The position numbers and the translations under genes are program-made. A stretch of 64,000 nt of DNA from Solitalea lacus (lineage in GTDB: Bacteria > Bacteroidota > Bacteroidia > Sphingobacteriales > Sphingobacteriaceae). The DNA is taken from NCBI RefSeq assembly GCF_022014595.1, contig NZ_CP091740.1:2406200-2470199 (forward strand), in the 5' to 3' direction. The notes beneath the pieces are model-generated. The model was not told the DNA's origin and made no database searches. It saw only the letters and a program-made list of their open reading frames with translations. Position 1 is the stretch's first letter. Each line of letters opens with the position of its first letter. This document shows, piece after piece, positions 1 to 64,000 of the stretch.

Positions 1-1983
1 ACTTTCGGAAGAGTAAGACCTGTGCACACAAATGCAGTAATTTTTGCATTTGTGGGAAATGCTATTTTCACGGGTGTTTACTATTCATTGCAGCGTCTTT
101 GTAAGGCACGAATGTTTAGCGATTTTCTAAGCAAACTCCATTTTTGGGGATGGCAATCCATCATAGTCCTTGCAGCAGTCACTCTTCTACTAGGATACAC
201 TACTGGTAAAGAATATGCTGAATTAGAATGGCCACTTGATATTGCTATCACTTTAATTTGGGTTGTTTTTGGTGTAAATATGTTTGGTACCATCCTTAAG
301 CGAAGGGAAAAGCATATTTATGTAGCCATTTGGTTCTATATTGCCACTTTGGTTACCATTGCGGTTTTACACATCGTGAACTCTATTGAATTGCCAGTTA
401 CAGCTTTAAAAAGCTATTCGGCTTACGCAGGAGTACAAGACGCCCTTGTGCAATGGTGGTATGGACATAATGCGGTTGCATTTTTCCTTACTACACCTTA
501 TTTGGGACTCATGTACTACTTTTTGCCTAAAGCTGCTAATCGTCCCGTTTATTCTTACAAACTTTCAATTGTTCACTTTTGGGCACTCATATTCTTGTAT
601 ATCTGGGCAGGTCCTCACCACTTGCTTTATACAGCATTGCCTGACTGGGCTCAATCATTAGGAACTGTTTTCTCTGTTATGCTTTTAGCTCCATCATGGG
701 GAGGTATGCTTAATGGGCTTTTAACTTTGCGTGGGGCTTGGGATAGAGTTAGAGAAGAGCCAGTGCTCAAATTCTTTGTGGTTGCGTTAACAGCATATGG
801 TATGGCCACTTTTGAAGGCCCGATGCTTTCGCTGAAAAATATTAACGCAATAAGCCATTTTACTGATTGGACGGTGGCACACGTACACGTTGGTGCTTTG
901 GGATTTAATGGTTTCTTAACCTTTGCAGTTCTTTACTGGTTATTCCCGAAATTATTTAAAACAGAACTATATTCTAAGAAATTGGCCAATTGGCATTTCT
1001 GGTTAGGAACATTAGGAATTATCTTTTATGCTGTTCCTTTGTACTGGGCCGGATTTACACAGAGTTTAATGTGGAAAGAGTTTACAGAAGAAGGATTGTT
1101 GAAATATCCAAACTTCCTTGAAACTGTGCAGCAGGTTCTTCCAATGTATGCAATGCGTGCTCTAGGTGGTAGTATATATTTGACAGGTGTTATTGTAATG
1201 ACCTACAACCTTATTAAAACAGCTAGATCGGGTTCGTTTGTTGCTAATGAACCAGCTGAAGCTCCTGCATTAGAACATGAAGCATCACATACTGGAGAAT
1301 TTTGGCATCGTGTGCTTGAACGTAAACCTACCTTAATGCTTGTAGGAAGCTTAATTGTGATATTAATCGGTGGATTAGTTGAAATGATTCCAACATTTCT
1401 GGTTAAATCAAATATTCCTACGTTAAGTAGTGTTAAACCATATACTCCACTTGAATTGCAAGGACGAGACATCTATCTGCGTGAAGGATGTTACAATTGC
1501 CACTCACAAATGATCAGACCTTTCCGTGATGAAACTGTACGTTACGGAGAATATTCTAAAGCAGGAGAATTTGTTTATGATCATCCGTTCCAATGGGGGT
1601 CAAAACGTACAGGACCTGATTTGCAAAGGATTGGTGGTAAGTATCCTGATTCTTGGCACTTTAACCACATGTTTGATCCACCATCAATGGCACCGGGTTC
1701 AATTATGCCGCCATATCCATTCTTGTTGGACAAGCAACTTGACATTAGTACAACTCCAGCCAAAATTAGGGCTATGCAAACTTTAGGAGTACCTTATTCT
1801 GCAGGGTATGATCAAAAAGCAAATGAAGATCTTAAAAAGCAAGCCTTAGCAATAACAGCCAGTTTGAAAAAGGATGGTATTGATACTAAGAGTGATCGTG
1901 AAATTATTGCATTAATTGCTTATCTGCAACGTATGGGTACTGATATTAAAGGACAAAATAAAATGACTCAAACTAATAAATAA
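1..1983 (+). CDS. ccoNO: cbb3-type cytochrome c oxidase, fused subunits I and II (CcoN-CcoO), 5' partial
   Basis: The reading frame is open from base 1, so the gene begins upstream of the window; the GTG at 22 lies inside the protein (the context GRVRPVHTNA is typical CcoN). The first roughly 430 visible residues are a multi-helix haem-copper oxidase core with conserved histidines (for example AHVHVGALG, the high-spin haem region). After a further transmembrane anchor comes a CcoO-type cytochrome c domain with the haem motif CYNCH near codon 497 and the conserved MIRPFRDE and GPDLQRIGGKYP blocks. In the family, CcoN reduces O2 to water and CcoO passes electrons to it. The fusion of the two is common in Bacteroidota. 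It is the first gene of a six-gene plus-strand cluster. Confidence 0.96.
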   Translation, partial: TFGRVRPVHTNAVIFAFVGNAIFTGVYYSLQRLCKARMFSDFLSKLHFWGWQSIIVLAAVTLLLGYTTGKEYAELEWPLDIAITLIWVVFGVNMFGTILKRREKHIYVAIWFYIATLVTIAVLHIVNSIELPVTALKSYSAYAGVQDALVQWWYGHNAVAFFLTTPYLGLMYYFLPKAANRPVYSYKLSIVHFWALIFLYIWAGPHHLLYTALPDWAQSLGTVFSVMLLAPSWGGMLNGLLTLRGAWDRVREEPVLKFFVVALTAYGMATFEGPMLSLKNINAISHFTDWTVAHVHVGALGFNGFLTFAVLYWLFPKLFKTELYSKKLANWHFWLGTLGIIFYAVPLYWAGFTQSLMWKEFTEEGLLKYPNFLETVQQVLPMYAMRALGGSIYLTGVIVMTYNLIKTARSGSFVANEPAEAPALEHEASHTGEFWHRVLERKPTLMLVGSLIVILIGGLVEMIPTFLVKSNIPTLSSVKPYTPLELQGRDIYLREGCYNCHSQMIRPFRDETVRYGEYSKAGEFVYDHPFQWGSKRTGPDLQRIGGKYPDSWHFNHMFDPPSMAPGSIMPPYPFLLDKQLDISTTPAKIRAMQTLGVPYSAGYDQKANEDLKKQALAITASLKKDGIDTKSDREIIALIAYLQRMGTDIKGQNKMTQTNK

Positions 1984-1991
1984 GTTAGATC

Positions 1992-2165
1992 ATGAAATTT
2001 ATCAATTATCTCGAATCGATTTCAGGAGTAAGTGTTTACCCTATGATTTCTTTGATGGTATTCTTCATTTTCTTTATTGCACTTGGTATTTATGTTTTGA
2101 AAGCTCCTAAGCAATATTTTGATGAAGTAAGCAATATTCCACTGGAAGGAAACGAAAACAACTAA
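1992..2165 (+). CDS. ccoQ: CcoQ-like small membrane subunit of cbb3 oxidase
   Basis: A 57-residue ORF starting with ATG 8 bases after the ccoNO stop. It has one hydrophobic helix at about residues 16-37 (MISLMVFFIFFIALGIYVL), followed by a short polar tail with acidic residues. Size, topology and position between ccoO and ccoP are those of CcoQ/FixQ, which stabilises the oxidase complex in the inner membrane. Sequence conservation in this family is low, so the call rests mainly on context. Confidence 0.85.
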   Translation: MKFINYLESISGVSVYPMISLMVFFIFFIALGIYVLKAPKQYFDEVSNIPLEGNENN

Positions 2166-2192
2166 TTTAAATTAACACAAAACAGTTTGAGA

Positions 2193-3185
2193 ATGAAATT
2201 CCGAACTTCTATTAAACCTTTATTGGTTTTGCTACTTACAATGTTGTTTAGTAAAACAGTTTTAGCTGTGCAACAACTTGGACAATTTGGGCCTGGCGCC
2301 GGAACTCCCGCTGAAGACAAAGCCTCTGCCTCTTCCGCCGATTTAGTTTTTTATGTACTATCGGCAACAGTAATTGTGGAATTATTAGCCATTGTGTTTT
2401 TGGCAATTGTAATTCTTAAACTTATAAAAGTGTACTATGGAGTTGAGGTTAAGTCAGTATTGTTAAATAAAGTTCAAGAGGAAGCAGCAGTCAAGCCGGC
2501 CAAAAAGAAATGGTATTCCTTTGAACGTATCAATAAAACTGTGTCTATTGAAAAAGAAGGTGAGTTATTGATGGATCACGATTATGACGGTATACGCGAA
2601 CTAGATAATAAAATGCCACCATGGTTTATTTGGTTGTTTAATGTAACTATTTTCTTTGCTGTTGTTTACTTACTTGTATATCACGTTTTCCGGTCGGCGC
2701 CATTACAAATTCAAGAATATAAAAACGAATTGGCAGTCGCAGAAAAGCAATCAGAAGAATTCCGTAAAAAATCGGCCAGCTTGGTTGATGAAAATTCTGT
2801 AGTACTACTTACTGATCAAGCTCAAATTAAATCAGGTCAAACCATATTCAATACCAATTGTGTCGCTTGTCACGGTTCAAAAGGTGAAGGTGGGGTAGGA
2901 CCTAATTTGACTGACGATTATTGGCTGCACGGAGGAAGTGTTAAAAACATTTTTAAAACAATTAAATATGGTGTTCCTGAAAAAGGAATGAAATCTTGGC
3001 AACAGGATATATCTCCTTCACAAATGCAAGAATTGGTAAGTTTTATTAAAACCTTGCATGGTACTAATCCTCCAAATGCAAAGGAAAAGCAAGGTGAATT
3101 GTATAAAGATGGATCGGAAGCAGAAACCAAACCAGCAGATACGACAAAAACTAAGGCTGATTCGTTAAATACTGCAAAAATGTAA
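2193..3185 (+). CDS. ccoP: cbb3-type cytochrome c oxidase subunit III (CcoP), single-haem form
   Basis: 330 residues from the ATG at 2193; an in-frame TTG at 2187 is possible but less likely. An N-terminal hydrophobic segment ending in a signal-like VLA is followed by a helix at about residues 45-75, a cytosolic linker, a second helix (about 144-165) and a periplasmic cytochrome c domain with one CVACH motif at about residues 223-227. Proteobacterial CcoP has two c-type haems; only one is visible here, as in many Bacteroidota. The C-terminal 35 residues are a low-complexity Lys/Asp/Thr tail. It feeds electrons to the CcoNO core. Confidence 0.94.
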   Translation: MKFRTSIKPLLVLLLTMLFSKTVLAVQQLGQFGPGAGTPAEDKASASSADLVFYVLSATVIVELLAIVFLAIVILKLIKVYYGVEVKSVLLNKVQEEAAVKPAKKKWYSFERINKTVSIEKEGELLMDHDYDGIRELDNKMPPWFIWLFNVTIFFAVVYLLVYHVFRSAPLQIQEYKNELAVAEKQSEEFRKKSASLVDENSVVLLTDQAQIKSGQTIFNTNCVACHGSKGEGGVGPNLTDDYWLHGGSVKNIFKTIKYGVPEKGMKSWQQDISPSQMQELVSFIKTLHGTNPPNAKEKQGELYKDGSEAETKPADTTKTKADSLNTAKM

Positions 3186-3224
3186 TTTGATTCAATATTC
3201 TTAAGATATACCAAACGCACTCAG

Positions 3225-3253
3225 TGCACTCCGGCAATTGAGATCGGAGTGCA
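3225..3253 (+). terminator. Hairpin between ccoP and ccoG
   Basis: A perfect 9-bp stem (TGCACTCCG at 3225-3233 with CGGAGTGCA at 3245-3253) with an 11-base loop. No clean T-run follows, so it may be an attenuator or an mRNA processing/stability element that separates the structural genes from the assembly genes rather than a full terminator. Confidence 0.35.
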
Positions 3254-3312
3254 TAATTAATTACTTTCTAATTGACTTCATTCAGAAGCACTAAAATCCA
3301 TAAGAGTTGAAA

Positions 3313-4725
3313 ATGGCTCAAGAAGATGTATTATATGACGATGATGATTTTAGAAATCATTTAGCTACAGTTGATGAAAAAGGTAAACGTAAATGGATTT
3401 ATGCACAAGAACCCTCAGGAAGGTATTTTAACTATCGCACTTTATTAAGCATAGTATACCTCATTATATTTTTCGCATTACCTTTTATTAAAGTAAATGG
3501 TCACCCTCTTTTTTTATTTAATATTTTAGATCGAAAGTTTACTTTATTTGGTGTTACTTTTTGGCCACAAGATTTCTTCATTTTTGGTCTTGGAATGATA
3601 ACCTTCCTGGTTTTCATTGTTCTTTTTACTGCTATTTTCGGTCGTGTTTTTTGTGGTTGGGCCTGCCCTCAAACTATATTTATGGAAATGGTTTTCCGAA
3701 AAATCGAATATTGGATTGAAGGAAATAATAACCAACAACGAGTTTTGAATAATGGCCCATGGACGAATACTAAAATCTTTAAGAAAAGTCTTAAACACTT
3801 TATCTTTTTAGCTATATCATTTCTCATAGCCAACACCTTTTTAGCTTATGTAATAGGTGTTGATGAACTTTTGAAAATCATTGGTGAACCTATTGGACAA
3901 CATTTTACTGGTTTTATAGCCTTGTTAATTTTTACATTTGTTTTTTATGGCGTGTTTTCTTACATGCGAGAACAAGTATGTATAGCCATTTGTCCTTACG
4001 GAAGGTTACAAGGTGTTTTGCTTGATAAGGATTCAATAGTTGTTGCTTACGATAGAATTAGGGGAGAAAAGCGCGGAAAATTCAGGAAAAATGAGGCTCG
4101 AACACTCGGCGATTGTATTGACTGTTATCAGTGCGTTAAGGTTTGTCCAACAGGAATCGATATTAGAAATGGTACTCAATTAGAATGTGTAAACTGTACA
4201 GCTTGTATTGATGCCTGTGATAATATTATGGATAAGGTTGGGTTACCAAGAGGGTTAATTCGTTTTGCATCTGAAAATAATATAGCTAATAAGGAAAAGT
4301 TTCGATTAACACCACGAATTAAGGCCTACTCTGCAGTACTTGTTTTATTGGTTGGTGCAATGGTTGCAATGTTAGCTACCCGGAAGGATTTAAGCACAAC
4401 AATAACTAGAGTAGGGGGGATGTTGTATCAAAAACAACCTAATAATCGCGTTAGTAATTTATATAACATTAAAATATTAAATAAAACTAGGCATCAATTG
4501 CCAATTCAATTAAAAATTGAGAATGATGGTATTAATGCTGAAATAAAAATGGTAGGCAAATCACTTGTAGTAAAGGCAGAAGAAACAGAAAATAGTACTT
4601 TTTTTATCATTTTGCCACAATCGGCAATAAATAAACGGAAAACTAGCTTAAGAGTTGGAATTTATAACGGTAATAAAAAACTTGAAACCATAAATACATC
4701 ATTCCTTGGGCCTTTAACTGATTAA
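3313..4725 (+). CDS. ccoG: Cytochrome c oxidase accessory protein CcoG (RdxA/FixG family)
   Basis: 470 residues from the ATG at 3313 (a TTG at 3307 is in frame). Several transmembrane helices surround ferredoxin-like cysteine clusters: CGWACPQ near residue 115, CIAICPYGR near 225, and two 4Fe-4S motifs CIDCYQCVKVCP and CVNCTACIDACD near 265-305. The C-terminal 120 residues are a predicted periplasmic Ig-like domain, as in the family. CcoG is known as a cupric reductase needed for copper delivery to cbb3 oxidase. It is followed by ccoH after 13 bases. Confidence 0.96.
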   Translation: MAQEDVLYDDDDFRNHLATVDEKGKRKWIYAQEPSGRYFNYRTLLSIVYLIIFFALPFIKVNGHPLFLFNILDRKFTLFGVTFWPQDFFIFGLGMITFLVFIVLFTAIFGRVFCGWACPQTIFMEMVFRKIEYWIEGNNNQQRVLNNGPWTNTKIFKKSLKHFIFLAISFLIANTFLAYVIGVDELLKIIGEPIGQHFTGFIALLIFTFVFYGVFSYMREQVCIAICPYGRLQGVLLDKDSIVVAYDRIRGEKRGKFRKNEARTLGDCIDCYQCVKVCPTGIDIRNGTQLECVNCTACIDACDNIMDKVGLPRGLIRFASENNIANKEKFRLTPRIKAYSAVLVLLVGAMVAMLATRKDLSTTITRVGGMLYQKQPNNRVSNLYNIKILNKTRHQLPIQLKIENDGINAEIKMVGKSLVVKAEETENSTFFIILPQSAINKRKTSLRVGIYNGNKKLETINTSFLGPLTD

Positions 4726-4738
4726 AAATGAAAAGATT

Positions 4739-5182
4739 ATGAAATTGAATTGGAAATATTTTACGATTATATTTTTTCTGAGTTTCGTAGTGTTCATTTT
4801 GTTTTTGGCTTACAGAGCAATGCGAGAAAATTTTGAGCTGATTTCACCAAATTACTATGCTGATGAACTTAAATATCAAGAGAAAATTAACGCTAGTGAA
4901 AATGCTGGAACATTAAGTGAATCTTTAAAAGTTGAAGCAATAAATAAATCGATTACTATCGATTTACCTAAGGATTTTGAGGGTAAATCAATATCTGGTG
5001 AAATTAATTTAGTACGCCCTTCTGATAAAAGTAAGGATGTAAAGGTTCCGCTCAATGCTTCAATGAAGGGTGTCCAGCAAATTTCTTCCAACAAATTTGT
5101 AAAGGGATTATATCTATTGCAAATACAAGTTAAATGTGATGGAAAAGACTATTTCTTTGAACAGAATATCTTTATGCAATAA
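4739..5182 (+). CDS. ccoH: FixH/CcoH family cbb3 assembly protein
   Basis: 147 residues with one N-terminal transmembrane helix (about residues 7-26) and a periplasmic domain containing the family-typical SPNYYADELKYQEKI segment, followed by a small beta-rich FixH domain. CcoH is needed for stable assembly of the cbb3 complex. It lies between ccoG and a TauE/SafE-like gene, 10 bases from the latter, which fits one operon. Confidence 0.92.
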   Translation: MKLNWKYFTIIFFLSFVVFILFLAYRAMRENFELISPNYYADELKYQEKINASENAGTLSESLKVEAINKSITIDLPKDFEGKSISGEINLVRPSDKSKDVKVPLNASMKGVQQISSNKFVKGLYLLQIQVKCDGKDYFFEQNIFMQ

Positions 5183-5192
5183 AGCTTAAATC

Positions 5193-5894
5193 ATGATTGA
5201 AGCCTTTATTTTTGGTTTTATTGGCAGCTTTCATTGTATAGGTATGTGTGGCCCAATTGCAATGGCATTGCCGGTAAGAGAACATAATTCAATTTTAAAT
5301 CGAATTAGTATTGTAATGCTTTACAACATAGGTAGGGTACTTACTTATGCTGTCATTGGATTGTTATTCGGTCTAATTGGAATGGGTGTTAGGTTAGCTG
5401 GATTTCAACAAGGGTTATCTATTTTCTTAGGAATAATCATGTTAGTTATTACGTATTTCACCTACTTCAATCGTGGAAAATTATTTAAAGTAGATATATT
5501 GCAAAAGCCTTTAAACAGTATAAGGCAGGCGATTGGAAAGTTATTTAGAGCGCAATCTGCCTTATCATTGTTTGGTATAGGCTTGCTAAATGGGTTGCTT
5601 CCTTGTGGCTTTGTTTATTTAGGTGTCATTTGGACAACTTCATTAGGTAATACATTACATGGAGTGCTATTTATGACTTTTTTTGGCTTAGGAACAATTC
5701 CGGCAATGCTCGGCGTAAGTTTAATGAGTAACCTGTTTAACCTAAGTTTGCGTAATAAAATAAACAAAGTAATTCCTGTATTTATGCTTGTAGTTGGAAT
5801 ACTGTTAATTGTTAGAGGATTAAATTTAGGAATACCTTTTATCAGTCCCCATATCGAAAACCTCCAAACCGCTTCTCCAACCAACTGCCACTAA
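5193..5894 (+). CDS. TauE/SafE-like (DsbD_2/UreH domain) membrane protein linked to cbb3 assembly
   Basis: 233 residues with about six transmembrane helices. The N-terminus carries the motif GSFHCIGMCGPIAMALP and the middle carries GLLNGLLPCGFVYLG; paired Cys-containing motifs of this kind characterise the cytochrome-biogenesis/UreH-like transmembrane family often annotated as sulfite exporter TauE/SafE. In Bacteroidota and proteobacteria such a gene commonly closes the ccoGH cluster, where a role in copper or redox handling for cbb3 assembly is suspected but not shown by the sequence. It is the last gene of the operon. Confidence 0.85.
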   Translation: MIEAFIFGFIGSFHCIGMCGPIAMALPVREHNSILNRISIVMLYNIGRVLTYAVIGLLFGLIGMGVRLAGFQQGLSIFLGIIMLVITYFTYFNRGKLFKVDILQKPLNSIRQAIGKLFRAQSALSLFGIGLLNGLLPCGFVYLGVIWTTSLGNTLHGVLFMTFFGLGTIPAMLGVSLMSNLFNLSLRNKINKVIPVFMLVVGILLIVRGLNLGIPFISPHIENLQTASPTNCH

Positions 5895-5917
5895 TAAACG
5901 AATATCCTTTAGTGTAA

Positions 5918-5955
5918 AAGAAGAAAAAAACGGCACTACTGTTAATAGTACCGTT
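5918..5955 (-). terminator. Intrinsic terminator of the PafA-like gene
   Basis: Stem AACGG/CCGTT and ACTA/TAGT separated by one mismatch, loop of 7 bases (hairpin 5929-5955). On the minus strand it is followed by a T-rich run (complement of the A-run at 5922-5930). It also sits 35 bases after the plus-strand operon end and may serve both. Confidence 0.75.
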
Positions 5956-5990
5956 TGGAATATTTTGAGCTCAATATTATTTGAACAAAA

Positions 5991-7616
5991 CTATTTTGTT
6001 AAATCCTGAATTGGTAGTCCTACACAACCTACTGGTTCTTGGATATTTAGCAAAGTTGCAAGGGTGGCTGCAATATCAACAATTTCGGTACGTTGACTGA
6101 TTGATTTTGGTTGAATATTCCAACCATACCAAATAAGTGGAACATGAGTATCATTAGTATATATACTGCCGTGTGTTGTTCCCTGCATTTTACTTCCCGA
6201 CATCCAGCTTGGTTTTTCCATTATATAAACATCCCCTGAACGTTTAACATTGATGCCGTTTTTGATCATTCTAAGTTGATAATCTGGTACGAGAGCATTG
6301 GAAATATTATTCAAATCGATCACATTAGCTATTCCATCCAATTGCATTAAAAAATCTTTAACAAGTGTAAATACATCTTCATACTTCACACTTTTTTCTT
6401 TTAAGAAAGAATGGTTGAAATATAATTGATCATTAATAGCATATTCAATCCATTTACCGTCTCCCAATTTTTCGGAAAGGTGAGTATTTAAAGCCTTGCT
6501 AATTTTCCTGTCATCATTAATTCCTGCCGGGATTTTTACGCTCAAATTATATCCTGCTACATTAGCTACCCCATGGTCGGCTGTTAAGAAAACAAGCACA
6601 TTCTCTTTCCCTAAATACGAATCTAGAAAGGTTAAGAGTTCTGAAATATCTTTATCTAAACGCATATAAGTGTCTTGCGCTTCAATTGAATTAGGGCCAA
6701 AAGCATGACCAACATAATCAGTTGAAGAGAAACTCACTGCAAGAAAGTCAGTATATTTACCTTTACCCAATTGCTCATTTTTTAATATGTTAATAGCAAA
6801 ATCTTTGGTCAAGGTATTGCCGAATGGAGTTGTTCTTAATACTTCATAGTTTACAGCTTTATGTGGAAACACTGGTTTTTCTTCACCAGGAAGCGGCCTT
6901 TCAAATGCTTGATCATCGGTTGCACTTTCAGTATATTGATTAATTGGTAATAGAGTTGTCCAGATTTGATTAAGATAACTATCGGCTGGACGCTTTTCAT
7001 TAACTTCTTTAACCCATTTAGGAAGTTCATTCATATAAAAGGAACTCGTAATCCAGTTTCCTGCTGAAGAATCGAACCAATAAGCTGCGTTAGCAGTATG
7101 TCCTGCAGGTAAAATAGAACCTCTGTCTTTTTGAGAAACTCCAATTACTCGTGAACCAAAGTTATTTGACAAACGTAATTGATCGGTAATTGTAGTTACG
7201 AGTAAATTTTTAGGGGACATTAGCCCTGCCTTTGAAGTACTGCCTACGGTTACCACTGTAGTATCCTCGGTACAATACATTCCCTTTTTAATATTTTTAT
7301 CATACCAATCATTACCTGCTATCCCATTTATTGCTGGTACACTTCCTGTATAAACTGAAGCGTGTCCTGGGCCAGTATATGTGGGTACATAACTGTAATG
7401 ATTGTTTTTGCAATTAGATCCTTGCTGCATTAATCGTTTAAATCCACCAGAGGAGTATTTATCGAAATAACGATAGAGGTAATCGTATCTCATTTGATCC
7501 ACCACAATACCAACCACCAATTTGGGTTTAGTTGGAGTTTGTTTTGTAGAACTTTGAGCTGAAGTGTTAAGACAGGTTACTATTATTGCAATAGTTAAAA
7601 TGGAATTTTTGAGCAT
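5991..7616 (-). CDS. pafA: PafA-like alkaline phosphatase / phosphodiesterase superfamily protein
   Basis: 541 residues with a signal peptide (about residues 1-20, ending TSA). The alkaline phosphatase core begins at VVGIVVDQMRYD. It has the Thr nucleophile in YTGPGH (T81), Asn in GNDWYD (N102) and the KDR pair (K163, R165). These match by position and motif the catalytic Thr, Asn, Lys and Arg of the Elizabethkingia PafA phosphate-irrepressible phosphomonoesterase. A metal-binding TADHG motif lies near residue 345. The protein should be periplasmic and release phosphate from organic monoesters. It has its own terminator. Confidence 0.93.
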   Translation of the reverse strand: MLKNSILTIAIIVTCLNTSAQSSTKQTPTKPKLVVGIVVDQMRYDYLYRYFDKYSSGGFKRLMQQGSNCKNNHYSYVPTYTGPGHASVYTGSVPAINGIAGNDWYDKNIKKGMYCTEDTTVVTVGSTSKAGLMSPKNLLVTTITDQLRLSNNFGSRVIGVSQKDRGSILPAGHTANAAYWFDSSAGNWITSSFYMNELPKWVKEVNEKRPADSYLNQIWTTLLPINQYTESATDDQAFERPLPGEEKPVFPHKAVNYEVLRTTPFGNTLTKDFAINILKNEQLGKGKYTDFLAVSFSSTDYVGHAFGPNSIEAQDTYMRLDKDISELLTFLDSYLGKENVLVFLTADHGVANVAGYNLSVKIPAGINDDRKISKALNTHLSEKLGDGKWIEYAINDQLYFNHSFLKEKSVKYEDVFTLVKDFLMQLDGIANVIDLNNISNALVPDYQLRMIKNGINVKRSGDVYIMEKPSWMSGSKMQGTTHGSIYTNDTHVPLIWYGWNIQPKSISQRTEIVDIAATLATLLNIQEPVGCVGLPIQDLTK

Positions 7617-7639
7617 ACTTTTTTATAAATGTTGCTCAA

Positions 7640-7674
7640 AAATAAAAAAGATTGCCTCATTAGAAGCAATCTTT
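7640..7674 (-). terminator. Intrinsic terminator of the PD40/barrel gene
   Basis: A perfect 9-bp stem (AAAGATTGC 7647-7655 with GCAATCTTT 7666-7674). On the minus strand the stem is followed by a T-rich tract (complement of 7640-7649). It lies 27 bases past the stop of the upstream minus-strand gene. Confidence 0.85.
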
Positions 7675-7701
7675 AATACTAATGTTTTGTTTCTTCAGCT
7701 A

Positions 7702-10700
7702 TTACCAACCTCCGCCAGAAATGAATAGTCCGAAATAAGGTTTAGGATTATATCGTTGAAATGGAATTGCTACATAAGGTTCCAAAACTGCATAACCAAA
7801 AAGATTCACTCTTAAAGTTAAACCTGAACTTACTATTGGTGAGTATACTAGTTTTTCAGGAGAAACTAAGTTTCCTCCTTGGTCATAAATAGGAGGTACA
7901 TATGGCTCTGGTTTCCAAGAAAGTTGTACAGGATAACCATTTCTCCAAGCTAAACCACCATCAACAAAAAATGCCAGATCGGAGAATAAAAAGCCTGATT
8001 TAATTTTTGAAAGCTTTTCAGGACCTGTTAATGGAAAGCGAACCTCAAAATTAGCAATGGCCATGTGGTCACCCAACAATTGTCGTTCATTAATTCCTTC
8101 TCCATTAAAGCTAAAATTATTATACAAAGAGTTTGTGTTATATGCCCTCACTAGTTGGTCATATCCAATATATATAGGATAAAGGAAATTTAAATCTTTA
8201 ACAGAGCCATACCTTCCATAATACATTCCTCTGAATGCAATTGTCCATGGTTTATAGTACAAGTATTTGCGATAATCAGCTGTTGCAGAAGTGAAATTAT
8301 ACGTTCCAATGCTTTGGCCTAATTGAAACCTAAAGCGCTCACCTTTTACCGGAGCAGTTAATCCAAATTGAGAATTATCACCAACAAAAGCACCTTGCAG
8401 GTTTAACAAGTTAAATGGTGTAAATCCAAGTGCTCGAGAGTCAAGCTTCTGCCTGTCGCTTCCTAATGGATAACCGGTTGATGCTTCATAGTAGTCGCTA
8501 TACTTATCGATGCGATAACTATAATGATTGAGACTCGTACTTAGTTCCCACCTTAATGTTTGTGATACAGGATAATAGCTATAGAATGCCAATTCCTCAA
8601 TAAAGGTACGCTGTCTGTAGAAAGGATACTCAACCACAGTTCTAGAGTCGTCGGTATATGTTGGTTCACCATAATAAGCACTTAAATAAGGAGTATGTGA
8701 TAGACCCAACCCCCAATTAACTCTTCCAGCACGATTTAAATAAGTTACCCCACCACCTATATCATATATTTCACCGTTTACTTGTGCAACTGCGAAAAGT
8801 TGATTGCGATCCAAAATATCACCAAATAAAAATCCAACGCCTCCAGCTACTCCTGTTCCAAATTGTGAGTTATACCCTACACCCACACCGCTCTGCTGAA
8901 CAGTAACCAAGCTAAATTTAGGTCGATAAGGTGCTTTTAAGTAATCTGATGAATTGTAAGGAATTTTAATATTTTCCAAATTTTTGCTCAAAATACTTTC
9001 TTTGGGAAGATCAAAAGGAGGTAGTAATGAAGCAGTAAAATCAGTTACTTGAGGATCAACTTTGAAGCGCGGAAAATCAGCAGCATCTGCCTTGTATAAA
9101 TTATAATCCCCGTGGCGGAACAAACAATAAGCAATTAAATCATTTTTGCCACCAACGCTAAATGCAGGTGCATCTTCTGTAATACCGCTTATTCCTGTAA
9201 AATATTTTGTTAACTTATAAATCTCTTTTGTTTCGATAGTGTATTCATACAGATTACGCATACCATCTGCGTTAGAAAGGAAGAATATCTTTTTATCATC
9301 ATTAGAAAATTGAGCATTGAAATTATTCGCACCAGGGAAAAAGTCCAGCACTTCAATTGTGTTACTTTCCAAGTTATAAATACAAATTTTATTTGAGCCG
9401 AATTTAAGTTTAGGCAAATCTGTATCTGAACCTCTGTCTGATGAAAATACTATGTATTTGCCATTATTAGACCAGCTTCCATGAAATTCTGAATGATAAT
9501 CATCTGTTAATCTTCTAACTTTTTTGGTTTGAAGATTATAAATGAATAAATCAGACTTGCCATTATTCATGGCTGAAATTAGCATTTGTTTACCATCAGG
9601 AGACCATGATGGATTAGAAAAATAGGGGAGAGAGTTAATCTTTATTTCTTCTATAGTTCTACCGCTTCTAACATCAACAAGCACCAATACACTTTTCCCT
9701 TTAATCATTACGATATAAGCATACCGTTGACCATCTGGAGACCAGGTACCAGCATCCTGTATGTAATTGTAGTTATCTACGTGTAATTTTTCCGCCTGTG
9801 ATGAAAGTTTTCTGATTACACGACCAGATCTTACATCAGCCAGGAATAAGTCAATAGAAAACAGATTCTTCTCACTGAAAAAGGTTACGTAATTACCATC
9901 AGGGCTTAAAACTGGAGAAATATTCATTTCGCCTAAATCTTCCTGACGGATTAACTTTTTACCCACTAATGCAATAGTATCTTGCATAAATGGTTTGTAA
10001 TTTTCAATTGTTCGAGTTTTCCACATATTGGATAAAACTCTTTCTTCATACCCCAAAGTACTGTCAACAGCCATTTGATAGCCAAACTTTGCAGTATTCA
10101 CAAACAGTGGTTTAACAACGGTATCCCCCCAAACTCCTGCTACAAAAGCCCAAAATGCTTGTCCGTAACGATATGGGAAATACTTATTGGTTGTAGTAAG
10201 GTCTTTTAAGCTTGGGAAGTCTTTGCTAACTACAGCATCACGCATCCACATAGCAGTATGTGAATCCTTTCTGCCTAAAGATAAGTATTCAGCCATACCC
10301 TCAACCATCCATAAAGGAAGGTTCTGAATGTTATATAAACTTAATGAGTCAGCATTTTTTAGAATGTCATATTGGAAGGCATGCACCAACTCATGTCCTA
10401 ATACGTGATCTGTTTGTGCATTGGCCTCAAAGAAAGGCATAAATACCCGGCCTCTATAACCTTCAGTAACACCACCGGTTCCTTGACCAATATTCTCATC
10501 AGATAAAGTGGTCTGCGAAAAATCCGAATGGTTATTATAAATCATTATTGGATTTTTATTATCAAATCGATGCTCAAGTACACTTCTATGACGATGGTAC
10601 CATCTTTCGCTCATATCTGCGAATTTATTGATCACCGTATCGTTATTCATGTAATTATAAATATCGAAATGTGGTGTCTTTAGGAGCTTGAACTTAAACT

Positions 10701-10815
10701 TCTCATATTGCACCTTATTTCTTCCAAAATACTGTGCATTAGAGGAGTATCCGGTTAATAACAAAATTAATGAGAGGAAACTCATTAATAACTGTTTTGT
10801 AAAGAACCTATGCAT
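7702..10815 (-). CDS. Secreted protein with HExxH peptidase-like domain, PD40 beta-propeller and C-terminal outer-membrane barrel
   Basis: 1037 residues. A signal peptide (about 1-27, SSNAQ) is followed by a domain with HELVH at residues 141-145 and a downstream WMVEGMAEY, the layout of gluzincin-type zinc peptidases. Residues about 290-600 hold TolB/PD40 repeats (repeated SPDG and WSPDGQ/K blocks). The last about 400 residues are rich in alternating aromatic strands and end in FISGGGW, like a BamA/surface-antigen-type outer-membrane barrel. Such three-part proteins recur in Bacteroidota, usually annotated as TolB-like or PD40 proteins, with no established function. Protease activity is an inference from the motif only. 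Confidence 0.85.
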   Translation of the reverse strand: MHRFFTKQLLMSFLSLILLLTGYSSNAQYFGRNKVQYEKFKFKLLKTPHFDIYNYMNNDTVINKFADMSERWYHRHRSVLEHRFDNKNPIMIYNNHSDFSQTTLSDENIGQGTGGVTEGYRGRVFMPFFEANAQTDHVLGHELVHAFQYDILKNADSLSLYNIQNLPLWMVEGMAEYLSLGRKDSHTAMWMRDAVVSKDFPSLKDLTTTNKYFPYRYGQAFWAFVAGVWGDTVVKPLFVNTAKFGYQMAVDSTLGYEERVLSNMWKTRTIENYKPFMQDTIALVGKKLIRQEDLGEMNISPVLSPDGNYVTFFSEKNLFSIDLFLADVRSGRVIRKLSSQAEKLHVDNYNYIQDAGTWSPDGQRYAYIVMIKGKSVLVLVDVRSGRTIEEIKINSLPYFSNPSWSPDGKQMLISAMNNGKSDLFIYNLQTKKVRRLTDDYHSEFHGSWSNNGKYIVFSSDRGSDTDLPKLKFGSNKICIYNLESNTIEVLDFFPGANNFNAQFSNDDKKIFFLSNADGMRNLYEYTIETKEIYKLTKYFTGISGITEDAPAFSVGGKNDLIAYCLFRHGDYNLYKADAADFPRFKVDPQVTDFTASLLPPFDLPKESILSKNLENIKIPYNSSDYLKAPYRPKFSLVTVQQSGVGVGYNSQFGTGVAGGVGFLFGDILDRNQLFAVAQVNGEIYDIGGGVTYLNRAGRVNWGLGLSHTPYLSAYYGEPTYTDDSRTVVEYPFYRQRTFIEELAFYSYYPVSQTLRWELSTSLNHYSYRIDKYSDYYEASTGYPLGSDRQKLDSRALGFTPFNLLNLQGAFVGDNSQFGLTAPVKGERFRFQLGQSIGTYNFTSATADYRKYLYYKPWTIAFRGMYYGRYGSVKDLNFLYPIYIGYDQLVRAYNTNSLYNNFSFNGEGINERQLLGDHMAIANFEVRFPLTGPEKLSKIKSGFLFSDLAFFVDGGLAWRNGYPVQLSWKPEPYVPPIYDQGGNLVSPEKLVYSPIVSSGLTLRVNLFGYAVLEPYVAIPFQRYNPKPYFGLFISGGGW

Positions 10816-10931
10816 GATTGGAGTATAAATATATTTAGTGTAAAAATTAAACTGTGAGTTAAACTTGAATTTGACTTCAGGTAGACCTCACTGTTTAAAC
10901 ATATATACGAAAAAAATAGTTAAGATGAAAC

Positions 10932-13271
10932 TTATAACTCGGTATTTATGCTATCTGGCATTGTTTCATACTCTACATCAGCACTATCTGTGCCAGAGGT
11001 TGTATCCCTCCGAGGGACAGAAGTAGGGCAATAATACTTTGTCTTGATTTTAATAGTAGGTTTAGGAAATTTACCCATAGTTATACCTAAATGAGGGTCG
11101 GAATACACTTTCTCCATAAATTTTCCAAAAATTGGCAAAGCTGTTTTTGAACCTTCTCCGTATGCACTTGACATAAAGTGTATGTTTCTGTCATCACAAC
11201 CAACCCATGTTCCGGTAACCAAATCTTTAGTTACCCCCATATACCAACCATCTGAATAATTGGACGTTGTGCCTGTTTTGCCTCCAATTTCATTTCCATT
11301 TTTAAATAAATCATACTCCCACAATGCTTGAGAGGTACCTCCAGGTTCTTGTATTCCTCCTTGTAGCATATAAATCATTAACCAAGCAGTTTCTTCACTT
11401 AACACACGTTTAGGTTCGGGTTTAAACTCTTTTATCATTTTTCCATCTTTATCATAAATTTTAGTAACCAATAACGGTTTTGAATAAACGCCTTTATTCA
11501 GAAATACACTATAAGCGGATACCATTTCAAAAAGGTTTACATCATTTGAGCCCAGTCCTACCGATGGAACAGATTTAAGAGGACTTTCAATACCGCATTT
11601 ATGGGCATACTTTACAACGTTATCCCAACCCACTTTTTCGGTCAATTGAGCTGTGACTGAGTTACATGATTTACCCATTGCCCAACGCAATGTCATATCA
11701 TAACCTGTAAAATGCCAATCTGCATTTTTAGGTGACCAACTTTTGGGTTCCCCATTTTCAATATAGTTAATGGTTACAGGCTGATCTTTTATTTTATCGC
11801 AAGGTGACATTCCCTTATCAATTGCTGTTAGATATACAAAAGGTTTAAATGTTGAGCCAGCCTGCCGCTTAGATTGGATTACGTGATCAAATTTGAAATA
11901 GTCATTATTAATACCTCCGACCCATGTTTTAATGTGTGATGATGAAGGTTCAACAGTAAGCATACCTACCTGTAATATTTTAGAATAATACTGCACAGAG
12001 TCTATAGTTGAAAAAGTGGTATCTCGTTCACCTTTCCATGTAAACACTTTCATTCGTTTTGGAGAATTCAAAGCAGCATTTATGGAATCGACATTGCCTT
12101 TAAATTTCTTTTGAAGATCTTTATAAAGCGGAAGTCGCTCAATCATAGTTTCTAAATAATTCGGTATTTCATCACCTTCTTCATTTGTCCATGGGTTACG
12201 TTTTTGCCAATAGCCGTAAAATCGACGTTGTATCCATGCCATACGATCAGCTACAGCTTCTTCGGCATATTTTTGCATCCGAGAATCAATTGTTGTATAA
12301 ATTTTCAAACCATCAGCATAAATGTCATATTCGTTTTCCTTAGCCCAATCTTTTAACCAGTTAGCTACTGCAGCTCGTATATAAGAATCCTTTTCTTGCA
12401 GATTATCTTCTTTATATCTAAGATCTAAGATTATTGGCAACTTGGATAAATGGTCGTATTCAGACTTAGATAAATGATGATACTTTTCCATTTGTGAAAG
12501 CACCACATTGCGGCGTTCCGCAGATTTTTCAGGATTTGAAATAGGATTGTAAGTTGACGTTGCTTTAAGCATTCCAATTAACACCGCAGATTCTTCCGTT
12601 GCTAATTGATTAACTTGTTTATTAAAGTATTTATTTGCAGCAACTTTAATTCCGAAAGAATTATTTCCGAAAGGCACTGTGTTAAGGTAAAGTGTCAGGA
12701 TCTCATTTTTAGAATAAACCATTTCGAGTTTAACCGCTGTAATCCATTCTTTAGTTTTATAAATAAGTGTGCGTAAAACTGGAATATGCGTTAACAATCC
12801 AAATGATTTTTGCCTGCGGGTTTGATACAAGTTTTTAGAAAGTTGTTGTGTTATGGTACTAGCTCCCCGCCTATCACCACTTAGAGTGGAAAAGATACTT
12901 GAAAACAACGAACGGATATCAATGCCTGAGTGATTGTAAAAACGAGCATCTTCAGTATCAATTAAAGCATTTTTAAGATTTTCAGGAAGATCTTTATACT
13001 CTACCGGAGTACGGTTTTCTTTATAATACCTGCCAATTAAAACACTATCGGCACTGTAAAGTTCAGACGCAGTGGCAAGAGGTGGATTTTTCAGATCTTT
13101 AAATCCTGGTGAGTAACCGAACAGCCAAAATAAATTTAGGTCAACAGCCAGAAAGAAGACTATTACCGAAACAAAAAGGTAAATTAAAACTCTTAAAAAC
13201 TTATTTTTTGGTAGAAAAGCGTTGATTTTCTTGAAGAAATTTCTGATTGACGAACTAATCTTACTGAACAT
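10932..13271 (-). CDS. Class A penicillin-binding protein (PBP1A-type transglycosylase/transpeptidase)
   Basis: 779 residues. A membrane anchor at about residues 25-50 is followed by a GT51 glycosyltransferase domain (EDARFYNHSGID, then STITQQLSKNLY) and a transpeptidase domain with the three signature motifs STFK, SCN and KTGTT in order. The last 45 residues are a polar tail. It polymerises and cross-links peptidoglycan at the outer face of the inner membrane. It is monocistronic in appearance, with a 116-base gap to the next minus-strand gene. Confidence 0.95.
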   Translation of the reverse strand: MFSKISSSIRNFFKKINAFLPKNKFLRVLIYLFVSVIVFFLAVDLNLFWLFGYSPGFKDLKNPPLATASELYSADSVLIGRYYKENRTPVEYKDLPENLKNALIDTEDARFYNHSGIDIRSLFSSIFSTLSGDRRGASTITQQLSKNLYQTRRQKSFGLLTHIPVLRTLIYKTKEWITAVKLEMVYSKNEILTLYLNTVPFGNNSFGIKVAANKYFNKQVNQLATEESAVLIGMLKATSTYNPISNPEKSAERRNVVLSQMEKYHHLSKSEYDHLSKLPIILDLRYKEDNLQEKDSYIRAAVANWLKDWAKENEYDIYADGLKIYTTIDSRMQKYAEEAVADRMAWIQRRFYGYWQKRNPWTNEEGDEIPNYLETMIERLPLYKDLQKKFKGNVDSINAALNSPKRMKVFTWKGERDTTFSTIDSVQYYSKILQVGMLTVEPSSSHIKTWVGGINNDYFKFDHVIQSKRQAGSTFKPFVYLTAIDKGMSPCDKIKDQPVTINYIENGEPKSWSPKNADWHFTGYDMTLRWAMGKSCNSVTAQLTEKVGWDNVVKYAHKCGIESPLKSVPSVGLGSNDVNLFEMVSAYSVFLNKGVYSKPLLVTKIYDKDGKMIKEFKPEPKRVLSEETAWLMIYMLQGGIQEPGGTSQALWEYDLFKNGNEIGGKTGTTSNYSDGWYMGVTKDLVTGTWVGCDDRNIHFMSSAYGEGSKTALPIFGKFMEKVYSDPHLGITMGKFPKPTIKIKTKYYCPTSVPRRDTTSGTDSADVEYETMPDSINTEL

Positions 13272-13574
13272 CAGATGGTTAAATTTAATTGATTTACATT
13301 ACAAAGTAATGCTTTCTTTTAATTTACAAAAAACAAATTGTGTTTAATAAAATGAACTGTTTTAACGAAAAAACTTGAATTAATTTACTAAAATAAAGCC
13401 TAATTTTTAGAGTTCATTTGTCTCATTTTCGATAACTTCTATACATTGCTAACGGTTTAATCTTTCTTAAATTATTTTGAACAAATACAACATCGTAAAA
13501 CTATTGTAACAGATTTATGTTGATAAAATCTAATCAAAGATTTTCTACGTTTGTCTGGATATAAAACTTAAACA
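13272..13574. other. Intergenic region between PBP gene and msrA
   Basis: An AT-rich divergent intergenic stretch of 303 bases. It holds a candidate msrA promoter near its right end; no ORF or RNA gene was recognised in the rest. The PBP promoter on the other strand was not resolved. Confidence 0.5.
13520..13553 (+). promoter_or_regulatory. Candidate Bacteroidota-type promoter of msrA
   Basis: TTG at 13520-13522, a 23-base spacer, and TACGTTTG at 13546-13553, matching the Bacteroidota -33 TTG / -7 TAnnTTTG pattern. The start codon follows 22 bases downstream of the -7 box. Confidence 0.45.
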
Positions 13575-14261
13575 ATGAAAGATTTAATCATGCAAGCTGG
13601 CGAAAAGAGTTTTTTGAGCCTAATGTTAATTGTGTTTTGTGTTACTGCTTGCGCTCAAAAGCCTGAAGAAAGGAAAATTAAACCGTTACAAGTAAACAAT
13701 GTTTCAAAGCAGATGGGAAATAATAATATAATAGATACAGTCACATTTGGTGCAGGCTGTTTTTGGTGTGTTGAAGCAGTATTTCAACAATTAAAAGGAG
13801 TTAAATCGGTTGAATCAGGATATTCAGGCGGTCAGACGGATAATCCGACTTATAAAGAAATATGCACCGGAGAAACCGGTCATGCCGAAGTTGCCCAAAT
13901 TGTGTATGATCCAAAGGTCATTAGTTTTGGTGAGTTACTTGAAGCTTTTTGGAGCAGTCACGATCCAACTACTCTAAATCGACAAGGTGCCGATCAAGGC
14001 ACACAGTACCGTTCGGTAATTTTTTACCATAATAATGAACAAAAAGAACTTGCAGAACAGTATAAAAAAGAATTGGATGCGTCTGGAGCATTTAAAAATC
14101 CAATTGTTACTGAAATAGCTCCATTTTCTAAATTTTATAAGGCCGAAGCTTACCACCAGAATTATTACAATTTAAACGGGGATGCTCCGTATTGTCAATT
14201 TGTAATTGCCCCTAAATTGGAAAAATTTAAAAGGGTGTTTAAAGATAAGCTGAAAGAGTAA
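13575..14261 (+). CDS. msrA: Peptide methionine sulfoxide reductase MsrA, lipoprotein form
   Basis: 228 residues. An N-terminal hydrophobic segment ends in VTAC (Cys26), a plausible lipobox, so the enzyme is probably exported and anchored to a membrane. The catalytic domain begins near residue 55 with GAGCFWCVEAVF (catalytic Cys62) followed by the typical GYSGG, TGETGHAEVAQ and GTQYRS blocks. A C-terminal Cys in APYCQ may resolve the sulfenic acid. It reduces methionine-S-sulfoxide in proteins. Most MsrA are about 170-210 residues; the extra length here is the leader. Confidence 0.94.
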   Translation: MKDLIMQAGEKSFLSLMLIVFCVTACAQKPEERKIKPLQVNNVSKQMGNNNIIDTVTFGAGCFWCVEAVFQQLKGVKSVESGYSGGQTDNPTYKEICTGETGHAEVAQIVYDPKVISFGELLEAFWSSHDPTTLNRQGADQGTQYRSVIFYHNNEQKELAEQYKKELDASGAFKNPIVTEIAPFSKFYKAEAYHQNYYNLNGDAPYCQFVIAPKLEKFKRVFKDKLKE

Positions 14262-14405
14262 TTAGCTGTTGTAGATAATATTATTCGCTTAATATTGTTA
14301 TGAAAATTCTGCTAATAAGGGAATATAAACTTCTCCATTTAGAATTATATATTATCCAAATTTAAGAAGGTGGAAAAGCAGGGTTTGATTGGGAGTATAT
14401 TCCTT

Positions 14406-14600
14406 TTAATTAATAAGACCTGAAAAATAAAAGAGGTCAACGGTTAAAGTAGCTGAATTTGCAATTGCTGCATTTAAATTGTTAACAAAGTTCTTAGTGG
14501 TTGATTTTTTAAAGTTATAAGCTGTTAAAACAGCAGCTTTATCTTCTTTGCTTTTTGTTATGGTATCATCCCAATCAAATAAAATAGCTGAGCTTACCAA
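14406..14600 (-). CDS. Doubtful small ORF or gene remnant
   Basis: A 64-codon frame from a TTG (14600). The frame is open further upstream to 14675, where it meets the stop codon of the neighbouring membrane-protein gene in the same frame. The residue mix (Asp/Lys/Asn-rich, no internal stop over about 88 codons in AT-rich DNA) looks protein-like, with a hydrophobic stretch just before the start, but there is no ATG and no recognised family. It could be a decayed 3' gene fragment. The surrounding 14262-14405 shows nothing recognisable. Confidence 0.2.
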   Translation of the reverse strand: MVSSAILFDWDDTITKSKEDKAAVLTAYNFKKSTTKNFVNNLNAAIANSATLTVDLFYFSGLIN

Positions 14601-14672
14601 TAATGAAGCAAATAAGTAATTTGGTGTAGATAATGATTTTCTGAAAAAGCAATTAGTTTTGTGTGCAAAAAA

Positions 14673-15326
14673 CTAACTGTTTATTGAAAGGAATTTTTTG
14701 CGTTTAGGCATGAGAAAAATTGCGAACGCAAAAAGAATATTGATTGCGATACTCACTGGGGTATGTAAGCGCACAACACTTAAATAAAAACTATTGCTTG
14801 CCACAAAGCGGAAATTTACAAAGATGGCTATTAGGGTATAGAATAAATTTATGACAATTAATCCTATGGAAATCAATGCCTTGTCGTTTAAAATCAGATC
14901 GCCACTTTCTTTGAATAACAATCTGTTTATATGCTGAATGGAAAGAACAACTAATACAAACGAACTGATTGCCCAAGAGTAGTTATTTAAATTCAAAAAA
15001 CTCTTAATTAAGGATTCTATGGTCCAAATGCATAGTATTAATAAGTTCAATCCGAAAAACAATTTCTGCCTTTTAAAATAAAAATTCCATTTGTTTAATT
15101 GTTGATTAATCAAAATAAAAACCAATAGTATATTTATATTAAGCAAGAAATGGTTATTGATATTAAATTTTCCAAGTATTTGACACAGAATGTCGATTAT
15201 AAAGGAGTATATTATAAAAAAGATGAATGTTTTATCAGACACCTCAACTTTATTAATTTTATATAGCCCTAAGATTAGGGCTATAAACAAGCTAATTGAA
15301 TTGATATCGTTTAGGTCAAATACCAT
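14673..15326 (-). CDS. Seven-helix integral membrane protein of unknown function
   Basis: 217 residues, almost entirely hydrophobic, with about seven predicted transmembrane segments (approx. 9-23, 32-50, 58-75, 88-105, 118-135, 149-172, 187-205) and a short basic C-terminus (KRKKF). No catalytic motif is visible. It follows the 116-residue gene after 14 bases on the same strand, so the two are probably co-transcribed. The layout of a small polar protein plus a seven-helix protein is one I recall from other Bacteroidota genomes, without known function; that recollection needs a database check. Confidence 0.7.
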   Translation of the reverse strand: MVFDLNDINSISLFIALILGLYKINKVEVSDKTFIFFIIYSFIIDILCQILGKFNINNHFLLNINILLVFILINQQLNKWNFYFKRQKLFFGLNLLILCIWTIESLIKSFLNLNNYSWAISSFVLVVLSIQHINRLLFKESGDLILNDKALISIGLIVINLFYTLIAIFVNFRFVASNSFYLSVVRLHTPVSIAINILFAFAIFLMPKRKKFLSINS

Positions 15327-15340
15327 TTTTAGTTATCAAA

Positions 15341-15691
15341 TTAAAACGATGAAAGACCACAATCTGGAGGGCAGATTTTAATCGGTGGATCAATTCCTCC
15401 ATCTTCTTCATCAAAAGCTATTTCACGTTTAGCACTTTGTGGTAATACATCAGCTCCGGCTTCATTATAGCCCACTAAAAATAATTGCACCTGATTTTTC
15501 TCATCTTCTGCAAAATACGCTCTGATACCTTTACACTCAGGGTTACTTAATATTTTTTGTACGGATTCTGAACTGAAATCTATTGAATTTGGCATTTTAA
15601 CGCCGTTAACATGTTTTAATGCATTGTTACGGTAATTGTCCACCATTTTCTTTGCCTGCTCCAGTGAAAGCTTTTTGTTTTGTGTTTTCAT
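15341..15691 (-). CDS. Small hypothetical protein with a C-terminal CPPxC tail
   Basis: 116 residues, no signal peptide. The N-terminal two thirds look like a compact alpha/beta domain (LSLEQAKKMVDNYRNNA; later VQLFLVGYNEAGADVLP). An acidic Gly-rich linker (DEEDGGIDPP) leads to a tail ICPPDCGLSSF with two closely spaced Cys. I do not recognise a characterised family. It is the first gene of a two-gene unit with the seven-helix membrane protein. A TATTTTTG -7-like box (minus strand, 15717-15724) lies 25 bases upstream of the ATG. The tail might be a metal site, a disulfide loop or a modified segment; none is demonstrated. Confidence 0.7.
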   Translation of the reverse strand: MKTQNKKLSLEQAKKMVDNYRNNALKHVNGVKMPNSIDFSSESVQKILSNPECKGIRAYFAEDEKNQVQLFLVGYNEAGADVLPQSAKREIAFDEEDGGIDPPIKICPPDCGLSSF

Positions 15692-15792
15692 TTTTAGTAT
15701 TGATTTTTTGATACAACAAAAATATAAATCAATAATTAACTATTTTTACTTTGATTCAAAATGCGTACAAGTACGGGTTAAATTTGAGTAGT

Positions 15793-15992
15793 TATACGTA
15801 AATATCTGGGTATTTATACTCACGATTTTCTATTGAATAATTTTCAACTTTACGGTATCAAAAACAAGATTCCATTTCAATTAACAAAGAAATAATCTCT
15901 TTATCCCCCTTCTGCCTGAATTTAGCTAGGTAAAAACTAACTAACCACGTTAAAAAAATAAACGCTGAACTTGGCCGTTTCAGCGTTTTTTT
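15793..15992 (+). ncRNA. Candidate small non-coding RNA ending at an orphan terminator
   Basis: The only plus-strand gene upstream of this terminator is msrA, 1.7 kb away, so the terminator suggests a separate short transcript. A TAAATTTG box at 15779-15786 would start it near 15793, giving about 200 nt. A matching -33 element is poorly spaced (TTTG at 15750-15753, 25-base spacer). The first part can fold as GAGTA/TACTC with TAAATA/TATTTA inside. About 200 nt would fit a 6S-like RNA, but I could not build a convincing 6S fold. Confidence 0.3.
15960..15992 (+). terminator. Strong intrinsic terminator without an upstream plus-strand gene
   Basis: A 10-bp stem AAACGCTGAA (15960-15969) / TTCAGCGTTT (15979-15988) with a 9-base loop, followed by a run of T to 15992. 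On the minus strand it is also followed by a T-rich tract, so it could work both ways. Confidence 0.8.
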
Positions 15993-16031
15993 GTTGCTTT
16001 ATGCCTTCATTTTCAAATTCATATAATAAAA

Positions 16032-17030
16032 TTGAATCGATCTATATTCTTCTGGGCATGTGTGCTTTTTTTATTCTTTTTTGAACAGAATATATTCGCT
16101 CAAAAAATTAAGCAGTTTCATTATCAATTAAGCGGCAAAACCGATAATGATTCCTATGCTTTTACTGGAGGTGATCGTTATTATTCAAATGGATTATTCA
16201 TCTCTTTACGCAAAGCAATAAATTCAGAAAACAAAAGCTGGTCGCCAAATACTGCAAAGAAAATTTATGGAATTGAGTTAGGGCATGAAATTTATATGTC
16301 TAATGTTTCGCAACGTGGATATTATCAAGAAGATCTTATTGACAGACCTTATGCGGGTTATATTTATATAAATGGTTTATGGGCAATTCATTATATAAAT
16401 GAATCTTCCTTACAATTTTCAGGTGCAGTAGGTATAATTGGCCCTTCAACCAAAGTAGATCAGCTTCAAAGTTGGACGCATAATGCATTTGGTTATTATC
16501 ATCCAATGGGTTGGGAGCATCAAATCGAAGATTTATGGGGGATTAATCTCAGTATTAATTATCGTAGAATGCTATTAAATAATAAGGCAGGCAAGCGTTT
16601 TTTTGATGCATCTATAATTGGCAAGGGTGATTTAGGAACTTTCTTTTCAGGGGCATCTGCTAGTGGAATTATTCGGCTAGGTAAATTGGAAAAAGCCTTT
16701 AATAGCTGTGTGTTTAATGCCAAACCAACTAATAGCAAGAATGCATCAATTAATGAGCGTGATCATGAATGGGCCTTTTACTTGCAGCCATCCTTTAATT
16801 ACGTTGCATATAATGCAACAATACAAGGCGGTATGTTTTCTACTCAATTTTCGTCTGAAGAAATTGTGAAACCTATTCAGCCTTGGTATTTTGGTCAGCA
16901 AGTAGGTTTTATGTATTCCCAAAATCGTTGGGGAGTAGATTTATCCTACAACTTTAAATCGAAAGAAACAAAGCATGCTGTTAAAACCAATCAATACGGT
17001 TCATTCAAACTACTTTATTTCTTTAATTAA
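16032..17030 (+). CDS. lpxR: LpxR-like lipid A 3'-O-deacylase (DUF2219 family outer-membrane protein)
   Basis: 332 residues from a TTG start; no in-frame ATG lies close upstream. A signal peptide (about 1-24, NIFAQ) precedes the family hallmark DNDSYAFTGGDRYYSNGL. Further blocks GHEIYMS, DRPYAGYIY and the conserved SWTHNAFGYYHPMGWEHQ segment fit DUF2219. LpxR is a 12-stranded barrel that removes the 3'-acyloxyacyl group of lipid A using Asn, Asp, Ser and His residues of these blocks. Its 3' end overlaps the convergent Rieske gene by 4 bases. Confidence 0.88.
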   Translation: MNRSIFFWACVLFLFFFEQNIFAQKIKQFHYQLSGKTDNDSYAFTGGDRYYSNGLFISLRKAINSENKSWSPNTAKKIYGIELGHEIYMSNVSQRGYYQEDLIDRPYAGYIYINGLWAIHYINESSLQFSGAVGIIGPSTKVDQLQSWTHNAFGYYHPMGWEHQIEDLWGINLSINYRRMLLNNKAGKRFFDASIIGKGDLGTFFSGASASGIIRLGKLEKAFNSCVFNAKPTNSKNASINERDHEWAFYLQPSFNYVAYNATIQGGMFSTQFSSEEIVKPIQPWYFGQQVGFMYSQNRWGVDLSYNFKSKETKHAVKTNQYGSFKLLYFFN

Positions 17031-17392
17031 AGTAGTTTAAACCAATTTAGTGGATTGATCATTGACAAAGGAAGTTCAATATAAATCTGGTCGTTAATGC
17101 TTTTCAGATTGTAGGTGCGGACACAATCTCCTTGATCAACTGAACCTCGTCCTGTAATTAAGTCGAAAGTATGCCTATGAACCGGGCAGACTAGCTTATC
17201 ATTTTCAATCCAGCCAGAACTTAAATTTCCTCCGGCATGTGGACAATTGTTTTGAACGCCATAAAATGAATTTCCTTTTTTAATCAGGCAAAATTTGCGT
17301 CCTTGAATTTGGGCAAATCCAACATGATATAAGCCATTTGAATCAGCAGGCCTCCAGGCAACACTATCTAATTTATACCATTTTAAAGCCAT
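17027..17392 (-). CDS. Rieske 2Fe-2S ferredoxin-like protein
   Basis: 121 residues, a single Rieske domain with the two ligand boxes CPHAGG (C-x-H) and CPVHRHTFD (C-x2-H) about 17 residues apart. It lacks any other domain or transmembrane helix, so it resembles NirD-like or stand-alone Rieske ferredoxins that shuttle electrons to oxygenases or reductases. No partner oxygenase is next to it. The stop overlaps that of lpxR tail to tail. Confidence 0.9.
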   Translation of the reverse strand: MALKWYKLDSVAWRPADSNGLYHVGFAQIQGRKFCLIKKGNSFYGVQNNCPHAGGNLSSGWIENDKLVCPVHRHTFDLITGRGSVDQGDCVRTYNLKSINDQIYIELPLSMINPLNWFKLL

Positions 17393-17534
17393 GAAATTTT
17401 TACCATTATAAAATTTTACTTCCGATAAGTTATGGTATTTTTATCAAAAAAAATCGACCCTGAAAGTTACTTTATTAGGATTGAATTTATAGAAAATCAA
17501 ACAATAAACTTATTCAGATACAAATTAAACACTA

Positions 17535-18320
17535 ATGAAAAGCAATCATGAAATTGATTTTCGCATTTATGGCGAAGAATTACAATGTGTAGAAGTTGAG
17601 CTTGATCCACAAGAAACGGTTGTTGCCGAATCAGGAAGTTTTATGATGATGGATCAAGAAATTCAAATGCAAACCATCTTTGGAGATGGTAGTCAGCAAA
17701 ATACAGGTTTTATGGGTAAGCTTTTTTCGGCAGGAAAACGCTTACTAACTGGTGAAAGTTTGTTTATGACTGCCTTTACCAATCAGGGTATAAATAAAAG
17801 GCACGTAACATTTGCTGCACCTTATCCAGGAAGAATTATTCCAATGGATTTGCATCAGTTAGGAGGGAGTTTAATTTGTCAGAAAGATGCTTTTTTATGT
17901 GCTGCAAAAGGCGTTTCAATTGGAATAGAGTTTCAACGTAAGCTAGGGACTGGTTTATTCGGTGGAGAAGGATTCATCATGGAAAAACTGGAAGGTGATG
18001 GATTGGCTTTCGTGCATGCCGGGGGCATGGTGGTAGAAAGAGAGCTCCATCCAGGTGAAGTTTTAAAAGTAGACACAGGATGTATTGTAGCATTTACTAA
18101 TACAGTAGATTATGATATTCAGTTTGTTGGCGGAATTAAAAATTCATTATTTGGAGGTGAAGGGTTGTTTTTTGCCACTCTACGCGGGCCAGGTAAAGTT
18201 TGGATTCAGTCATTGCCAATTTCTCGTCTGGCTGGAAGAATTCTTTCAATGGCAACAGGTCCAAGAAAAGAAGAAGGAAGTATTTTGGGTGGTCTAGGTA
18301 ATTTAATTGACGGTGACTAA
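17535..18320 (+). CDS. AIM24/TIGR00266 family protein
   Basis: 261 residues, beta-rich, with the family pattern [24 protein letters not shown] at the start (quoted in part), later GFLMEK-like [40 protein letters not shown] and a C-terminal [10 protein letters not shown]. These proteins form double-stranded beta-helix oligomers of unknown role, named for yeast AIM24. It slightly overlaps the longest frame of the next gene and is probably co-transcribed with it. Confidence 0.9.
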
Positions 18321-18354
18321 ATCAATTCAATTGGATACTGTACCTACAAACCAA

Positions 18355-19218
18355 ATGCATATTCTCGAAAACAATTTTCTATCCATTAAGGTTAATAGCA
18401 AGGGTGCAGAAATAAATAGTATCTATAATAAGCAAACTAAGTTGGAGTATTTATGGCAGGCTGGGGAAGCTTGGGCTAAACACGCTCCTATATTGTTTCC
18501 AATTGTTGGCAAGCTAAAAAATGATACTTATCAAATTAATGGTAAAAGTTATGAACTAACTCAACATGGCTTTGCCCGCGATTTGAATTTCGAATTAATC
18601 AAGCAAACCGAAAATGAGCTTATTTTTGGCTTGAACAGTTCGGATCAAACAATCAATAAATATCCGTTCAATTTTAACCTCGAAATAATTTATCGCTTAA
18701 TCGAAAACATACTCGAAGTTGAAGTTAAGGTAACTAATACAGGTAATGAACAAATGTTTTTTTCAGTAGGTTTCCACCCGGCATTTAAAGTTCCAATAGA
18801 ACCTCATTTACGCTATGATGATTATTATTTGGAGTTTAAGGAAAAAGAAAATATTGATCGATGGTCAATAGTAGGAGGGTTGATTGGTGAACCTTATAGT
18901 AAGGTTTTACAAAATGAAAATCATTTGCCTTTAAATTATTCTCTGTTTAATGAGGATGCCTTAGTGTTTAAATCACTAAAATCCTCAAAAATTACCTTAA
19001 AGAGCGATAAATCGGTTAATGGATTGGCGTTTTTCTTCAATAATTTTCCGTTTTTCGGAATTTGGGCAAAAAAGAATGCTGATTTTGTTTGTTTAGAACC
19101 CTGGCACGGCATTGCTGATGCAGTTGAGTCTAATCAACAGTTGAAAAATAAGGAAGGCATACGTTCATTAGCTCGTAATGAGGAATTTAGCTGTGGTTAC
19201 CAAGTTGCAACTTTTTAA
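18355..19218 (+). CDS. Aldose 1-epimerase family protein (LacX-like)
   Basis: 287 residues from the ATG at 18355; a longer frame runs back to TTG 18307 but would add a non-conserved leader overlapping the previous gene. The galactose mutarotase-like fold is suggested by the blocks APILFPIVGKL, QHGFARDLNFE, VGFHPAFKVP and LEPWHGIADA, with His and Glu residues typical of the LacX subgroup. Likely role is interconversion of anomers of a sugar or sugar phosphate; substrate unknown. Confidence 0.88.
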   Translation: MHILENNFLSIKVNSKGAEINSIYNKQTKLEYLWQAGEAWAKHAPILFPIVGKLKNDTYQINGKSYELTQHGFARDLNFELIKQTENELIFGLNSSDQTINKYPFNFNLEIIYRLIENILEVEVKVTNTGNEQMFFSVGFHPAFKVPIEPHLRYDDYYLEFKEKENIDRWSIVGGLIGEPYSKVLQNENHLPLNYSLFNEDALVFKSLKSSKITLKSDKSVNGLAFFFNNFPFFGIWAKKNADFVCLEPWHGIADAVESNQQLKNKEGIRSLARNEEFSCGYQVATF

Positions 19219-19327
19219 AATTCTTCATTGTTTAAATTAAAAATGTCATTATTTTTTAAAATATTTCAAAGAAAAGTACATTTATTTTTAAATCTGTCTT
19301 AATTAATTAAATTTGGACTTCCATAAA

Positions 19328-19403
19328 AACCCGTTCAAGATAATTCACAGAAAATCTATTATTGCGGGTTGTTTATGGCTTCCTTACAATCAAATAGATT
19401 TTC
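19328..19403 (+). promoter_or_regulatory. Interlocked stems in the gltA leader
   Basis: Stem A: AACCCG (19328-19333) with CGGGTT (19365-19370). Stem B: GAAAATCTATT (19350-19360) with AATAGATTTTC (19393-19403), a perfect 11-bp pairing ending 9 bases before the gltA ATG. The 3' strand of A lies within the loop of B, so the two can form a pseudoknot or exclude each other. A TAAATTTG -7-like box lies at 19308-19315. Confidence 0.4.
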
Positions 19404-19412
19404 ACAAACGTT

Positions 19413-20699
19413 ATGTCAGAAGTAGCAGAACTTAAATTAGGAGACAAAACGTACCAGCTTCCAGTTATTACCGGTACGGAAAATGAAAAAGCCATTGATA
19501 TTACCAAATTAAGAGATCTTAGCACTCATATCACTTTAGATTCGGGCTACAAAAACACAGGGGCCACTAAAAGTGCTATCACTTTTTTAGATGGTGAAGA
19601 AGGTATCTTACGTTATCGTGGTTATCCAATTGAACAGCTTGCCGAAAAGTCTTCTTTTTTGGAGGTTGCGTACTTGCTAATATATGGAGAGCTTCCTACC
19701 AAAAAGCAACTAGAAGAAGTAGCTTATGCTATTAGTCGTCATACATTGATTCATGAAGACATGAAGAAGTTTTTTGATGGTTATCCATCAAAAACACATC
19801 CAATGGGCCAATTAGTTTCTTTGGTTTGTTCTTTATCTTCATTCTATCCTGAGTCATTAAATCCAAATCCATCTAAAGATGAGATTGAATTAACTATGTT
19901 AAAATTGGTAGCTAAAATGCCTACCATTGTTTCATGGATTTTCAAAAAAGCAATTGGCCATCCATTGATGTACCCTCAAAATAAGTTTGACTATGTGTCA
20001 AATTTCTTATACATGACTTTCGGTCATCGTACTGAGGAATACCAAATGGACCCTGTGTTGGTTGATGCCATGAACAAATTGTTGATTTTACATGCTGATC
20101 ATGAGCAGAACTGTTCAACTTCAACTGTTCGTATAGTTGGTTCATCAGATTGTAATCTATATGCTTCTGTTTCAGCAGGTATTGCTGCACTATGGGGACC
20201 GTTACATGGTGGGGCTAACCAAGCTGTAATTGAAATGCTTGAATTGATTAAAAACGACGGTGGTGATGTTGATAAATGGGTTGCTAAAGCAAAAGATAAA
20301 AATGATCCATTCCGATTAATGGGCTTTGGTCACCGTGTTTATAAAAACTTCGATCCTCGTGCAAAAATCATCAAGAAAACCTGTGATGATGTATTGGGTA
20401 AATTAGGTATAAACGATCCAGTATTAGATATTGCTAAGAAACTTGAAGAAGTTGCTTTAAATGATGAGTACTTCATCAGTCGTAAGCTTTATCCTAATGT
20501 TGATTTCTATTCAGGTATTATTTACCGTGCAATGGGCTTCCCTACGGACATGTTTACAGTATTGTTTGCTTTAGGTCGTTTACCAGGTTGGATTGCACAG
20601 TGGAAAGAAATGCGTGAAAATAAAGAACCTATAGGTCGTCCACGTCAAATTTATGTTGGTCATACAACTAGAGAATATATTCCGATTGAGAAGCGATAA
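19413..20699 (+). CDS. gltA: Citrate synthase
   Basis: 428 residues, the usual length of type II bacterial citrate synthase. Conserved blocks are GILRYRGYPIEQLA, the catalytic-His region LHADHEQNCSTSTVR, PLHGGANQAVIEML and GFGHRVYKNFDPRA with a downstream VDFYSGIIYRAMG containing the catalytic Asp. It condenses acetyl-CoA and oxaloacetate at entry to the TCA cycle. It has a long leader and a very strong terminator, so it is transcribed alone. Confidence 0.98.
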   Translation: MSEVAELKLGDKTYQLPVITGTENEKAIDITKLRDLSTHITLDSGYKNTGATKSAITFLDGEEGILRYRGYPIEQLAEKSSFLEVAYLLIYGELPTKKQLEEVAYAISRHTLIHEDMKKFFDGYPSKTHPMGQLVSLVCSLSSFYPESLNPNPSKDEIELTMLKLVAKMPTIVSWIFKKAIGHPLMYPQNKFDYVSNFLYMTFGHRTEEYQMDPVLVDAMNKLLILHADHEQNCSTSTVRIVGSSDCNLYASVSAGIAALWGPLHGGANQAVIEMLELIKNDGGDVDKWVAKAKDKNDPFRLMGFGHRVYKNFDPRAKIIKKTCDDVLGKLGINDPVLDIAKKLEEVALNDEYFISRKLYPNVDFYSGIIYRAMGFPTDMFTVLFALGRLPGWIAQWKEMRENKEPIGRPRQIYVGHTTREYIPIEKR

Positions 20700-20716
20700 T
20701 TTTAAATCGTATCTGT

Positions 20717-20768
20717 AAAAAGAGAACGCCTTCCCTAAAACACACTGTAGGGAAGGCGTTCTCTTTTT
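20717..20768 (+). terminator. gltA terminator with a perfect 21-bp stem
   Basis: AAAAA-AGAGAACGCC-TTCCCTA (20717-20737) pairs without mismatch with 20748-20768 around a 10-base loop; the 3' arm ends in T5. Its A-rich 5' flank makes it bidirectional, so it may also end minus-strand transcripts. Confidence 0.92.
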
Positions 20769-20989
20769 ATTAAACTTATAACCAGAAACAAGAAACTGAA
20801 CGAGATATATTGCATGATGAATATCACGTGGCCAAGGTTATAACGGTCACTTCTGAAATAAATTAACTTTAAAACGAAGGCACAGAGAGGTATCAATAAG
20901 AAAATAAGGTGTTTAGGCTTTTTACAAATGCAGGTCAAATTGATTTCATAATTTTTTCTTGGCTGTGATTTTCTTTTGCCACTAATCAC
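20735..20989 (-). pseudogene. Remnant of a DUF3667-like membrane protein
   Basis: An 84-codon frame with a GTG start whose segment KPKHLIFLLIPLCAFVLKLIYFR, followed by a YNLGHVIF...SFSFLFLVISL pattern, resembles the membrane core of DUF3667 proteins (first segment shortened here: key part LIFLLIPLCAFVLKLIY). The expected N-terminal zinc-ribbon half is absent and the C-terminus runs into the gltA terminator stem, so it looks like a truncated fragment. The family resemblance is from memory of the motif. Confidence 0.4.
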
Positions 20990-21043
20990 CCCTCCCTTTA
21001 ATGCCGTGTTGGCACTATCAATTTTTACAACCTGTTTTCACGG

Positions 21044-22306
21044 CTACATTAAGATTCCGGCAATAGTGGCTGATAGGTAGGAAGCCAGTGTGCCACATAA
21101 TAAGGCTTTCAGACCTAATTTAGCTAAATCAGCTCTGCGTTCTGGAATCAAAGCACCAATTCCGCCAATCTGCATCCCTACACTGCTAAAGTTTGCAAAA
21201 CCACAAATAGCAATACTTACAATCATTAAGCCTTTTTCGGTTACAATAGGAACAGATTTATTGGTAAGATTTAGAAATGCAACAAACTCATTAATAGTAA
21301 TTTTTTGGCCGAGAAGTGTCGCTACATTATCCACATCTGCAGCCGGAACGCCCATGGCCCATGCAAAAGGGTAGAATATCTTACTGAATATATAATTAAG
21401 TGTTAGGTTGAAATCAGGGTTAAAAAGATGACCAATTGAAATCAATACTGCATCTAGCAAAGCAATTATTGCAATAAAACCAATCAACATCGCAATAACA
21501 TTCATAGCGATTTTAAACCCATCTGCAGCTCCATGCGATATAGCATCAATTACATTCGAGTAACTGCTTTTTACCTCAAGTTTAACCTTTCCTAGGGTTT
21601 GACTTTCTTCAGTTTCAGGAAAAACAATTTTAGAAATCACCAAAGCTCCAGGAGCCGCCATTAAACTTGCCGTAATGAGCTTAGGAGCTAGGTCCATTCC
21701 TGCTTGTGCTCCCATTTTTGCGTAAACTACCAAAATTCCACCTGCAATACAAGCCAAACTGCCACTCATACTGGCTAAAAGTTCACTATTAGTCATTGTT
21801 TTTAGGTAAGGACGAATCATTACTTGGGCTTCAACCTGGCCAACAAAAGCACTCGCAACATTACTTAATGCTTCAGCACCACTCACTCGCATAATATAGT
21901 TCATGGCCTTTGCTATAATTGAAACAATTCGTTGCATTATACCAAAGTGATATAAAACTGCAACAAGAGCGCACACCAATATTATAGTTGCAGTAACATT
22001 AAAGGCAAAAACAAATCCTCCTGAAGTATAGTTCCCGATAGTTCCATTACCTTTATCTACTGCCAAGCCCCCATAAACAAAAGAAGCACCTTGAAATGCA
22101 AAGTGCTCGATTTTAGCCATTCCTTTTCCTAGCATTTCAAAAAACTGCCTAACCAATGTTATCCTGAATACTAAAACGGCAATAAAAAATTGAAGGAAAA
22201 AACCGCTTAAAACAACGCGATAATTTATTTTTTGACGATTATTTGAAACTAAAAAAGCAATGCCCAAAATAAGGACAACACCTAATAATCCGGTAAATCT
22301 ACCCAT
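21044..22306 (-). CDS. nupC: Concentrative nucleoside transporter (NupC/CNT family)
   Basis: 420 residues with about ten hydrophobic segments. Family blocks include the gate and core motifs FVYGGL, LSNVASAFVGQVEAQVMIRPYL, SMSGSLACIAGG and GFANFSSVGMQIGGIGAL. It imports nucleosides with H+ or Na+. It is the last of a minus-strand run etfB-etfA-nuclease-nupC, 67 bases after the nuclease gene. Confidence 0.95.
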   Translation of the reverse strand: MGRFTGLLGVVLILGIAFLVSNNRQKINYRVVLSGFFLQFFIAVLVFRITLVRQFFEMLGKGMAKIEHFAFQGASFVYGGLAVDKGNGTIGNYTSGGFVFAFNVTATIILVCALVAVLYHFGIMQRIVSIIAKAMNYIMRVSGAEALSNVASAFVGQVEAQVMIRPYLKTMTNSELLASMSGSLACIAGGILVVYAKMGAQAGMDLAPKLITASLMAAPGALVISKIVFPETEESQTLGKVKLEVKSSYSNVIDAISHGAADGFKIAMNVIAMLIGFIAIIALLDAVLISIGHLFNPDFNLTLNYIFSKIFYPFAWAMGVPAADVDNVATLLGQKITINEFVAFLNLTNKSVPIVTEKGLMIVSIAICGFANFSSVGMQIGGIGALIPERRADLAKLGLKALLCGTLASYLSATIAGILM

Positions 22307-22373
22307 ATTTAAGCATCTGTATTCTTGAAATAGAAATATGCAACTAAATAGATAAAATCGATCAAATAGGAAG

Positions 22374-22976
22374 TTATGAAGCTTTTCTACGGCTTAATTC
22401 ATCACGTATTTTGGCGGCTTTTTCATAGGCTTCTTCTTCCAAAGCTGCTTTCAGCTGTACTTTTAACTCATCATCTGAAAGTGAGGCATAACTGCTAACA
22501 CCTGAAGTGGGTACAGATTGAGTATCTTCTTTGCCTTCCACATTTTCCAAAAAGACAAATTCATTACCTTCAATTAATATACCTGCTTGTGATAGGATAA
22601 ATTCATAAGTGTAGATCGGGCAATTAAATCTAACTGCAAGGGCAATTGCATCAGACGTTCGGGCATCAACTTCCAACGTTCTTTTTCCATCAAAACAAAT
22701 AAGTTTAGCATAAAAAATACCGTCAACAAGGTTATAAATAATAACTTCTTGAATTTGAATACCAAACGACAACGCAAATGATTTAAATAAATCATGAGTA
22801 AGCGGTCGGGTAGGGGTCATTTTTTCGATTTCAATGGCAATTGCTTGCGCTTCAAAGCCGCCAATTATTATTGGTAACCGACGTCGTCCATTAACTTCAC
22901 CCATAACCAAGGCATAGGCACCCGATTGTGTTTGGCTATACGATAATCCTACAATATCTAGCTTTATCTTCTTCAT
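22374..22976 (-). CDS. Bifunctional nuclease family (DUF151) protein with UvrB/UvrC-like tail
   Basis: 200 residues from the ATG at 22976; a 12-codon upstream extension is in frame but the conserved start is MKKIKLDIVGLSYS. The BFN/DUF151 domain covers about residues 1-140 (YALVMGEVNGRRRLPIIIGGFEAQAIAIE; key part LPIIIGGFEAQAIA). The C-terminal 35 residues (DELKVQLKAALEEEAYEKAAK, shortened) form a UVR motif as in UvrB and UvrC. The family is described as having RNase/DNase activity in plants; bacterial role is unclear. Confidence 0.9.
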   Translation of the reverse strand: MKKIKLDIVGLSYSQTQSGAYALVMGEVNGRRRLPIIIGGFEAQAIAIEIEKMTPTRPLTHDLFKSFALSFGIQIQEVIIYNLVDGIFYAKLICFDGKRTLEVDARTSDAIALAVRFNCPIYTYEFILSQAGILIEGNEFVFLENVEGKEDTQSVPTSGVSSYASLSDDELKVQLKAALEEEAYEKAAKIRDELSRRKAS

Positions 22977-23063
22977 TAAATGTAAAAAATGTCGTTTGGT
23001 ATTTATAACCAAACGACATGCTAATATAGGATTTAGAAATCGAAAACGGGTAAAATATTTACT

Positions 23064-24041
23064 TTAAGCCGTTTCCTTATACTTTTTAATTGCTTCTATT
23101 AACTTTGGAACAACTTCAAATGCATCGCCAACTATACCATAATCAGCCACTTTAAAGAATGGAGCTTCAGGATCTTTATTAATTACCACAATAACTTTTG
23201 ATGAGCTTACTCCGGCCAAATGCTGAATGGCTCCTGAAATGCCAATGGCAATGTATAAGTTTGGACTAATTGCAATACCTGTTTGACCCACGTGCTCAGA
23301 ATGCGGACGCCATCCGGCATCTGATACTGGTTTAGAACATGCAGTAGCAGCACCAAGCAAATTAGCAAGTTCTTCAATCATTCCCCAGTTTTCAGGTCCT
23401 TTTAATCCACGTCCGGCTGAAACTACTAGTTCTGCGTCAGGTAACGAAATTTTGTCAGAAGCCCTTACAATGTCTTTAATCATTACACTATAGTCATTTT
23501 CTGAAGTTGAAGCTTCAAATGCTTGCACAGCAGCAGATTCAGGACGTTCTACAACTTTGAATGAATTTGGAACCAATGAGATGATTTTAACATCGGAACT
23601 TAACTCTACGTTTGCAAATGCCTTTCCTGAGAATGCAGTTTTCTTAACAGTAAATTTGTTATCACTTAAAACAGGTAATTCAACAGCACCATCAACTAAA
23701 CCTGCTTCAAGTTTAACAGCTACACGAGGAGCTAATCCTTTACCTGAAAAGCTAGCCGCAAGAACCACAACTTTAGAACCCTCGGCCTTTGCTGCTTGGG
23801 CAATAATAGAAGCGTAGGCTTGGTTAACAAAGCTTTTTAACTTTTGATTGTTTATCGATAATACTTTTTGAGCACCGTATTTTCCTAACTCAGCCAATAC
23901 ACTATCAGCTACGTCTCCAATTGATAATGCTGTTAAGCTGGTTCCTAACTGATTAGCTACTTCTTTGGCATAAGAAACTACTTCATAGGTTGATTTTTTG
24001 AATTTGCCTTCGGCATTTTCAACATATACTAATACTGACAT
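23064..24041 (-). CDS. etfA: Electron transfer flavoprotein alpha subunit
   Basis: 325 residues. The N-terminal domain is Rossmann-like (VLVYVENAEGKFKKS). The C-terminal FAD-binding domain shows the signature VSAGRGLKGPENWGMIEEL, then GWRPHSEHVGQTG and SGAIQHLAG, where Arg, Ser and His contact FAD. With EtfB it passes electrons from acyl-CoA and related dehydrogenases to the quinone pool. It lies 80 bases downstream of etfB. Confidence 0.97.
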   Translation of the reverse strand: MSVLVYVENAEGKFKKSTYEVVSYAKEVANQLGTSLTALSIGDVADSVLAELGKYGAQKVLSINNQKLKSFVNQAYASIIAQAAKAEGSKVVVLAASFSGKGLAPRVAVKLEAGLVDGAVELPVLSDNKFTVKKTAFSGKAFANVELSSDVKIISLVPNSFKVVERPESAAVQAFEASTSENDYSVMIKDIVRASDKISLPDAELVVSAGRGLKGPENWGMIEELANLLGAATACSKPVSDAGWRPHSEHVGQTGIAISPNLYIAIGISGAIQHLAGVSSSKVIVVINKDPEAPFFKVADYGIVGDAFEVVPKLIEAIKKYKETA

Positions 24042-24121
24042 GATTTTAAACTAGAATTTTAGATTTGGATTGAGATTGCATAGATGATCGAACTATCATC
24101 TCTAATCTCGCTTCTTATATG

Positions 24122-24859
24122 TTATATAACTTTTGCCTCATTATGTAATGCTTCAACTAATTTTTCAGCATCAGTTGCATCAATCATTTTAACCTGGCCG
24201 CGGGGGGCAGGAGTACTGTATGATTTAACTTCAGCAACTTTAGCAATCTCAACCGGCTCAACCACGGCCAAAGGTTTAGTACGTGCCGACATAATACCAC
24301 GCATATTTGGAATTTTTGGTTCTGCTACTCCTTCTGCACAACTTGCAATAAACGGAACTGGAGCTTCAATTATTTCTTTTCCTCCTTCAATTTCACGTTC
24401 AATAGTGGCTGTATTTCCATTTAAATCTATTTTTTTAATAATAGAAATAGATGGAATTGATAAAAACTCACCAACCATAGCGGCCACTTGTGAGCCATTA
24501 TAGTCGATTGATTCCCGGCCGGTTAGGATGAAGTCATAACCACCATCCTTCGCAACATTAGCAATTTGTTTTGCCACAAAATACGCATCACGAGGTGCCG
24601 CATTCACTCGAATAGCATCATCAGCTCCAATTGCCAGTGCCTTTCGAATTGTTGGCTCAGTAGAGGAGTCACCAACGTTAATTACAGTTATTGATCCTTT
24701 ACCGCCTTCACATAATTCAATTGCACGTGCAAGAGCAATTTCATCATACGGATTGATGATGTATTGTACTCCAGCAGTATTGAATTGTGTATTGTTGTCC
24801 GTAAAAGCTATTTTTGTTGTTGTGTCCGGAACGTTACTTATACAAACTAGTACTTTCAT
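24122..24859 (-). CDS. etfB: Electron transfer flavoprotein beta subunit
   Basis: 245 residues from the ATG at 24859 (MKVLVCISNVPDTT); the longer frame to 24943 adds a leader with no homology. AMP-binding and dimer motifs of the beta subunit are visible: YIINPYDEIALARAIEL, IGADDAIRV, and ILTGRESIDYNGSQVA. It is the first gene of the etfB-etfA run. A TATATTTG box on the minus strand (24901-24908) lies 41 bases upstream of the start and may be its -7 element. Confidence 0.96.
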   Translation of the reverse strand: MKVLVCISNVPDTTTKIAFTDNNTQFNTAGVQYIINPYDEIALARAIELCEGGKGSITVINVGDSSTEPTIRKALAIGADDAIRVNAAPRDAYFVAKQIANVAKDGGYDFILTGRESIDYNGSQVAAMVGEFLSIPSISIIKKIDLNGNTATIEREIEGGKEIIEAPVPFIASCAEGVAEPKIPNMRGIMSARTKPLAVVEPVEIAKVAEVKSYSTPAPRGQVKMIDATDAEKLVEALHNEAKVI

Positions 24860-24981
24860 AAAATTAATTGATTGAATTAAAAAAAACTTATGCATGCATA
24901 CAAATATATAAAGCAAATTGTATTTTACTAATTTTGCATGCATTGATTTTGTAAAAATACCTAAAACCCTAAATTCTCAAA

Positions 24982-25317
24982 ATGCAAATTTCTCGTTTGG
25001 AGCAATTACAACGTTTTTTAGAAAATGAGCCTAATGATTCATTTTTAAAATATGCAATCGCAACTGAATATTTAAAGTTAAATAATACAGATCTAGCTCT
25101 ACAATATTTTACCGAATTAGTAAATACCGATGAAAACTACGTAGGTACTTATTACCATTTGGGCAAACTTTATGAAAAGCTCTTAAGAAAAGACGATGCA
25201 GAGGTAACATACAAAAAAGGATTAATAATTGCCAGAAAAGCAGGCAATTTTCACGCTGCATCAGAACTTCAACAAGCACTAAATTCAGTTTTGGGTTTAG
25301 ATTATGAAGATGAATAG
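24982..25317 (+). CDS. Small tetratricopeptide repeat protein
   Basis: 111 residues holding two to three TPR-like helical pairs (FLKYAIATEYLKLNNTDLAL and TYYHLGKLYEKLLRKDDAEV, each a canonical A/B helix pair). It has no signal peptide. It is divergent from etfB and a TAATTTTG box at 24929-24936 could be its -7 element. TPRs mediate protein contacts; partner unknown. Confidence 0.85.
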   Translation: MQISRLEQLQRFLENEPNDSFLKYAIATEYLKLNNTDLALQYFTELVNTDENYVGTYYHLGKLYEKLLRKDDAEVTYKKGLIIARKAGNFHAASELQQALNSVLGLDYEDE

Positions 25318-25361
25318 GCTATAAACAAGGAACTTACTTCTATTTATTAAAATATAATACG

Positions 25362-26567
25362 TTGACGGCTAAACAGTTTCTTTTTTTAGGTGATGTAATA
25401 AAATATACCTTAACTGCTTTTGGTGGACCTCAAGCCCACATAGCCATTATGCTAAAAGAGTTTGTGGAGAAAAGAAATTACTTAAGCGAACAAGAACTTC
25501 TTGAACTTAATGCGTTGTGTCAGGTTTTGCCAGGACCTGCTTCAACACAAACTATTACCGCTATTGGATATAAAATAGGAGGGTTATGGTTTGCCATATT
25601 AACCTTTTTAATTTGGCTATTACCATCGGCTTTGATGATGGCAATAGCAGCCATATTATTTGTTTCCTATTCCTCAAAAATTGAAATACCAAAATTATTA
25701 CAGGTAATAGAGCCTATGGCTTTAGGTTTTGTAGCCTACGCAGCTTTTATTTTTGCATCAAAGGTTATTAAAAGCAAGCTTACATTTACTTTAGCTGCAG
25801 TAGCTTTTACATGTTCCATGTTACTTAAAAATCCTTTTGTTTTTCCATTCATGTTCCCTGTTTTGGTTCTATTTGGAGGCTATATAACTTCACGAATTAA
25901 TACAGACGATGAAGAACGTGATTTAAGCGAAAAACTGGTAATTAATGTTAATAAGAATAAGGTAGCCTATTTCTTTGGAATCTTGATATTCTTTGCCTTG
26001 ATGGGGGCAATAATTAACAGAACGTCTTTTTTTAGCTTACCTGTTCGTTTATTTGAGAACTTTTATCGGAACGGCATCATAATTTTTGGTGGCGGACAAG
26101 TATTGATACCTTATATGTATACTGAGTTTGTTGAGTTAAAGAAATACCTCACCACACAGGAATTTTTGTCGGGATATGCATTACAACAAATCATCCCAGG
26201 ACCGGTATTTTCATTCAGTTCCTTTTTGGGTGGTATGGCTATGAAAAATTCGGGAATAATGGGGCAACTACTTGGTAGTTTTGCTGCGGTATTAGGTATC
26301 AATTTGCCTGGATTGATTTTGATCTTATTTATTGTTCCCTTTTGGAATGACTTAAAAAAGATTACCCGAGTAAAGAACTCAATGGCTGGTGTTAACGCTG
26401 TTTCTGTTGGATTCGTTATTGCAGCCTTCTTTTTATTAGCCAAGCCTATTGATATCAATTATTTCTCTGTAGCAATAATTGTAGTTACCTTCACATTATT
26501 ACGGTTTACTAAAATTCCTGCTGCAATAATCATGCTTTCGGGATTATTAATAGGATTATTTCTATAA
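25362..26567 (+). CDS. chrA: ChrA-family chromate transporter
   Basis: 401 residues from a TTG start; the next ATG would remove the conserved FGGPQAHIA motif. Two homologous halves are visible, each with an FGG-type signature (TAFGGPQAHIA near residue 18, and IIFGGGQVLIPYMY near residue 240) and a PGP motif (CQVLPGPAS, QIIPGPVFSF). Such two-domain CHR proteins export chromate or take part in anion exchange. It is monocistronic with a shared terminator. Confidence 0.93.
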   Translation: MTAKQFLFLGDVIKYTLTAFGGPQAHIAIMLKEFVEKRNYLSEQELLELNALCQVLPGPASTQTITAIGYKIGGLWFAILTFLIWLLPSALMMAIAAILFVSYSSKIEIPKLLQVIEPMALGFVAYAAFIFASKVIKSKLTFTLAAVAFTCSMLLKNPFVFPFMFPVLVLFGGYITSRINTDDEERDLSEKLVINVNKNKVAYFFGILIFFALMGAIINRTSFFSLPVRLFENFYRNGIIIFGGGQVLIPYMYTEFVELKKYLTTQEFLSGYALQQIIPGPVFSFSSFLGGMAMKNSGIMGQLLGSFAAVLGINLPGLILILFIVPFWNDLKKITRVKNSMAGVNAVSVGFVIAAFFLLAKPIDINYFSVAIIVVTFTLLRFTKIPAAIIMLSGLLIGLFL

Positions 26568-26580
26568 ATATAATTATTGT

Positions 26581-26618
26581 AAAAAAGCCTTTGAATAGGG
26601 TTCAAAGGCTTTTTTTAT
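26581..26618. terminator. Bidirectional terminator between chrA and dnaB
   Basis: A perfect 15-bp stem (26581-26595 with 26601-26615, core GCCTTTGAA/TTCAAAGGC) with a TAGGG loop, flanked by A- and T-runs on both strands. Confidence 0.92.
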
Positions 26619-26631
26619 ATTTTTTTACTTA

Positions 26632-28215
26632 TTAAAAAGGTGCAAAATCATCACCTCCTTCATCAAATTCATTCATTTTTGATGGGCGGATAATAAAGTT
26701 TTGTGGACGTTCGTCATCAAAGCCGGCAGAAGGAGAGAGGCCAGCAGAGGCACTTAGGTTATTTACATCAAAACTGCTGAAATCAAAATTATCCGGATCT
26801 AAATCCTGGTACTTAATGTATTTTCCAACAAATTTTAAAGGAACATTTTCCAATGAACCGTTACGGTGTTTAGCAATAATTACCTCAGCAACACCTGCAG
26901 TTGAACGACCGCTCTCATCCTGAGTGAATCCATAATACTCCGGACGATATAAGAAAAGTACCATATCGGCATCCTGCTCAATGGAACCCGATTCACGTAA
27001 GTCGGAAAGCATTGGCTTTTTATCTCCTCCACGGGTTTCTACCGCACGGCTTAACTGAGAAAGTGCAATAACCGGAACACTCAGCTCTTTAGCAATTCCT
27101 TTTAATGCCCTTGAAATACCACTAATTTCCTGTTCACGGTTACCTTTAGCATCACCAGAGCCATGCATAAGCTGAAGATAATCGATTACGATCATTTCAA
27201 TCCCGTATTGCTGTTTCATACGGCGAACCTTTGCTCGTAACTCAAAAACATTTAGGGCTGGAGTATCATCAATATAGATTGGGGCTTCAGCTAGTTTACC
27301 CACTTTAGAGTGCAATTGTTGCCACTCATGCGGAGCGAGATTACCTTTTTTAAGTTTTTCAGCCTCAATCTCGGCCTCTCCGGCAATTAAACGGTTAACC
27401 AACTGCACAGATGACATCTCAAGGGAAAAAACTGCGACTGGAAAATTAAAGCCTACAGATGCATTTCTAACTGCACTTAAGATAAACGCGGTTTTACCCA
27501 TGGCCGGACGAGCCGCGATAATTACCAAATCAGAACGCTGCCAGCCGGAGGTTACTCGGTCTAATGCCGTAAAACCTGAAGGAACACCTGTCAATCCATC
27601 AGTTTTATCTTTCAGTTTTTCAATTTCCAGCACTGCCTTTTTTACCAAGTCCGACATGTTTTCGGCATTTCGGCGCAAATTTCCTTCTGTAATTTTGAAC
27701 AGGTCACTTTCCGCTTTATCCAATAGCTCGAAAATATCAGTGGTGTCCTCATAAGCCATATTCACCGTTTCTGTTGAAATTTGAATAAGCTGGCGTTGAA
27801 GATACTTTTGAGCAATAATACGGGCGTGAAACTCAATATTGGCAGCTGAAGCTACCCGATTGGTTAATTCAGTTATGTAAAAGGCACCACCCACCATTTC
27901 TAAATCACCACTTTTACGTAACTGATTGGTCACCGTTAAAATATCTACAGGCGAAGACTCGCTGTAGAGGTCCATAATGGCTTTAAATATTTTTTGATGG
28001 GAATCTTTATAGAAAATTTCAGGACGAAGGAATTCGATAACTGACGTTAAAGCATTCTTTTCAATCATTATCGACCCTAAAACGGCTTCTTCAAGTTCAA
28101 CGGCTTGAGGCTGCAATTTACCACCTATTAATGTTTGGGGCATTTTACGAGCCGTAGTACGCCTATCGGATTTACTTCTCGAATTTCCGTTTGTTTCAAA
28201 ATTATCTAAACTCAT
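26632..28215 (-). CDS. dnaB: Replicative DNA helicase DnaB
   Basis: 527 residues. The N-terminal DnaB domain (EEAVLGSIMIEKNA) is followed by a linker and a RecA-like core with Walker A ARPAMGKTAF, Walker B IDYLQLM and the GSIEQDADMV-type block. The C-terminal 50 residues are an acidic Ser/Asp-rich tail. It unwinds DNA at the replication fork as a hexamer. A Walker A Lys and the arginine finger region are intact and no intein is present. Confidence 0.97.
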   Translation of the reverse strand: MSLDNFETNGNSRSKSDRRTTARKMPQTLIGGKLQPQAVELEEAVLGSIMIEKNALTSVIEFLRPEIFYKDSHQKIFKAIMDLYSESSPVDILTVTNQLRKSGDLEMVGGAFYITELTNRVASAANIEFHARIIAQKYLQRQLIQISTETVNMAYEDTTDIFELLDKAESDLFKITEGNLRRNAENMSDLVKKAVLEIEKLKDKTDGLTGVPSGFTALDRVTSGWQRSDLVIIAARPAMGKTAFILSAVRNASVGFNFPVAVFSLEMSSVQLVNRLIAGEAEIEAEKLKKGNLAPHEWQQLHSKVGKLAEAPIYIDDTPALNVFELRAKVRRMKQQYGIEMIVIDYLQLMHGSGDAKGNREQEISGISRALKGIAKELSVPVIALSQLSRAVETRGGDKKPMLSDLRESGSIEQDADMVLFLYRPEYYGFTQDESGRSTAGVAEVIIAKHRNGSLENVPLKFVGKYIKYQDLDPDNFDFSSFDVNNLSASAGLSPSAGFDDERPQNFIIRPSKMNEFDEGGDDFAPF

Positions 28216-28569
28216 ACTTAATTACACGAAGGTAGTTTTAACGGTTGTGGCGACAAATATATTTACTTATCTCCTTTCATACAGTTCAAATTTTTAAACA
28301 GCCAAATCCGTAATCTTAAATCTAATTGAAAACGAGCAATATAGAACTGTGGACTTATTAACATAAATTGTTGGTAAATGAATTAAATGTTAACAATACC
28401 GTCTCTGTTTGTCTAAAAATCAACTTTTTAGTATTTTCAAGAGCTATGTTGATAACTATTTTAATGTGGAAAACCTTTGTGTATGCATAGTATCGAGGCT
28501 AAAATTGTTTAAAATTTAAATGGCAGATATTCAGAGAATAAAATAATTGATTCGTAGTTTTGCGATTCC
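28216..28569. other. Divergent intergenic region dnaB / rRNA methyltransferase gene
   Basis: 354 AT-rich bases. A CAAATATA (28254-28261; TATATTTG on the minus strand) may be the dnaB -7 box and TAGTTTTG (28555-28562) may be that of the methyltransferase. One DnaA-box-like TTTTCCACA (minus, 28465-28473) occurs alone. No ORF or RNA gene was recognised. Confidence 0.5.
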
Positions 28570-29328
28570 ATGAGAAATTTTGGCATAGTTAAAAAAGAAA
28601 CCAACGAGTTAATATTTGGCATTCGGGCTGTAATTGAAGCAATTACGGCAGGTAAAGAAATTGAAAGTTTATTCATACAGAAGGGCCTAGCGGGTAATCT
28701 CTATGCAGAGTTACGATTAGTCATTGCTGAATATGATGTCCCGTTCCAGTTTGTACCTATTGAAAAGCTTAATCGCTTAACCACCAAGAATCACCAGGGT
28801 GTTGTCGCATTTATTTCACCTATAAGTTACCAAAAAACAGAGCAAATCGTCCCTGAAATATATGCTCAAGGGAAAACGCCTCTCTTACTTATTCTTGATA
28901 GGGTAACGGATGTACGAAATTTTGGCGCAATTGTTCGAACAGCTGAATGTTTGGGAGTTGATGCGGTAATTGTCCCTGCACGAGGTTCGGCTCAAGTAAA
29001 TCCCGATGCAATTAAAACTTCAGCAGGAGCATTATTCAGAGTGCCAATTTGCCGTGAAATGAAATTGAAAGAAACACTTGAGTTTTTAAAAGATTCAGGA
29101 CTTCAATTAGTTGCTTGTACAGAAAAAACCGATAATTTATTGACAGAAGTTGACTACACGGGTCCAACGGCAATAATAATGGGTTCAGAAGAAGATGGAA
29201 TATCACCTGAATATATGAAATATTGTGATGCAAGGGCTAAAATTCCAATGTTGGGAGAAATTGCTTCGCTAAATGTTTCCGTTTCAGCTGGTATAATTTT
29301 GTACGAAGCAGTCAGACAAAGAAAATAA
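28570..29328 (+). CDS. rlmB: SpoU-family RNA 2'-O-methyltransferase (RlmB-like)
   Basis: 252 residues. An N-terminal substrate-binding domain (ELIFGIRAVIEAI) is followed by a SPOUT methyltransferase domain with the three TrmH motifs: LDRVTDVRNFGAIVRTAE, IMGSEEDGIS and IASLNVSVSAGIILYE. The trefoil knot region binds S-adenosylmethionine. The likely target is 23S rRNA (G2251 type), but other TrmH-family RNAs are possible. Confidence 0.9.
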   Translation: MRNFGIVKKETNELIFGIRAVIEAITAGKEIESLFIQKGLAGNLYAELRLVIAEYDVPFQFVPIEKLNRLTTKNHQGVVAFISPISYQKTEQIVPEIYAQGKTPLLLILDRVTDVRNFGAIVRTAECLGVDAVIVPARGSAQVNPDAIKTSAGALFRVPICREMKLKETLEFLKDSGLQLVACTEKTDNLLTEVDYTGPTAIIMGSEEDGISPEYMKYCDARAKIPMLGEIASLNVSVSAGIILYEAVRQRK

Positions 29329-29388
29329 TTTTGATATATAAATGATGAATTATAAATGGTTTCAATCATCTATAATTCATCATTTAAT

Positions 29389-30480
29389 TTAAAGGTACTT
29401 TTCTCCGTAATTTTGCTTTACGTCAGCCACTATCTGTTTTATTTCCTGTTCTTCGCTTTTTTTGCAAATCATTAGTACGTCGTCTGACTCAACTATGATA
29501 TAACCGTCCAAGCCTTGTAAAATCACCAGCTTATTAGCATCAGTTCTTACAATACAGTTGGCTGAATCATACATCATTACCTTATCTGTATCAATTACAA
29601 CATTTCCAACGTAATCCTTTTCTTGCTTAACTTCATAAACCGAGGCCCATGTTCCCAAATCACTCCATCCAAAATCACTTGGTCGAACATATACATTGTC
29701 AGCCTTCTCCATTACACCATAATCAATTGAAATATTTTTACAACGCATATACGCTGTTTTTATAAAGTCAGTTTCTTTGGATGTGTTGTAAAAGATTTTA
29801 CCCTCAGTAAAAATCTCGTTCATTTCGGGCAAATATTTATGGAAAGCATTTAAAATTGTTGGGGCATTCCAAACAAAGATGCCAGCATTCCACAAAAAGT
29901 CGCCACTGGTTAAAAATGTTTTAGCGAGTTCTAAATCTGGTTTTTCTGTAAAGGTTTTGACCTTAAAGAAAGTATTCTCTATAGATTTATTAGTATGCTG
30001 AATGTAACCATATCCGGTATCAGGGCGGCTTGGGACTATACCCAGGGTTATCAGAAACGGATTTTCGGCAGTAAGTTCTATTGATTCACGAATAATTTGC
30101 TTAAAGTTTTCTTCTTGTAAGATTAAATGATCAGAAGGTGCAACAACAATACTAGCCTTAGGGTTTTTTTTAGCTATTTTATGGCAAGCATAAGCAATAC
30201 AAGGTGCGGTGTTACGCATTACCGGTTCACCTAAAATATTTTCATTTTTGATATCAGAAAGCTGCTCTTTAACAATTTCTCTATAGCTTTCATTAGTAAC
30301 AATAAAAATATTGTCAACCGGACAGATTTCTTTAAAACGCTCAAATGTTTGTTGTATTAACGTTTTACCGGTTCCCAGTATATCAATAAATTGCTTTGGA
30401 AAATTAGTTCTGCTTACTGGCCAAAAACGACTACCCACACCGCCGGCCATAATTACAACAAAATGATTATTGTTACTCAT
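29389..30480 (-). CDS. manC: Mannose-1-phosphate guanylyltransferase
   Basis: 363 residues. The nucleotidyltransferase signature GGVGSRFWPVSRTNFPKQF near the start, then VAPSDHLI and FTEKPDLELA (sugar and metal sites) and a C-terminal left-handed helix-like region ending in the family-typical SEEQEIKQIV. It lacks the isomerase half of bifunctional enzymes, so it only makes GDP-mannose from mannose-1-phosphate and GTP. It follows kdsD by 17 bases and is probably in the same transcript, an envelope-sugar unit. Confidence 0.94.
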   Translation of the reverse strand: MSNNNHFVVIMAGGVGSRFWPVSRTNFPKQFIDILGTGKTLIQQTFERFKEICPVDNIFIVTNESYREIVKEQLSDIKNENILGEPVMRNTAPCIAYACHKIAKKNPKASIVVAPSDHLILQEENFKQIIRESIELTAENPFLITLGIVPSRPDTGYGYIQHTNKSIENTFFKVKTFTEKPDLELAKTFLTSGDFLWNAGIFVWNAPTILNAFHKYLPEMNEIFTEGKIFYNTSKETDFIKTAYMRCKNISIDYGVMEKADNVYVRPSDFGWSDLGTWASVYEVKQEKDYVGNVVIDTDKVMMYDSANCIVRTDANKLVILQGLDGYIIVESDDVLMICKKSEEQEIKQIVADVKQNYGEKYL

Positions 30481-30497
30481 TTAATACTTTTGCACAG

Positions 30498-31460
30498 TTA
30501 AATTATTCCTTCTTTAATTAAATCATGAAGATGAATAACTCCTGCATATTTGTGATTATTAACTACAATTAGTTGCGAAATATTGTGTTGTTTCATGAGA
30601 GCAAGAGCATCAACTGCCATTGCTGATGAATCAATTGTTTTAGGCGAGCTGTTCATGATATCAACGGCACGCAAGGTAGAAAAGTTTTCATTCTTTTCCA
30701 TCATTCTTCTTAAATCACCATCAGTAATTACTCCAACCAGTTCTTCGTTGTTTACAACAGCAGTTGAGCCTAATCGTTTTGACGAAATTTCGAAAATTAC
30801 ACGTTTGATATCATCTGTAGTGTTTACCTGTGGCTTTTGATTGTTTACTGATAAATCCTTCACTTTTAGATACAGCTTTTTACCCAATGCACCACCAGGA
30901 TGATAACGTGCAAAATCCTGACTGGTGAAATTTCGCTGTTGCAGTAAACAAACTGCTAAAGCATCACCCATTGCCAATTGAGCAGTGGTACTGGTTGTCG
31001 GAGCCAGATTATGCGGACAAGCTTCTTCCTTTACGGTGGTATTTAGAACATAATCTGAATGAGTGGCAAGGTATGATTTCATATCTCCGGCCATTCCAAT
31101 TAATACGTTACCCGATTGTTTTAATAGTGGGACTAGTACTTTAATTTCAGGAGTATTACCGCTTTTTGATATACATATAGTTACATCATCTTGTTGAATC
31201 ATTCCTAAATCACCATGAATGGCGTCGGCAGCGTGCATGTAAAGAGCAGGTGTTCCTGTCGAATTCATGGTAGCCACAATTTTTTGCGCAATAATGGCAC
31301 TTTTACCAATTCCAGTTATGACAACTCTACCTTTTGATTGAAGAATGATATTAACGATTGTTTCAAAGTCGTTATTTATGTAAGTTTGCAATTCTAATAA
31401 AGCATCCGCTTCAATCTGAAGCGTTTTTTTAGCTGAGTCTAATATTTGCAATTTGTTCAA
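30498..31460 (-). CDS. kdsD: Arabinose-5-phosphate isomerase (KdsD/KpsF family)
   Basis: 320 residues from a TTG start (31460); an in-frame stop just upstream leaves no ATG choice. The SIS domain covers about residues 25-165 (GRVVITGIGKSAIIAQKIVAT, shortened: VITGIGKSA; CISKSGNTPEI), followed by two CBS domains. It makes arabinose-5-phosphate, the first precursor of Kdo for lipopolysaccharide; kdsA is encoded 2.3 kb away. Confidence 0.95.
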   Translation of the reverse strand: MNKLQILDSAKKTLQIEADALLELQTYINNDFETIVNIILQSKGRVVITGIGKSAIIAQKIVATMNSTGTPALYMHAADAIHGDLGMIQQDDVTICISKSGNTPEIKVLVPLLKQSGNVLIGMAGDMKSYLATHSDYVLNTTVKEEACPHNLAPTTSTTAQLAMGDALAVCLLQQRNFTSQDFARYHPGGALGKKLYLKVKDLSVNNQKPQVNTTDDIKRVIFEISSKRLGSTAVVNNEELVGVITDGDLRRMMEKNENFSTLRAVDIMNSSPKTIDSSAMAVDALALMKQHNISQLIVVNNHKYAGVIHLHDLIKEGII

Positions 31461-31491
31461 GGATTAAATTGTTATGATGTTTTATTATGTG

Positions 31492-31520
31492 CAAAATTAT
31501 GTTATTTTTAATTTAGCAAA
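31492..31520 (-). promoter_or_regulatory. Candidate kdsD promoter
   Basis: On the minus strand TTTG (31517-31520), 17-base spacer, TAATTTTG (31492-31499), fitting the Bacteroidota -33/-7 pattern. The kdsD start lies 31 bases downstream. Confidence 0.45.
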
Positions 31521-31560
31521 CTAATCCGAACCATATTATTACTTAACTTTTTCTTGAATA

Positions 31561-33750
31561 ATGGAGGTTAAAAAGTCGCTGTTTGATAATTTGCAGAATT
31601 TTTTTGGGTTTGAAAAGTTCAAAGGAGACCAAGAAGCAATCATCACCAGCATACTTTCAGGGGATGATACGTTCGTTATTATGCCTACCGGTGGAGGTAA
31701 ATCAATGTGCTATCAATTACCTGCTTTAATGAGTGATGGTACTGCTATCGTCATTTCGCCACTTATAGCGTTAATGAAGAATCAGGTTGACCAATTACGT
31801 GCTTTCGGTAGTTCCGATAGTATTGCCCATTTTCTTAATTCATCTTTAAATAAGACAGAAACAGCTAAAGTAAAGCAAGACGTGCTTTCAGGTGAAACCA
31901 AGCTTCTTTATGTAGCACCAGAATCTCTTTCAAAACAAGACAATATTGACTTTTTGAGGGATGTAAAGGTTTCATTTGTAGCTGTGGATGAGGCTCACTG
32001 TATTTCAGAATGGGGGCATGATTTTAGGCCTGAATACCGTAAGATTCGTCAAATCATTTCCCAATTTGGTGAAAATATTCCAATAATAGCTCTAACAGCT
32101 ACTGCAACTCCTAAGGTGCAGCAGGATATTCAGAAAAACCTGCAAATGCAAAATGCTGTAGTTTTCAAATCTTCTTTTAATCGGACTAATTTATATTACG
32201 AAATCAGGCCGAAGAAAAATGAATTAAAAGAAATCATCAAATACATTCGTGCGCAGAACGGAAAAGGCGGAATTATTTATTGTTTAAGCCGAAAAAAGGT
32301 TGAGGAAGTTGCAGAAACCTTAAACATAAACGGAATTCCTTCATTGCCTTATCATGCAGGACTGGATGCCAATACTAGAGCCGCAACGCAGGATAAGTTT
32401 TTGATGGAGGAAACTCAGGTAATTGTTGCCACCATAGCATTCGGTATGGGAATTGACAAACCTGATGTACGTTTCGTAATTCACTATGACATGCCTAAAA
32501 GCATGGAGGGGTATTATCAAGAGACAGGTAGGGCAGGAAGAGATGGTGGAGAAGGTAATTGTATTGCCTTTTACGATCAGAAAGACATCGATAAACTGGC
32601 TAAATTCATGAAAGACAAGCCGGTTTCAGAACGCGAAATTGGTACTCAAATATTAAACGAAGTTATAGACTACGCCGAATCATCAGTTTGTCGTCGTAAA
32701 CAAATTCTACATTACTTTGGCGAAAGTTTCAATGAAAGCAGTTGCTCTAATATGTGTGACAACTGTCGCCATCCTAAAGAACGATTTGAGGCTGAGGCAG
32801 ATTTGTTGGCGGTTTTAAAACTGATTCATAAACTGGATGAGAATTTTGATGCTGAACACATTATAAATATTTTGGCAGGATTGGAAGATGCCGAAATGAA
32901 TACTTTTAGCCATGACAAGCTAGAAGAGTTCGGCAGCGGCAAGGAAAGAGGTTTGGTGGTATGGAAATCAGTTCTTCGTCAGTCTGTAATTCATAATTTC
33001 CTAGTTAAGGATATTGATAGCTATGGAATTTTAAAACTTACAAAACTGGGAAAATCGTTCATAGAAGCTCCTCATTCGATCAAATTCATTTTGAATACTG
33101 ATTTTGATAAGGTGAAGGCTACTGATGAAGATGACATTAAAGGAGGAGCAGGAGCATTGGATGATGCATTATTGAAAATGCTGAAAGACCTTCGTAAGAA
33201 AATTGCGAAGCAAAAAAGCATTCCTCCATTTGTAATTTTCCAGGATCCATCATTAGAAGAAATGGCAACTCAATACCCCATAAACATGGATGAGTTGAAG
33301 CAAATCTCAGGTGTTGGAAATGGAAAAGCTTTGCGCTATGGATCACCATTTATTGAAATGATTAAGCAATATGTTGAGGATAATGAGATTGATCGTCCTC
33401 AGGATATGGTTGTTAAATCAACGGTGAATAAATCAAGTCTTAAAGTATCCATCATCCAGAATATTGACCGCCAAATTCCTTTGGATGACATTGCTTCATC
33501 AAAAGGATTAGGTATGCAGGGCTTAATTCAAGAGATAGAAAGCATTGTTTCATCTGGAACCAAACTAAATATTAACTATTACATTGATGATGTAATTGAT
33601 GAAGACAGGCAAGATGAGGTATTTGATTATTTCAGAACTGCCGAAGAAGATTCAATTGAGTTAGCATTAGCTGAACTAGGGGAGGATGATTATTCAAGAG
33701 AAGAAATTCAATTAATGCGAATTAAATTTATATCTGAACTTGGCAATTAA
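31561..33750 (+). CDS. recQ: ATP-dependent DNA helicase RecQ
   Basis: 729 residues. Superfamily 2 helicase motifs in order: MPTGGGKSMCYQLPAL (Walker A), VDEAHCISEWGHDFRPEY (DEAH plus RecQ aromatic loop), ALTATATPKVQ, and QETGRAGRDG (motif VI). Four Cys of the RQC zinc site occur near residues 380-405 (VCRRK, CSNMCDNC). An HRDC-like domain follows near residues 530-600, and a C-terminal extension of about 100 residues typical of Bacteroidota RecQ ends the protein. Confidence 0.96.
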   Translation: MEVKKSLFDNLQNFFGFEKFKGDQEAIITSILSGDDTFVIMPTGGGKSMCYQLPALMSDGTAIVISPLIALMKNQVDQLRAFGSSDSIAHFLNSSLNKTETAKVKQDVLSGETKLLYVAPESLSKQDNIDFLRDVKVSFVAVDEAHCISEWGHDFRPEYRKIRQIISQFGENIPIIALTATATPKVQQDIQKNLQMQNAVVFKSSFNRTNLYYEIRPKKNELKEIIKYIRAQNGKGGIIYCLSRKKVEEVAETLNINGIPSLPYHAGLDANTRAATQDKFLMEETQVIVATIAFGMGIDKPDVRFVIHYDMPKSMEGYYQETGRAGRDGGEGNCIAFYDQKDIDKLAKFMKDKPVSEREIGTQILNEVIDYAESSVCRRKQILHYFGESFNESSCSNMCDNCRHPKERFEAEADLLAVLKLIHKLDENFDAEHIINILAGLEDAEMNTFSHDKLEEFGSGKERGLVVWKSVLRQSVIHNFLVKDIDSYGILKLTKLGKSFIEAPHSIKFILNTDFDKVKATDEDDIKGGAGALDDALLKMLKDLRKKIAKQKSIPPFVIFQDPSLEEMATQYPINMDELKQISGVGNGKALRYGSPFIEMIKQYVEDNEIDRPQDMVVKSTVNKSSLKVSIIQNIDRQIPLDDIASSKGLGMQGLIQEIESIVSSGTKLNINYYIDDVIDEDRQDEVFDYFRTAEEDSIELALAELGEDDYSREEIQLMRIKFISELGN

Positions 33751-33779
33751 TTCCCAAAAAGTAACTAAAATAGATTTAC

Positions 33780-34592
33780 ATGTTAGTAGACATTCCTAAA
33801 ATTAAGTATAAAGATTCATCCAACTTTTTTTTATTAGCAGGTCCTTGTGCCATCGAAGGTGAAGAAATTGCATTACGAATCGCAGAACGAATTGTTAAGA
33901 TAACTGATAAACTTAATATTCCCTATGTATTCAAAGGTTCTTACCGTAAAGCAAATCGTTCTCGTTTAGATTCATTTACAGGTATAGGAGACGAAAAAGC
34001 ATTAAAGATTTTGGCCAAAGTAGGTCAAGAATTTGGCATACCAACAGTTACCGATATTCATGAAAGTGGAGAAGCGGCAATGGCGGCCGAATATGTAGAT
34101 GTATTGCAAATTCCAGCGTTTTTATGTCGTCAAACCGAACTATTGGTAGCAGCAGCAAAAACAGGCAAAGTAGTTAACATCAAAAAAGGACAATTCCTTT
34201 CAGGACAATCAATGAAGCATGCTGTTGGTAAAGTTCAGGATGCTGGTAATGATAAAATCATTTTAACAGATAGAGGTAATTCGTTTGGTTATCAGGATCT
34301 AATTGTAGATTACCGTAACTTGGTTGAAATGAAGCATTTTAATGTTCCTGTTGTTATGGACTGTACTCATTCCTTGCAGCAACCAAATCAGGAAAGTGGA
34401 GTTACGGGTGGTAAACCAGAATTGATTGAAACTATTGCAAAAGCTGCAATTGCAGTAGGAGCAGATGGTTTATTCATTGAAACACACCCTGATCCTAAAA
34501 ATGCAAAGTCAGATGGAGCTAATATGCTTCAATTGGACTTATTAGAAGGATTATTAGAAAAGTTAACCAGGGTTCGTCAGGCGGTTATTTAA
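33780..34592 (+). CDS. kdsA: 3-deoxy-8-phosphooctulonate (Kdo-8-phosphate) synthase
   Basis: 270 residues. The TIM-barrel DAHP-synthase-like fold is supported by the blocks FLLAGPCAIEGEE, FKGSYRKANRSR, DIHESGEAAMAAE, NIKKGQFLSG, DRGNSFGY and DCTHSLQQPN. The Asn in KANR indicates the metal-independent type. It condenses phosphoenolpyruvate and arabinose-5-phosphate, the KdsD product. It lies 29 bases after recQ and may be co-transcribed. The stop abuts the convergent DUF393 gene with no spacer. Confidence 0.97.
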   Translation: MLVDIPKIKYKDSSNFFLLAGPCAIEGEEIALRIAERIVKITDKLNIPYVFKGSYRKANRSRLDSFTGIGDEKALKILAKVGQEFGIPTVTDIHESGEAAMAAEYVDVLQIPAFLCRQTELLVAAAKTGKVVNIKKGQFLSGQSMKHAVGKVQDAGNDKIILTDRGNSFGYQDLIVDYRNLVEMKHFNVPVVMDCTHSLQQPNQESGVTGGKPELIETIAKAAIAVGADGLFIETHPDPKNAKSDGANMLQLDLLEGLLEKLTRVRQAVI

Positions 34593-34994
34593 TCAATTAA
34601 TAAACCTCGACTGTAGATCTGGAGTAGGAACCATGCACTGATCACGTTTTCCGAACCATTGATAACGTTTAGCAGCTATTTGGTCATAAATCCAGTCTCT
34701 GATGAACTTTGGAACGAGGATTAGAACAAACAGAAGGGGGAAAAATCCTCTTAAATTCTTGAGAACATATAAGGCCCCGGTTGATTTCAAGCGGGGTTTG
34801 TTATTTTCAATTAAAACAAACGAACTAAAATCCTGAAAGTTAATATTGTATTTTTTAAGCTGTTGTTGACCAAATTGAGATTGCAAGGATGTAAATTTGA
34901 ATTTTCCTTTTGGATCGTTCTTTATCACAAATTGAACTGCTCCATTACAAAGATTACAAACTCCGTCAAATAAAATCACCCTATCTTCATTCAT
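34593..34994 (-). CDS. DCC1-like thiol-disulfide oxidoreductase family protein (DUF393)
   Basis: 133 residues. The family signature DGVCNLCNGAVQFVI (DxxCxxC) sits at residues 10-24, followed by a thioredoxin-like fold region and a WFGKRDQC end. Members are predicted redox proteins of unknown substrate. It is the last gene of a three-gene minus-strand run starting with the PorE-like gene's neighbour DUF6526, 22 bases upstream. Confidence 0.9.
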   Translation of the reverse strand: MNEDRVILFDGVCNLCNGAVQFVIKNDPKGKFKFTSLQSQFGQQQLKKYNINFQDFSSFVLIENNKPRLKSTGALYVLKNLRGFFPLLFVLILVPKFIRDWIYDQIAAKRYQWFGKRDQCMVPTPDLQSRFIN

Positions 34995-35016
34995 TATTAA
35001 TAACTGAATTCAAAAT

Positions 35017-35454
35017 TTAAACCCGGTGGAAATCAGGTCTCCATTCTTTTATAAGCAATTTGATCTCTTTATTTGAAAGATTTTCTTCAGCTGCCCTTAT
35101 TGCTAACTCTACAATTTCAGTATCTGCGGCAAAACGCAATGCTATAATCTGACTGGTTCTTAATCGCTTATCCAACGGTTTACCAGTTAATACAAAAAAA
35201 CGAAAATTTTCCTCAGCTTTAATAGCCCTGTCTTGAGCTTTTAAGGCAAATACACGCGCATAATAGGCCAAAATGCTTACCGTCATAAAAAGTAAGCATA
35301 TTAATGAAGCACTGTACAAATTAGTGCTATTATTGAAAGATGCCACAAGGTTTACAACTGAGCCAATTAGTCCAACAGTTAACAGAAAGAATAATAGAAC
35401 ATGATAGCCTTTTACCAATCTGCGATGATTCCCATAGTTTTGCGTCGAATTCAT
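35017..35454 (-). CDS. DUF6526 family membrane protein
   Basis: 145 residues with two transmembrane helices at about 18-40 and 46-66 and a soluble C-terminal half containing RALKAQDRAIKAEENFR-like (residues 70-87) and LIKEWRPDFHRV at the end, the family hallmark. The N-terminal NYGNHRR is also typical. Function unknown. It begins 5 bases downstream of the PorE-like gene stop on the same strand, indicating translational or transcriptional coupling. Confidence 0.85.
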   Translation of the reverse strand: MNSTQNYGNHRRLVKGYHVLLFFLLTVGLIGSVVNLVASFNNSTNLYSASLICLLFMTVSILAYYARVFALKAQDRAIKAEENFRFFVLTGKPLDKRLRTSQIIALRFAADTEIVELAIRAAEENLSNKEIKLLIKEWRPDFHRV

Positions 35455-35459
35455 AAAAA

Positions 35460-37385
35460 CTACTGTATACTTACAATTTTCAACTCGGTTCTTCTGTTGT
35501 TGGCTCTACCTTGAACAGTATCGTTAGAATCTATAGGTTGATTTTCCCCAAAACCTTTATAAGTAAATCTCTTTGGATTGGGTATAGCGCGCAATAAATA
35601 CCCATACACAACTTTTGCTCTGTTTTCAGACAATTGCTGGTTAGATTTATCGTCTCCAACATTATCAGTATGGCCTGAAATTTCAATTGCAAGTTCAGGG
35701 TTTTGTCGCATAAAGTTAACGACCTTTTGTAATTCAATCATTGATTCAGAACTCAATTTGAAAGAATTTGTCTCAAAAAAAATGTTTTTTAATACAATCT
35801 TTTCACCCACAGCAATTTCCTTCAATGGGGCTTTAAGATTAACAACACCACCATTCTTTATATTAGTAGTTGAAAAATAACCTGAATAAAACAAGTAACC
35901 TTCTTTAGAAACATTCATTGCATATTCATTCCCATGTGGTAGACTTGCGTAAAACTGCCCTGTTAGAGAATTTGAAACAGATCGATAAACTGTTTTTCCG
36001 GTTTTTAAATTTTGAACCTCTACAACAGCATCTAACTTATATCCTGTTTTTTCATCATAAACCACTCCGTTAATAAAAGTTAGTATGTTAGGTCTTAAGC
36101 TTTGAGGAATATCAAATACATACAAATCATGACCAGCTTTGCCCTCTGTATTATTGGTTGAAAAATATCCCTTAGACCCATCTCCGGTAACCACAAGACA
36201 AAAATCATCCATATGGGTATTGATAGGATAGCCTGCATTTACTGCAGGTTTCCAGCTCCCATTAGTATCTTTTTGAGAAAAATAGATGTCGCTGTTACCC
36301 ATTCCTGGCCACCCGTTGGAACTGAAATATAGAGTTTCATTGTCAGGATGTATAAATGGGGATTGTTCATCCTCAGGTGTGTTAATAGTTGGACCTAAAT
36401 TTTCAGGTTCACTCCAACTTTCATCATCCTCCAAATAGGATTTCCAGATATCAATTTTCCCTTGTCCACCTTTTCTGTCGCTGGCAAAATAAAGTGTTCG
36501 ACCATCCGGAGCCAGACAAGGCTGTGATTCCCATGCACCTGTATTTATTGGACTACCAATGTTGACTGGGGAAGACCATTCATTACCATTTAATTTAGAA
36601 TAATAAATATCACACCTACCATGGCCTCCTGGAGCATTACAAATGGTTAATAAAAGATACTGACCGTCAGATGATAAACTTTGTGCACCTTCATTTAAGT
36701 AAGAAGTGTTTATATTTCCTTTCAGCTTAACCGCATTAGACCATTCATTGTTTATAAGTTCGCTTGTGTAGAAATCCTCATTATTTGCTTCTTTTCGAGT
36801 AAAAATCATCATTTTACCATCGGCAGTTAGGCTTGGTAAATATTCATCAGCATTCGTATTAATAGCCGGACCTAAATTTTGAGGATTAAAAGGAACTGGA
36901 TTTTTTTTTGCCTCTATTCCAAACTTACAGTCCGCCAAATATTTTTTGGTTTTACCAATGAACTGTTGGGGCTTTTCAGCATACATCATAAATTTATCGA
37001 GATGCTTTTTAGCCTGTTCATAATTGCCTTCCTTTAATTCAATTTCACCCAAATAAAAATAATCTTGCTTTAAATGATCCGGATAAAGTGTTACAACCTG
37101 AAGATAGTTTTCTTTGGCCTTACTATTATTTTTATTGATACGATAGATATCTCCTAAACGCTGATAAGCTTCGATAAATGATTTATCTTCCTTAACTGCC
37201 TTTTGAAGAACATCAATAGCTCCTGTGTAATTTTTTACATTCAGAAAGTTATCAGACTGTTCATATAGCTTAATAGCTTGCCTTGAGGTTGTTGAATAGG
37301 AGACTTGAGCCTTGCCGTAATGTACAGAACAAAGAAATACGATAAAGATGGACGCTAACTTTAACTTGGAGAAAACAAGTCTCAT
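35460..37385 (-). CDS. OmpA-family protein with TPR, PD40 propeller and carboxypeptidase-regulatory domains (PorE-like)
   Basis: 641 residues. Signal peptide about 1-26; TPR-like helices about 30-150; PD40/WD40-like beta-propeller about 170-425 (repeated SLTADGKMMIF, LAPDGRTLYFASDR, HPDNETLYFSSNGWPG); a carboxypeptidase-regulatory-like beta domain about 440-515; and an OmpA peptidoglycan-binding domain about 530-641 (EISGHTDNVGDDKSNQQLSE, shortened: SGHTDNVGD; LSENRAKVVYGYL). This domain order is that of PorE of the type IX secretion system, but many paralogues share it. Likely located in the periplasm, tethering peptidoglycan. Confidence 0.88.
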   Translation of the reverse strand: MRLVFSKLKLASIFIVFLCSVHYGKAQVSYSTTSRQAIKLYEQSDNFLNVKNYTGAIDVLQKAVKEDKSFIEAYQRLGDIYRINKNNSKAKENYLQVVTLYPDHLKQDYFYLGEIELKEGNYEQAKKHLDKFMMYAEKPQQFIGKTKKYLADCKFGIEAKKNPVPFNPQNLGPAINTNADEYLPSLTADGKMMIFTRKEANNEDFYTSELINNEWSNAVKLKGNINTSYLNEGAQSLSSDGQYLLLTICNAPGGHGRCDIYYSKLNGNEWSSPVNIGSPINTGAWESQPCLAPDGRTLYFASDRKGGQGKIDIWKSYLEDDESWSEPENLGPTINTPEDEQSPFIHPDNETLYFSSNGWPGMGNSDIYFSQKDTNGSWKPAVNAGYPINTHMDDFCLVVTGDGSKGYFSTNNTEGKAGHDLYVFDIPQSLRPNILTFINGVVYDEKTGYKLDAVVEVQNLKTGKTVYRSVSNSLTGQFYASLPHGNEYAMNVSKEGYLFYSGYFSTTNIKNGGVVNLKAPLKEIAVGEKIVLKNIFFETNSFKLSSESMIELQKVVNFMRQNPELAIEISGHTDNVGDDKSNQQLSENRAKVVYGYLLRAIPNPKRFTYKGFGENQPIDSNDTVQGRANNRRTELKIVSIQ

Positions 37386-37491
37386 TTATGTCAGTAACTT
37401 GTTACAATATAAAACTTTAAAACTTAAGTTAAAATTAAAGCTTTTAAATATTGTTCAAATAGCGATAAATAATTTATGTTAAAAATGGGTA

Positions 37492-38115
37492 CTAAGGAAT
37501 ATTTAGGTATTTATGAGTTTGCAATGAAATTTCCCACTTAGGGTTATTCATTACATAATCAACTATAAGGGGTATCATTTCCGTTGCCTTACTCCACTCG
37601 GGTTGAAGATACAACTTACAGTTCTCAGAAACACTCTCAGCATGTTTTTCAGCCCATTCAAAATCAGATTTATTGAATACAATAACTTTTAACTCATCGG
37701 CTAAAGGTAAAATTTCAGGCCGAGGGGCCTTAAACTTTTTAGGCGACAAACAAATCCAATCCCAGTTGCCTGAAAGGGGATATGCTCCTGATGTTTCAAT
37801 AAAAGTCTTAATGCCTTGGGATTGTAATTGCTTGGTAAGGTATTCAAGATTATAGATCAGTGGTTCTCCACCTGTAACCACAACAGCCTTAGAAGGATAT
37901 TTAGCGGCATTTTCTACAATTACATCTGAAGAAGTTAGCGGGTGAAGCTCAGCGTCCCAAGATTCTTTAACATCACACCAATGGCAACCCACATCACATC
38001 CTCCCAGGCGAATAAAATACGCCGCTTTTCCTGTATTAAACCCTTCTCCCTGAATGGTATAAAATTCCTCCATTAGAGGCAACAATGTTCCGTCTTCTGG
38101 TACCTGAACCGACAT
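37492..38115 (-). CDS. queE: 7-carboxy-7-deazaguanine synthase (QueE)
   Basis: 207 residues. The radical SAM cluster appears as CDVGCHWCD, a variant C-x3-C-x2-C arrangement, after the conserved EFYTIQGEGFNTGKAAYFIRLGG region (shortened: IQGEGFNTG). VVTGGEPL and the SPKKFKAP block follow. It makes the deazaguanine precursor of queuosine. It is separated from folD by tandem terminators and from the PorE-like gene by 106 bases. Confidence 0.94.
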   Translation of the reverse strand: MSVQVPEDGTLLPLMEEFYTIQGEGFNTGKAAYFIRLGGCDVGCHWCDVKESWDAELHPLTSSDVIVENAAKYPSKAVVVTGGEPLIYNLEYLTKQLQSQGIKTFIETSGAYPLSGNWDWICLSPKKFKAPRPEILPLADELKVIVFNKSDFEWAEKHAESVSENCKLYLQPEWSKATEMIPLIVDYVMNNPKWEISLQTHKYLNIP

Positions 38116-38204
38116 GCTAGATTTTTTTAAAGCCGCAAAGATAAGAATGTTTAAAAACTCTTACCGTAATGGCGATATAACGTACTGAGGTTATTACATT
38201 AAAA

Positions 38205-38239
38205 TGATGATTTTGTTTTGAATAACAACAAAATCATCA
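38205..38239 (-). terminator. Second (distal) hairpin after folD
   Basis: A perfect 13-bp stem TGATGATTTTGTT (38205-38217) / AACAAAATCATCA (38227-38239), loop of 9 bases, followed on the minus strand by TTTT. With the next hairpin it makes a tandem pair. Confidence 0.6.
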
Positions 38240-38246
38240 AACTCCA

Positions 38247-38275
38247 TAAAAAAACAGTACCTAAAGTGGTACTGT
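38247..38275 (-). terminator. folD terminator
   Basis: Stem ACAGTACC (38254-38261) / GGTACTGT (38268-38275) with a 6-base loop and a run of seven T on the minus strand (complement of 38247-38254). Confidence 0.85.
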
Positions 38276-38293
38276 CTTTTTGTTATTTTTTTA

Positions 38294-39175
38294 TTACTGA
38301 TAAATCTCTTTTTTAGCAGCAGCCAAAGTATTTTTCAATAGACTTACAATCGTCATCAGTCCAACCCCTCCAGGAACAGGTGTAATGTATGAAGTTTTTG
38401 CTGCAACTTCATCAAATTTCACGTCACCCTTTAACTTGAATCCTGATTTTGTTTCATTTGAAACAACTCGATTGATGCCTACATCAATTACAATCGCACC
38501 TTCTTTTACCATATCAGCAGTTACAAAATCAGCTTTGCCAATTGCAGCAATTAAAATATCTGCTTTTTTAGTGTATTCTGTAATATCTGGAGTTTTGCTG
38601 TGCACAATAGTAACTGTACAATTACCAGGATTTGAATTACGCGCCATTAATATACTCATTGGAGAACCAACAATGTTACTGCGCCCTATAACTACACAAT
38701 ATTTACCGGTTGTATCTATTCCGTATTCTTCCAACATCAACAAAATACCGTATGGAGTGGCAGGAATAAAAGCTGGCAAATTACGTTGCATGCGTCCTAA
38801 ATTAATAGGGTGGAAGCCATCAACGTCCTTACGAAAATCAATTGCTTCTGTTACTTTTTCAGCGTCAATATGTTTTGGAAGTGGAAGTTGCACAATGAAT
38901 CCGTCAACTCCCTTATCTTTATTTAGTTCATCAATTTTTTGGAGTAACTCAGCTTCTGATACTGAAGAGTCATAACGCACTAAGGTAGATTTGAACCCTA
39001 CCTTTTCACAGTTTTTCATTTTGCTGGCTACGTATGTTTCGCTAGCGCCGTCATTACCAACCAAGATAGCCACCAAGTGAGGTTGACGACCAGTTTGCTC
39101 CGTAAACGTAGCTGCCTCGGCAGCAATCGTATTCTTCAGTTTTTCAGAAACTAATTTTCCGTCAAGTAATTGCAT
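38294..39175 (-). CDS. folD: Methylenetetrahydrofolate dehydrogenase/cyclohydrolase FolD
   Basis: 293 residues. Conserved folate-binding blocks [13 protein letters not shown] (catalytic Lys), [21 protein letters not shown] and the NADP-binding GRSNIVGSP are all intact, and the C-terminal [12 protein letters not shown] is typical. It interconverts methylene-, methenyl- and formyl-tetrahydrofolate. It follows lepA by 64 bases on the same strand. Confidence 0.97.
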
Positions 39176-39239
39176 TATACTAATTGTGAATTACGGATTA
39201 CGAAATGAATAAATAGAGTCATCATAATCCTATTTTTTT

Positions 39240-41027
39240 CTAATCAAGTTTCAATACTGCCATAAACGCTGATTGCGGAATTTCTACCGAACCAACCTGA
39301 CGCATCCGTTTTTTACCCTCTTTTTGTTTTTCCAACAACTTACGCTTACGTGAGATATCACCACCGTAACATTTTGCAGTCACATCTTTACGCATAGCCT
39401 TTACGGTTTCACGTGCAATCACTTTGGCACCAATTGAGGCTTGTATAGCTATTTCAAATTGTTGGCGTGGCAATAGCTCCTTTAGTTTTTCACAGATTTT
39501 CTTACCAAAGTTATAAGCATTACTCCTGTGAATTAATGACGATAATGCATCAACAGGATCTCCGTTCAACCGAATGTCCATTCTTACTAAGTCTGACTCG
39601 CGATAACCAATCTGATGGTAGTCAAATGAAGCATAACCTTTTGAAATGGTTTTCAATTTATCGTAAAAATCAAATACGATTTCACCCATCGGCATTTCAA
39701 AGGTTAACTCCACACGATCTGAAGTAAGGTATGATTGATTTACAATAGTTCCTCGTTTTTGGATACAAAGTGATAGTACTGGGCCTACAAAATCAGCTTT
39801 TGTAATGATTGTAGCCTTAATGAAGGGCTCTTCAATTAGATCAAGCTTGCTTGGATCCGGAAGGTCAGAAGGATTGTTTACAATAATTTCCTCATTATCT
39901 TTTGTTAAATAAGCTTTATAAGAAACGTTGGGAACTGTAGTAATTACTGTCATTCCGAATTCGCGTTCCAATCGCTCTTGAATAATCTCCATATGGAGCA
40001 TACCCAAGAAACCACAGCGGAAACCAAATCCTAAAGCAGCCGATGACTCTGGCTCAAATACAATAGACGCATCGTTCAATTGTAATTTATGCATTGACTC
40101 GCGAAGTTCCTCAAAATCCTCAGTATCAACTGGATATATCCCGGCGAATACCATCGGCTTAACCTCTTCAAATCCCTTAATTGCTTCACCCGGATTATCA
40201 ACTTTAGTAATGGTATCACCTACCTTTACTTCACGGGCTTCTTTAATACCGGAGATGATATATCCTACATCACCTGTCTTAATTACATCTTTAGGTTCCT
40301 GGTTAAGTTTAAGAATACCAACCTCATCAGCGATGTATTCTTTACCGGTTGCCACGAACTTTACTTTATCATTTTTGCGAATTTCACCGTTTAAAACCTT
40401 GAAATAAGCTATAATTCCACGAAATGAATTAAATACAGAGTCGAAAATTAATGCTTGCAAGGGACCGTTGGGATCACCTTTAGGAGCTGGGATACGCTCT
40501 ACAATGGCATCCAAGATTTTATCAACACCCATACCTGTTTTTCCAGATGCAGGTATGATTTCATCACGATCACAACCAATCAGATCAACAATTTGGTCTT
40601 TAACTTCTTCAGGCATTGCACCCGGAAGGTCCATTTTGTTAAGAATAGGAATAATATGCAAGTCATGTTCAAGGGCCAGGTACAAATTTGAAATAGTCTG
40701 AGCCTGAATACCCTGCGAAGCATCAACGATTAATAATGCACCTTCACAAGCCGCAATTGAACGTGAAACCTCATAGGAAAAGTCAACGTGCCCTGGTGTA
40801 TCAATTAAATTGAATACGTAATTTTCACCGTTAATCAAATAATTCATTTGAATAGCGTGACTTTTAATGGTAATACCACGTTCACGCTCCAAATCCATAT
40901 CATCCAATAGCTGAGCCTGTGCCTCACGTTGAGTAATGGTTTTGGTGTATTCCAATAAACGGTCGGCAAGGGTACTTTTACCGTGATCAATGTGCGCAAT
41001 AATGCAAAAGTTACGAATGTGCTTCAC
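39240..41027 (-). CDS. lepA: Elongation factor 4 (LepA)
   Basis: 595 residues from a GTG start. GTPase motifs: [14 protein letters not shown] (G1), the GITI switch, DTPGHVDF (G3) and NKMDLP (G4). EF-G-like domains II, III and V follow, then the LepA-specific C-terminal domain ([24 protein letters not shown]; key part [11 protein letters not shown]). It acts on ribosomes, affecting translocation or subunit assembly. Confidence 0.97.
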
Positions 41028-41079
41028 CCGAATAATAAATTATATAGTTTTTAAGTTGATGATTACCATAAAACAGATT

Positions 41080-41136
41080 ATAACAAAAATCAACAGGCTG
41101 CAAAAATACGCTTTTAACGCGTATTTTCGCAGCCTG
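41080..41136 (-). terminator. Terminator of the glmS-DUF4954 operon
   Basis: A long stem: CAGGCTGC/GCAGCCTG outer and AAAATACGC/GCGTATTTT inner with one A-C mismatch (41094-41136), 7-base loop, followed on the minus strand by TTGATTTTTG. Confidence 0.85.
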
Positions 41137-41156
41137 CCATAATATTTAATCGTTTA

Positions 41157-43364
41157 CTATAAAGCGTTTACTTTGTTTTTGTACAGTGCTACCTGTTCCA
41201 AAAACAATAAATAACTGTTTTGAACGGTTTTAATGAATTCATTGTCATTAATATTTCCGAGCACAACTTCCATTTCCTTCTCATTATCATAAGGTAATTT
41301 GCGGAATTCGTTCATATAGTCCTTATTTCTTGATTCAAACGTCCGGTCTTTAACCTTTGCCGCAATTTCAATTGCCCAGTCTAGCCATTTATTCCATTTT
41401 TCTTCAATTTCTTCAAGTGAACCTACAATATGGAGATCTTTTAATGCGGCAAATGCATATTCAGCCTTTCGTTGTTCATAAAAACGATGTAAATAATTGT
41501 AATGATCGTGAATCATATTCCAACTACTTAATGAGCCATCCTTAATTCTATCTTTTAACTCATTTAGATCATGTTCACTAACCAATTGTCCACCCAAATT
41601 AACCCATTTAGAGCGTTTGCAATCACCTAATCGCGCAATTATTTGCTTTAAGTTTACGAGTTTGTGTGTTTTGGCATATTGAATTAACGTCTTAATTCCG
41701 AAGTAATGGATCATTTCCTTGTATGCTTCATAAGCTTCCATCGGTTTAAGTATAATCGATTTACGACTATTAGCTTCAATCACACCTCCTAACACTTCAA
41801 TTTGATTCAACTTTTTAGTTGAATTTAATAATATACTTCTACCAATCTCATCGTATTCTTTACCTGTATGCCCGTTTAACTCTTTCTTTCTGGAATAATC
41901 GTTGCCAGTCCAGATTTCCATTTGATGAATAGCTTCGAAAATTTCCTCAATGGTATCTGGAGCTAAATAATCAAACTCAAACTCCTGATACTTAACTATT
42001 CTGCCATCGCGAGCTGCATACTTCCATGCATTACGAGCAAGTGCATACATGTTGTACATCCACCAATAAGCGGGAATTATCTGTAATAAATCTTCACGTT
42101 CATTAATAGAAACTAATGCAAATGGCAGAGAAATATTTAATTCAGCAGGATAGGAGCCTTTGGCTAAAAGGGTATAGGATGCGAACTTGCTATTATGTTT
42201 TAGGCTTACACATAATCCCGGCCAAAATCCACGACCAGCTACTATTTCTCCATCATTTGCCCTTGAGTTATGATTTGAACCAATAGTTGCCCCGGCTGCA
42301 ATATTACTTTGTCCTAAAACAGTCGAAGCAATTAAAAATGAATTATTATGATGCTGTTCATGTCCTGGATAAATTAGACAATTTAAAACTTCACAGCAAG
42401 AAATAGTTGAGTTTTCACCTAAAATTGAGTTAATCAACCTAGCACCGTATTTAAGTGAAGAGTTGTTACCAAGGGAAAAACGAACTGCTTTTACACCATA
42501 GAATATTTTACATCCGTAACCAATAATACCGTTTACCAATTCAACACCTTCGCCAATTTGAGTACGGCTTTCATAGTTGCTATTAATAGTAAGATTCTTC
42601 AGTTTATTAGCTCCTTTAATGTAAGCTCCATCACCAACCTTGACATCTTTGATAATTTGACAATTCTTAATCACACATTGCTCACCAATTGTTCCATAGT
42701 AACCACGCGAAGATGGAAACTGATTTTGTGTAATTTCAAGGAATTTATCCATTAACTTATCATCGTCACGGTATTTAGACCACAAGAATGCATCACTAGT
42801 TAACATACCATCAAACGGAAGAACTTTACGTCCTCCGTTTTCATTGCAGATTTCAAGCCATATTCTAACTGATTCCTCCTCACTCTTTTTTATGATACCG
42901 TTGCCAAACTTTGAATAATTAGATACCTGAAGTTCATTTACATTAAAAAGAATCGTTTCATTTCCAATGATGTAATGAGATACATAGCTTACATTATTGA
43001 TCGAAACATTATTTCCCAAATCACATGAAACAATTGTTGAATTGTACAAACCAACAGGGTAGCGCATGTCGTGATATTCAAGAAAATATTCTTCTAAATC
43101 ACCAATACGTACCAAACCGTAAAAATTACAGTTACGAACGTAACTAGGGTTAAATTTATCGCTCACCCAAATGTTTAGCCACTCATCAGCTAAATTATTA
43201 TTGGCCTGCAAAAGCTGAATTTCATCCCTCCTTAATTGACGTTGCTTTCTTACTCCTGATTGTTGAAATCGCAAATAGTATTCATCTTTTCCGTCAGGAA
43301 GATGTTCACCCGAAATAAAGTTATGTCCGAGTTGGAGCATGGAATCTTTTTTAATCAAAGCCAT
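41157..43364 (-). CDS. DUF4954 family protein with left-handed beta-helix repeats
   Basis: 735 residues. Residues about 90-430 contain repeated hexapeptide-like motifs ([LIV]-G-x4; for example CVIKNCQIIKDVKVGDGAYI and IGYGCKIFYGVKAVRFSLGN, shortened here) characteristic of left-handed beta-helix acyl- or nucleotidyltransferase-like proteins. The C-terminal 300 residues are mainly alpha-helical. The family is conserved in Bacteroidota, often annotated only as DUF4954. It starts 12 bases after the glmS stop, so it is co-transcribed with glmS; a role in hexosamine or sugar-nucleotide metabolism is a guess from that context. Confidence 0.85.
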   Translation of the reverse strand: MALIKKDSMLQLGHNFISGEHLPDGKDEYYLRFQQSGVRKQRQLRRDEIQLLQANNNLADEWLNIWVSDKFNPSYVRNCNFYGLVRIGDLEEYFLEYHDMRYPVGLYNSTIVSCDLGNNVSINNVSYVSHYIIGNETILFNVNELQVSNYSKFGNGIIKKSEEESVRIWLEICNENGGRKVLPFDGMLTSDAFLWSKYRDDDKLMDKFLEITQNQFPSSRGYYGTIGEQCVIKNCQIIKDVKVGDGAYIKGANKLKNLTINSNYESRTQIGEGVELVNGIIGYGCKIFYGVKAVRFSLGNNSSLKYGARLINSILGENSTISCCEVLNCLIYPGHEQHHNNSFLIASTVLGQSNIAAGATIGSNHNSRANDGEIVAGRGFWPGLCVSLKHNSKFASYTLLAKGSYPAELNISLPFALVSINEREDLLQIIPAYWWMYNMYALARNAWKYAARDGRIVKYQEFEFDYLAPDTIEEIFEAIHQMEIWTGNDYSRKKELNGHTGKEYDEIGRSILLNSTKKLNQIEVLGGVIEANSRKSIILKPMEAYEAYKEMIHYFGIKTLIQYAKTHKLVNLKQIIARLGDCKRSKWVNLGGQLVSEHDLNELKDRIKDGSLSSWNMIHDHYNYLHRFYEQRKAEYAFAALKDLHIVGSLEEIEEKWNKWLDWAIEIAAKVKDRTFESRNKDYMNEFRKLPYDNEKEMEVVLGNINDNEFIKTVQNSYLLFLEQVALYKNKVNAL

Positions 43365-43376
43365 AGCTGAGCGTGT

Positions 43377-45212
43377 TTATTCTACGGTTACTGATTTTGC
43401 TAAATTACGAGGCTGATCTACATTACATCCCCTTAAGACACCGGTATAGTATGCAAATAGTTGCAGTGGTATAACTGACAATAATGGTGTTAACATTTCA
43501 TCTGTCTGTGGAATTTCAACAATATGATCAGCTAGGCCTTTTACTACATCGTCTCCTTCAGTTACAATGGCGATAACTTTACCCTTACGAGCTTTTACTT
43601 CTTGAATATTTGAAACAATCTTTTCGTAAGTATGATCCTTTGTTGCAATGAAAACAACCGGCATTTCTTCATCAATAAGAGCAATTGGGCCGTGTTTCAT
43701 TTCTGCAGCCGGATAACCTTCTGCATGGATGTAAGAAATTTCTTTGATTTTAAGTGCACCTTCTAGAGCAATAGGGAAATTATAACCACGTCCAAGATAA
43801 ATCATGCTTTTTGCATCCAAATACAAGCTAGCCAGAGACTGAGTAATATAAGAGTTATCTAAAATCTGCTGTACTTTTGCTGGAATTTGGTCAAGCTCAT
43901 TAACGATTTTCTTAAAGCGATCATTGTCAATGGTTCCTTTTTCTTTGGCTACTTGTAATGCAATTAAATATAAAACAGTAAGCTGGGCTGTGAAAGCTTT
44001 GGTACTAGCTACTCCAATTTCTGCTCCGGCATGGGTGTAAACTCCAGCATGGGAAGTACGCGGAATAGAAGAACCTACAACATTACAAACACCTAATATA
44101 ATGGCTCCCATCTCTTTTGCTTTTTCAATAGCAACCAAAGTATCAGCAGTTTCACCTGATTGGGAAATAGCAATTACGATATCTCCGTCACGAACTACAG
44201 GGTTACCATAGCGAAATTCGGAAGCATACTCAACTTCAACAGGAATGCGGCAAATTTCCTCAAACAAGTAACGCGCAACCATCCCTGCATGCAATGAGGT
44301 TCCACAAGCAATGATAATGATTCGCCTTGCATTACACAGGTGATCGATATATTCTCTAATTCCTCCTAGACGAACTTTTCCCTCTTCAGGTAGTATTCTG
44401 CCTCGCATACAATCGTAAATTGTTTTAGGTTGCTCGAAAATCTCTTTCAGCATATAATGCTCGAATGCACCTTTCTCTATTGCAGCCAGCTCAATGTCAA
44501 GTTCTTTAATATAGGTATCATGTACATTATTCTGAAGGTCAGTAATAGTTAGCTTACCATTTTTAATTATAGCTACTTCAAAATCCTTTAGATAAACTAC
44601 TTGATTAGTATATTCTATAATTGGTGTAGCATCAGATGCAAGGAAAAACTCATCTTTACCTATACCTACAATCAAAGGAGAGCTTTTCCGAGCTGCAATT
44701 AAAGTGTCCGGCTCATGTTGAGACATTACCACAATTGCATAGGCACCAGTAACACGTGTTAAAGCTACACGTACAGCATCTTCTAAGGAGCAATTCAAAT
44801 TCTCCTGAATATCCTCTATAAAGTGGATTAGCACTTCGCTATCAGTATCGCTTTCAAAATGATGCCCTTTATTAATGAGTTCTTGCTTAAGAGTGGCATA
44901 GTTCTCAATAATGCCGTTGTGTATGATTGCTAAATCTTTTTTATCAGATAGATGGGGGTGAGAGTTACGATCGCAAGGTTCACCATGAGTTGCCCAACGG
45001 GTATGTCCCATGCCAATTGTACTTTTGATCTCGTTATTGGCTGCATGCTCTTCCAGATTAATTACTTTTCCTTTTTTCTTGAAAATTGTTAAATCTGGAT
45101 TCATTACAGCAATACCAGCGCTATCATAACCACGATATTCTAAACGCTTAAGTCCATTTATTAAAATTGGTAAAGCCTGCTGTTGGCCAACGTAAGCAAT
45201 AATTCCACACAT
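43377..45212 (-). CDS. glmS: Glutamine-fructose-6-phosphate aminotransferase (isomerizing)
   Basis: 611 residues. The N-terminal nucleophile Cys2 (MCGIIAYVG) and GHTRWATHGEP glutaminase motifs are followed by two SIS domains (CGTSLHAG, SQSGETADTL, GRGYNFPIALEGALK) and the family C-terminus NLAKSVTVE. It makes glucosamine-6-phosphate for peptidoglycan and LPS. No glmS ribozyme could be recognised upstream; an inverted repeat is present instead. Confidence 0.98.
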   Translation of the reverse strand: MCGIIAYVGQQQALPILINGLKRLEYRGYDSAGIAVMNPDLTIFKKKGKVINLEEHAANNEIKSTIGMGHTRWATHGEPCDRNSHPHLSDKKDLAIIHNGIIENYATLKQELINKGHHFESDTDSEVLIHFIEDIQENLNCSLEDAVRVALTRVTGAYAIVVMSQHEPDTLIAARKSSPLIVGIGKDEFFLASDATPIIEYTNQVVYLKDFEVAIIKNGKLTITDLQNNVHDTYIKELDIELAAIEKGAFEHYMLKEIFEQPKTIYDCMRGRILPEEGKVRLGGIREYIDHLCNARRIIIIACGTSLHAGMVARYLFEEICRIPVEVEYASEFRYGNPVVRDGDIVIAISQSGETADTLVAIEKAKEMGAIILGVCNVVGSSIPRTSHAGVYTHAGAEIGVASTKAFTAQLTVLYLIALQVAKEKGTIDNDRFKKIVNELDQIPAKVQQILDNSYITQSLASLYLDAKSMIYLGRGYNFPIALEGALKIKEISYIHAEGYPAAEMKHGPIALIDEEMPVVFIATKDHTYEKIVSNIQEVKARKGKVIAIVTEGDDVVKGLADHIVEIPQTDEMLTPLLSVIPLQLFAYYTGVLRGCNVDQPRNLAKSVTVE

Positions 45213-45288
45213 AATTAGTAAAGTTTTAGGTTCAATATTTACAATGCAATATTTCAGGCAATGCGTTAATCTAGTCTGTTTAATTTTT

Positions 45289-45334
45289 GTGATTAATGAT
45301 TATTAATTGGCGCAATGAACATGCCATTAATCAC
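45289..45334 (-). promoter_or_regulatory. Inverted repeat at the probable 5' end of the glmS mRNA
   Basis: GTGATTAATG (45289-45298) and CATTAATCAC (45325-45334), perfect 10-bp arms around 26 bases that contain TGGC/GCCA. If the -7 box at 45337-45344 is used, transcription would start within or at the edge of this repeat, so it would form a 5' hairpin of the glmS leader or an operator for a dimeric regulator. Confidence 0.4.
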
Positions 45335-45507
45335 CACAAAAATATTTCTTATTTAAATGGAGAAAAAAATGTAAAAAAGTAGAATAGACAGTAAATATGA
45401 ATGTTTTTTATTTTTTATAGAAAGTGCACAAAACTTGTAAGATAGTAGTTAAAAGTATTGCTTATTACTAAACTATAAGGGTAATTTTTTTCAATATTTT
45501 AATAAGT

Positions 45508-45597
45508 ATGCAAGATTATTCATTTAATGGTAAAACCAATAAGGGATATGGTTTAACGCTGCCATTTATTGTAAAATTTAAAAACTTTACCAGTTAA
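45508..45597 (+). CDS. Possible small protein (29 residues)
   Basis: ATG at 45508, TAA at 45595-45597. The peptide begins MQDYSFNGKTNKGYGLTLPF and ends in KFKNFTS. Its composition (Gly, Lys, Asn, aromatic) looks more protein-like than the flanks and it is followed 55 bases later by an intrinsic terminator on the same strand. There is no ribosome-binding site or homology known to me, so this is a weak candidate. Confidence 0.2.
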   Translation: MQDYSFNGKTNKGYGLTLPFIVKFKNFTS

Positions 45598-45651
45598 CCT
45601 TTTTGAAATTTCATAAAATACGCATAAAAGTTACTTTTTTTGCAAATGAAG

Positions 45652-45680
45652 AAAGCAGGGGCTAACCCCTGCTTTTTAAT
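45652..45680 (+). terminator. Terminator upstream of the ntrC-like gene end
   Basis: A perfect 10-bp stem AAAGCAGGGG (45652-45661) / CCCCTGCTTT (45666-45675) with a CTAA loop and a T5 run on the plus strand. The minus strand has only a weak T-tract, but it lies 31 bases beyond the stop of the minus-strand regulator gene and may end it too. Confidence 0.75.
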
Positions 45681-45711
45681 TTTAACCTATTAAAAAAATA
45701 ACTTCAGTAAG

Positions 45712-47088
45712 TTAATTCACGACAATTTCTTCACGCTTTAACCCAAATTTCTCTATTTTGCTATACAAGTGACTCCGTTGGATATCAATCTCATCGGCAG
45801 TTTTTGAAACATTCCAATTATTTTTTTCAAGTTTATGTTTAATAAACTGTTTTTCAATGTGGTCTTTAAACTCTTGAAACTTAGTAAAGTTTTCAAAATC
45901 AAACCCCTTACTATTGCTTGTTGAAACCTGTGGAGTGTGAGAAAACATTTGAACGTCTTTATCTGTGATGACTTTATCACTCATAATGATTAAACGTTCA
46001 ATCATATTATGTAACTCTCGAATATTTCCTGACCACTCCAATTGTTCCAATGCACGCAAGGCCTCCCTGGTCAATTGTTTTCCCGGCATTCCGTAATCTG
46101 AACAGATTTCTTCTAAGAAATTTTGCGCAATTAGGTTAATATCACCGGTTCTTTCTTTTAAAGGTGGAACATTAATTATAATAACGCTCAAACGATGATA
46201 TAAGTCTAATCGGAAATTACCTTTATCAATCTCTTTCAAAAGATCTTTGTTGGTTGCAGCAATTACCCGAACATCCACATCAATTTCTCGTTCACCCCCA
46301 ACACGAGTTATTTTATTTTCCTGTAAGGCTCTGAGTACTTTTGCTTGGGCTGAAAGACTCATATCACCTATTTCATCCAAAAATAAGGTGCCACCATGAG
46401 CTTGCTCAAATTTACCAATGCGTTGCTTTATTGCAGAAGTAAATGAACCTTTTTCATGTCCAAATAATTCGCTTTCAATTAGTTCAGATGGTATTGCCGC
46501 ACAGTTTACTTCGATAATAGGACTGCTTGAGCGATTACTTTTCTCATGAATCCATCGGGCTACAAGCTCTTTACCCGAACCATTGGGGCCTGTCACCAGT
46601 ACTCGTGCATCAGTAGGGGCCACCCGTTCTATTGTTTCCTTAATTTTCTGAATAGCAGCCGAGTTTCCTAAAATTTCACGGGTTTTGGAAACCTTTTTCT
46701 TCAATACTCTAGTTTCAGTGGCTAAAGCACCCCGATCTAGAGCATTGCGAACCGTAATTAAAAGTCTATTTAAATCAGGTGGTTTGGAGATGAAATCGAA
46801 AGCGCCTTTTTTGCTTGCCTCAACAGCTGTTTCTACAGTTCCATGTCCAGAAATCATTATAAACGGCAGATCAGGATTAGTTTGCTGAGAGCGTGTAAGC
46901 ACTTCTAAACCATCCATCTTGTTCATTTTAATGTCGCATAACACAAGATCGTAGTTGTTTTTGGCAATCATTTCAAGGGCAGATGTACCGTTATCGGTAT
47001 CATCAACATCGTAATTCTCATACTCAAGAATCTCGCGCAAGGTATTCCGAATACTGCGCTCGTCGTCAACGATTAATAGTTTTGCCAT
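45712..47088 (-). CDS. NtrC-family sigma-54-dependent response regulator
   Basis: 458 residues from the ATG at 47088 (MAKLLIVDDERSIRNTL). A receiver domain (phosphoacceptor Asp in VLCDIKMNKMDG) is followed by an AAA+ domain with Walker A GPNGSGKELVARW, the loop-1 motif KGSFTSA in place of the usual GAFTGA, Walker B GTLFLDEIGDM, and a C-terminal Fis-type helix-turn-helix (WNVSKTADEIDIQRSHLYSK, shortened: KTADEIDIQRSHLY). No histidine kinase gene is adjacent. A 22-codon in-frame extension upstream lies in the rnpB terminator and is not coding. Confidence 0.93.
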   Translation of the reverse strand: MAKLLIVDDERSIRNTLREILEYENYDVDDTDNGTSALEMIAKNNYDLVLCDIKMNKMDGLEVLTRSQQTNPDLPFIMISGHGTVETAVEASKKGAFDFISKPPDLNRLLITVRNALDRGALATETRVLKKKVSKTREILGNSAAIQKIKETIERVAPTDARVLVTGPNGSGKELVARWIHEKSNRSSSPIIEVNCAAIPSELIESELFGHEKGSFTSAIKQRIGKFEQAHGGTLFLDEIGDMSLSAQAKVLRALQENKITRVGGEREIDVDVRVIAATNKDLLKEIDKGNFRLDLYHRLSVIIINVPPLKERTGDINLIAQNFLEEICSDYGMPGKQLTREALRALEQLEWSGNIRELHNMIERLIIMSDKVITDKDVQMFSHTPQVSTSNSKGFDFENFTKFQEFKDHIEKQFIKHKLEKNNWNVSKTADEIDIQRSHLYSKIEKFGLKREEIVVN

Positions 47089-47100
47089 ATTGTAAATATA

Positions 47101-47142
47101 AAAAACCCTGCAACTATTCAAAATAATAATTGCAGGGTTTTT
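47101..47142 (-). terminator. rnpB terminator
   Basis: A perfect 13-bp stem AAAAACCCTGCAA (47101-47113) / TTGCAGGGTTTTT (47130-47142), immediately 3' of the RNase P RNA on the minus strand. Confidence 0.85.
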
Positions 47143-47149
47143 ATAAAAA

Positions 47150-47525
47150 TGCAAACGTGTAAGCCGGGTTCTGTTTCATTGCAAGATAAAATCTCACAAT
47201 TATCTGTCATTTATCTAGACTGTTTGTTACCAAACAGTTCAAGCAACCTACCCTCCGAAATTAGGCGAGCAGCCCTCAAGCTCCGGTTTATTTGGTTTTT
47301 CAACTCCTGAGGTTTACCGCGATATCAGTCGCCCGATAAAGCCGTGAGCTCTTACCTCACGTTTTCACCCTTACCCCAAAAAAATGAGGCGGTATTTTCT
47401 CTGTGGCACTTTCTGTTAACACTTACATGTTACCTTCCCGTTAGGAAGCAGGATGCTCTATGTTGCCCGGACTTTCCTCTCGTCCAATACTTTGCAATAT
47501 TGGGCCAGCGACAGACCAGTTTGCA
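47150..47525 (-). ncRNA. rnpB: RNase P RNA (M1 RNA)
   Basis: Read on the minus strand, the 5' part contains GAGGAAAGTCCGGGC (complement near 47466-47482) and the 3' part ACAGAACCCGGCTTA (complement near 47158-47174), the universally conserved P4-flanking sequences. The ends can pair as P1 (TGCAAAC 47519-47525 with GTTTGCA 47150-47156). A TAATTTTG -7-like box on the minus strand (47529-47536) is at the right distance for this 5' end. It is the catalytic RNA that matures tRNA 5' ends. Confidence 0.95.
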
Positions 47526-47540
47526 ATGCAAAATTAAAAA

Positions 47541-47960
47541 TTATTGGCACTTTTTAAGGTCTAATTCAACCTGATTTATACTATATGTTGGCAGCTTATT
47601 GCCCCAAGAATTCGTTATGTACGTAATAATCTCAGCAATTTCTATGGTACTTAAGTTATTCCCGGGCATTATTCCGTCATATTCTTTCCCATTAACTAAC
47701 ATTTTATTGCGTTTACCATTTTTTATTAAGCAGGCTATTTGATTGGTATGCTTAGTTAGATAATCAGAACCGGCAAGTGGCGGAATCAATTCTCCTAATC
47801 CTTTGCCGCTATCCATATGACAGTTTTGACAGTATTTCTGATACAGGTATAAACCTTCTGAATAATATTGTTTATCTTTTATTTCCTTTGGATTAGAGCA
47901 TGCAACATTCATAAAAACCGTAGCTGCAATAATCGAAAGCACCCCGATGATTTTACTCAT
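47541..47960 (-). CDS. Cytochrome c lipoprotein
   Basis: 139 residues. A signal peptide ending in NVAC (Cys21) is a lipobox, so the protein is probably anchored at the membrane surface. One class I cytochrome c domain follows with CQNCH near residue 47 and a Met ligand candidate in GIMPGNN. It follows the SCO1-like gene by 11 bases. Its stop is only 15 bases from rnpB. Likely an electron carrier or a reduced oxidase-associated cytochrome. Confidence 0.93.
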   Translation of the reverse strand: MSKIIGVLSIIAATVFMNVACSNPKEIKDKQYYSEGLYLYQKYCQNCHMDSGKGLGELIPPLAGSDYLTKHTNQIACLIKNGKRNKMLVNGKEYDGIMPGNNLSTIEIAEIITYITNSWGNKLPTYSINQVELDLKKCQ

Positions 47961-47971
47961 TCCTTTTAGAA

Positions 47972-48628
47972 CTATTTTTTATTGGATTCGACTAGTAACA
48001 GATCAATATCAGCAATCATCTTTTCAACAGCTTGTTCATTGGTACCATCATAGACTCCACGTATATGTCTATTCTTATCAACTAAAATAAATGCACCGCT
48101 ATGAACAATACCGCCAGGTACAGCAGAATCCTCTTTTGCCATAGTCATATAACTTTGTTCAGCCAATGCATAAATCGAGTCTCGATTACCGGTTACAAAA
48201 TTCCATTGAGTATCATCAACCCCTATTTTATGAGCAAACTTTTTTAACACAGCTACTGAATCATGACGGGGATCAATACTGTGTGAAAGAATACCAAAAT
48301 GAGGATTGCCCTTAAACTTGTTATAAACTATCAGCATGTTCTTTTTCATAATCGGACAAATAGTAGGGCAGGAGGTGAAAAAGAAATCAGCAACGTAGAT
48401 TTTATCCTTAAATGTCTCATTGCTTACCCATTGACTATCCTGATTTACAAACCTGAAAGATTGTATAGTCTGATAAATGGTATCTGTTACTTCATTTCCA
48501 TTAACAATTTTCTTTACGGCTTGTCTTCTACCTAAAATGGGTAATTGCTCATTATTGTTACTTGTACAGGCAAAAAACAAAGGAATTGTTAATGTTAACC
48601 CTAAAAGCTTATTTAATTTTATATTCAT
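47972..48628 (-). CDS. SCO1/SenC family copper chaperone lipoprotein
   Basis: 218 residues. Lipobox FFAC near residue 21, then a thioredoxin-like fold with the copper-binding CPTIC (CxxxC) in FFFTSCPTICPIMKKN and the distal His in GIVHSGAF. SCO proteins deliver copper to the CuA site of oxidases or act as thiol-disulfide reductants. It overlaps the upstream lipoprotein gene by 20 bases and precedes the cytochrome c gene, forming an operon. Confidence 0.94.
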   Translation of the reverse strand: MNIKLNKLLGLTLTIPLFFACTSNNNEQLPILGRRQAVKKIVNGNEVTDTIYQTIQSFRFVNQDSQWVSNETFKDKIYVADFFFTSCPTICPIMKKNMLIVYNKFKGNPHFGILSHSIDPRHDSVAVLKKFAHKIGVDDTQWNFVTGNRDSIYALAEQSYMTMAKEDSAVPGGIVHSGAFILVDKNRHIRGVYDGTNEQAVEKMIADIDLLLVESNKK

Positions 48629-49082
48629 CTAATAGTTGTTTCGTATTCAAAATTGATTGATTTCGCTCTTGTTTAATATTCATGATATCAACTTTAGCCT
48701 TATTTAAATAGCCCATAACTTGTTGATGATCTTTGCCTTCAAATTTTTCATCAAGATTAGTAGTAAAGCCATTCATCCAGTTTGTAGTGTGAATTTCTGC
48801 TGAATCCAATTTTGATGAAACTTTAATTATCCTTCTACGCAACATTGCAGTATCAAAATCTTTATTGCTTCTTTTCAAACTATCTAATTGACTTAATAAA
48901 GTGCTGAGCCTATACCTTAATGAGATTAATTCTTCTTGTTGCGGCATCATTTCATCATGTACCTTTAAACATTCGGTATACAAATCCATCTCCTTTTCTT
49001 GTTCTTTTGTCCCTTTATAATTACAGGCAGTTGTAATTATTGTAACAGCCACAAGCGTTGACAGAAACTTACTTCTTTTCAT
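48609..49082 (-). CDS. Hypothetical coiled-coil lipoprotein
   Basis: 157 residues. Lipobox TTAC (Cys20), then a charged, largely helical region with heptad-like spacing (LYTECLKVHDEMMPQQEELISLRYRL, shortened: EELISLRYRLSTLLSQLDSL). No domain recognised. It is the first gene of the unit with SCO1 and cytochrome c, which suggests a periplasmic role linked to copper or respiration. Confidence 0.75.
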   Translation of the reverse strand: MKRSKFLSTLVAVTIITTACNYKGTKEQEKEMDLYTECLKVHDEMMPQQEELISLRYRLSTLLSQLDSLKRSNKDFDTAMLRRRIIKVSSKLDSAEIHTTNWMNGFTTNLDEKFEGKDHQQVMGYLNKAKVDIMNIKQERNQSILNTKQLLDEYKIK

Positions 49083-49189
49083 AAGGATTTATAGCATGAG
49101 CTTATTTGATTATTAAATCAAAAACTTAATTATCATGGCAGCAAAAATAAGCAATTGATTATGGAGAAGAATGCGTGAGTGCATAAAGA

Positions 49190-49220
49190 AAAAATCCTCC
49201 TGACAAGCAGGAGGATTTTT
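49190..49220 (-). terminator. Terminator of the phosphohexomutase gene
   Basis: Stem AAAAATCCTCCTG (49190-49202) / CAGGAGGATTTTT (49208-49220), 5-base loop, T-rich on the minus strand. Confidence 0.9.
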
Positions 49221-49230
49221 ATGATATGTT

Positions 49231-50640
49231 TTAAGCTAACAGAGTCGCTTTGGTGGCATCTAATATTGAAAATGCATCATCAGATGTGGCAGCTTCAGAG
49301 TAAACCCTTAAAACAGGTTCAGTTCCCGAAGGACGAACCATGACCCAAGATCCATTGCCTACATGGAACTTAAAGCCATCCATATCCTCCACGTTTTGTA
49401 CGTTATATGACCCAAATGACTGATATTTTCTTTCTTTACAAGCAGTAATAATAGCTTGTTTTTTCTCTTCAGTTAAATGTAAATCATAACGTTCAACAGC
49501 AAAAGAACCTACCAAATCGTAAATCTCTTGAATTAGATCATTAAGTGATTTTTTAGTTTTAGCCATGAACTCCCACACTGTTAAGCCAATCCAAATTCCA
49601 TCACGCTCAGGTATGTAACCTGCAATTGCAATGCCTCCAGATTCTTCTCCACCGGCAAGTATCTTTTTGCCTGAGTTTACCATTAGGTCACAAATATATT
49701 TAAAGCCGATTTTGGTAATAGTGTGAGGCAGATTATAAGCACGGCATAAGTCCGCAATTTTTTGTGTACAAGAGAACGTAGTAATTACATCACCATTTAA
49801 GCCTTTATACTTATACAGGTAATGAATCAACAATAAAATAATATGATGGGAATCTACAAATTCACCTTCAGCATTATACAAACCAATACGATCTGCATCA
49901 CCATCAGTAGCTAAACCTGAATCAATATCACCACTTAGTTTAATCATCTCAGAGAATTCTTGCAGATTCTTGTGAATTGGTTCAGGAGCTTGTCCGTCAA
50001 AACCTGGATTATTCTCACAATGCAAGAAAGTAGCCTCAGGGAATAAGCGACGCATTGCATTTTGGCCAGCTCCATACATTGCATCGTAAGCAAAGTTCAT
50101 CCCTGAATTGCGAATCGCATCTAAATCAAAATTCTCTTCAATATGCTTGATATATAAATCTTCAAGATTAATATCTTCAATCAGTCCCTTCTTTTTATAT
50201 TCTTCAATTGACAATAACTCTAATGGAACTCTATCGGGAATAAGATTTTCAACCTCTTCAACCAAAGATGGTGTTGCCGGCCCGCCGTATGCTGCTTTAA
50301 TTTTATAACCACTGTAAGCAGGTGGGTTGTGACTAGCTGTAATGATAACACCTAAGTCTGCTTTCAACAATACAGTTCCTAATGAAACCATAGGGGTTGA
50401 CACAAAGTCTGTCGAAGAAAGAAACACCTTAATACCTGCATTGGCAAATACTTTAGCTGTGGTTTCGGCAAAAAGCTTACCAGCAAAGCGTGGATCGTTA
50501 CCAATAACAACTGTAGCTTTATTGTTCTGTTCTTTGAGCCATAATGCTGTACCATAAGCTACTCTGGTTACATTTTCTACGGTAAATTCCTGAGCTATAA
50601 TGGCACGCCATCCATCGGTGCCAAATTTAATGTTGATCAT
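49231..50640 (-). CDS. Phosphoglucomutase/phosphomannomutase family protein
   Basis: 469 residues. The alpha-D-phosphohexomutase hallmarks are FGTDGWRAIIA at the start, the catalytic Ser in TASHNPPAYSGYK, the metal loop DGDADRIG and the sugar loop GGEESGG; a C-terminal phosphate-binding VRPSGTEPVLRVY closes the fold. It converts hexose-1-phosphate and hexose-6-phosphate; whether the substrate is glucose, mannose or glucosamine cannot be read from the sequence. Confidence 0.93.
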   Translation of the reverse strand: MINIKFGTDGWRAIIAQEFTVENVTRVAYGTALWLKEQNNKATVVIGNDPRFAGKLFAETTAKVFANAGIKVFLSSTDFVSTPMVSLGTVLLKADLGVIITASHNPPAYSGYKIKAAYGGPATPSLVEEVENLIPDRVPLELLSIEEYKKKGLIEDINLEDLYIKHIEENFDLDAIRNSGMNFAYDAMYGAGQNAMRRLFPEATFLHCENNPGFDGQAPEPIHKNLQEFSEMIKLSGDIDSGLATDGDADRIGLYNAEGEFVDSHHIILLLIHYLYKYKGLNGDVITTFSCTQKIADLCRAYNLPHTITKIGFKYICDLMVNSGKKILAGGEESGGIAIAGYIPERDGIWIGLTVWEFMAKTKKSLNDLIQEIYDLVGSFAVERYDLHLTEEKKQAIITACKERKYQSFGSYNVQNVEDMDGFKFHVGNGSWVMVRPSGTEPVLRVYSEAATSDDAFSILDATKATLLA

Positions 50641-50870
50641 AAATTTTCAATTTCGCGGCTAAATTAATGATTCATTATAAAAATTATCGTTATTTTGGCG
50701 AAATTTTAAATTTAAGCGGAACTTAAACAATTCCTTTTAATAAATAGATAAAGGATTGCATTCATTAATGTTAAAATTTCATTAATCCCCGCACAGGTAA
50801 ATGCCTGTAACAAACTTTAATTAGAATTCTAAACTCAATTACATAAATATTTTAAATCATTCACCCAAAA

Positions 50871-52184
50871 ATGAAAGTATTAAAATTTGGAGGAACTTCA
50901 GTTGGTAGTCCAGAGCGCATGCGCAAATTGATGGATATCATTAATCCGAATGAACGTCAGATCATTGTATTATCAGCAGTATCGGGTACAACAAATAACC
51001 TGGTAGAAATTAGTGAGGCATATAAGGTTGATAAGAATAAGGCAACTTCATTAATTGATAATTTAAAATCGAAGTACATAGTTTTTATTCAGGATTTATT
51101 CCCCAAACAAGAGTATTATGCTAAGGGTAATGAAGTAATTGAAACTCATTTTGAGACCATTTATTCATTTGGTAACGAGTCATCATTCACTCCGGCTCAC
51201 GAGCGTGCTATTTTAGCTCAAGGCGAGCTCATTTCTACTAATTTATTTACCATCTATTTGGAGCAAATTGGTATTAATGCGGTTTTATTACCTGCATTGG
51301 AGTTTATGAAGATAGACGAAGACGCTGAGCCAATTGTACCGTTTATTAATGAAAAATTGACGCCAATGCTCGAAGCTAACCCTGATGTTAACTTATTTAT
51401 CACTCAAGGGTTTATTTGCAGAAATCCATACGGTGAAATTGACAATTTAAAACGTGGAGGCAGTGATTACACAGCTTCGTTAATTGGAGCTGGGATCACT
51501 AGTGAAGAGGTTCAGATTTGGACTGATATAGATGGAATGCACAATAATGATCCACGTATTGTAAAAAACACGCGCCCAATTGCCCGATTATCTTTTGAGG
51601 AAGCTGCCGAGTTGGCCTATTTCGGTGCTAAAATTTTACACCCGCAAAGTGTACTGCCTGCTCAAAAATACCGCATTCCCGTTCGTTTAAAAAATACAAT
51701 GGAACCATCAGCACCTGGAACTTTAATTGATGCTCAGCGTAGTGAAGGTGAGATTAAAGCTGTGGCAGCAAAAGATGGTATTACAGCTGTTAAAATTCAA
51801 TCAAGCCGTATGTTAATGGCTTATGGATTTTTACGTAGGGTCTTTGAAGTATTTGAACGCTATAAAACCCCGATAGATGTAATTACAACTTCAGAAGTTG
51901 CTGTATCGGTGACCATTGATAAAACTGATAACTTAAAAGAAATTGTTGCTGAATTAGCAGATTTTGGTTCTGTTGAAGTTGATAAAGACCTGACAATTAT
52001 CTGTATTGTTGGAGACTTTGTTGCTTCGAAAACCGGATATGCAGCGAAAGTTATTAATAGCTTAAAAGAAGTACCAATGCGTATGATTTCTTACGGAGGT
52101 AGTAATAATAACATTTCAATTATTGTTGATTCAAGCTTTAAGAATTCTGCATTGCAAGATTTACATGAAGGATTATTTAACTAA
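50871..52184 (+). CDS. lysC: Aspartate kinase
   Basis: 437 residues. The kinase domain starts with KFGGTSVGSPERM and has FITQGFICRN, RGGSDYTASLIGAG and the WTDIDGMHNNDPR block. Two ACT domains (about 300-437) are the likely site of feedback by lysine or threonine. Monofunctional, not fused to homoserine dehydrogenase. It begins the aspartate pathway and is followed by lysA after 78 bases. Confidence 0.95.
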   Translation: MKVLKFGGTSVGSPERMRKLMDIINPNERQIIVLSAVSGTTNNLVEISEAYKVDKNKATSLIDNLKSKYIVFIQDLFPKQEYYAKGNEVIETHFETIYSFGNESSFTPAHERAILAQGELISTNLFTIYLEQIGINAVLLPALEFMKIDEDAEPIVPFINEKLTPMLEANPDVNLFITQGFICRNPYGEIDNLKRGGSDYTASLIGAGITSEEVQIWTDIDGMHNNDPRIVKNTRPIARLSFEEAAELAYFGAKILHPQSVLPAQKYRIPVRLKNTMEPSAPGTLIDAQRSEGEIKAVAAKDGITAVKIQSSRMLMAYGFLRRVFEVFERYKTPIDVITTSEVAVSVTIDKTDNLKEIVAELADFGSVEVDKDLTIICIVGDFVASKTGYAAKVINSLKEVPMRMISYGGSNNNISIIVDSSFKNSALQDLHEGLFN

Positions 52185-52262
52185 TATCCTTTATACTTAA
52201 GTGAAATAAACTAATTAGTTATAATCAGTTCGCAACAACTGATTTATAAACCAAAAACCAAA

Positions 52263-53417
52263 ATGTTTTCACAAGAACAACTAAACAAATTTAGTACTCA
52301 AGAAACGCCATTCTATTATTATGATTTGGCATTACTAAGAAGAACGTTAGAGGCTTGTTCCACAGCTTCTTCAAAGTATAATTTTCATGTGCATTATGCA
52401 ATGAAAGCAAATGTTGATCCACGGGTATTAGATACTATTCGCTCTTTTAAAATAGGAGCTGATTGTGTTAGTGGTGGCGAGGTTAAGAAGGCAATTGAGT
52501 GTGGTTTTACAAATGATAAGGTTGTATTTGCCGGTGTAGGGAAGTCGGACCCTGAAATCAATTACGCCCTAGATCAAGATATTTTTTGCTTTAACGTAGA
52601 ATCAATTCAGGAGCTTGAGATTATAAATGAATTGGCACTACAAAAAGGTAAAACAGCCAAAGTTGCTTTACGGATTAATCCAAATGTTAATGCTTATACC
52701 CATAAGTATATTACTACAGGATTAGAGGAAAACAAATTTGGAATCAATCAGTGGGAATTCGAAAAAGTTGCTGCAGCGATTAAAATTTTAAGCAACATCG
52801 AGTGCATTGGATTGCATTTTCATATCGGTTCACAAATAACAGATTTTAACGTATTCAAAAGCCTTTGCATAAAGGTTAATGAAATCGTTAACTGGTTTAC
52901 TAATCATCATTTCAATATTAAAGTGATTAATGTTGGCGGTGGCTTAGGGGTTGATTATTATAATCCGGATACGAATAACATTGTTGACTTTGAAACCTAT
53001 TTTAGAATTTTTGATTCCTTCCTGGAAAGAAGTGCAAATCAGGAGGTTCATTTTGAATTAGGCAGGGCTTTGGTTGCCAATTGTGGTTCATTGATTTCAA
53101 GGGTTTTGTTTGTGAAATACGGCCAAGTAACCAACTTTGCTATTTTAGATGCGGGTATGACAGAACTGATGCGTCCGGCACTATATCAGGCATATCACAA
53201 AATCGAAAACTTATCCAAAGATCACAATGTCAAAAATAAGAAATATGATGTTGTAGGACCTATTTGTGAGTCGACTGATTGTTTTGGCAAAGCTGTTGAA
53301 TTACCAGATACTAATCGTGGTGATCTTATAGCTATAAGAACCGCAGGTGCTTATGGAGAGGTAATGGCTTCTAACTATAACCTAAGAAATAAAGTAAATG
53401 TAATTTACAACGAATAG
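52263..53417 (+). CDS. lysA: Diaminopimelate decarboxylase
   Basis: 384 residues. PLP-dependent fold type III: the lysine in HYAMKANVDP forms the Schiff base, with HFHIGSQI, NVGGGLGVDY and ELGRALVANCG for the phosphate site, and CESTDCFG near the C-terminus supplying the second-subunit Cys. It makes lysine from meso-diaminopimelate. With lysC it forms a lysine biosynthesis unit and ends at a strong terminator that now marks the group II intron insertion site. Confidence 0.96.
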   Translation: MFSQEQLNKFSTQETPFYYYDLALLRRTLEACSTASSKYNFHVHYAMKANVDPRVLDTIRSFKIGADCVSGGEVKKAIECGFTNDKVVFAGVGKSDPEINYALDQDIFCFNVESIQELEIINELALQKGKTAKVALRINPNVNAYTHKYITTGLEENKFGINQWEFEKVAAAIKILSNIECIGLHFHIGSQITDFNVFKSLCIKVNEIVNWFTNHHFNIKVINVGGGLGVDYYNPDTNNIVDFETYFRIFDSFLERSANQEVHFELGRALVANCGSLISRVLFVKYGQVTNFAILDAGMTELMRPALYQAYHKIENLSKDHNVKNKKYDVVGPICESTDCFGKAVELPDTNRGDLIAIRTAGAYGEVMASNYNLRNKVNVIYNE

Positions 53418-53432
53418 TAATGATATTCGTCT

Positions 53433-53474
53433 AAAATATAGGGTTACACCAAAAAAGTGTAACCCTATATTTTT
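53433..53474 (+). terminator. lysA (and ancestral ruvB) terminator, intron insertion site
   Basis: Stem ATATAGGGTTACAC (53436-53449) / GTGTAACCCTATAT (53457-53470) with three further A-T pairs and a T-run to 53474. Bidirectional. The group II intron begins two bases after the T-run, as expected of class C introns. Confidence 0.93.
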
Positions 53475-54055
53475 AGTGCGTCAGGCATGTTTAATAGCTC
53501 TAGGGTGCAAGTCCCGAACACGCTTTGTAGTGGGAAGTGTTAGCCGACGGCAAGGGTGTCCTTCGCGAGAAGGAATCTGAAGGAAGCCCAAGGCAAACTC
53601 TCGAGCCTACGAACAGAAACTGTATAAGAGGCAGTCATGGCAGGATAAGATTGCTAAAGAAATCAAAGTCCCACACTACACAGATGCCATGAATGTATAT
53701 GCAGAGGCTACATGAGAGGAAAGCGATTAGACTTACCCTGAGAGATCTGATAACAATCTGGCAGCGGGAGAAGCAACCTAAAGCGGAAACAGCTTGCAGG
53801 GATGCAAGCACTGGTGTTATCAGAAGTCAGCAGAAGCCATAGTATTCCAAGTAATGTTGGGAAAAGGGCTGAATGTTAAAATTGGCAAGGAAACAGCTAA
53901 ATCATTTGAAGCGAAAAAAAAAAAAAAAAGCCGAAACACGTAAGAGAACTGTCTGCATGAGGAAAGGTCGGAAACCGAAAGTAGAATGCAGAAGGAGCTT
54001 AGCAGAAAATGAAAGAAACTGACGGAATTGCCCGAATGCGCTATCGGTTAAAGTA

Positions 54056-55333
54056 ATGCTAGAGAGAATATTCGACAGAAGGAACCTTGAAAGAGCCCTT
54101 GTTGCCGTAGAACGCAACCAAGGGGCAGCGGGTATTGACCATCTGCAGAGCGATGAACTTCGCCCCTATGTAAATGCCCACTATCAAGCCCTACTGAAAA
54201 GTATACTCCAAGGCACTTATGAGCCACAACCCGTGCGGAAAGTAGAAATACGCAAACCACAGGGTGGCAAAAGAATGCTAGGAATTCCTTGTGTAGTGGA
54301 CAGGATGCTGCAACAAGCGGTCTCCCAATGGCTAATTCCGCAGTACGAACAGGAATTTAACGAAAACAGCTTTGGTTTCAGGCCGGGTAAGAATGCCCAT
54401 AAGGCAGTAATGACTGCCCAAAAGTACCTTAACACAGGCCGGGAATGGATAATAGAGCTGGATTTGGAGAAATTCTTCGACAAGGTAAACCACCAGCAAC
54501 TACTGGGTTTACTAAGTAAGAAGATTGCGGACAAACGCACCCTAAAACTAGTCAGCCTTTACCTGAAAAGCGGCATAATGGAAGGCGGAGTGCTAAGCCC
54601 TCGCAGCGAAGGTACCCCTCAAGGTAGCCCGCTAAGCCCATTGCTTTCCAACATCATTTTAAATGAGCTGGACAAGGAGTTGGTAAAGCGGGGACATAAA
54701 TTTGTGCGTTATGCCGATGATTGCAGTATCTATGTACAAAGTAAGAAAGCAGCCCAAAGAGTAGCTGCCGGAATCATAGAATACATAGAAAAGGAGCTAC
54801 TACTAAAGGTAAACAGGGTAAAGACGAAAATCAGCCGACCCTCCAACAGCTACCTGCTTGGCTTCAGCTTTTATAAAACAAAGAAAGGCTGGCAGATTAG
54901 AATAGGAGAACAGCCCTTCCAAAGGGTGAAAGAAAAATGTAAAAGGATAACCCAATCAAGTAACCCCAGCCCAGAAGCAAACAAGCTTAAAAAGCTCGAT
55001 GAAATCATCAGAGGCTGGGTAAACTACTTTAAAATCGCCAATGCGAGAAGTAAAATGGAGAAACTTGATGAATGGTTAAGAACCCGATTGCGAATCAACA
55101 CCTGGAGGAGATGGAAACGGATACGAACCAAAGTCTCCAACCTAATAAAACTCGAAGTAGGAAAATCATTGGCCTATCAGTGGGGCAACACAAGTAAAGG
55201 TGCAGCCAGAGTTGCACACAGCCCCATTTTACTTAGAACGCTGAATATCAGCTACTGGAAAAAGAAAGGCTATTGGGGTTTTCAGCATTATTATTGTCAA
55301 TGGCAAGCCGATGGGCAACCGTCGTTATTTTAA
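54056..55333 (+). CDS. ltrA: Group II intron reverse transcriptase/maturase, copy 1
   Basis: 425 residues. RT blocks are visible in order: GAAGIDHL (RT0/1), KPQGGKRMLGIP (RT2), SFGFRPGKNAH (RT2a), ELDLEKFFDKVNH (RT3), GTPQGSPLSPLLSN (RT4), the catalytic YADD in VRYADDCSIYV (RT5), then LLGFSFY (RT7). The thumb/maturase X domain follows (RGWVNYFKIANAR). The C-terminus lacks DNA-binding and HNH endonuclease domains, typical of class C. It helps the intron splice and reverse-transcribe itself into DNA. Confidence 0.95.
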   Translation: MLERIFDRRNLERALVAVERNQGAAGIDHLQSDELRPYVNAHYQALLKSILQGTYEPQPVRKVEIRKPQGGKRMLGIPCVVDRMLQQAVSQWLIPQYEQEFNENSFGFRPGKNAHKAVMTAQKYLNTGREWIIELDLEKFFDKVNHQQLLGLLSKKIADKRTLKLVSLYLKSGIMEGGVLSPRSEGTPQGSPLSPLLSNIILNELDKELVKRGHKFVRYADDCSIYVQSKKAAQRVAAGIIEYIEKELLLKVNRVKTKISRPSNSYLLGFSFYKTKKGWQIRIGEQPFQRVKEKCKRITQSSNPSPEANKLKKLDEIIRGWVNYFKIANARSKMEKLDEWLRTRLRINTWRRWKRIRTKVSNLIKLEVGKSLAYQWGNTSKGAARVAHSPILLRTLNISYWKKKGYWGFQHYYCQWQADGQPSLF

Positions 55334-55336
55334 CAA

Positions 55337-55413
55337 ACCGCCGTATACGAGAACCGTACGTACGGTGGTGTGAGAGGACAGATAGGGAAATAATCCCTAT
55401 CTTCCTACTCGAT
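55337..55413 (+). ncRNA. Group II intron domains V and VI, copy 1
   Basis: Domain V: ACCGCCGTA (55337-55345) pairs with TACGGTGGT (55361-55369), TACG with CGTA, with the conserved two-base CG bulge at 55359-55360. The catalytic triad reads CGC, as in class C. Domain VI: GATAGGGA/TCCCTATC (55381-55401) with a candidate branch-point A at 55407, seven bases from the 3' end. Confidence 0.85.
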
Positions 55414-55516
55414 GTGCGTCAGGCATGTTTAATAGCTCTAGGGTGCAAGTCCCGAACACGCTTTGTAGTGGGAAGTGTTAGCCGACGGCAAGGGTGTCCT
55501 TCGCGAGAAGGAATCT

Positions 55517-55521
55517 GAAGG
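55517..55521 (+). repeat. 5-bp direct repeat at the left junction of the IS (pairs with 57100-57104)
   Basis: GAAGG at 55517-55521 and again at 57100-57104, while intact copy 1 has it once. It is either a target duplication or, more likely in this family, the short sequence shared by donor and target at the recombination core. Confidence 0.75.
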
Positions 55522-55603
55522 CCGTATGTTTGTAAAGGAATAAGTTCCAGGAAGTTATGTAAATTTAAGAAAGAACCCCTAAAATTTTATAACACTGGAA
55601 CTT

Positions 55604-56683
55604 ATGCAACCACAAGTTAATCAATTAGATTTTAGCGGTCAAAACATTTATGTTGGTTTTGACGTGCACTTAAAAAGCTGGCAGGTTACCGTTATGACTG
55701 AACTGCTCACCCATAAAACCTTTTCGCAGCCACCTAAACCCGAAGTATTACACCAGTATCTCCGGCAGAATTTCCCCGGCGGCACCTATCATTCCGCCTA
55801 CGAAGCAGGCTTCTGCGGCTACTGGATCCATAACCGCTTGGAGGCTCTGGGCATTCACTCCATCGTGGTCAATCCTGCCGATATTCCCACCACCGATAAA
55901 GAAAAAGTGCAAAAAGAGGATTCCAGGGATAGCCGTAAAATCGCACACTCATTAAGAAGTGGCGCCTTAATCCCGATTTATGTTCCTTCCAGTAAAACCC
56001 TAGAGGACCGTTGTTTAGTTCGCACCCGGTCCATACTGACCAAGGACCTTGCCCGGTATAAAAACCGGGTAAAATCGTTCCTGTACTTTCATGGCATTGA
56101 ACTACCTGCGCCCTTCACCAAAAAACAGTCCCACTGGTCGAAACCTTTTGTTGATTGGCTGGAAAGCATCGCTATGGCTGAGCAGAGTAGTAAAACGGCC
56201 CTGCAGGCCATGATTTTAGAAGCGAAACATTTGAGAGCCTCTGTATTGCAACTCACCCGGCATTTACTAGAGCTATCAAAAACAGGTACTTACCAGGAAG
56301 CCATCGCTTTACTGCGAAGTATCCCTGGCATCGGATTATTAACGGCCATGACCTTATTAACCGAGCTGGAGACGATTAACCGGTTTAAAAACACGGATCA
56401 ACTCTGCAGTTTTATAGGACTCATCCCCTCGACGCATTCAAGTGGGGAAAAAGAACTAGCCGGTACTATCACCCGACGGGGGCATAGCGTGCTGCGCAGC
56501 GCCCTGATTGAAAGTGCATGGGTAGCCGCACGCCTGGATCCGGCACTGACTAAAAGTTTTCATGAGTATTGCCGGCGAATGGAACCGAATAAGGCCATCG
56601 TAAGAATAGCCCGGAAATTACTCAACAGAATCAGGTATGTATTAATAAACAAACAAGAATATGAGTGTGCAGTGGTTAAATAA
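55604..56683 (+). CDS. IS110/IS1111-family transposase
   Basis: 359 residues. An N-terminal RuvC-like DEDD domain (GFDVHLKSW with the first Asp; YEAGFCGYW with Glu; KEDSRDSRKIA with the last Asp pair) is followed by a coiled linker and a C-terminal Transposase_20 domain with LRSIPGIGLLTAMTLLTEL and FIGLIPSTHSSG, where the Ser is the likely nucleophile. Full length with no frameshift, so it may be active. Confidence 0.95.
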   Translation: MQPQVNQLDFSGQNIYVGFDVHLKSWQVTVMTELLTHKTFSQPPKPEVLHQYLRQNFPGGTYHSAYEAGFCGYWIHNRLEALGIHSIVVNPADIPTTDKEKVQKEDSRDSRKIAHSLRSGALIPIYVPSSKTLEDRCLVRTRSILTKDLARYKNRVKSFLYFHGIELPAPFTKKQSHWSKPFVDWLESIAMAEQSSKTALQAMILEAKHLRASVLQLTRHLLELSKTGTYQEAIALLRSIPGIGLLTAMTLLTELETINRFKNTDQLCSFIGLIPSTHSSGEKELAGTITRRGHSVLRSALIESAWVAARLDPALTKSFHEYCRRMEPNKAIVRIARKLLNRIRYVLINKQEYECAVVK

Positions 56684-56696
56684 AACTAAAACGCCA

Positions 56697-57047
56697 TATA
56701 AAAACATCCTTTTAATCTGAGACTGATAACACGCTTCCTGCAGTGCTGGTCATTCTGTATCTGCTATCTGAAGGCTACAGCTCACTATCTATAAAAAATT
56801 AAACACGGCATTGCAGCCCGATTTACCGGTTCTGCTAATAGAAGGATGTTTTTATAGGCTTTTAGTTCATTGAAAAGACAGGTGTGTCTGAAGATTCAGG
56901 GCAAGAGAGTTTTCTTTAGCCATTTAGGACAATGAATACAGCAAAAAAGCCCCTGTCATTGTGGGGCTTCAAAGCTATATTCACCGTCATAAATCCTATT
57001 GCTGGTGAGTTGCTCTCCAGCAGCGCCCACTTCCTCTTCGGATTTAT
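56697..57047 (+). ncRNA. Candidate bridge (guide) RNA of the IS110-family element
   Basis: The right non-coding end folds into nested stems. Domain A: perfect 15-bp outer stem 56697-56711 / 56842-56856; inside it CTGCAGTGC (56738-56746) / GCATTGCAG (56808-56816), and CTGTA (56755-56759) / TACAG (56776-56780) closing a 16-base loop that contains ATCTGAAGG, identical to the target in the intron. ATAGAAGG (56838-56845) equals the right junction of the element. Domain B: ATAAATCC (56989-56996) / GGATTTAT (57040-57047) around GCTGG/CCAGC. Between them AAGCCCC/GGGGCTT forms another hairpin. The exact transcript ends are not known. Confidence 0.55.
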
Positions 57048-57576
57048 ATCACAAAGGTAATCATTAAAAAAACTTCCAGATCTCTTGCTTTACAACATAG
57101 AAGGAAGCCCAAGGCAAACTCTCGAGCCTACGAACAGAAACTGTATAAGAGGCAGTCATGGCAGGATAAGATTGCTAAAGAAATCAAAGTCCCACACTAC
57201 ACAGATGCCATGAATGTATATGCAGAGGCTACATGAGAGGAAAGCGATTAGACTTACCCTGAGAGATCTGATAACAATCTGGCAGCGGGAGAAGCGCAAC
57301 CTAAAGCGGAAACAGCTTGCAGGGATGCAAGCACTGGTGTTATCAGAAGTCAGCAGAAGCCATAGTATTCCAAGTAATGTTGGGAAAAGGGCTGAATGTT
57401 AAAATTGGCAAGGAAACAGCTAAATCATTTGAAGCGAAAAAAAAAAAAAAGCCGAAACACGTAAGAGAACTGTCTGCATGAGGAAAGGTCGGAAACCGAA
57501 AGTAGACTGCAGAAGGAGCTTAGCAGAAAATGAAAGAAACTGACGGAATTGCCCGAATGCGCTATCGGTTAAAGTA

Positions 57577-58854
57577 ATGCTAGAGAGAATATTCGACAGA
57601 AGGAACCTTGAAAGAGCCCTTGTTGCCGTAGAACGCAACCAAGGGGCAGCGGGTATTGACCATCTGCAGAGCGATGAACTTCGCCCCTATGTAAATGCCC
57701 ACTATCAAGCCCTACTGAAAAGTATACTCCAAGGCACTTATGAGCCACAACCCGTGCGGAAAGTAGAAATACGCAAACCACAGGGTGGCAAAAGGATGCT
57801 AGGAATTCCTTGTGTAGTGGACAGGATGCTGCAACAAGCGGTCTCCCAATGGCTAATTCCGCAGTACGAACAGGAATTTAACGAAAACAGCTTTGGTTTC
57901 AGGCCTGGTAAGAATGCCCATAAGGCAGTAATGACTGCCCAAAAGTACCTTAACACAGGCCGGGAATGGATAATAGAGCTGGATTTGGAGAAATTCTTCG
58001 ACAAGGTAAACCACCAGCAACTACTGGGTTTACTAAGTAAGAAGATTGCGGACAAACGCACCCTAAAACTAGTCAGCCTTTACCTGAAAAGCGGCATAAT
58101 GGAAGGCGGAGTGCTAAGCCCTCGCAGCGAAGGTACCCCTCAAGGTAGCCCGCTAAGCCCATTGCTTTCCAACATCATTTTAAATGAGCTGGACAAGGAG
58201 TTGGTAAAGCGGGGACATAAATTTGTGCGTTATGCCGATGATTGCAGTATCTATGTACAAAGTAAGAAAGCAGCCCAAAGAGTAGCTGCCGGAATCATAG
58301 AATACATAGAAAAGGAGCTACTACTAAAGGTAAACAGGGTAAAGACGAAAATCAGCCGACCCTCCAACAGCTACCTGCTTGGCTTCAGCTTTTATAAAAC
58401 AAAGAAAGGCTGGCAGATTAGAATAGGAGAACAGCCCTTCCAAAGGGTGAAAGCGAAATGTAAAAGGATAACCCAATCAAGTAACCCCAGCCCAGAAGCA
58501 AACAAGCTTAAAAAGCTCGATGAAATCATCAGAGGCTGGGTAAACTACTTTAAAATCGCCAATGCGAGAAGTAAAATGGAGAAACTTGATGAATGGTTAA
58601 GAACCCGATTGCGAATCAACACCTGGAGGAGATGGAAACGGATACGAACCAAAGTCTCCAACCTAATAAAACTCGAAGTAGGAAAATCATTGGCCTATCA
58701 GTGGGGCAACACAAGTAAAGGTGCAGCCAGAGTTGCACACAGCCCCATTTTACTTAGAACGCTGAATATCAGCTACTGGAAAAAGAAAGGCTATTGGGGT
58801 TTTCAGCATTATTATTGTCAATGGCAAGCCGATGGGCAACCGTCGTTATTTTAA
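57577..58854 (+). CDS. ltrA: Group II intron reverse transcriptase/maturase, copy 2
   Basis: 425 residues, identical to the copy 1 protein except for one residue near position 295 (KAKCK instead of KEKCK), so all RT motifs including YADD and the X domain are intact. It has the same start context as copy 1. Although its own intron is interrupted by the IS, the protein could still be made and act on copy 1 RNA. Confidence 0.95.
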   Translation: MLERIFDRRNLERALVAVERNQGAAGIDHLQSDELRPYVNAHYQALLKSILQGTYEPQPVRKVEIRKPQGGKRMLGIPCVVDRMLQQAVSQWLIPQYEQEFNENSFGFRPGKNAHKAVMTAQKYLNTGREWIIELDLEKFFDKVNHQQLLGLLSKKIADKRTLKLVSLYLKSGIMEGGVLSPRSEGTPQGSPLSPLLSNIILNELDKELVKRGHKFVRYADDCSIYVQSKKAAQRVAAGIIEYIEKELLLKVNRVKTKISRPSNSYLLGFSFYKTKKGWQIRIGEQPFQRVKAKCKRITQSSNPSPEANKLKKLDEIIRGWVNYFKIANARSKMEKLDEWLRTRLRINTWRRWKRIRTKVSNLIKLEVGKSLAYQWGNTSKGAARVAHSPILLRTLNISYWKKKGYWGFQHYYCQWQADGQPSLF

Positions 58855-58857
58855 CAA

Positions 58858-58934
58858 ACCGCCGTATACGAGAACCGTACGTACGGTGGTGTGAGAGGAC
58901 AGATAGGGAAATAATCCCTATCTTCCTACTCGAT
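58858..58934 (+). ncRNA. Group II intron domains V and VI, copy 2
   Basis: Same sequence and fold as in copy 1: domain V 58858-58890 with the CG bulge, and domain VI with the GATAGGGA/TCCCTATC stem. The 3' intron boundary is at 58934, eight bases from the ruvB stop. Confidence 0.85.
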
Positions 58935-58941
58935 AAACCTA

Positions 58942-59970
58942 TTAAAACAGGGTATTTCCCTTTGAAGTGTGTAGTTTCTTTAAGTGTTTATAAGCAATCT
59001 CTGTAGCTTCTCTACCACGGGCAGTGCGCATCAAATACCCCTCTTGAATTAAAAAAGGCTCATAAACTTCTTCGATAGTGCCTTCATCTTCACCAACTGC
59101 TGTCGCTATTGTCTTTAATCCAACCGGCCCCCCCTTAAACTTGTCTATTATGGTCAATAGAATTTTATTGTCCATTTCATCCAAACCGTGTTCATCCACA
59201 TTTAAAGCATTTAAAGCATAACGAGCAATTTCAGGATCGATAGAGCCATTACCTTTTACTTGCGCAAAATCACGAGTTCTACGAAGCAGTGCATTTGCTA
59301 TACGGGGAGTTCCTCTGCTACGACGTGCAATCTCATAGGCTCCTTCTTCTGAAATAGGTGTATTTAATATATCGGCTGATCGCATTACAATTGAGGTAAG
59401 TAATTTAGCATCATAGTATTCCAAGCGAGCGTTAATTCCAAACCTTGCCCGGAGGGGAGCCGTTAATAAACCAGACCGAGTAGTCGCACCAACAAGTGTA
59501 AATGGATTCAATGATATTTGCACGGAACGAGCATTCGGACCGGTTTCAAGCATAATATCAATTTTATAGTCCTCCATGGCTGAATAAAGGTACTCTTCAA
59601 CCAACGGGCTTAACCGATGAATTTCATCAATAAAAAGAATGTCGCCTTCAGATAAATTCGTCAATAAACCTGCTAAGTCACCGGGTTTATCTAATACCGG
59701 ACCTGATGTAACTTTAATTCCGGTCCCCATTTCATTAGCGATGATATATGAAAGAGTAGTTTTTCCTAAACCGGGAGGGCCATGAAGTAACACATGATCC
59801 AATGCCTCGCCTCTGTTTTTTGCCGCTTTAACAAAAATTCTAAGATTTTCCAATATCTTATCTTGACCGGTAAAGTCTTCAAACTCCTGGGGCCGTAATA
59901 CTTTTTCAATTTCCTTTTCTGTTGGAGTCAATCGTTCTGCGTTGGGATCAAGATTTGGATTCTGCATCAT
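58942..59970 (-). CDS. ruvB: Holliday junction DNA helicase RuvB
   Basis: 342 residues. AAA+ ATPase motifs: [18 protein letters not shown] (Walker A), [10 protein letters not shown] (Walker B), GATTRSGLL (sensor 1) and the [10 protein letters not shown] sensor 2 arginine, then a C-terminal winged helix with the [10 protein letters not shown] block. It drives branch migration with RuvA. Its 3' end lies 8 bases from the intron 2 end, so its ancestral terminator, shared with lysA, is now 5.5 kb away. Confidence 0.97.
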
Positions 59971-60052
59971 TAATTTTTGATTTAGCCAAAAGTATTAAAA
60001 TCAACTTAAAAAACTAAAATTTTTAGTTTATTTAAAACAGTATTTCAAAAGA

Positions 60053-60090
60053 AAAAAGGTTCATTCCTTAAATGGGAACGAACCTTTTTA
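60053..60090 (-). terminator. Terminator of the MlaD-like gene
   Basis: Stem AAAAAGGTTC/GAACCTTTTT with an inner TTCC/GGGAA pairing interrupted by one mismatch, T-rich on both strands. Confidence 0.85.
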
Positions 60091-60107
60091 CAGAAAATAA
60101 AATATAG

Positions 60108-61076
60108 TTAATTCTTAATTACAACTGTATCGGGAGTGGTGTATTGTGATGGCTTTTTACCAAACATTGAAAAATGAACATAACGTTTAGGATTAAGTCT
60201 GAAATCAACCATCAGTTTATCCAAGTCAGCGGCTGTTTTATTTAAGTTATTATATAACTGATTATCGTTTAATAACAACCCTATTGAACCTTCACCTTTC
60301 TGAATTTTAGTCATTATAGCACTAACCGTAGCCATAGTTTTACTCGTATTCAACAAAGTTTCATGAATATTTGCTTTAGCAACTTGATCAGTAATGTTAT
60401 CTATGTTGGCTAAAACTCTACTGATCTTATCGTTATTATTATTTAGATTTTGAGTAATTGACTCAACATTAGCCATAATATTATTTAACCTTTCTGCACT
60501 CGTATTAAACTTAACGGTGGTTCCTTCCAGATTTTTCATGGTAACTTCAACACTCTTAAAGCTTTTTTGAACACTTTTCTGAAATTCTGGGTTAAGTATA
60601 TTATTTACAGCAGTTAATACCGAATCAATTTTAACAAGGGCATCGGTTGCTTTATCCTTTACCGGATTTAGCGATGTTATCAGTGAAGATTCAATTCCTG
60701 AGGCAAATTCAAATCCTTCTTCTGCTATTTCTGTAGAATTACCCAACTTAAAAACAATTACTTTTCCACTAAGCAAATCAGGACTTTGAATCTCAGCAAT
60801 TGAGTTTTTTGGAAATTCTAACTTTTCGGAAATATCAAAACGGGCTCTTATTTTATGATTAGGTAAAAGGTCTAAACGAGCCACGCGACCAATCTGATAT
60901 CCGTTTACCAATACAGGACGAGAGACGGTTAATCCCTCCACTCTGTCATAAACAGCATAAAATTTACGTGTATTCGAGAAAACGTCGTTACCCTTTAAAT
61001 AATTATAACCTAAAATAAGGCAAGTAATGGCCAAAGCCGTTAAAATTCCAATCTTTGTTTCGTTTGCTATTTTCAT
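60108..61076 (-). CDS. MCE/MlaD-family substrate-binding protein
   Basis: 322 residues. One N-terminal transmembrane anchor (about 8-25), a single MCE domain at about 35-115 (AVYDRVEGLTVSRPVLVNGYQIGRV, shortened: VEGLTVSRPVLVNG), then a long helical region of Asn/Ser/Lys-rich repeats (about 140-290) typical of the coiled tail of MlaD-like proteins. It should bridge the envelope in lipid transport, but no ABC permease genes are adjacent in the window. It lies 220 bases downstream of the amidase gene. Confidence 0.92.
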   Translation of the reverse strand: MKIANETKIGILTALAITCLILGYNYLKGNDVFSNTRKFYAVYDRVEGLTVSRPVLVNGYQIGRVARLDLLPNHKIRARFDISEKLEFPKNSIAEIQSPDLLSGKVIVFKLGNSTEIAEEGFEFASGIESSLITSLNPVKDKATDALVKIDSVLTAVNNILNPEFQKSVQKSFKSVEVTMKNLEGTTVKFNTSAERLNNIMANVESITQNLNNNNDKISRVLANIDNITDQVAKANIHETLLNTSKTMATVSAIMTKIQKGEGSIGLLLNDNQLYNNLNKTAADLDKLMVDFRLNPKRYVHFSMFGKKPSQYTTPDTVVIKN

Positions 61077-61198
61077 CAGACTCGTTTAAAAATAGATAGA
61101 GATAAGCACTACCTAACTCTATAATAGATAGTTATTTATAATTAACCAATAGCTAACATGGGTTAATTTCCCTTAACTCTTAGGTGGCAAAAATAAGA

Positions 61199-61259
61199 AA
61201 AACCTTCGTTCAATTATACAATGATAATGATTGTCGATTGTATAATTATCAAAGGTTTT
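61199..61259 (-). terminator. Terminator of the amidase gene with two stacked stems
   Basis: Outer AAAACCTT (61199-61206) / AAGGTTTT (61252-61259) and inner ATTATACAAT (61213-61222) / ATTGTATAAT (61237-61246), both perfect, followed on the minus strand by a T-rich tract. It lies 37 bases after the stop. Confidence 0.85.
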
Positions 61260-61296
61260 AAAATGACAGTATTTATCGTATTGGTAATCAATCAAG

Positions 61297-62151
61297 TTAA
61301 TTAGCTATTTCTAGCTCTTTTTTATATGATTTAAATGCTCTAAATATTGAAGATGCAACTTCTTCCTGTCCATCTGTGCTTGCAAGGTATTTTCCTTCTT
61401 CACGGTTAGAAACGAAACCAGTTTCAACTAATATTGAAGGCATATTGGTTCTAACCAACACAACAAATCCAGCTTGTTTCACGCCACGACTATACCTGTT
61501 ATCATTTTCACTAAATTCATCTTCAATTTTGGCTGCAATGGATAAGCTTTTGTCGAGGTTTTTATTCTGATAAAGAGAAAAGATAATATATGATTCTGGA
61601 GAGTTCGGATCAAAACCTTCGTATTTCTTTTTGTAGTTATCCTCTAGTAAAATAACCGAGTTCTCACGTTTAGCAACCTCTAAGTTATCTTTCGTACGGT
61701 GTAATCCTAATACGTATGTTTCTGTTCCATATGGAGAACTACTGTTGTTTGAGTTGCAGTGTATTGATATAAACAAATCAGCTTTGTTCTTATTAGCAAT
61801 ACTTGCCCGTTCATCTAATTCAACAAAAGTATCATCCTTACGTGTAAACACAACTTTTACATCAGGGAAGGCCTCACGAATTTGATCACCCAATTTTAAC
61901 GCAATTGAAAGAGAAATATTCTTTTCAACTGCCCACCCTCTGTTTGCGCCAATATCTTTACCTCCATGCCCCGCATCAATAACTACAGTTTTAAATTTAT
62001 AATTTGATCTTTCTTTAAATTTAATACTCTCATTATTAGTTTGTAAGTTAAAAGAAGATAAACTGATGAAAAAAAATGAAAGAGCCAAAGTGTTAAAAAC
62101 TATTCTCTCTGCTCTAAATTTCTTTAACTTTGGGGTGCTATTAAATTCCAT
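61297..62151 (-). CDS. N-acetylmuramoyl-L-alanine amidase (Amidase_3)
   Basis: 284 residues from the ATG at 62151; a TTG-started 7-codon extension is in frame but lies in the divergent promoter gap. A signal-anchor is visible at about residues 18-37. The zinc amidase fold shows VIDAGHGGKDIGANRG (zinc His), ERASIANKNKADLFISIHCNS (zinc His in SIHCN) and a C-terminal VETGFVSNREEGKYL with the catalytic Glu. It cleaves the bond between MurNAc and the peptide, so it acts in cell separation. It is divergent from lptD with only 40 bases between the starts. Confidence 0.93.
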   Translation of the reverse strand: MEFNSTPKLKKFRAERIVFNTLALSFFFISLSSFNLQTNNESIKFKERSNYKFKTVVIDAGHGGKDIGANRGWAVEKNISLSIALKLGDQIREAFPDVKVVFTRKDDTFVELDERASIANKNKADLFISIHCNSNNSSSPYGTETYVLGLHRTKDNLEVAKRENSVILLEDNYKKKYEGFDPNSPESYIIFSLYQNKNLDKSLSIAAKIEDEFSENDNRYSRGVKQAGFVVLVRTNMPSILVETGFVSNREEGKYLASTDGQEEVASSIFRAFKSYKKELEIAN

Positions 62152-62191
62152 AATCGCAAAAATAATATTCAATTAAATATTTTTAAATATT

Positions 62192-64000
62192 TTGAAATTA
62201 TCAGATAAGCATTTTTTACAAACCTTTGCTGTCTTCTTGTTTCTATCAATTTTAAGCGTTTTTAGTTCTACTTCAAAAGCTTATGATAGGGATTTTTTGC
62301 TATTTCTACCAAAATCAAACCTGGCGAAAGACACCGTAAAAGTTAAAACCAACAAAATTGATACAATTAAAATTGATACAGTTACTAAGAAAGGTATAAA
62401 ACGTCATAAAAGTAGTAATGCAATAAAGTCTAAAGTTGATTACACGGCTAAGGACTCTATTATTACTGACTTAGATGGAAAGTTTCTGTATTTATATAAA
62501 GATGCTGTTGTCACCTATGAAGGAATAACTCTTAAAGCTGACTTTATGCGTATAAACCAAAACACGATGGAGGTTTATGCAAAAGGTATAAAGGATTCAG
62601 CAAATTTATATACAGGTCGTCCATTTATATCCGGTCAAGGAAGTGATTTAATTGCCGATAGTTTGGCTTATAATTTTAAATCCAAAAAGGCAAAAGTTTG
62701 GTCTGGCGTGAGCAAGGAAGGGGAAGGATTTATCAGAGGCGGCCAAATGAAATTAAATGAAAAACAGGAAGGATTTTTAAAAGGTGGTGTCTATACAACA
62801 TGTAACGACCCCAGTCATATGCACTTTGGAATTCAAATAACCAAAGCCAAAGTAATGAAAAACAGGGTAGTAACAGGGCCGGCTTACTTGTTTATCGAAG
62901 ATATTCCAACTCCTTTAGTATTACCATTTGGTTTTTTTCCTAAAACATCAAAAAGGGCTAACGGATTGATTTTTCCGTCAGTTGGAGAAGATGCTCAAAA
63001 AGGCTTTTTCCTAAGAGATATAGGGTATTATTTAGGCCTAACCGATAACATGGATATGGCCCTAAAAGGGAGTATTTTCACAAATGGAAGTTATGATTTG
63101 GGATTATCATCACGTTATTTGGTTCGATACAAGTATACAGGAAATCTGAATTTTACTTATTCCAATCAAATTTTTGGAGAGGAAGGGACCGCTGGCTACT
63201 CAAATACCAAGGATTTTAGGATTTTATGGTCGCACTCGCAGAGCCGGCAAGGAACCGGGTCTAACTTTTCGGCATCTGTAAATGCCGGAACTACCAGCTT
63301 TTATCAAAATACGGGAAGTTTTGTTCCTCTGCCGAACCGTTTCAATAATACTATCGGATCATCAATTGCTTATTCCAAAACATGGCTTGGCACACCGTTT
63401 AACCTAACTACGAGTTTAACAACCAGTCAGGAACTAAATTCAGGATCTGTTTATATAAGCTTACCTAACCTGAACTTTAGCGTTGCCCGGATTACTCCAT
63501 TTGATTCTAAGAAAAGGATAGGTCCTCAACGTTGGTATCATAAGTTGGGATTAAATTACAACCTCCAGTTTGATAACAATTTGCAAACTTATGACAGTCT
63601 ATTGTTTAAATCGGGGATTGCAGATCAGATTAAAACCCGTATTACACATACGAGTTCATTGCAAACCAATTTCAATGTACTTAAATATATAAACATCAGT
63701 CCTAGTATACCGTACACTGAGAATTGGTACTTTAAAACCATAACAAAAACCGTTGACTCTGTAACAAATAAACCTATTACAACTTATAATAATGGTTTTA
63801 AAGCAGCAAGGGAATATAGTTTTTCTGTTTCAGCCTCAACTACTTTATACGGAATAAAGCAGTTTAAAAAGGGAGGTGTGAAAGCAATTAGACATACCTT
63901 AAGGCCATCGGTAGGGTATAGCTATCGTCCTGACTTTTCTGACCCTAAGTATGGTTATTACAAAACCTATACTGATACAGCAGGAAATCCTGTGCAATAC
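62192..64000 (+). CDS. lptD: LptD-like LPS-assembly outer-membrane protein, 3' partial
   Basis: Open frame from a TTG at 62192 to the end of the window (603 visible codons). After a signal-like start (about 1-28) and a Lys/Thr/Asp-rich linker comes an OstA-like domain (DLDGKFLYLYKDAVVTYEG, LKADFMRIN, EVYAKG) of beta-jellyroll repeats, then barrel strands rich in aromatic residues (GLIFPSVGED, YLGLTDNMDMAL). LptD inserts lipopolysaccharide into the outer leaflet with LptE. The end of the barrel lies outside the window. No in-frame ATG precedes the conserved part. Confidence 0.88.
   Translation, partial: MKLSDKHFLQTFAVFLFLSILSVFSSTSKAYDRDFLLFLPKSNLAKDTVKVKTNKIDTIKIDTVTKKGIKRHKSSNAIKSKVDYTAKDSIITDLDGKFLYLYKDAVVTYEGITLKADFMRINQNTMEVYAKGIKDSANLYTGRPFISGQGSDLIADSLAYNFKSKKAKVWSGVSKEGEGFIRGGQMKLNEKQEGFLKGGVYTTCNDPSHMHFGIQITKAKVMKNRVVTGPAYLFIEDIPTPLVLPFGFFPKTSKRANGLIFPSVGEDAQKGFFLRDIGYYLGLTDNMDMALKGSIFTNGSYDLGLSSRYLVRYKYTGNLNFTYSNQIFGEEGTAGYSNTKDFRILWSHSQSRQGTGSNFSASVNAGTTSFYQNTGSFVPLPNRFNNTIGSSIAYSKTWLGTPFNLTTSLTTSQELNSGSVYISLPNLNFSVARITPFDSKKRIGPQRWYHKLGLNYNLQFDNNLQTYDSLLFKSGIADQIKTRITHTSSLQTNFNVLKYINISPSIPYTENWYFKTITKTVDSVTNKPITTYNNGFKAAREYSFSVSASTTLYGIKQFKKGGVKAIRHTLRPSVGYSYRPDFSDPKYGYYKTYTDTAGNPVQY

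What the first reader, a model, noticed from the sequence alone, without database searches (positions are those of the whole stretch)
56697..57047. Likely bridge RNA in the right end of an IS110-family element, with guide-like matches to target and donor
The 416-base non-coding right end folds as nested perfect stems (15-bp outer stem 56697-56711/56842-56856; 9-bp inner stem; 5-bp hairpin). The hairpin loop 56760-56775 contains ATCTGAAGG, identical to the target AATCTGAAGG...AAGCC in the group II intron. ATAGAAGG (56838-56845) matches the element's right junction. GCTTCC (56733-56738) is complementary to the right target half GGAAGC. A 9-base match in about 400 bases is unlikely by chance. IS110-family elements are known to use such guide RNAs; those of the IS1111 type carry them at the right end.
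Basis: partly seen in the sequence, partly recalled or inferred. Interest (0 to 1): 0.8.

Follow-up and report, generated by a model that had tools for sequence, protein, structure and literature searches.

The report
Guide RNA steering transposon into introns
A small jumping gene in a Bacteroidota bacterium carries, in its right end, the RNA that tells it where to insert, and that RNA is aimed at the most conserved stretch of another selfish element, the group II intron, so that half of the bacterium's introns of this class (and once the guide RNA gene itself) have been hit.

Summary
The 1,583-bp element (55521-57103) is an IS1111-type member of the IS110 family. Its right end encodes a two-loop bridge RNA (seekRNA), 56717-56858. 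In homologues 62-82% identical the loops change with the insertion site (0 of 100,000 permutations on either side), and three of four helices show compensatory changes. The genome holds 11 near-identical copies. Eight sit at one nucleotide of 16 group II introns, inside the invariant 'UCUGAAGGAA' of domain I; the other eight introns are empty. One copy lies exactly in the guide of another copy, because the DNA of a right-target guide is itself half a target. Beyond the finding, but inside its coordinates, the right end holds a second structured RNA on the minus strand (about 57046-56943): Bacteroidota-type promoter, covarying helices, terminator, no Rfam match. It also occurs downstream of transposases of the Mutator and IS3 families. 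Transcription and function were not tested. Bridge RNA: new member of a known kind. The second RNA is the most novel part.

The parts
55521..57103 (+). IS1111-type insertion sequence (GCCGTATG...ACATAGAAG), 1,583 bp including one copy of the probable AG core
   Evidence: Empty site in the upstream intron; nine full copies identical over 1,582 bp in the genome plus a nested pair
55604..56683 (+). Transposase, 359 aa, DEDD_Tnp_IS110 + Transposase_20, with GLIPSTHSSG motif
   Evidence: Pfam 2e-11 and 5e-25; NCBIfam IS110 RNA-guided transposase 1e-59; PDB IS621 and ISCro4 transposases 2e-7, 5e-7
55525..55537 (+). Left subterminal inverted repeat TATGTTTGTAAAG; TATGTTTG also fits the Bacteroidota -7 promoter box once the ends are joined
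   Evidence: Sequence; TTG-N20-TATGTTT[GA] across the circle junction in homologues
57088..57099 (+). Right subterminal inverted repeat CTTTACAACATA; TTG at 57085-57087 would be the -33 element of the circle promoter
   Evidence: Sequence
55542..55603 (+). Inverted repeat AAGTTCCAG...CTGGAACTT ending directly before the transposase start codon; candidate leader hairpin
   Evidence: Arms vary together by eye in homologues (TCTGG/CCAGA, TTTCAG/CTGAAA); not formally counted
56717..56785 (+). Target-binding hairpin of the bridge RNA (stems 56717-56725/56778-56785 and 56740-56748/56755-56764)
   Evidence: RNAalifold and pair counts on 17 homologues
56731..56739 (+). Right target guide ACGCUUCCU; pairs with top strand AGGAAGC of the target (AGGAAGCGT at the self site)
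   Evidence: Matches own right flanks in 18 loci, 0 of 100,000 permutations
56765..56773 (+). Left target guide UAUCUGAAG; [quoted passage not shown]
   Evidence: Matches own left flanks in 16 loci, 0 of 100,000 permutations
56789..56858 (+). Donor-binding hairpin (stems 56789-56797/56849-56857 and 56813-56820/56827-56835); 56697-56711 can replace 56789-56797 as partner of the 3' arm
56805..56809 (+). Right donor guide ACGGC; pairs with the left end of the IS, GCCGT
   Evidence: Pairing with own left end 69 against 62.5 expected over 16 loci, 0 of 100,000 permutations
56837..56845 (+). Left donor guide AAUAGAAGG; same sequence as the right end CATAGAAGG from its second base on
   Evidence: ATAGAAGG invariant in all 17 homologues; the right end is nearly so
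55518..55521 (+). Left junction, AAG|G: target side of the insertion in the second intron
57102..57110 (+). Right junction, AG|GAAGCCC: target side
53476..55412 (+). Intact group II intron (class C-like) behind a terminator hairpin; empty target ATCTGAAGGAAGC inside domain I
   Evidence: Rfam RF02001, RF01998, RF00029; maturase ORF 54056-55333
55413..58936 (+). Second, tandem copy of the same intron, interrupted by the IS in domain I; maturase ORF 57577-58854 intact
56943..57046 (-). Second structured RNA on the minus strand: P1 56989-56996/57040-57047, S1 57005-57009/57026-57030, terminator AAGCCCC...GGGGCTTTTTT ending about 56943
   Evidence: no Rfam match
57052..57059 (-). TACCTTTG, Bacteroidota -7 box (TAnnTTTG) for the second RNA
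   Evidence: TAnnTT[TC]N at the same place in 19 of 25 homologues

Best explanation
The right end of this IS1111-type element is the gene of a bridge RNA (seekRNA). Expression is probably driven by a promoter formed when the excised element closes into a circle (inferred). The RNA binds the transposase (inferred from characterised relatives). Its first hairpin reads the target: the left guide UAUCUGAAG pairs with the bottom strand and the right guide ACGCUUCCU with the top strand of ATCTGAAG|GAAGC. Its second hairpin reads the joined ends of the element. Recombination at a shared core, probably AG, inserts the IS in one orientation without target duplication. The target is the invariant UCUGAAGGAAGC motif of domain I of group II introns, so one guide reaches every intron of this class in the cell. 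Because the DNA of the right guide is the complement of half the target, the element can also insert into guide genes of its own kind, and did so once. Shown from sequence: anatomy, guide-target and guide-donor matching across homologues, covarying stems, insertion at matching sites. Inferred: transcription, processing, protein binding, catalysis.
For: Domains. Eleven near-identical copies in one genome: 8 in introns at one nucleotide, 1 in the guide gene of another copy, 2 at other CTGAAGG sites. Sixteen RF02001 introns, 8 filled and 8 empty. The target lies in the invariant consensus of RF02001. Guides follow targets across homologues; the right donor guide follows the left end. Structure: 97% of cells paired, 14 of 33 pairs with double changes, no shuffle as high on four of five measures. 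An 82%-identical relative in the same genome has another left guide (UAUAAUUAG) and sits at TATTAATTAG. Guide order equals the published IS1111 order.
Against: No transcript, protein complex or recombination was tested. Sites at L004, L007 and the self site match only in part. The right donor guide is short (5 bp) and does not visibly include the core. The closing stem is ambiguous. The helix that closes the donor hairpin shows only one-sided changes.
Confidence: 0.93

Rival explanations
1. The transposase itself recognises the target; the right-end RNA is only a regulator of transposase expression, as proposed for Asr9/Ssr9 of ISPpu9.
For: ISPpu9, an IS110-family element, has two regulatory small RNAs and an inhibitory leader fold (PMC8450116); this IS has a leader inverted repeat and a second RNA.
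Against: Both loops change with the target across homologues with related transposases; relatives with experiments use the RNA as guide.
Confidence: 0.04
2. The loop match is passive: the element captured a piece of its former target, or the short matches are chance.
For: A 9-mer match alone occurs in 6% of shuffles.
Against: Guides and targets covary in 16-18 loci with different targets and in fixed register; the two guides occur together in order in 1 of 20,000 shuffles.
Confidence: 0.01
3. The guide is real, but the IS reached several introns by riding along when a loaded intron copied itself, rather than by guided insertion into each intron.
For: Two loaded introns, L087 and L088a, are identical over about 1.8 kb and differ from the other type-B introns.
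Against: Loaded introns belong to at least three diverged types (35-55% identity in a rough alignment), L091 is loaded but otherwise identical to two empty introns, and three copies lie outside introns.
Confidence: 0.1

Closest known systems
IS1111-family seekRNA elements (ISEc11, ISKpn4, ISPa11; Siddiquee et al. 2024, PMC11187229)
   Same: DEDD transposase, long noncoding region after tnp, subterminal inverted repeats, no target duplication, guide for the top strand 5' of the guide for the bottom strand
   Different: Target is the catalytic core of group II introns; donor loop described; a second minus-strand RNA in the right end; one natural insertion into the element's own guide
IS621 bridge RNA (IS110 group; Durrant et al. 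2024, PMC11208160)
   Same: Two hairpins with left and right guides for target and donor
   Different: RNA in the right end instead of the left; right guide precedes left guide; long inverted repeats
ISPpu9 with Asr9 and Ssr9 (PMC8450116)
   Same: IS110-family element with two small RNAs and a leader that can hide the ribosome-binding site
   Different: There the second RNA is antisense to the leader; here it lies in the right end, converges on tnp, has a structure of its own and is shared with other IS families
IS110/IS1111 elements that target REP and attC sites (PMC1525189, PMC11187229)
   Same: Use of a conserved repeated sequence as a landing site
   Different: The landing site is a mobile ribozyme; no such report was found in the held library

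Membership tests
IS1111 family | DEDD (RuvC) domain plus Transposase_20 domain | tested here: met
IS1111 family | GL-P----S(t)G motif in the C-terminal domain | tested here: met
   GLIPSTHSSG in the translation against the published motif
IS1111 family | Long noncoding region downstream of tnp | tested here: met
   420 bases after the stop, 83 before the start
IS1111 family | Subterminal inverted repeats of 11-13 bp | tested here: met
   TATGTTTGTAAAG against CTTTACAACATA, with one single-base gap
IS1111 family | Extensions of 7 bp left and 3 bp right beyond the repeats | tested here: inconclusive
   Depends on where core and repeat are cut
IS1111 family | Insertion without target duplication, one orientation relative to target | tested here: met
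   junction ambiguity of a few bases explained by the core
IS1111 seekRNA | Top-strand guide 5' of bottom-strand guide | tested here: met
   56731-56739 before 56765-56773; order published in PMC11187229
Bridge RNA | Target loop whose two guides match the target and covary with it | tested here: met
Bridge RNA | Donor loop whose two guides match the ends of the element | tested here: met
   Left guide invariant with the right end; right guide covaries with the left end
Bridge RNA | Core dinucleotide included in all four pairings | tested here: inconclusive
   Visible in the two target guides and the left donor guide; not in the right donor guide
Bridge RNA / seekRNA | RNA is transcribed, bound by the transposase and redirects insertion when changed | not testable with these tools
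   needs experiment

The most novel reading that the evidence does not exclude
The right end of the IS carries, besides the bridge RNA, a second small RNA on the opposite strand, of about 100 nt: Bacteroidota-type promoter, invariant core GAAGAGGAA-stem-GCUCUGCUGGAGAGCAAC-stem-CCAGCAAUA inside a closing helix, intrinsic terminator. The same module lies just past the 3' end of transposase genes of unrelated families (IS1111/IS110, Mutator/IS256, IS3) and matches no Rfam family. It would be an undescribed RNA module that transposons of different kinds have shared, perhaps acting on a common host or RNA-level process.
Probability: 0.6. Interest if true: 0.72.

Novelty: new member of a known kind. 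Interest (0 to 1): 0.6.

Why it matters
It is a natural experiment on RNA-guided insertion: one guide, about ten insertion sites, matched empty sites beside filled ones in the same genome, and a relative with a different guide at a different site. It shows a guide-carrying DNA transposon aimed at the most conserved motif of a ribozyme retroelement, so a mobile element that preys on another one wherever it goes. The copy inside its own guide gene shows a built-in weakness of such systems: the DNA of a right-target guide is half a target. The second RNA, if real, is a new RNA module shared by different transposon families.

Tried and rejected
Relatives in viral contigs: none. Introns interrupted at the target in 396 sampled Bacteroidota genomes and in viral contigs: only in this genome. 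Rfam for the bridge RNA and the second RNA: no family. Sigma-70 promoter scan: uninformative, as expected for Bacteroidota. Plasmid collection: transposases below 60% identity only; the second RNA in one Emticicia plasmid. Second RNA read on the plus strand: less likely, because mismatches that become G-U on the minus strand outnumber the reverse 20 to 6 and 25 to 13. A structure prediction of the transposase was started but not finished when asked and was not needed.

Full report
1. What is there. The window holds two tandem copies of a group II intron behind a terminator hairpin (53476-55412 and 55413-58936), each with a maturase ORF. The second copy is interrupted in domain I by an insertion sequence. 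Comparison with the intact first copy gives the empty site GGAATCTGAAG|GAAGCCC and the element 55521-57103, 1,583 bp with one copy of the probable AG core. The element encodes a 359-aa transposase with the two IS110-family domains and sequence similarity to the solved IS621 and ISCro4 transposases. There are 83 noncoding bases before the gene and 420 after it, and subterminal inverted repeats TATGTTTGTAAAG / CTTTACAACATA. This is the IS1111 layout described in PMC11187229.

2. Copies in the genome. The genome (4.40 Mb, one contig) has 11 near-identical copies. Nine agree over all 1,582 compared bases, one differs by one base, and one is split by another copy. Eight copies sit in group II introns at the same nucleotide. 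The genome has 16 RF02001 introns; eight are filled and eight are empty, and all eight empty ones carry the exact ATCTGAAGGAAGC. The filled introns belong to at least three sequence types. Two further copies lie at ATACTGAAG|GGAGCG (L004) and CTCTGAAG|GAGTGG (L007).

3. Self-insertion. The eleventh copy (L002, inside L001) lies in reverse orientation exactly in the right-target guide of another copy: GCTTC^CTGCAG. Read on the other strand this site is CACTGCAG|GAAGCGTG. The DNA of a right-target guide is by construction the complement of half the target, and here the neighbouring conserved stem sequence CTGCAG happens to resemble the other half, CTGAAG. The host copy has lost an intact guide. 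I found no earlier description of this in the held papers, but most subscription papers are not held.

4. Guides follow targets. Homologues with 62-74% transposase identity were fetched from Bacteroidota genomes, and an 82% relative lies in the same genome. Reading left and right flanks and the two loops in fixed register, the left guide matches its own flank at 6.4 of 8 positions (3.6 with swapped flanks, 16 loci) and the right guide at 6.7 of 8 (3.8 swapped, 18 loci); none of 100,000 permutations reached either sum, also with a non-redundant set of 11. For the right guide the register was allowed to shift by up to two bases, for own and swapped pairs alike. Examples: L019, flanks AAATGCAG and AGGAATGCAA, guides AAACGCAG and the complement of AGGAATGCAA; L022, CCGATAG and AGACAAT on both sides. 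Two more distant groups with several copies per genome behave alike. The right donor guide pairs with the first bases of the element and changes with them (69 paired positions of 80 against 62.5 expected, 0 of 100,000).

5. Structure. On 17 homologues RNAalifold finds two hairpins, each with an internal loop that holds exactly one pair of guides. 97.1% of cells are paired, 14 of 33 pairs have a change on both sides, 28 cells are double changes against 6.9 in shuffles, and sliding the partners destroys the signal. The donor hairpin's closing helix varies on one side only. Its 3' arm pairs more strongly with the copy at 56697-56711 than with the one at 56789-56797 in 16 of 17 sequences, so the RNA may switch between two closures, or the longer one may be the precursor form. 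This is open.

6. Chance. The comparative evidence in section 4 does not depend on this.

7. The target. ATCTGAAGGAAGC falls on the invariant 'aaUCUGAAGGAAgcc' of the Rfam D1D4-3 consensus. A guide against it reaches introns of different sequence types in this genome. Insertion splits domain I, so loss of splicing is likely (inference), while the maturase gene stays intact. Two loaded introns (L087, L088a) are identical over about 1.8 kb at different terminators. This could mean two insertions into duplicate introns or movement of a loaded intron; it cannot be settled here.

8. Expression. No promoter is evident inside the element upstream of the bridge RNA. Joining the ends gives TTG-N20-TATGTTT[GA] in the homologues with both ends, which fits the Bacteroidota -33/-7 pattern (consensus from general knowledge), in line with the circle promoter shown for ISEc11. 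An inverted repeat AAGTTCCAG...CTGGAACTT ends at the start codon and its arms appear to vary together, which recalls the inhibitory leader of ISPpu9.

9. A second RNA. Downstream of the bridge RNA all copies and most homologues, down to 46% transposase identity, share a stretch with strong covariation (A2: 37 double-change cells against 10.7 in shuffles). A model of it (R1) finds, in this genome, only copies and remnants of this IS type. In other Bacteroidota it also lies next to transposases of the Mutator family (L121, L122, L126, L127, L131) and IS3-type integrases (L129, L130, L134). In all eight it converges on the transposase gene; in seven it lies 56-91 bases past the end of the open frame and in one (L131) it overlaps it. 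L128 lies beside an IS110 gene in the other orientation. L119, L120, L132, L133 and L135 have no transposase identified next to them. Over 31 sequences there are 106 double-change cells against 34 in shuffles, with the caution that this alignment was fitted to the structure. The minus strand is favoured by G-U asymmetry, by a TAnnTT[TC]N box in front of it in 19 of 25 sequences and by a terminator-like hairpin with a T-rich tail behind it in most. No Rfam family matches. Its function is unknown to me; the reading I find most likely is control of the transposase transcript that it faces, and a sponge for a host factor is the main alternative, both guesses. A pseudoknot (GCUGG with CCAGC) is possible but its pairs hardly vary.

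10. Verdict. The finding is a real bridge RNA of an IS1111-type element: known kind, new and telling target, with an exceptional set of natural insertions.

Noticed in passing
window 56943-57059 (-); L121, L122, L126, L127, L129, L130, L131, L134: Second structured minus-strand RNA with promoter-like box and terminator, shared by IS1111, Mutator and IS3 type elements; no Rfam family.
   Followed up: partly
L086 1786-4950 (genome about 848485-851650): A copy of the IS inserted in reverse into the right-target guide of another copy of itself.
   Followed up: yes
window 53476-58936; L088 1660-5450: Group II introns in tandem: an intron inserted directly or almost directly behind the end of another intron, whose last hairpin may serve as the terminator-like landing site.
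   Followed up: no
L087 and L088: Two IS-loaded introns identical over about 1.8 kb at different terminators, distinct from all empty introns; possible co-movement of intron and IS.
   Followed up: partly
L021 3610-3878: An IS relative with two target-binding loops in tandem before one donor loop; the second loop fits the present target (GGCAGGGG), the first does not. Possible snapshot of retargeting.
   Followed up: partly
window 55542-55603: Inverted repeat ending at the transposase start codon, arms varying together in homologues; candidate translational control.
   Followed up: no
L066, L069, L074, L076, L078, L079: Related elements in the same bacterial family inserted at GGGGCG..CGCC-type palindromes, with fitting guides.
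   Followed up: partly
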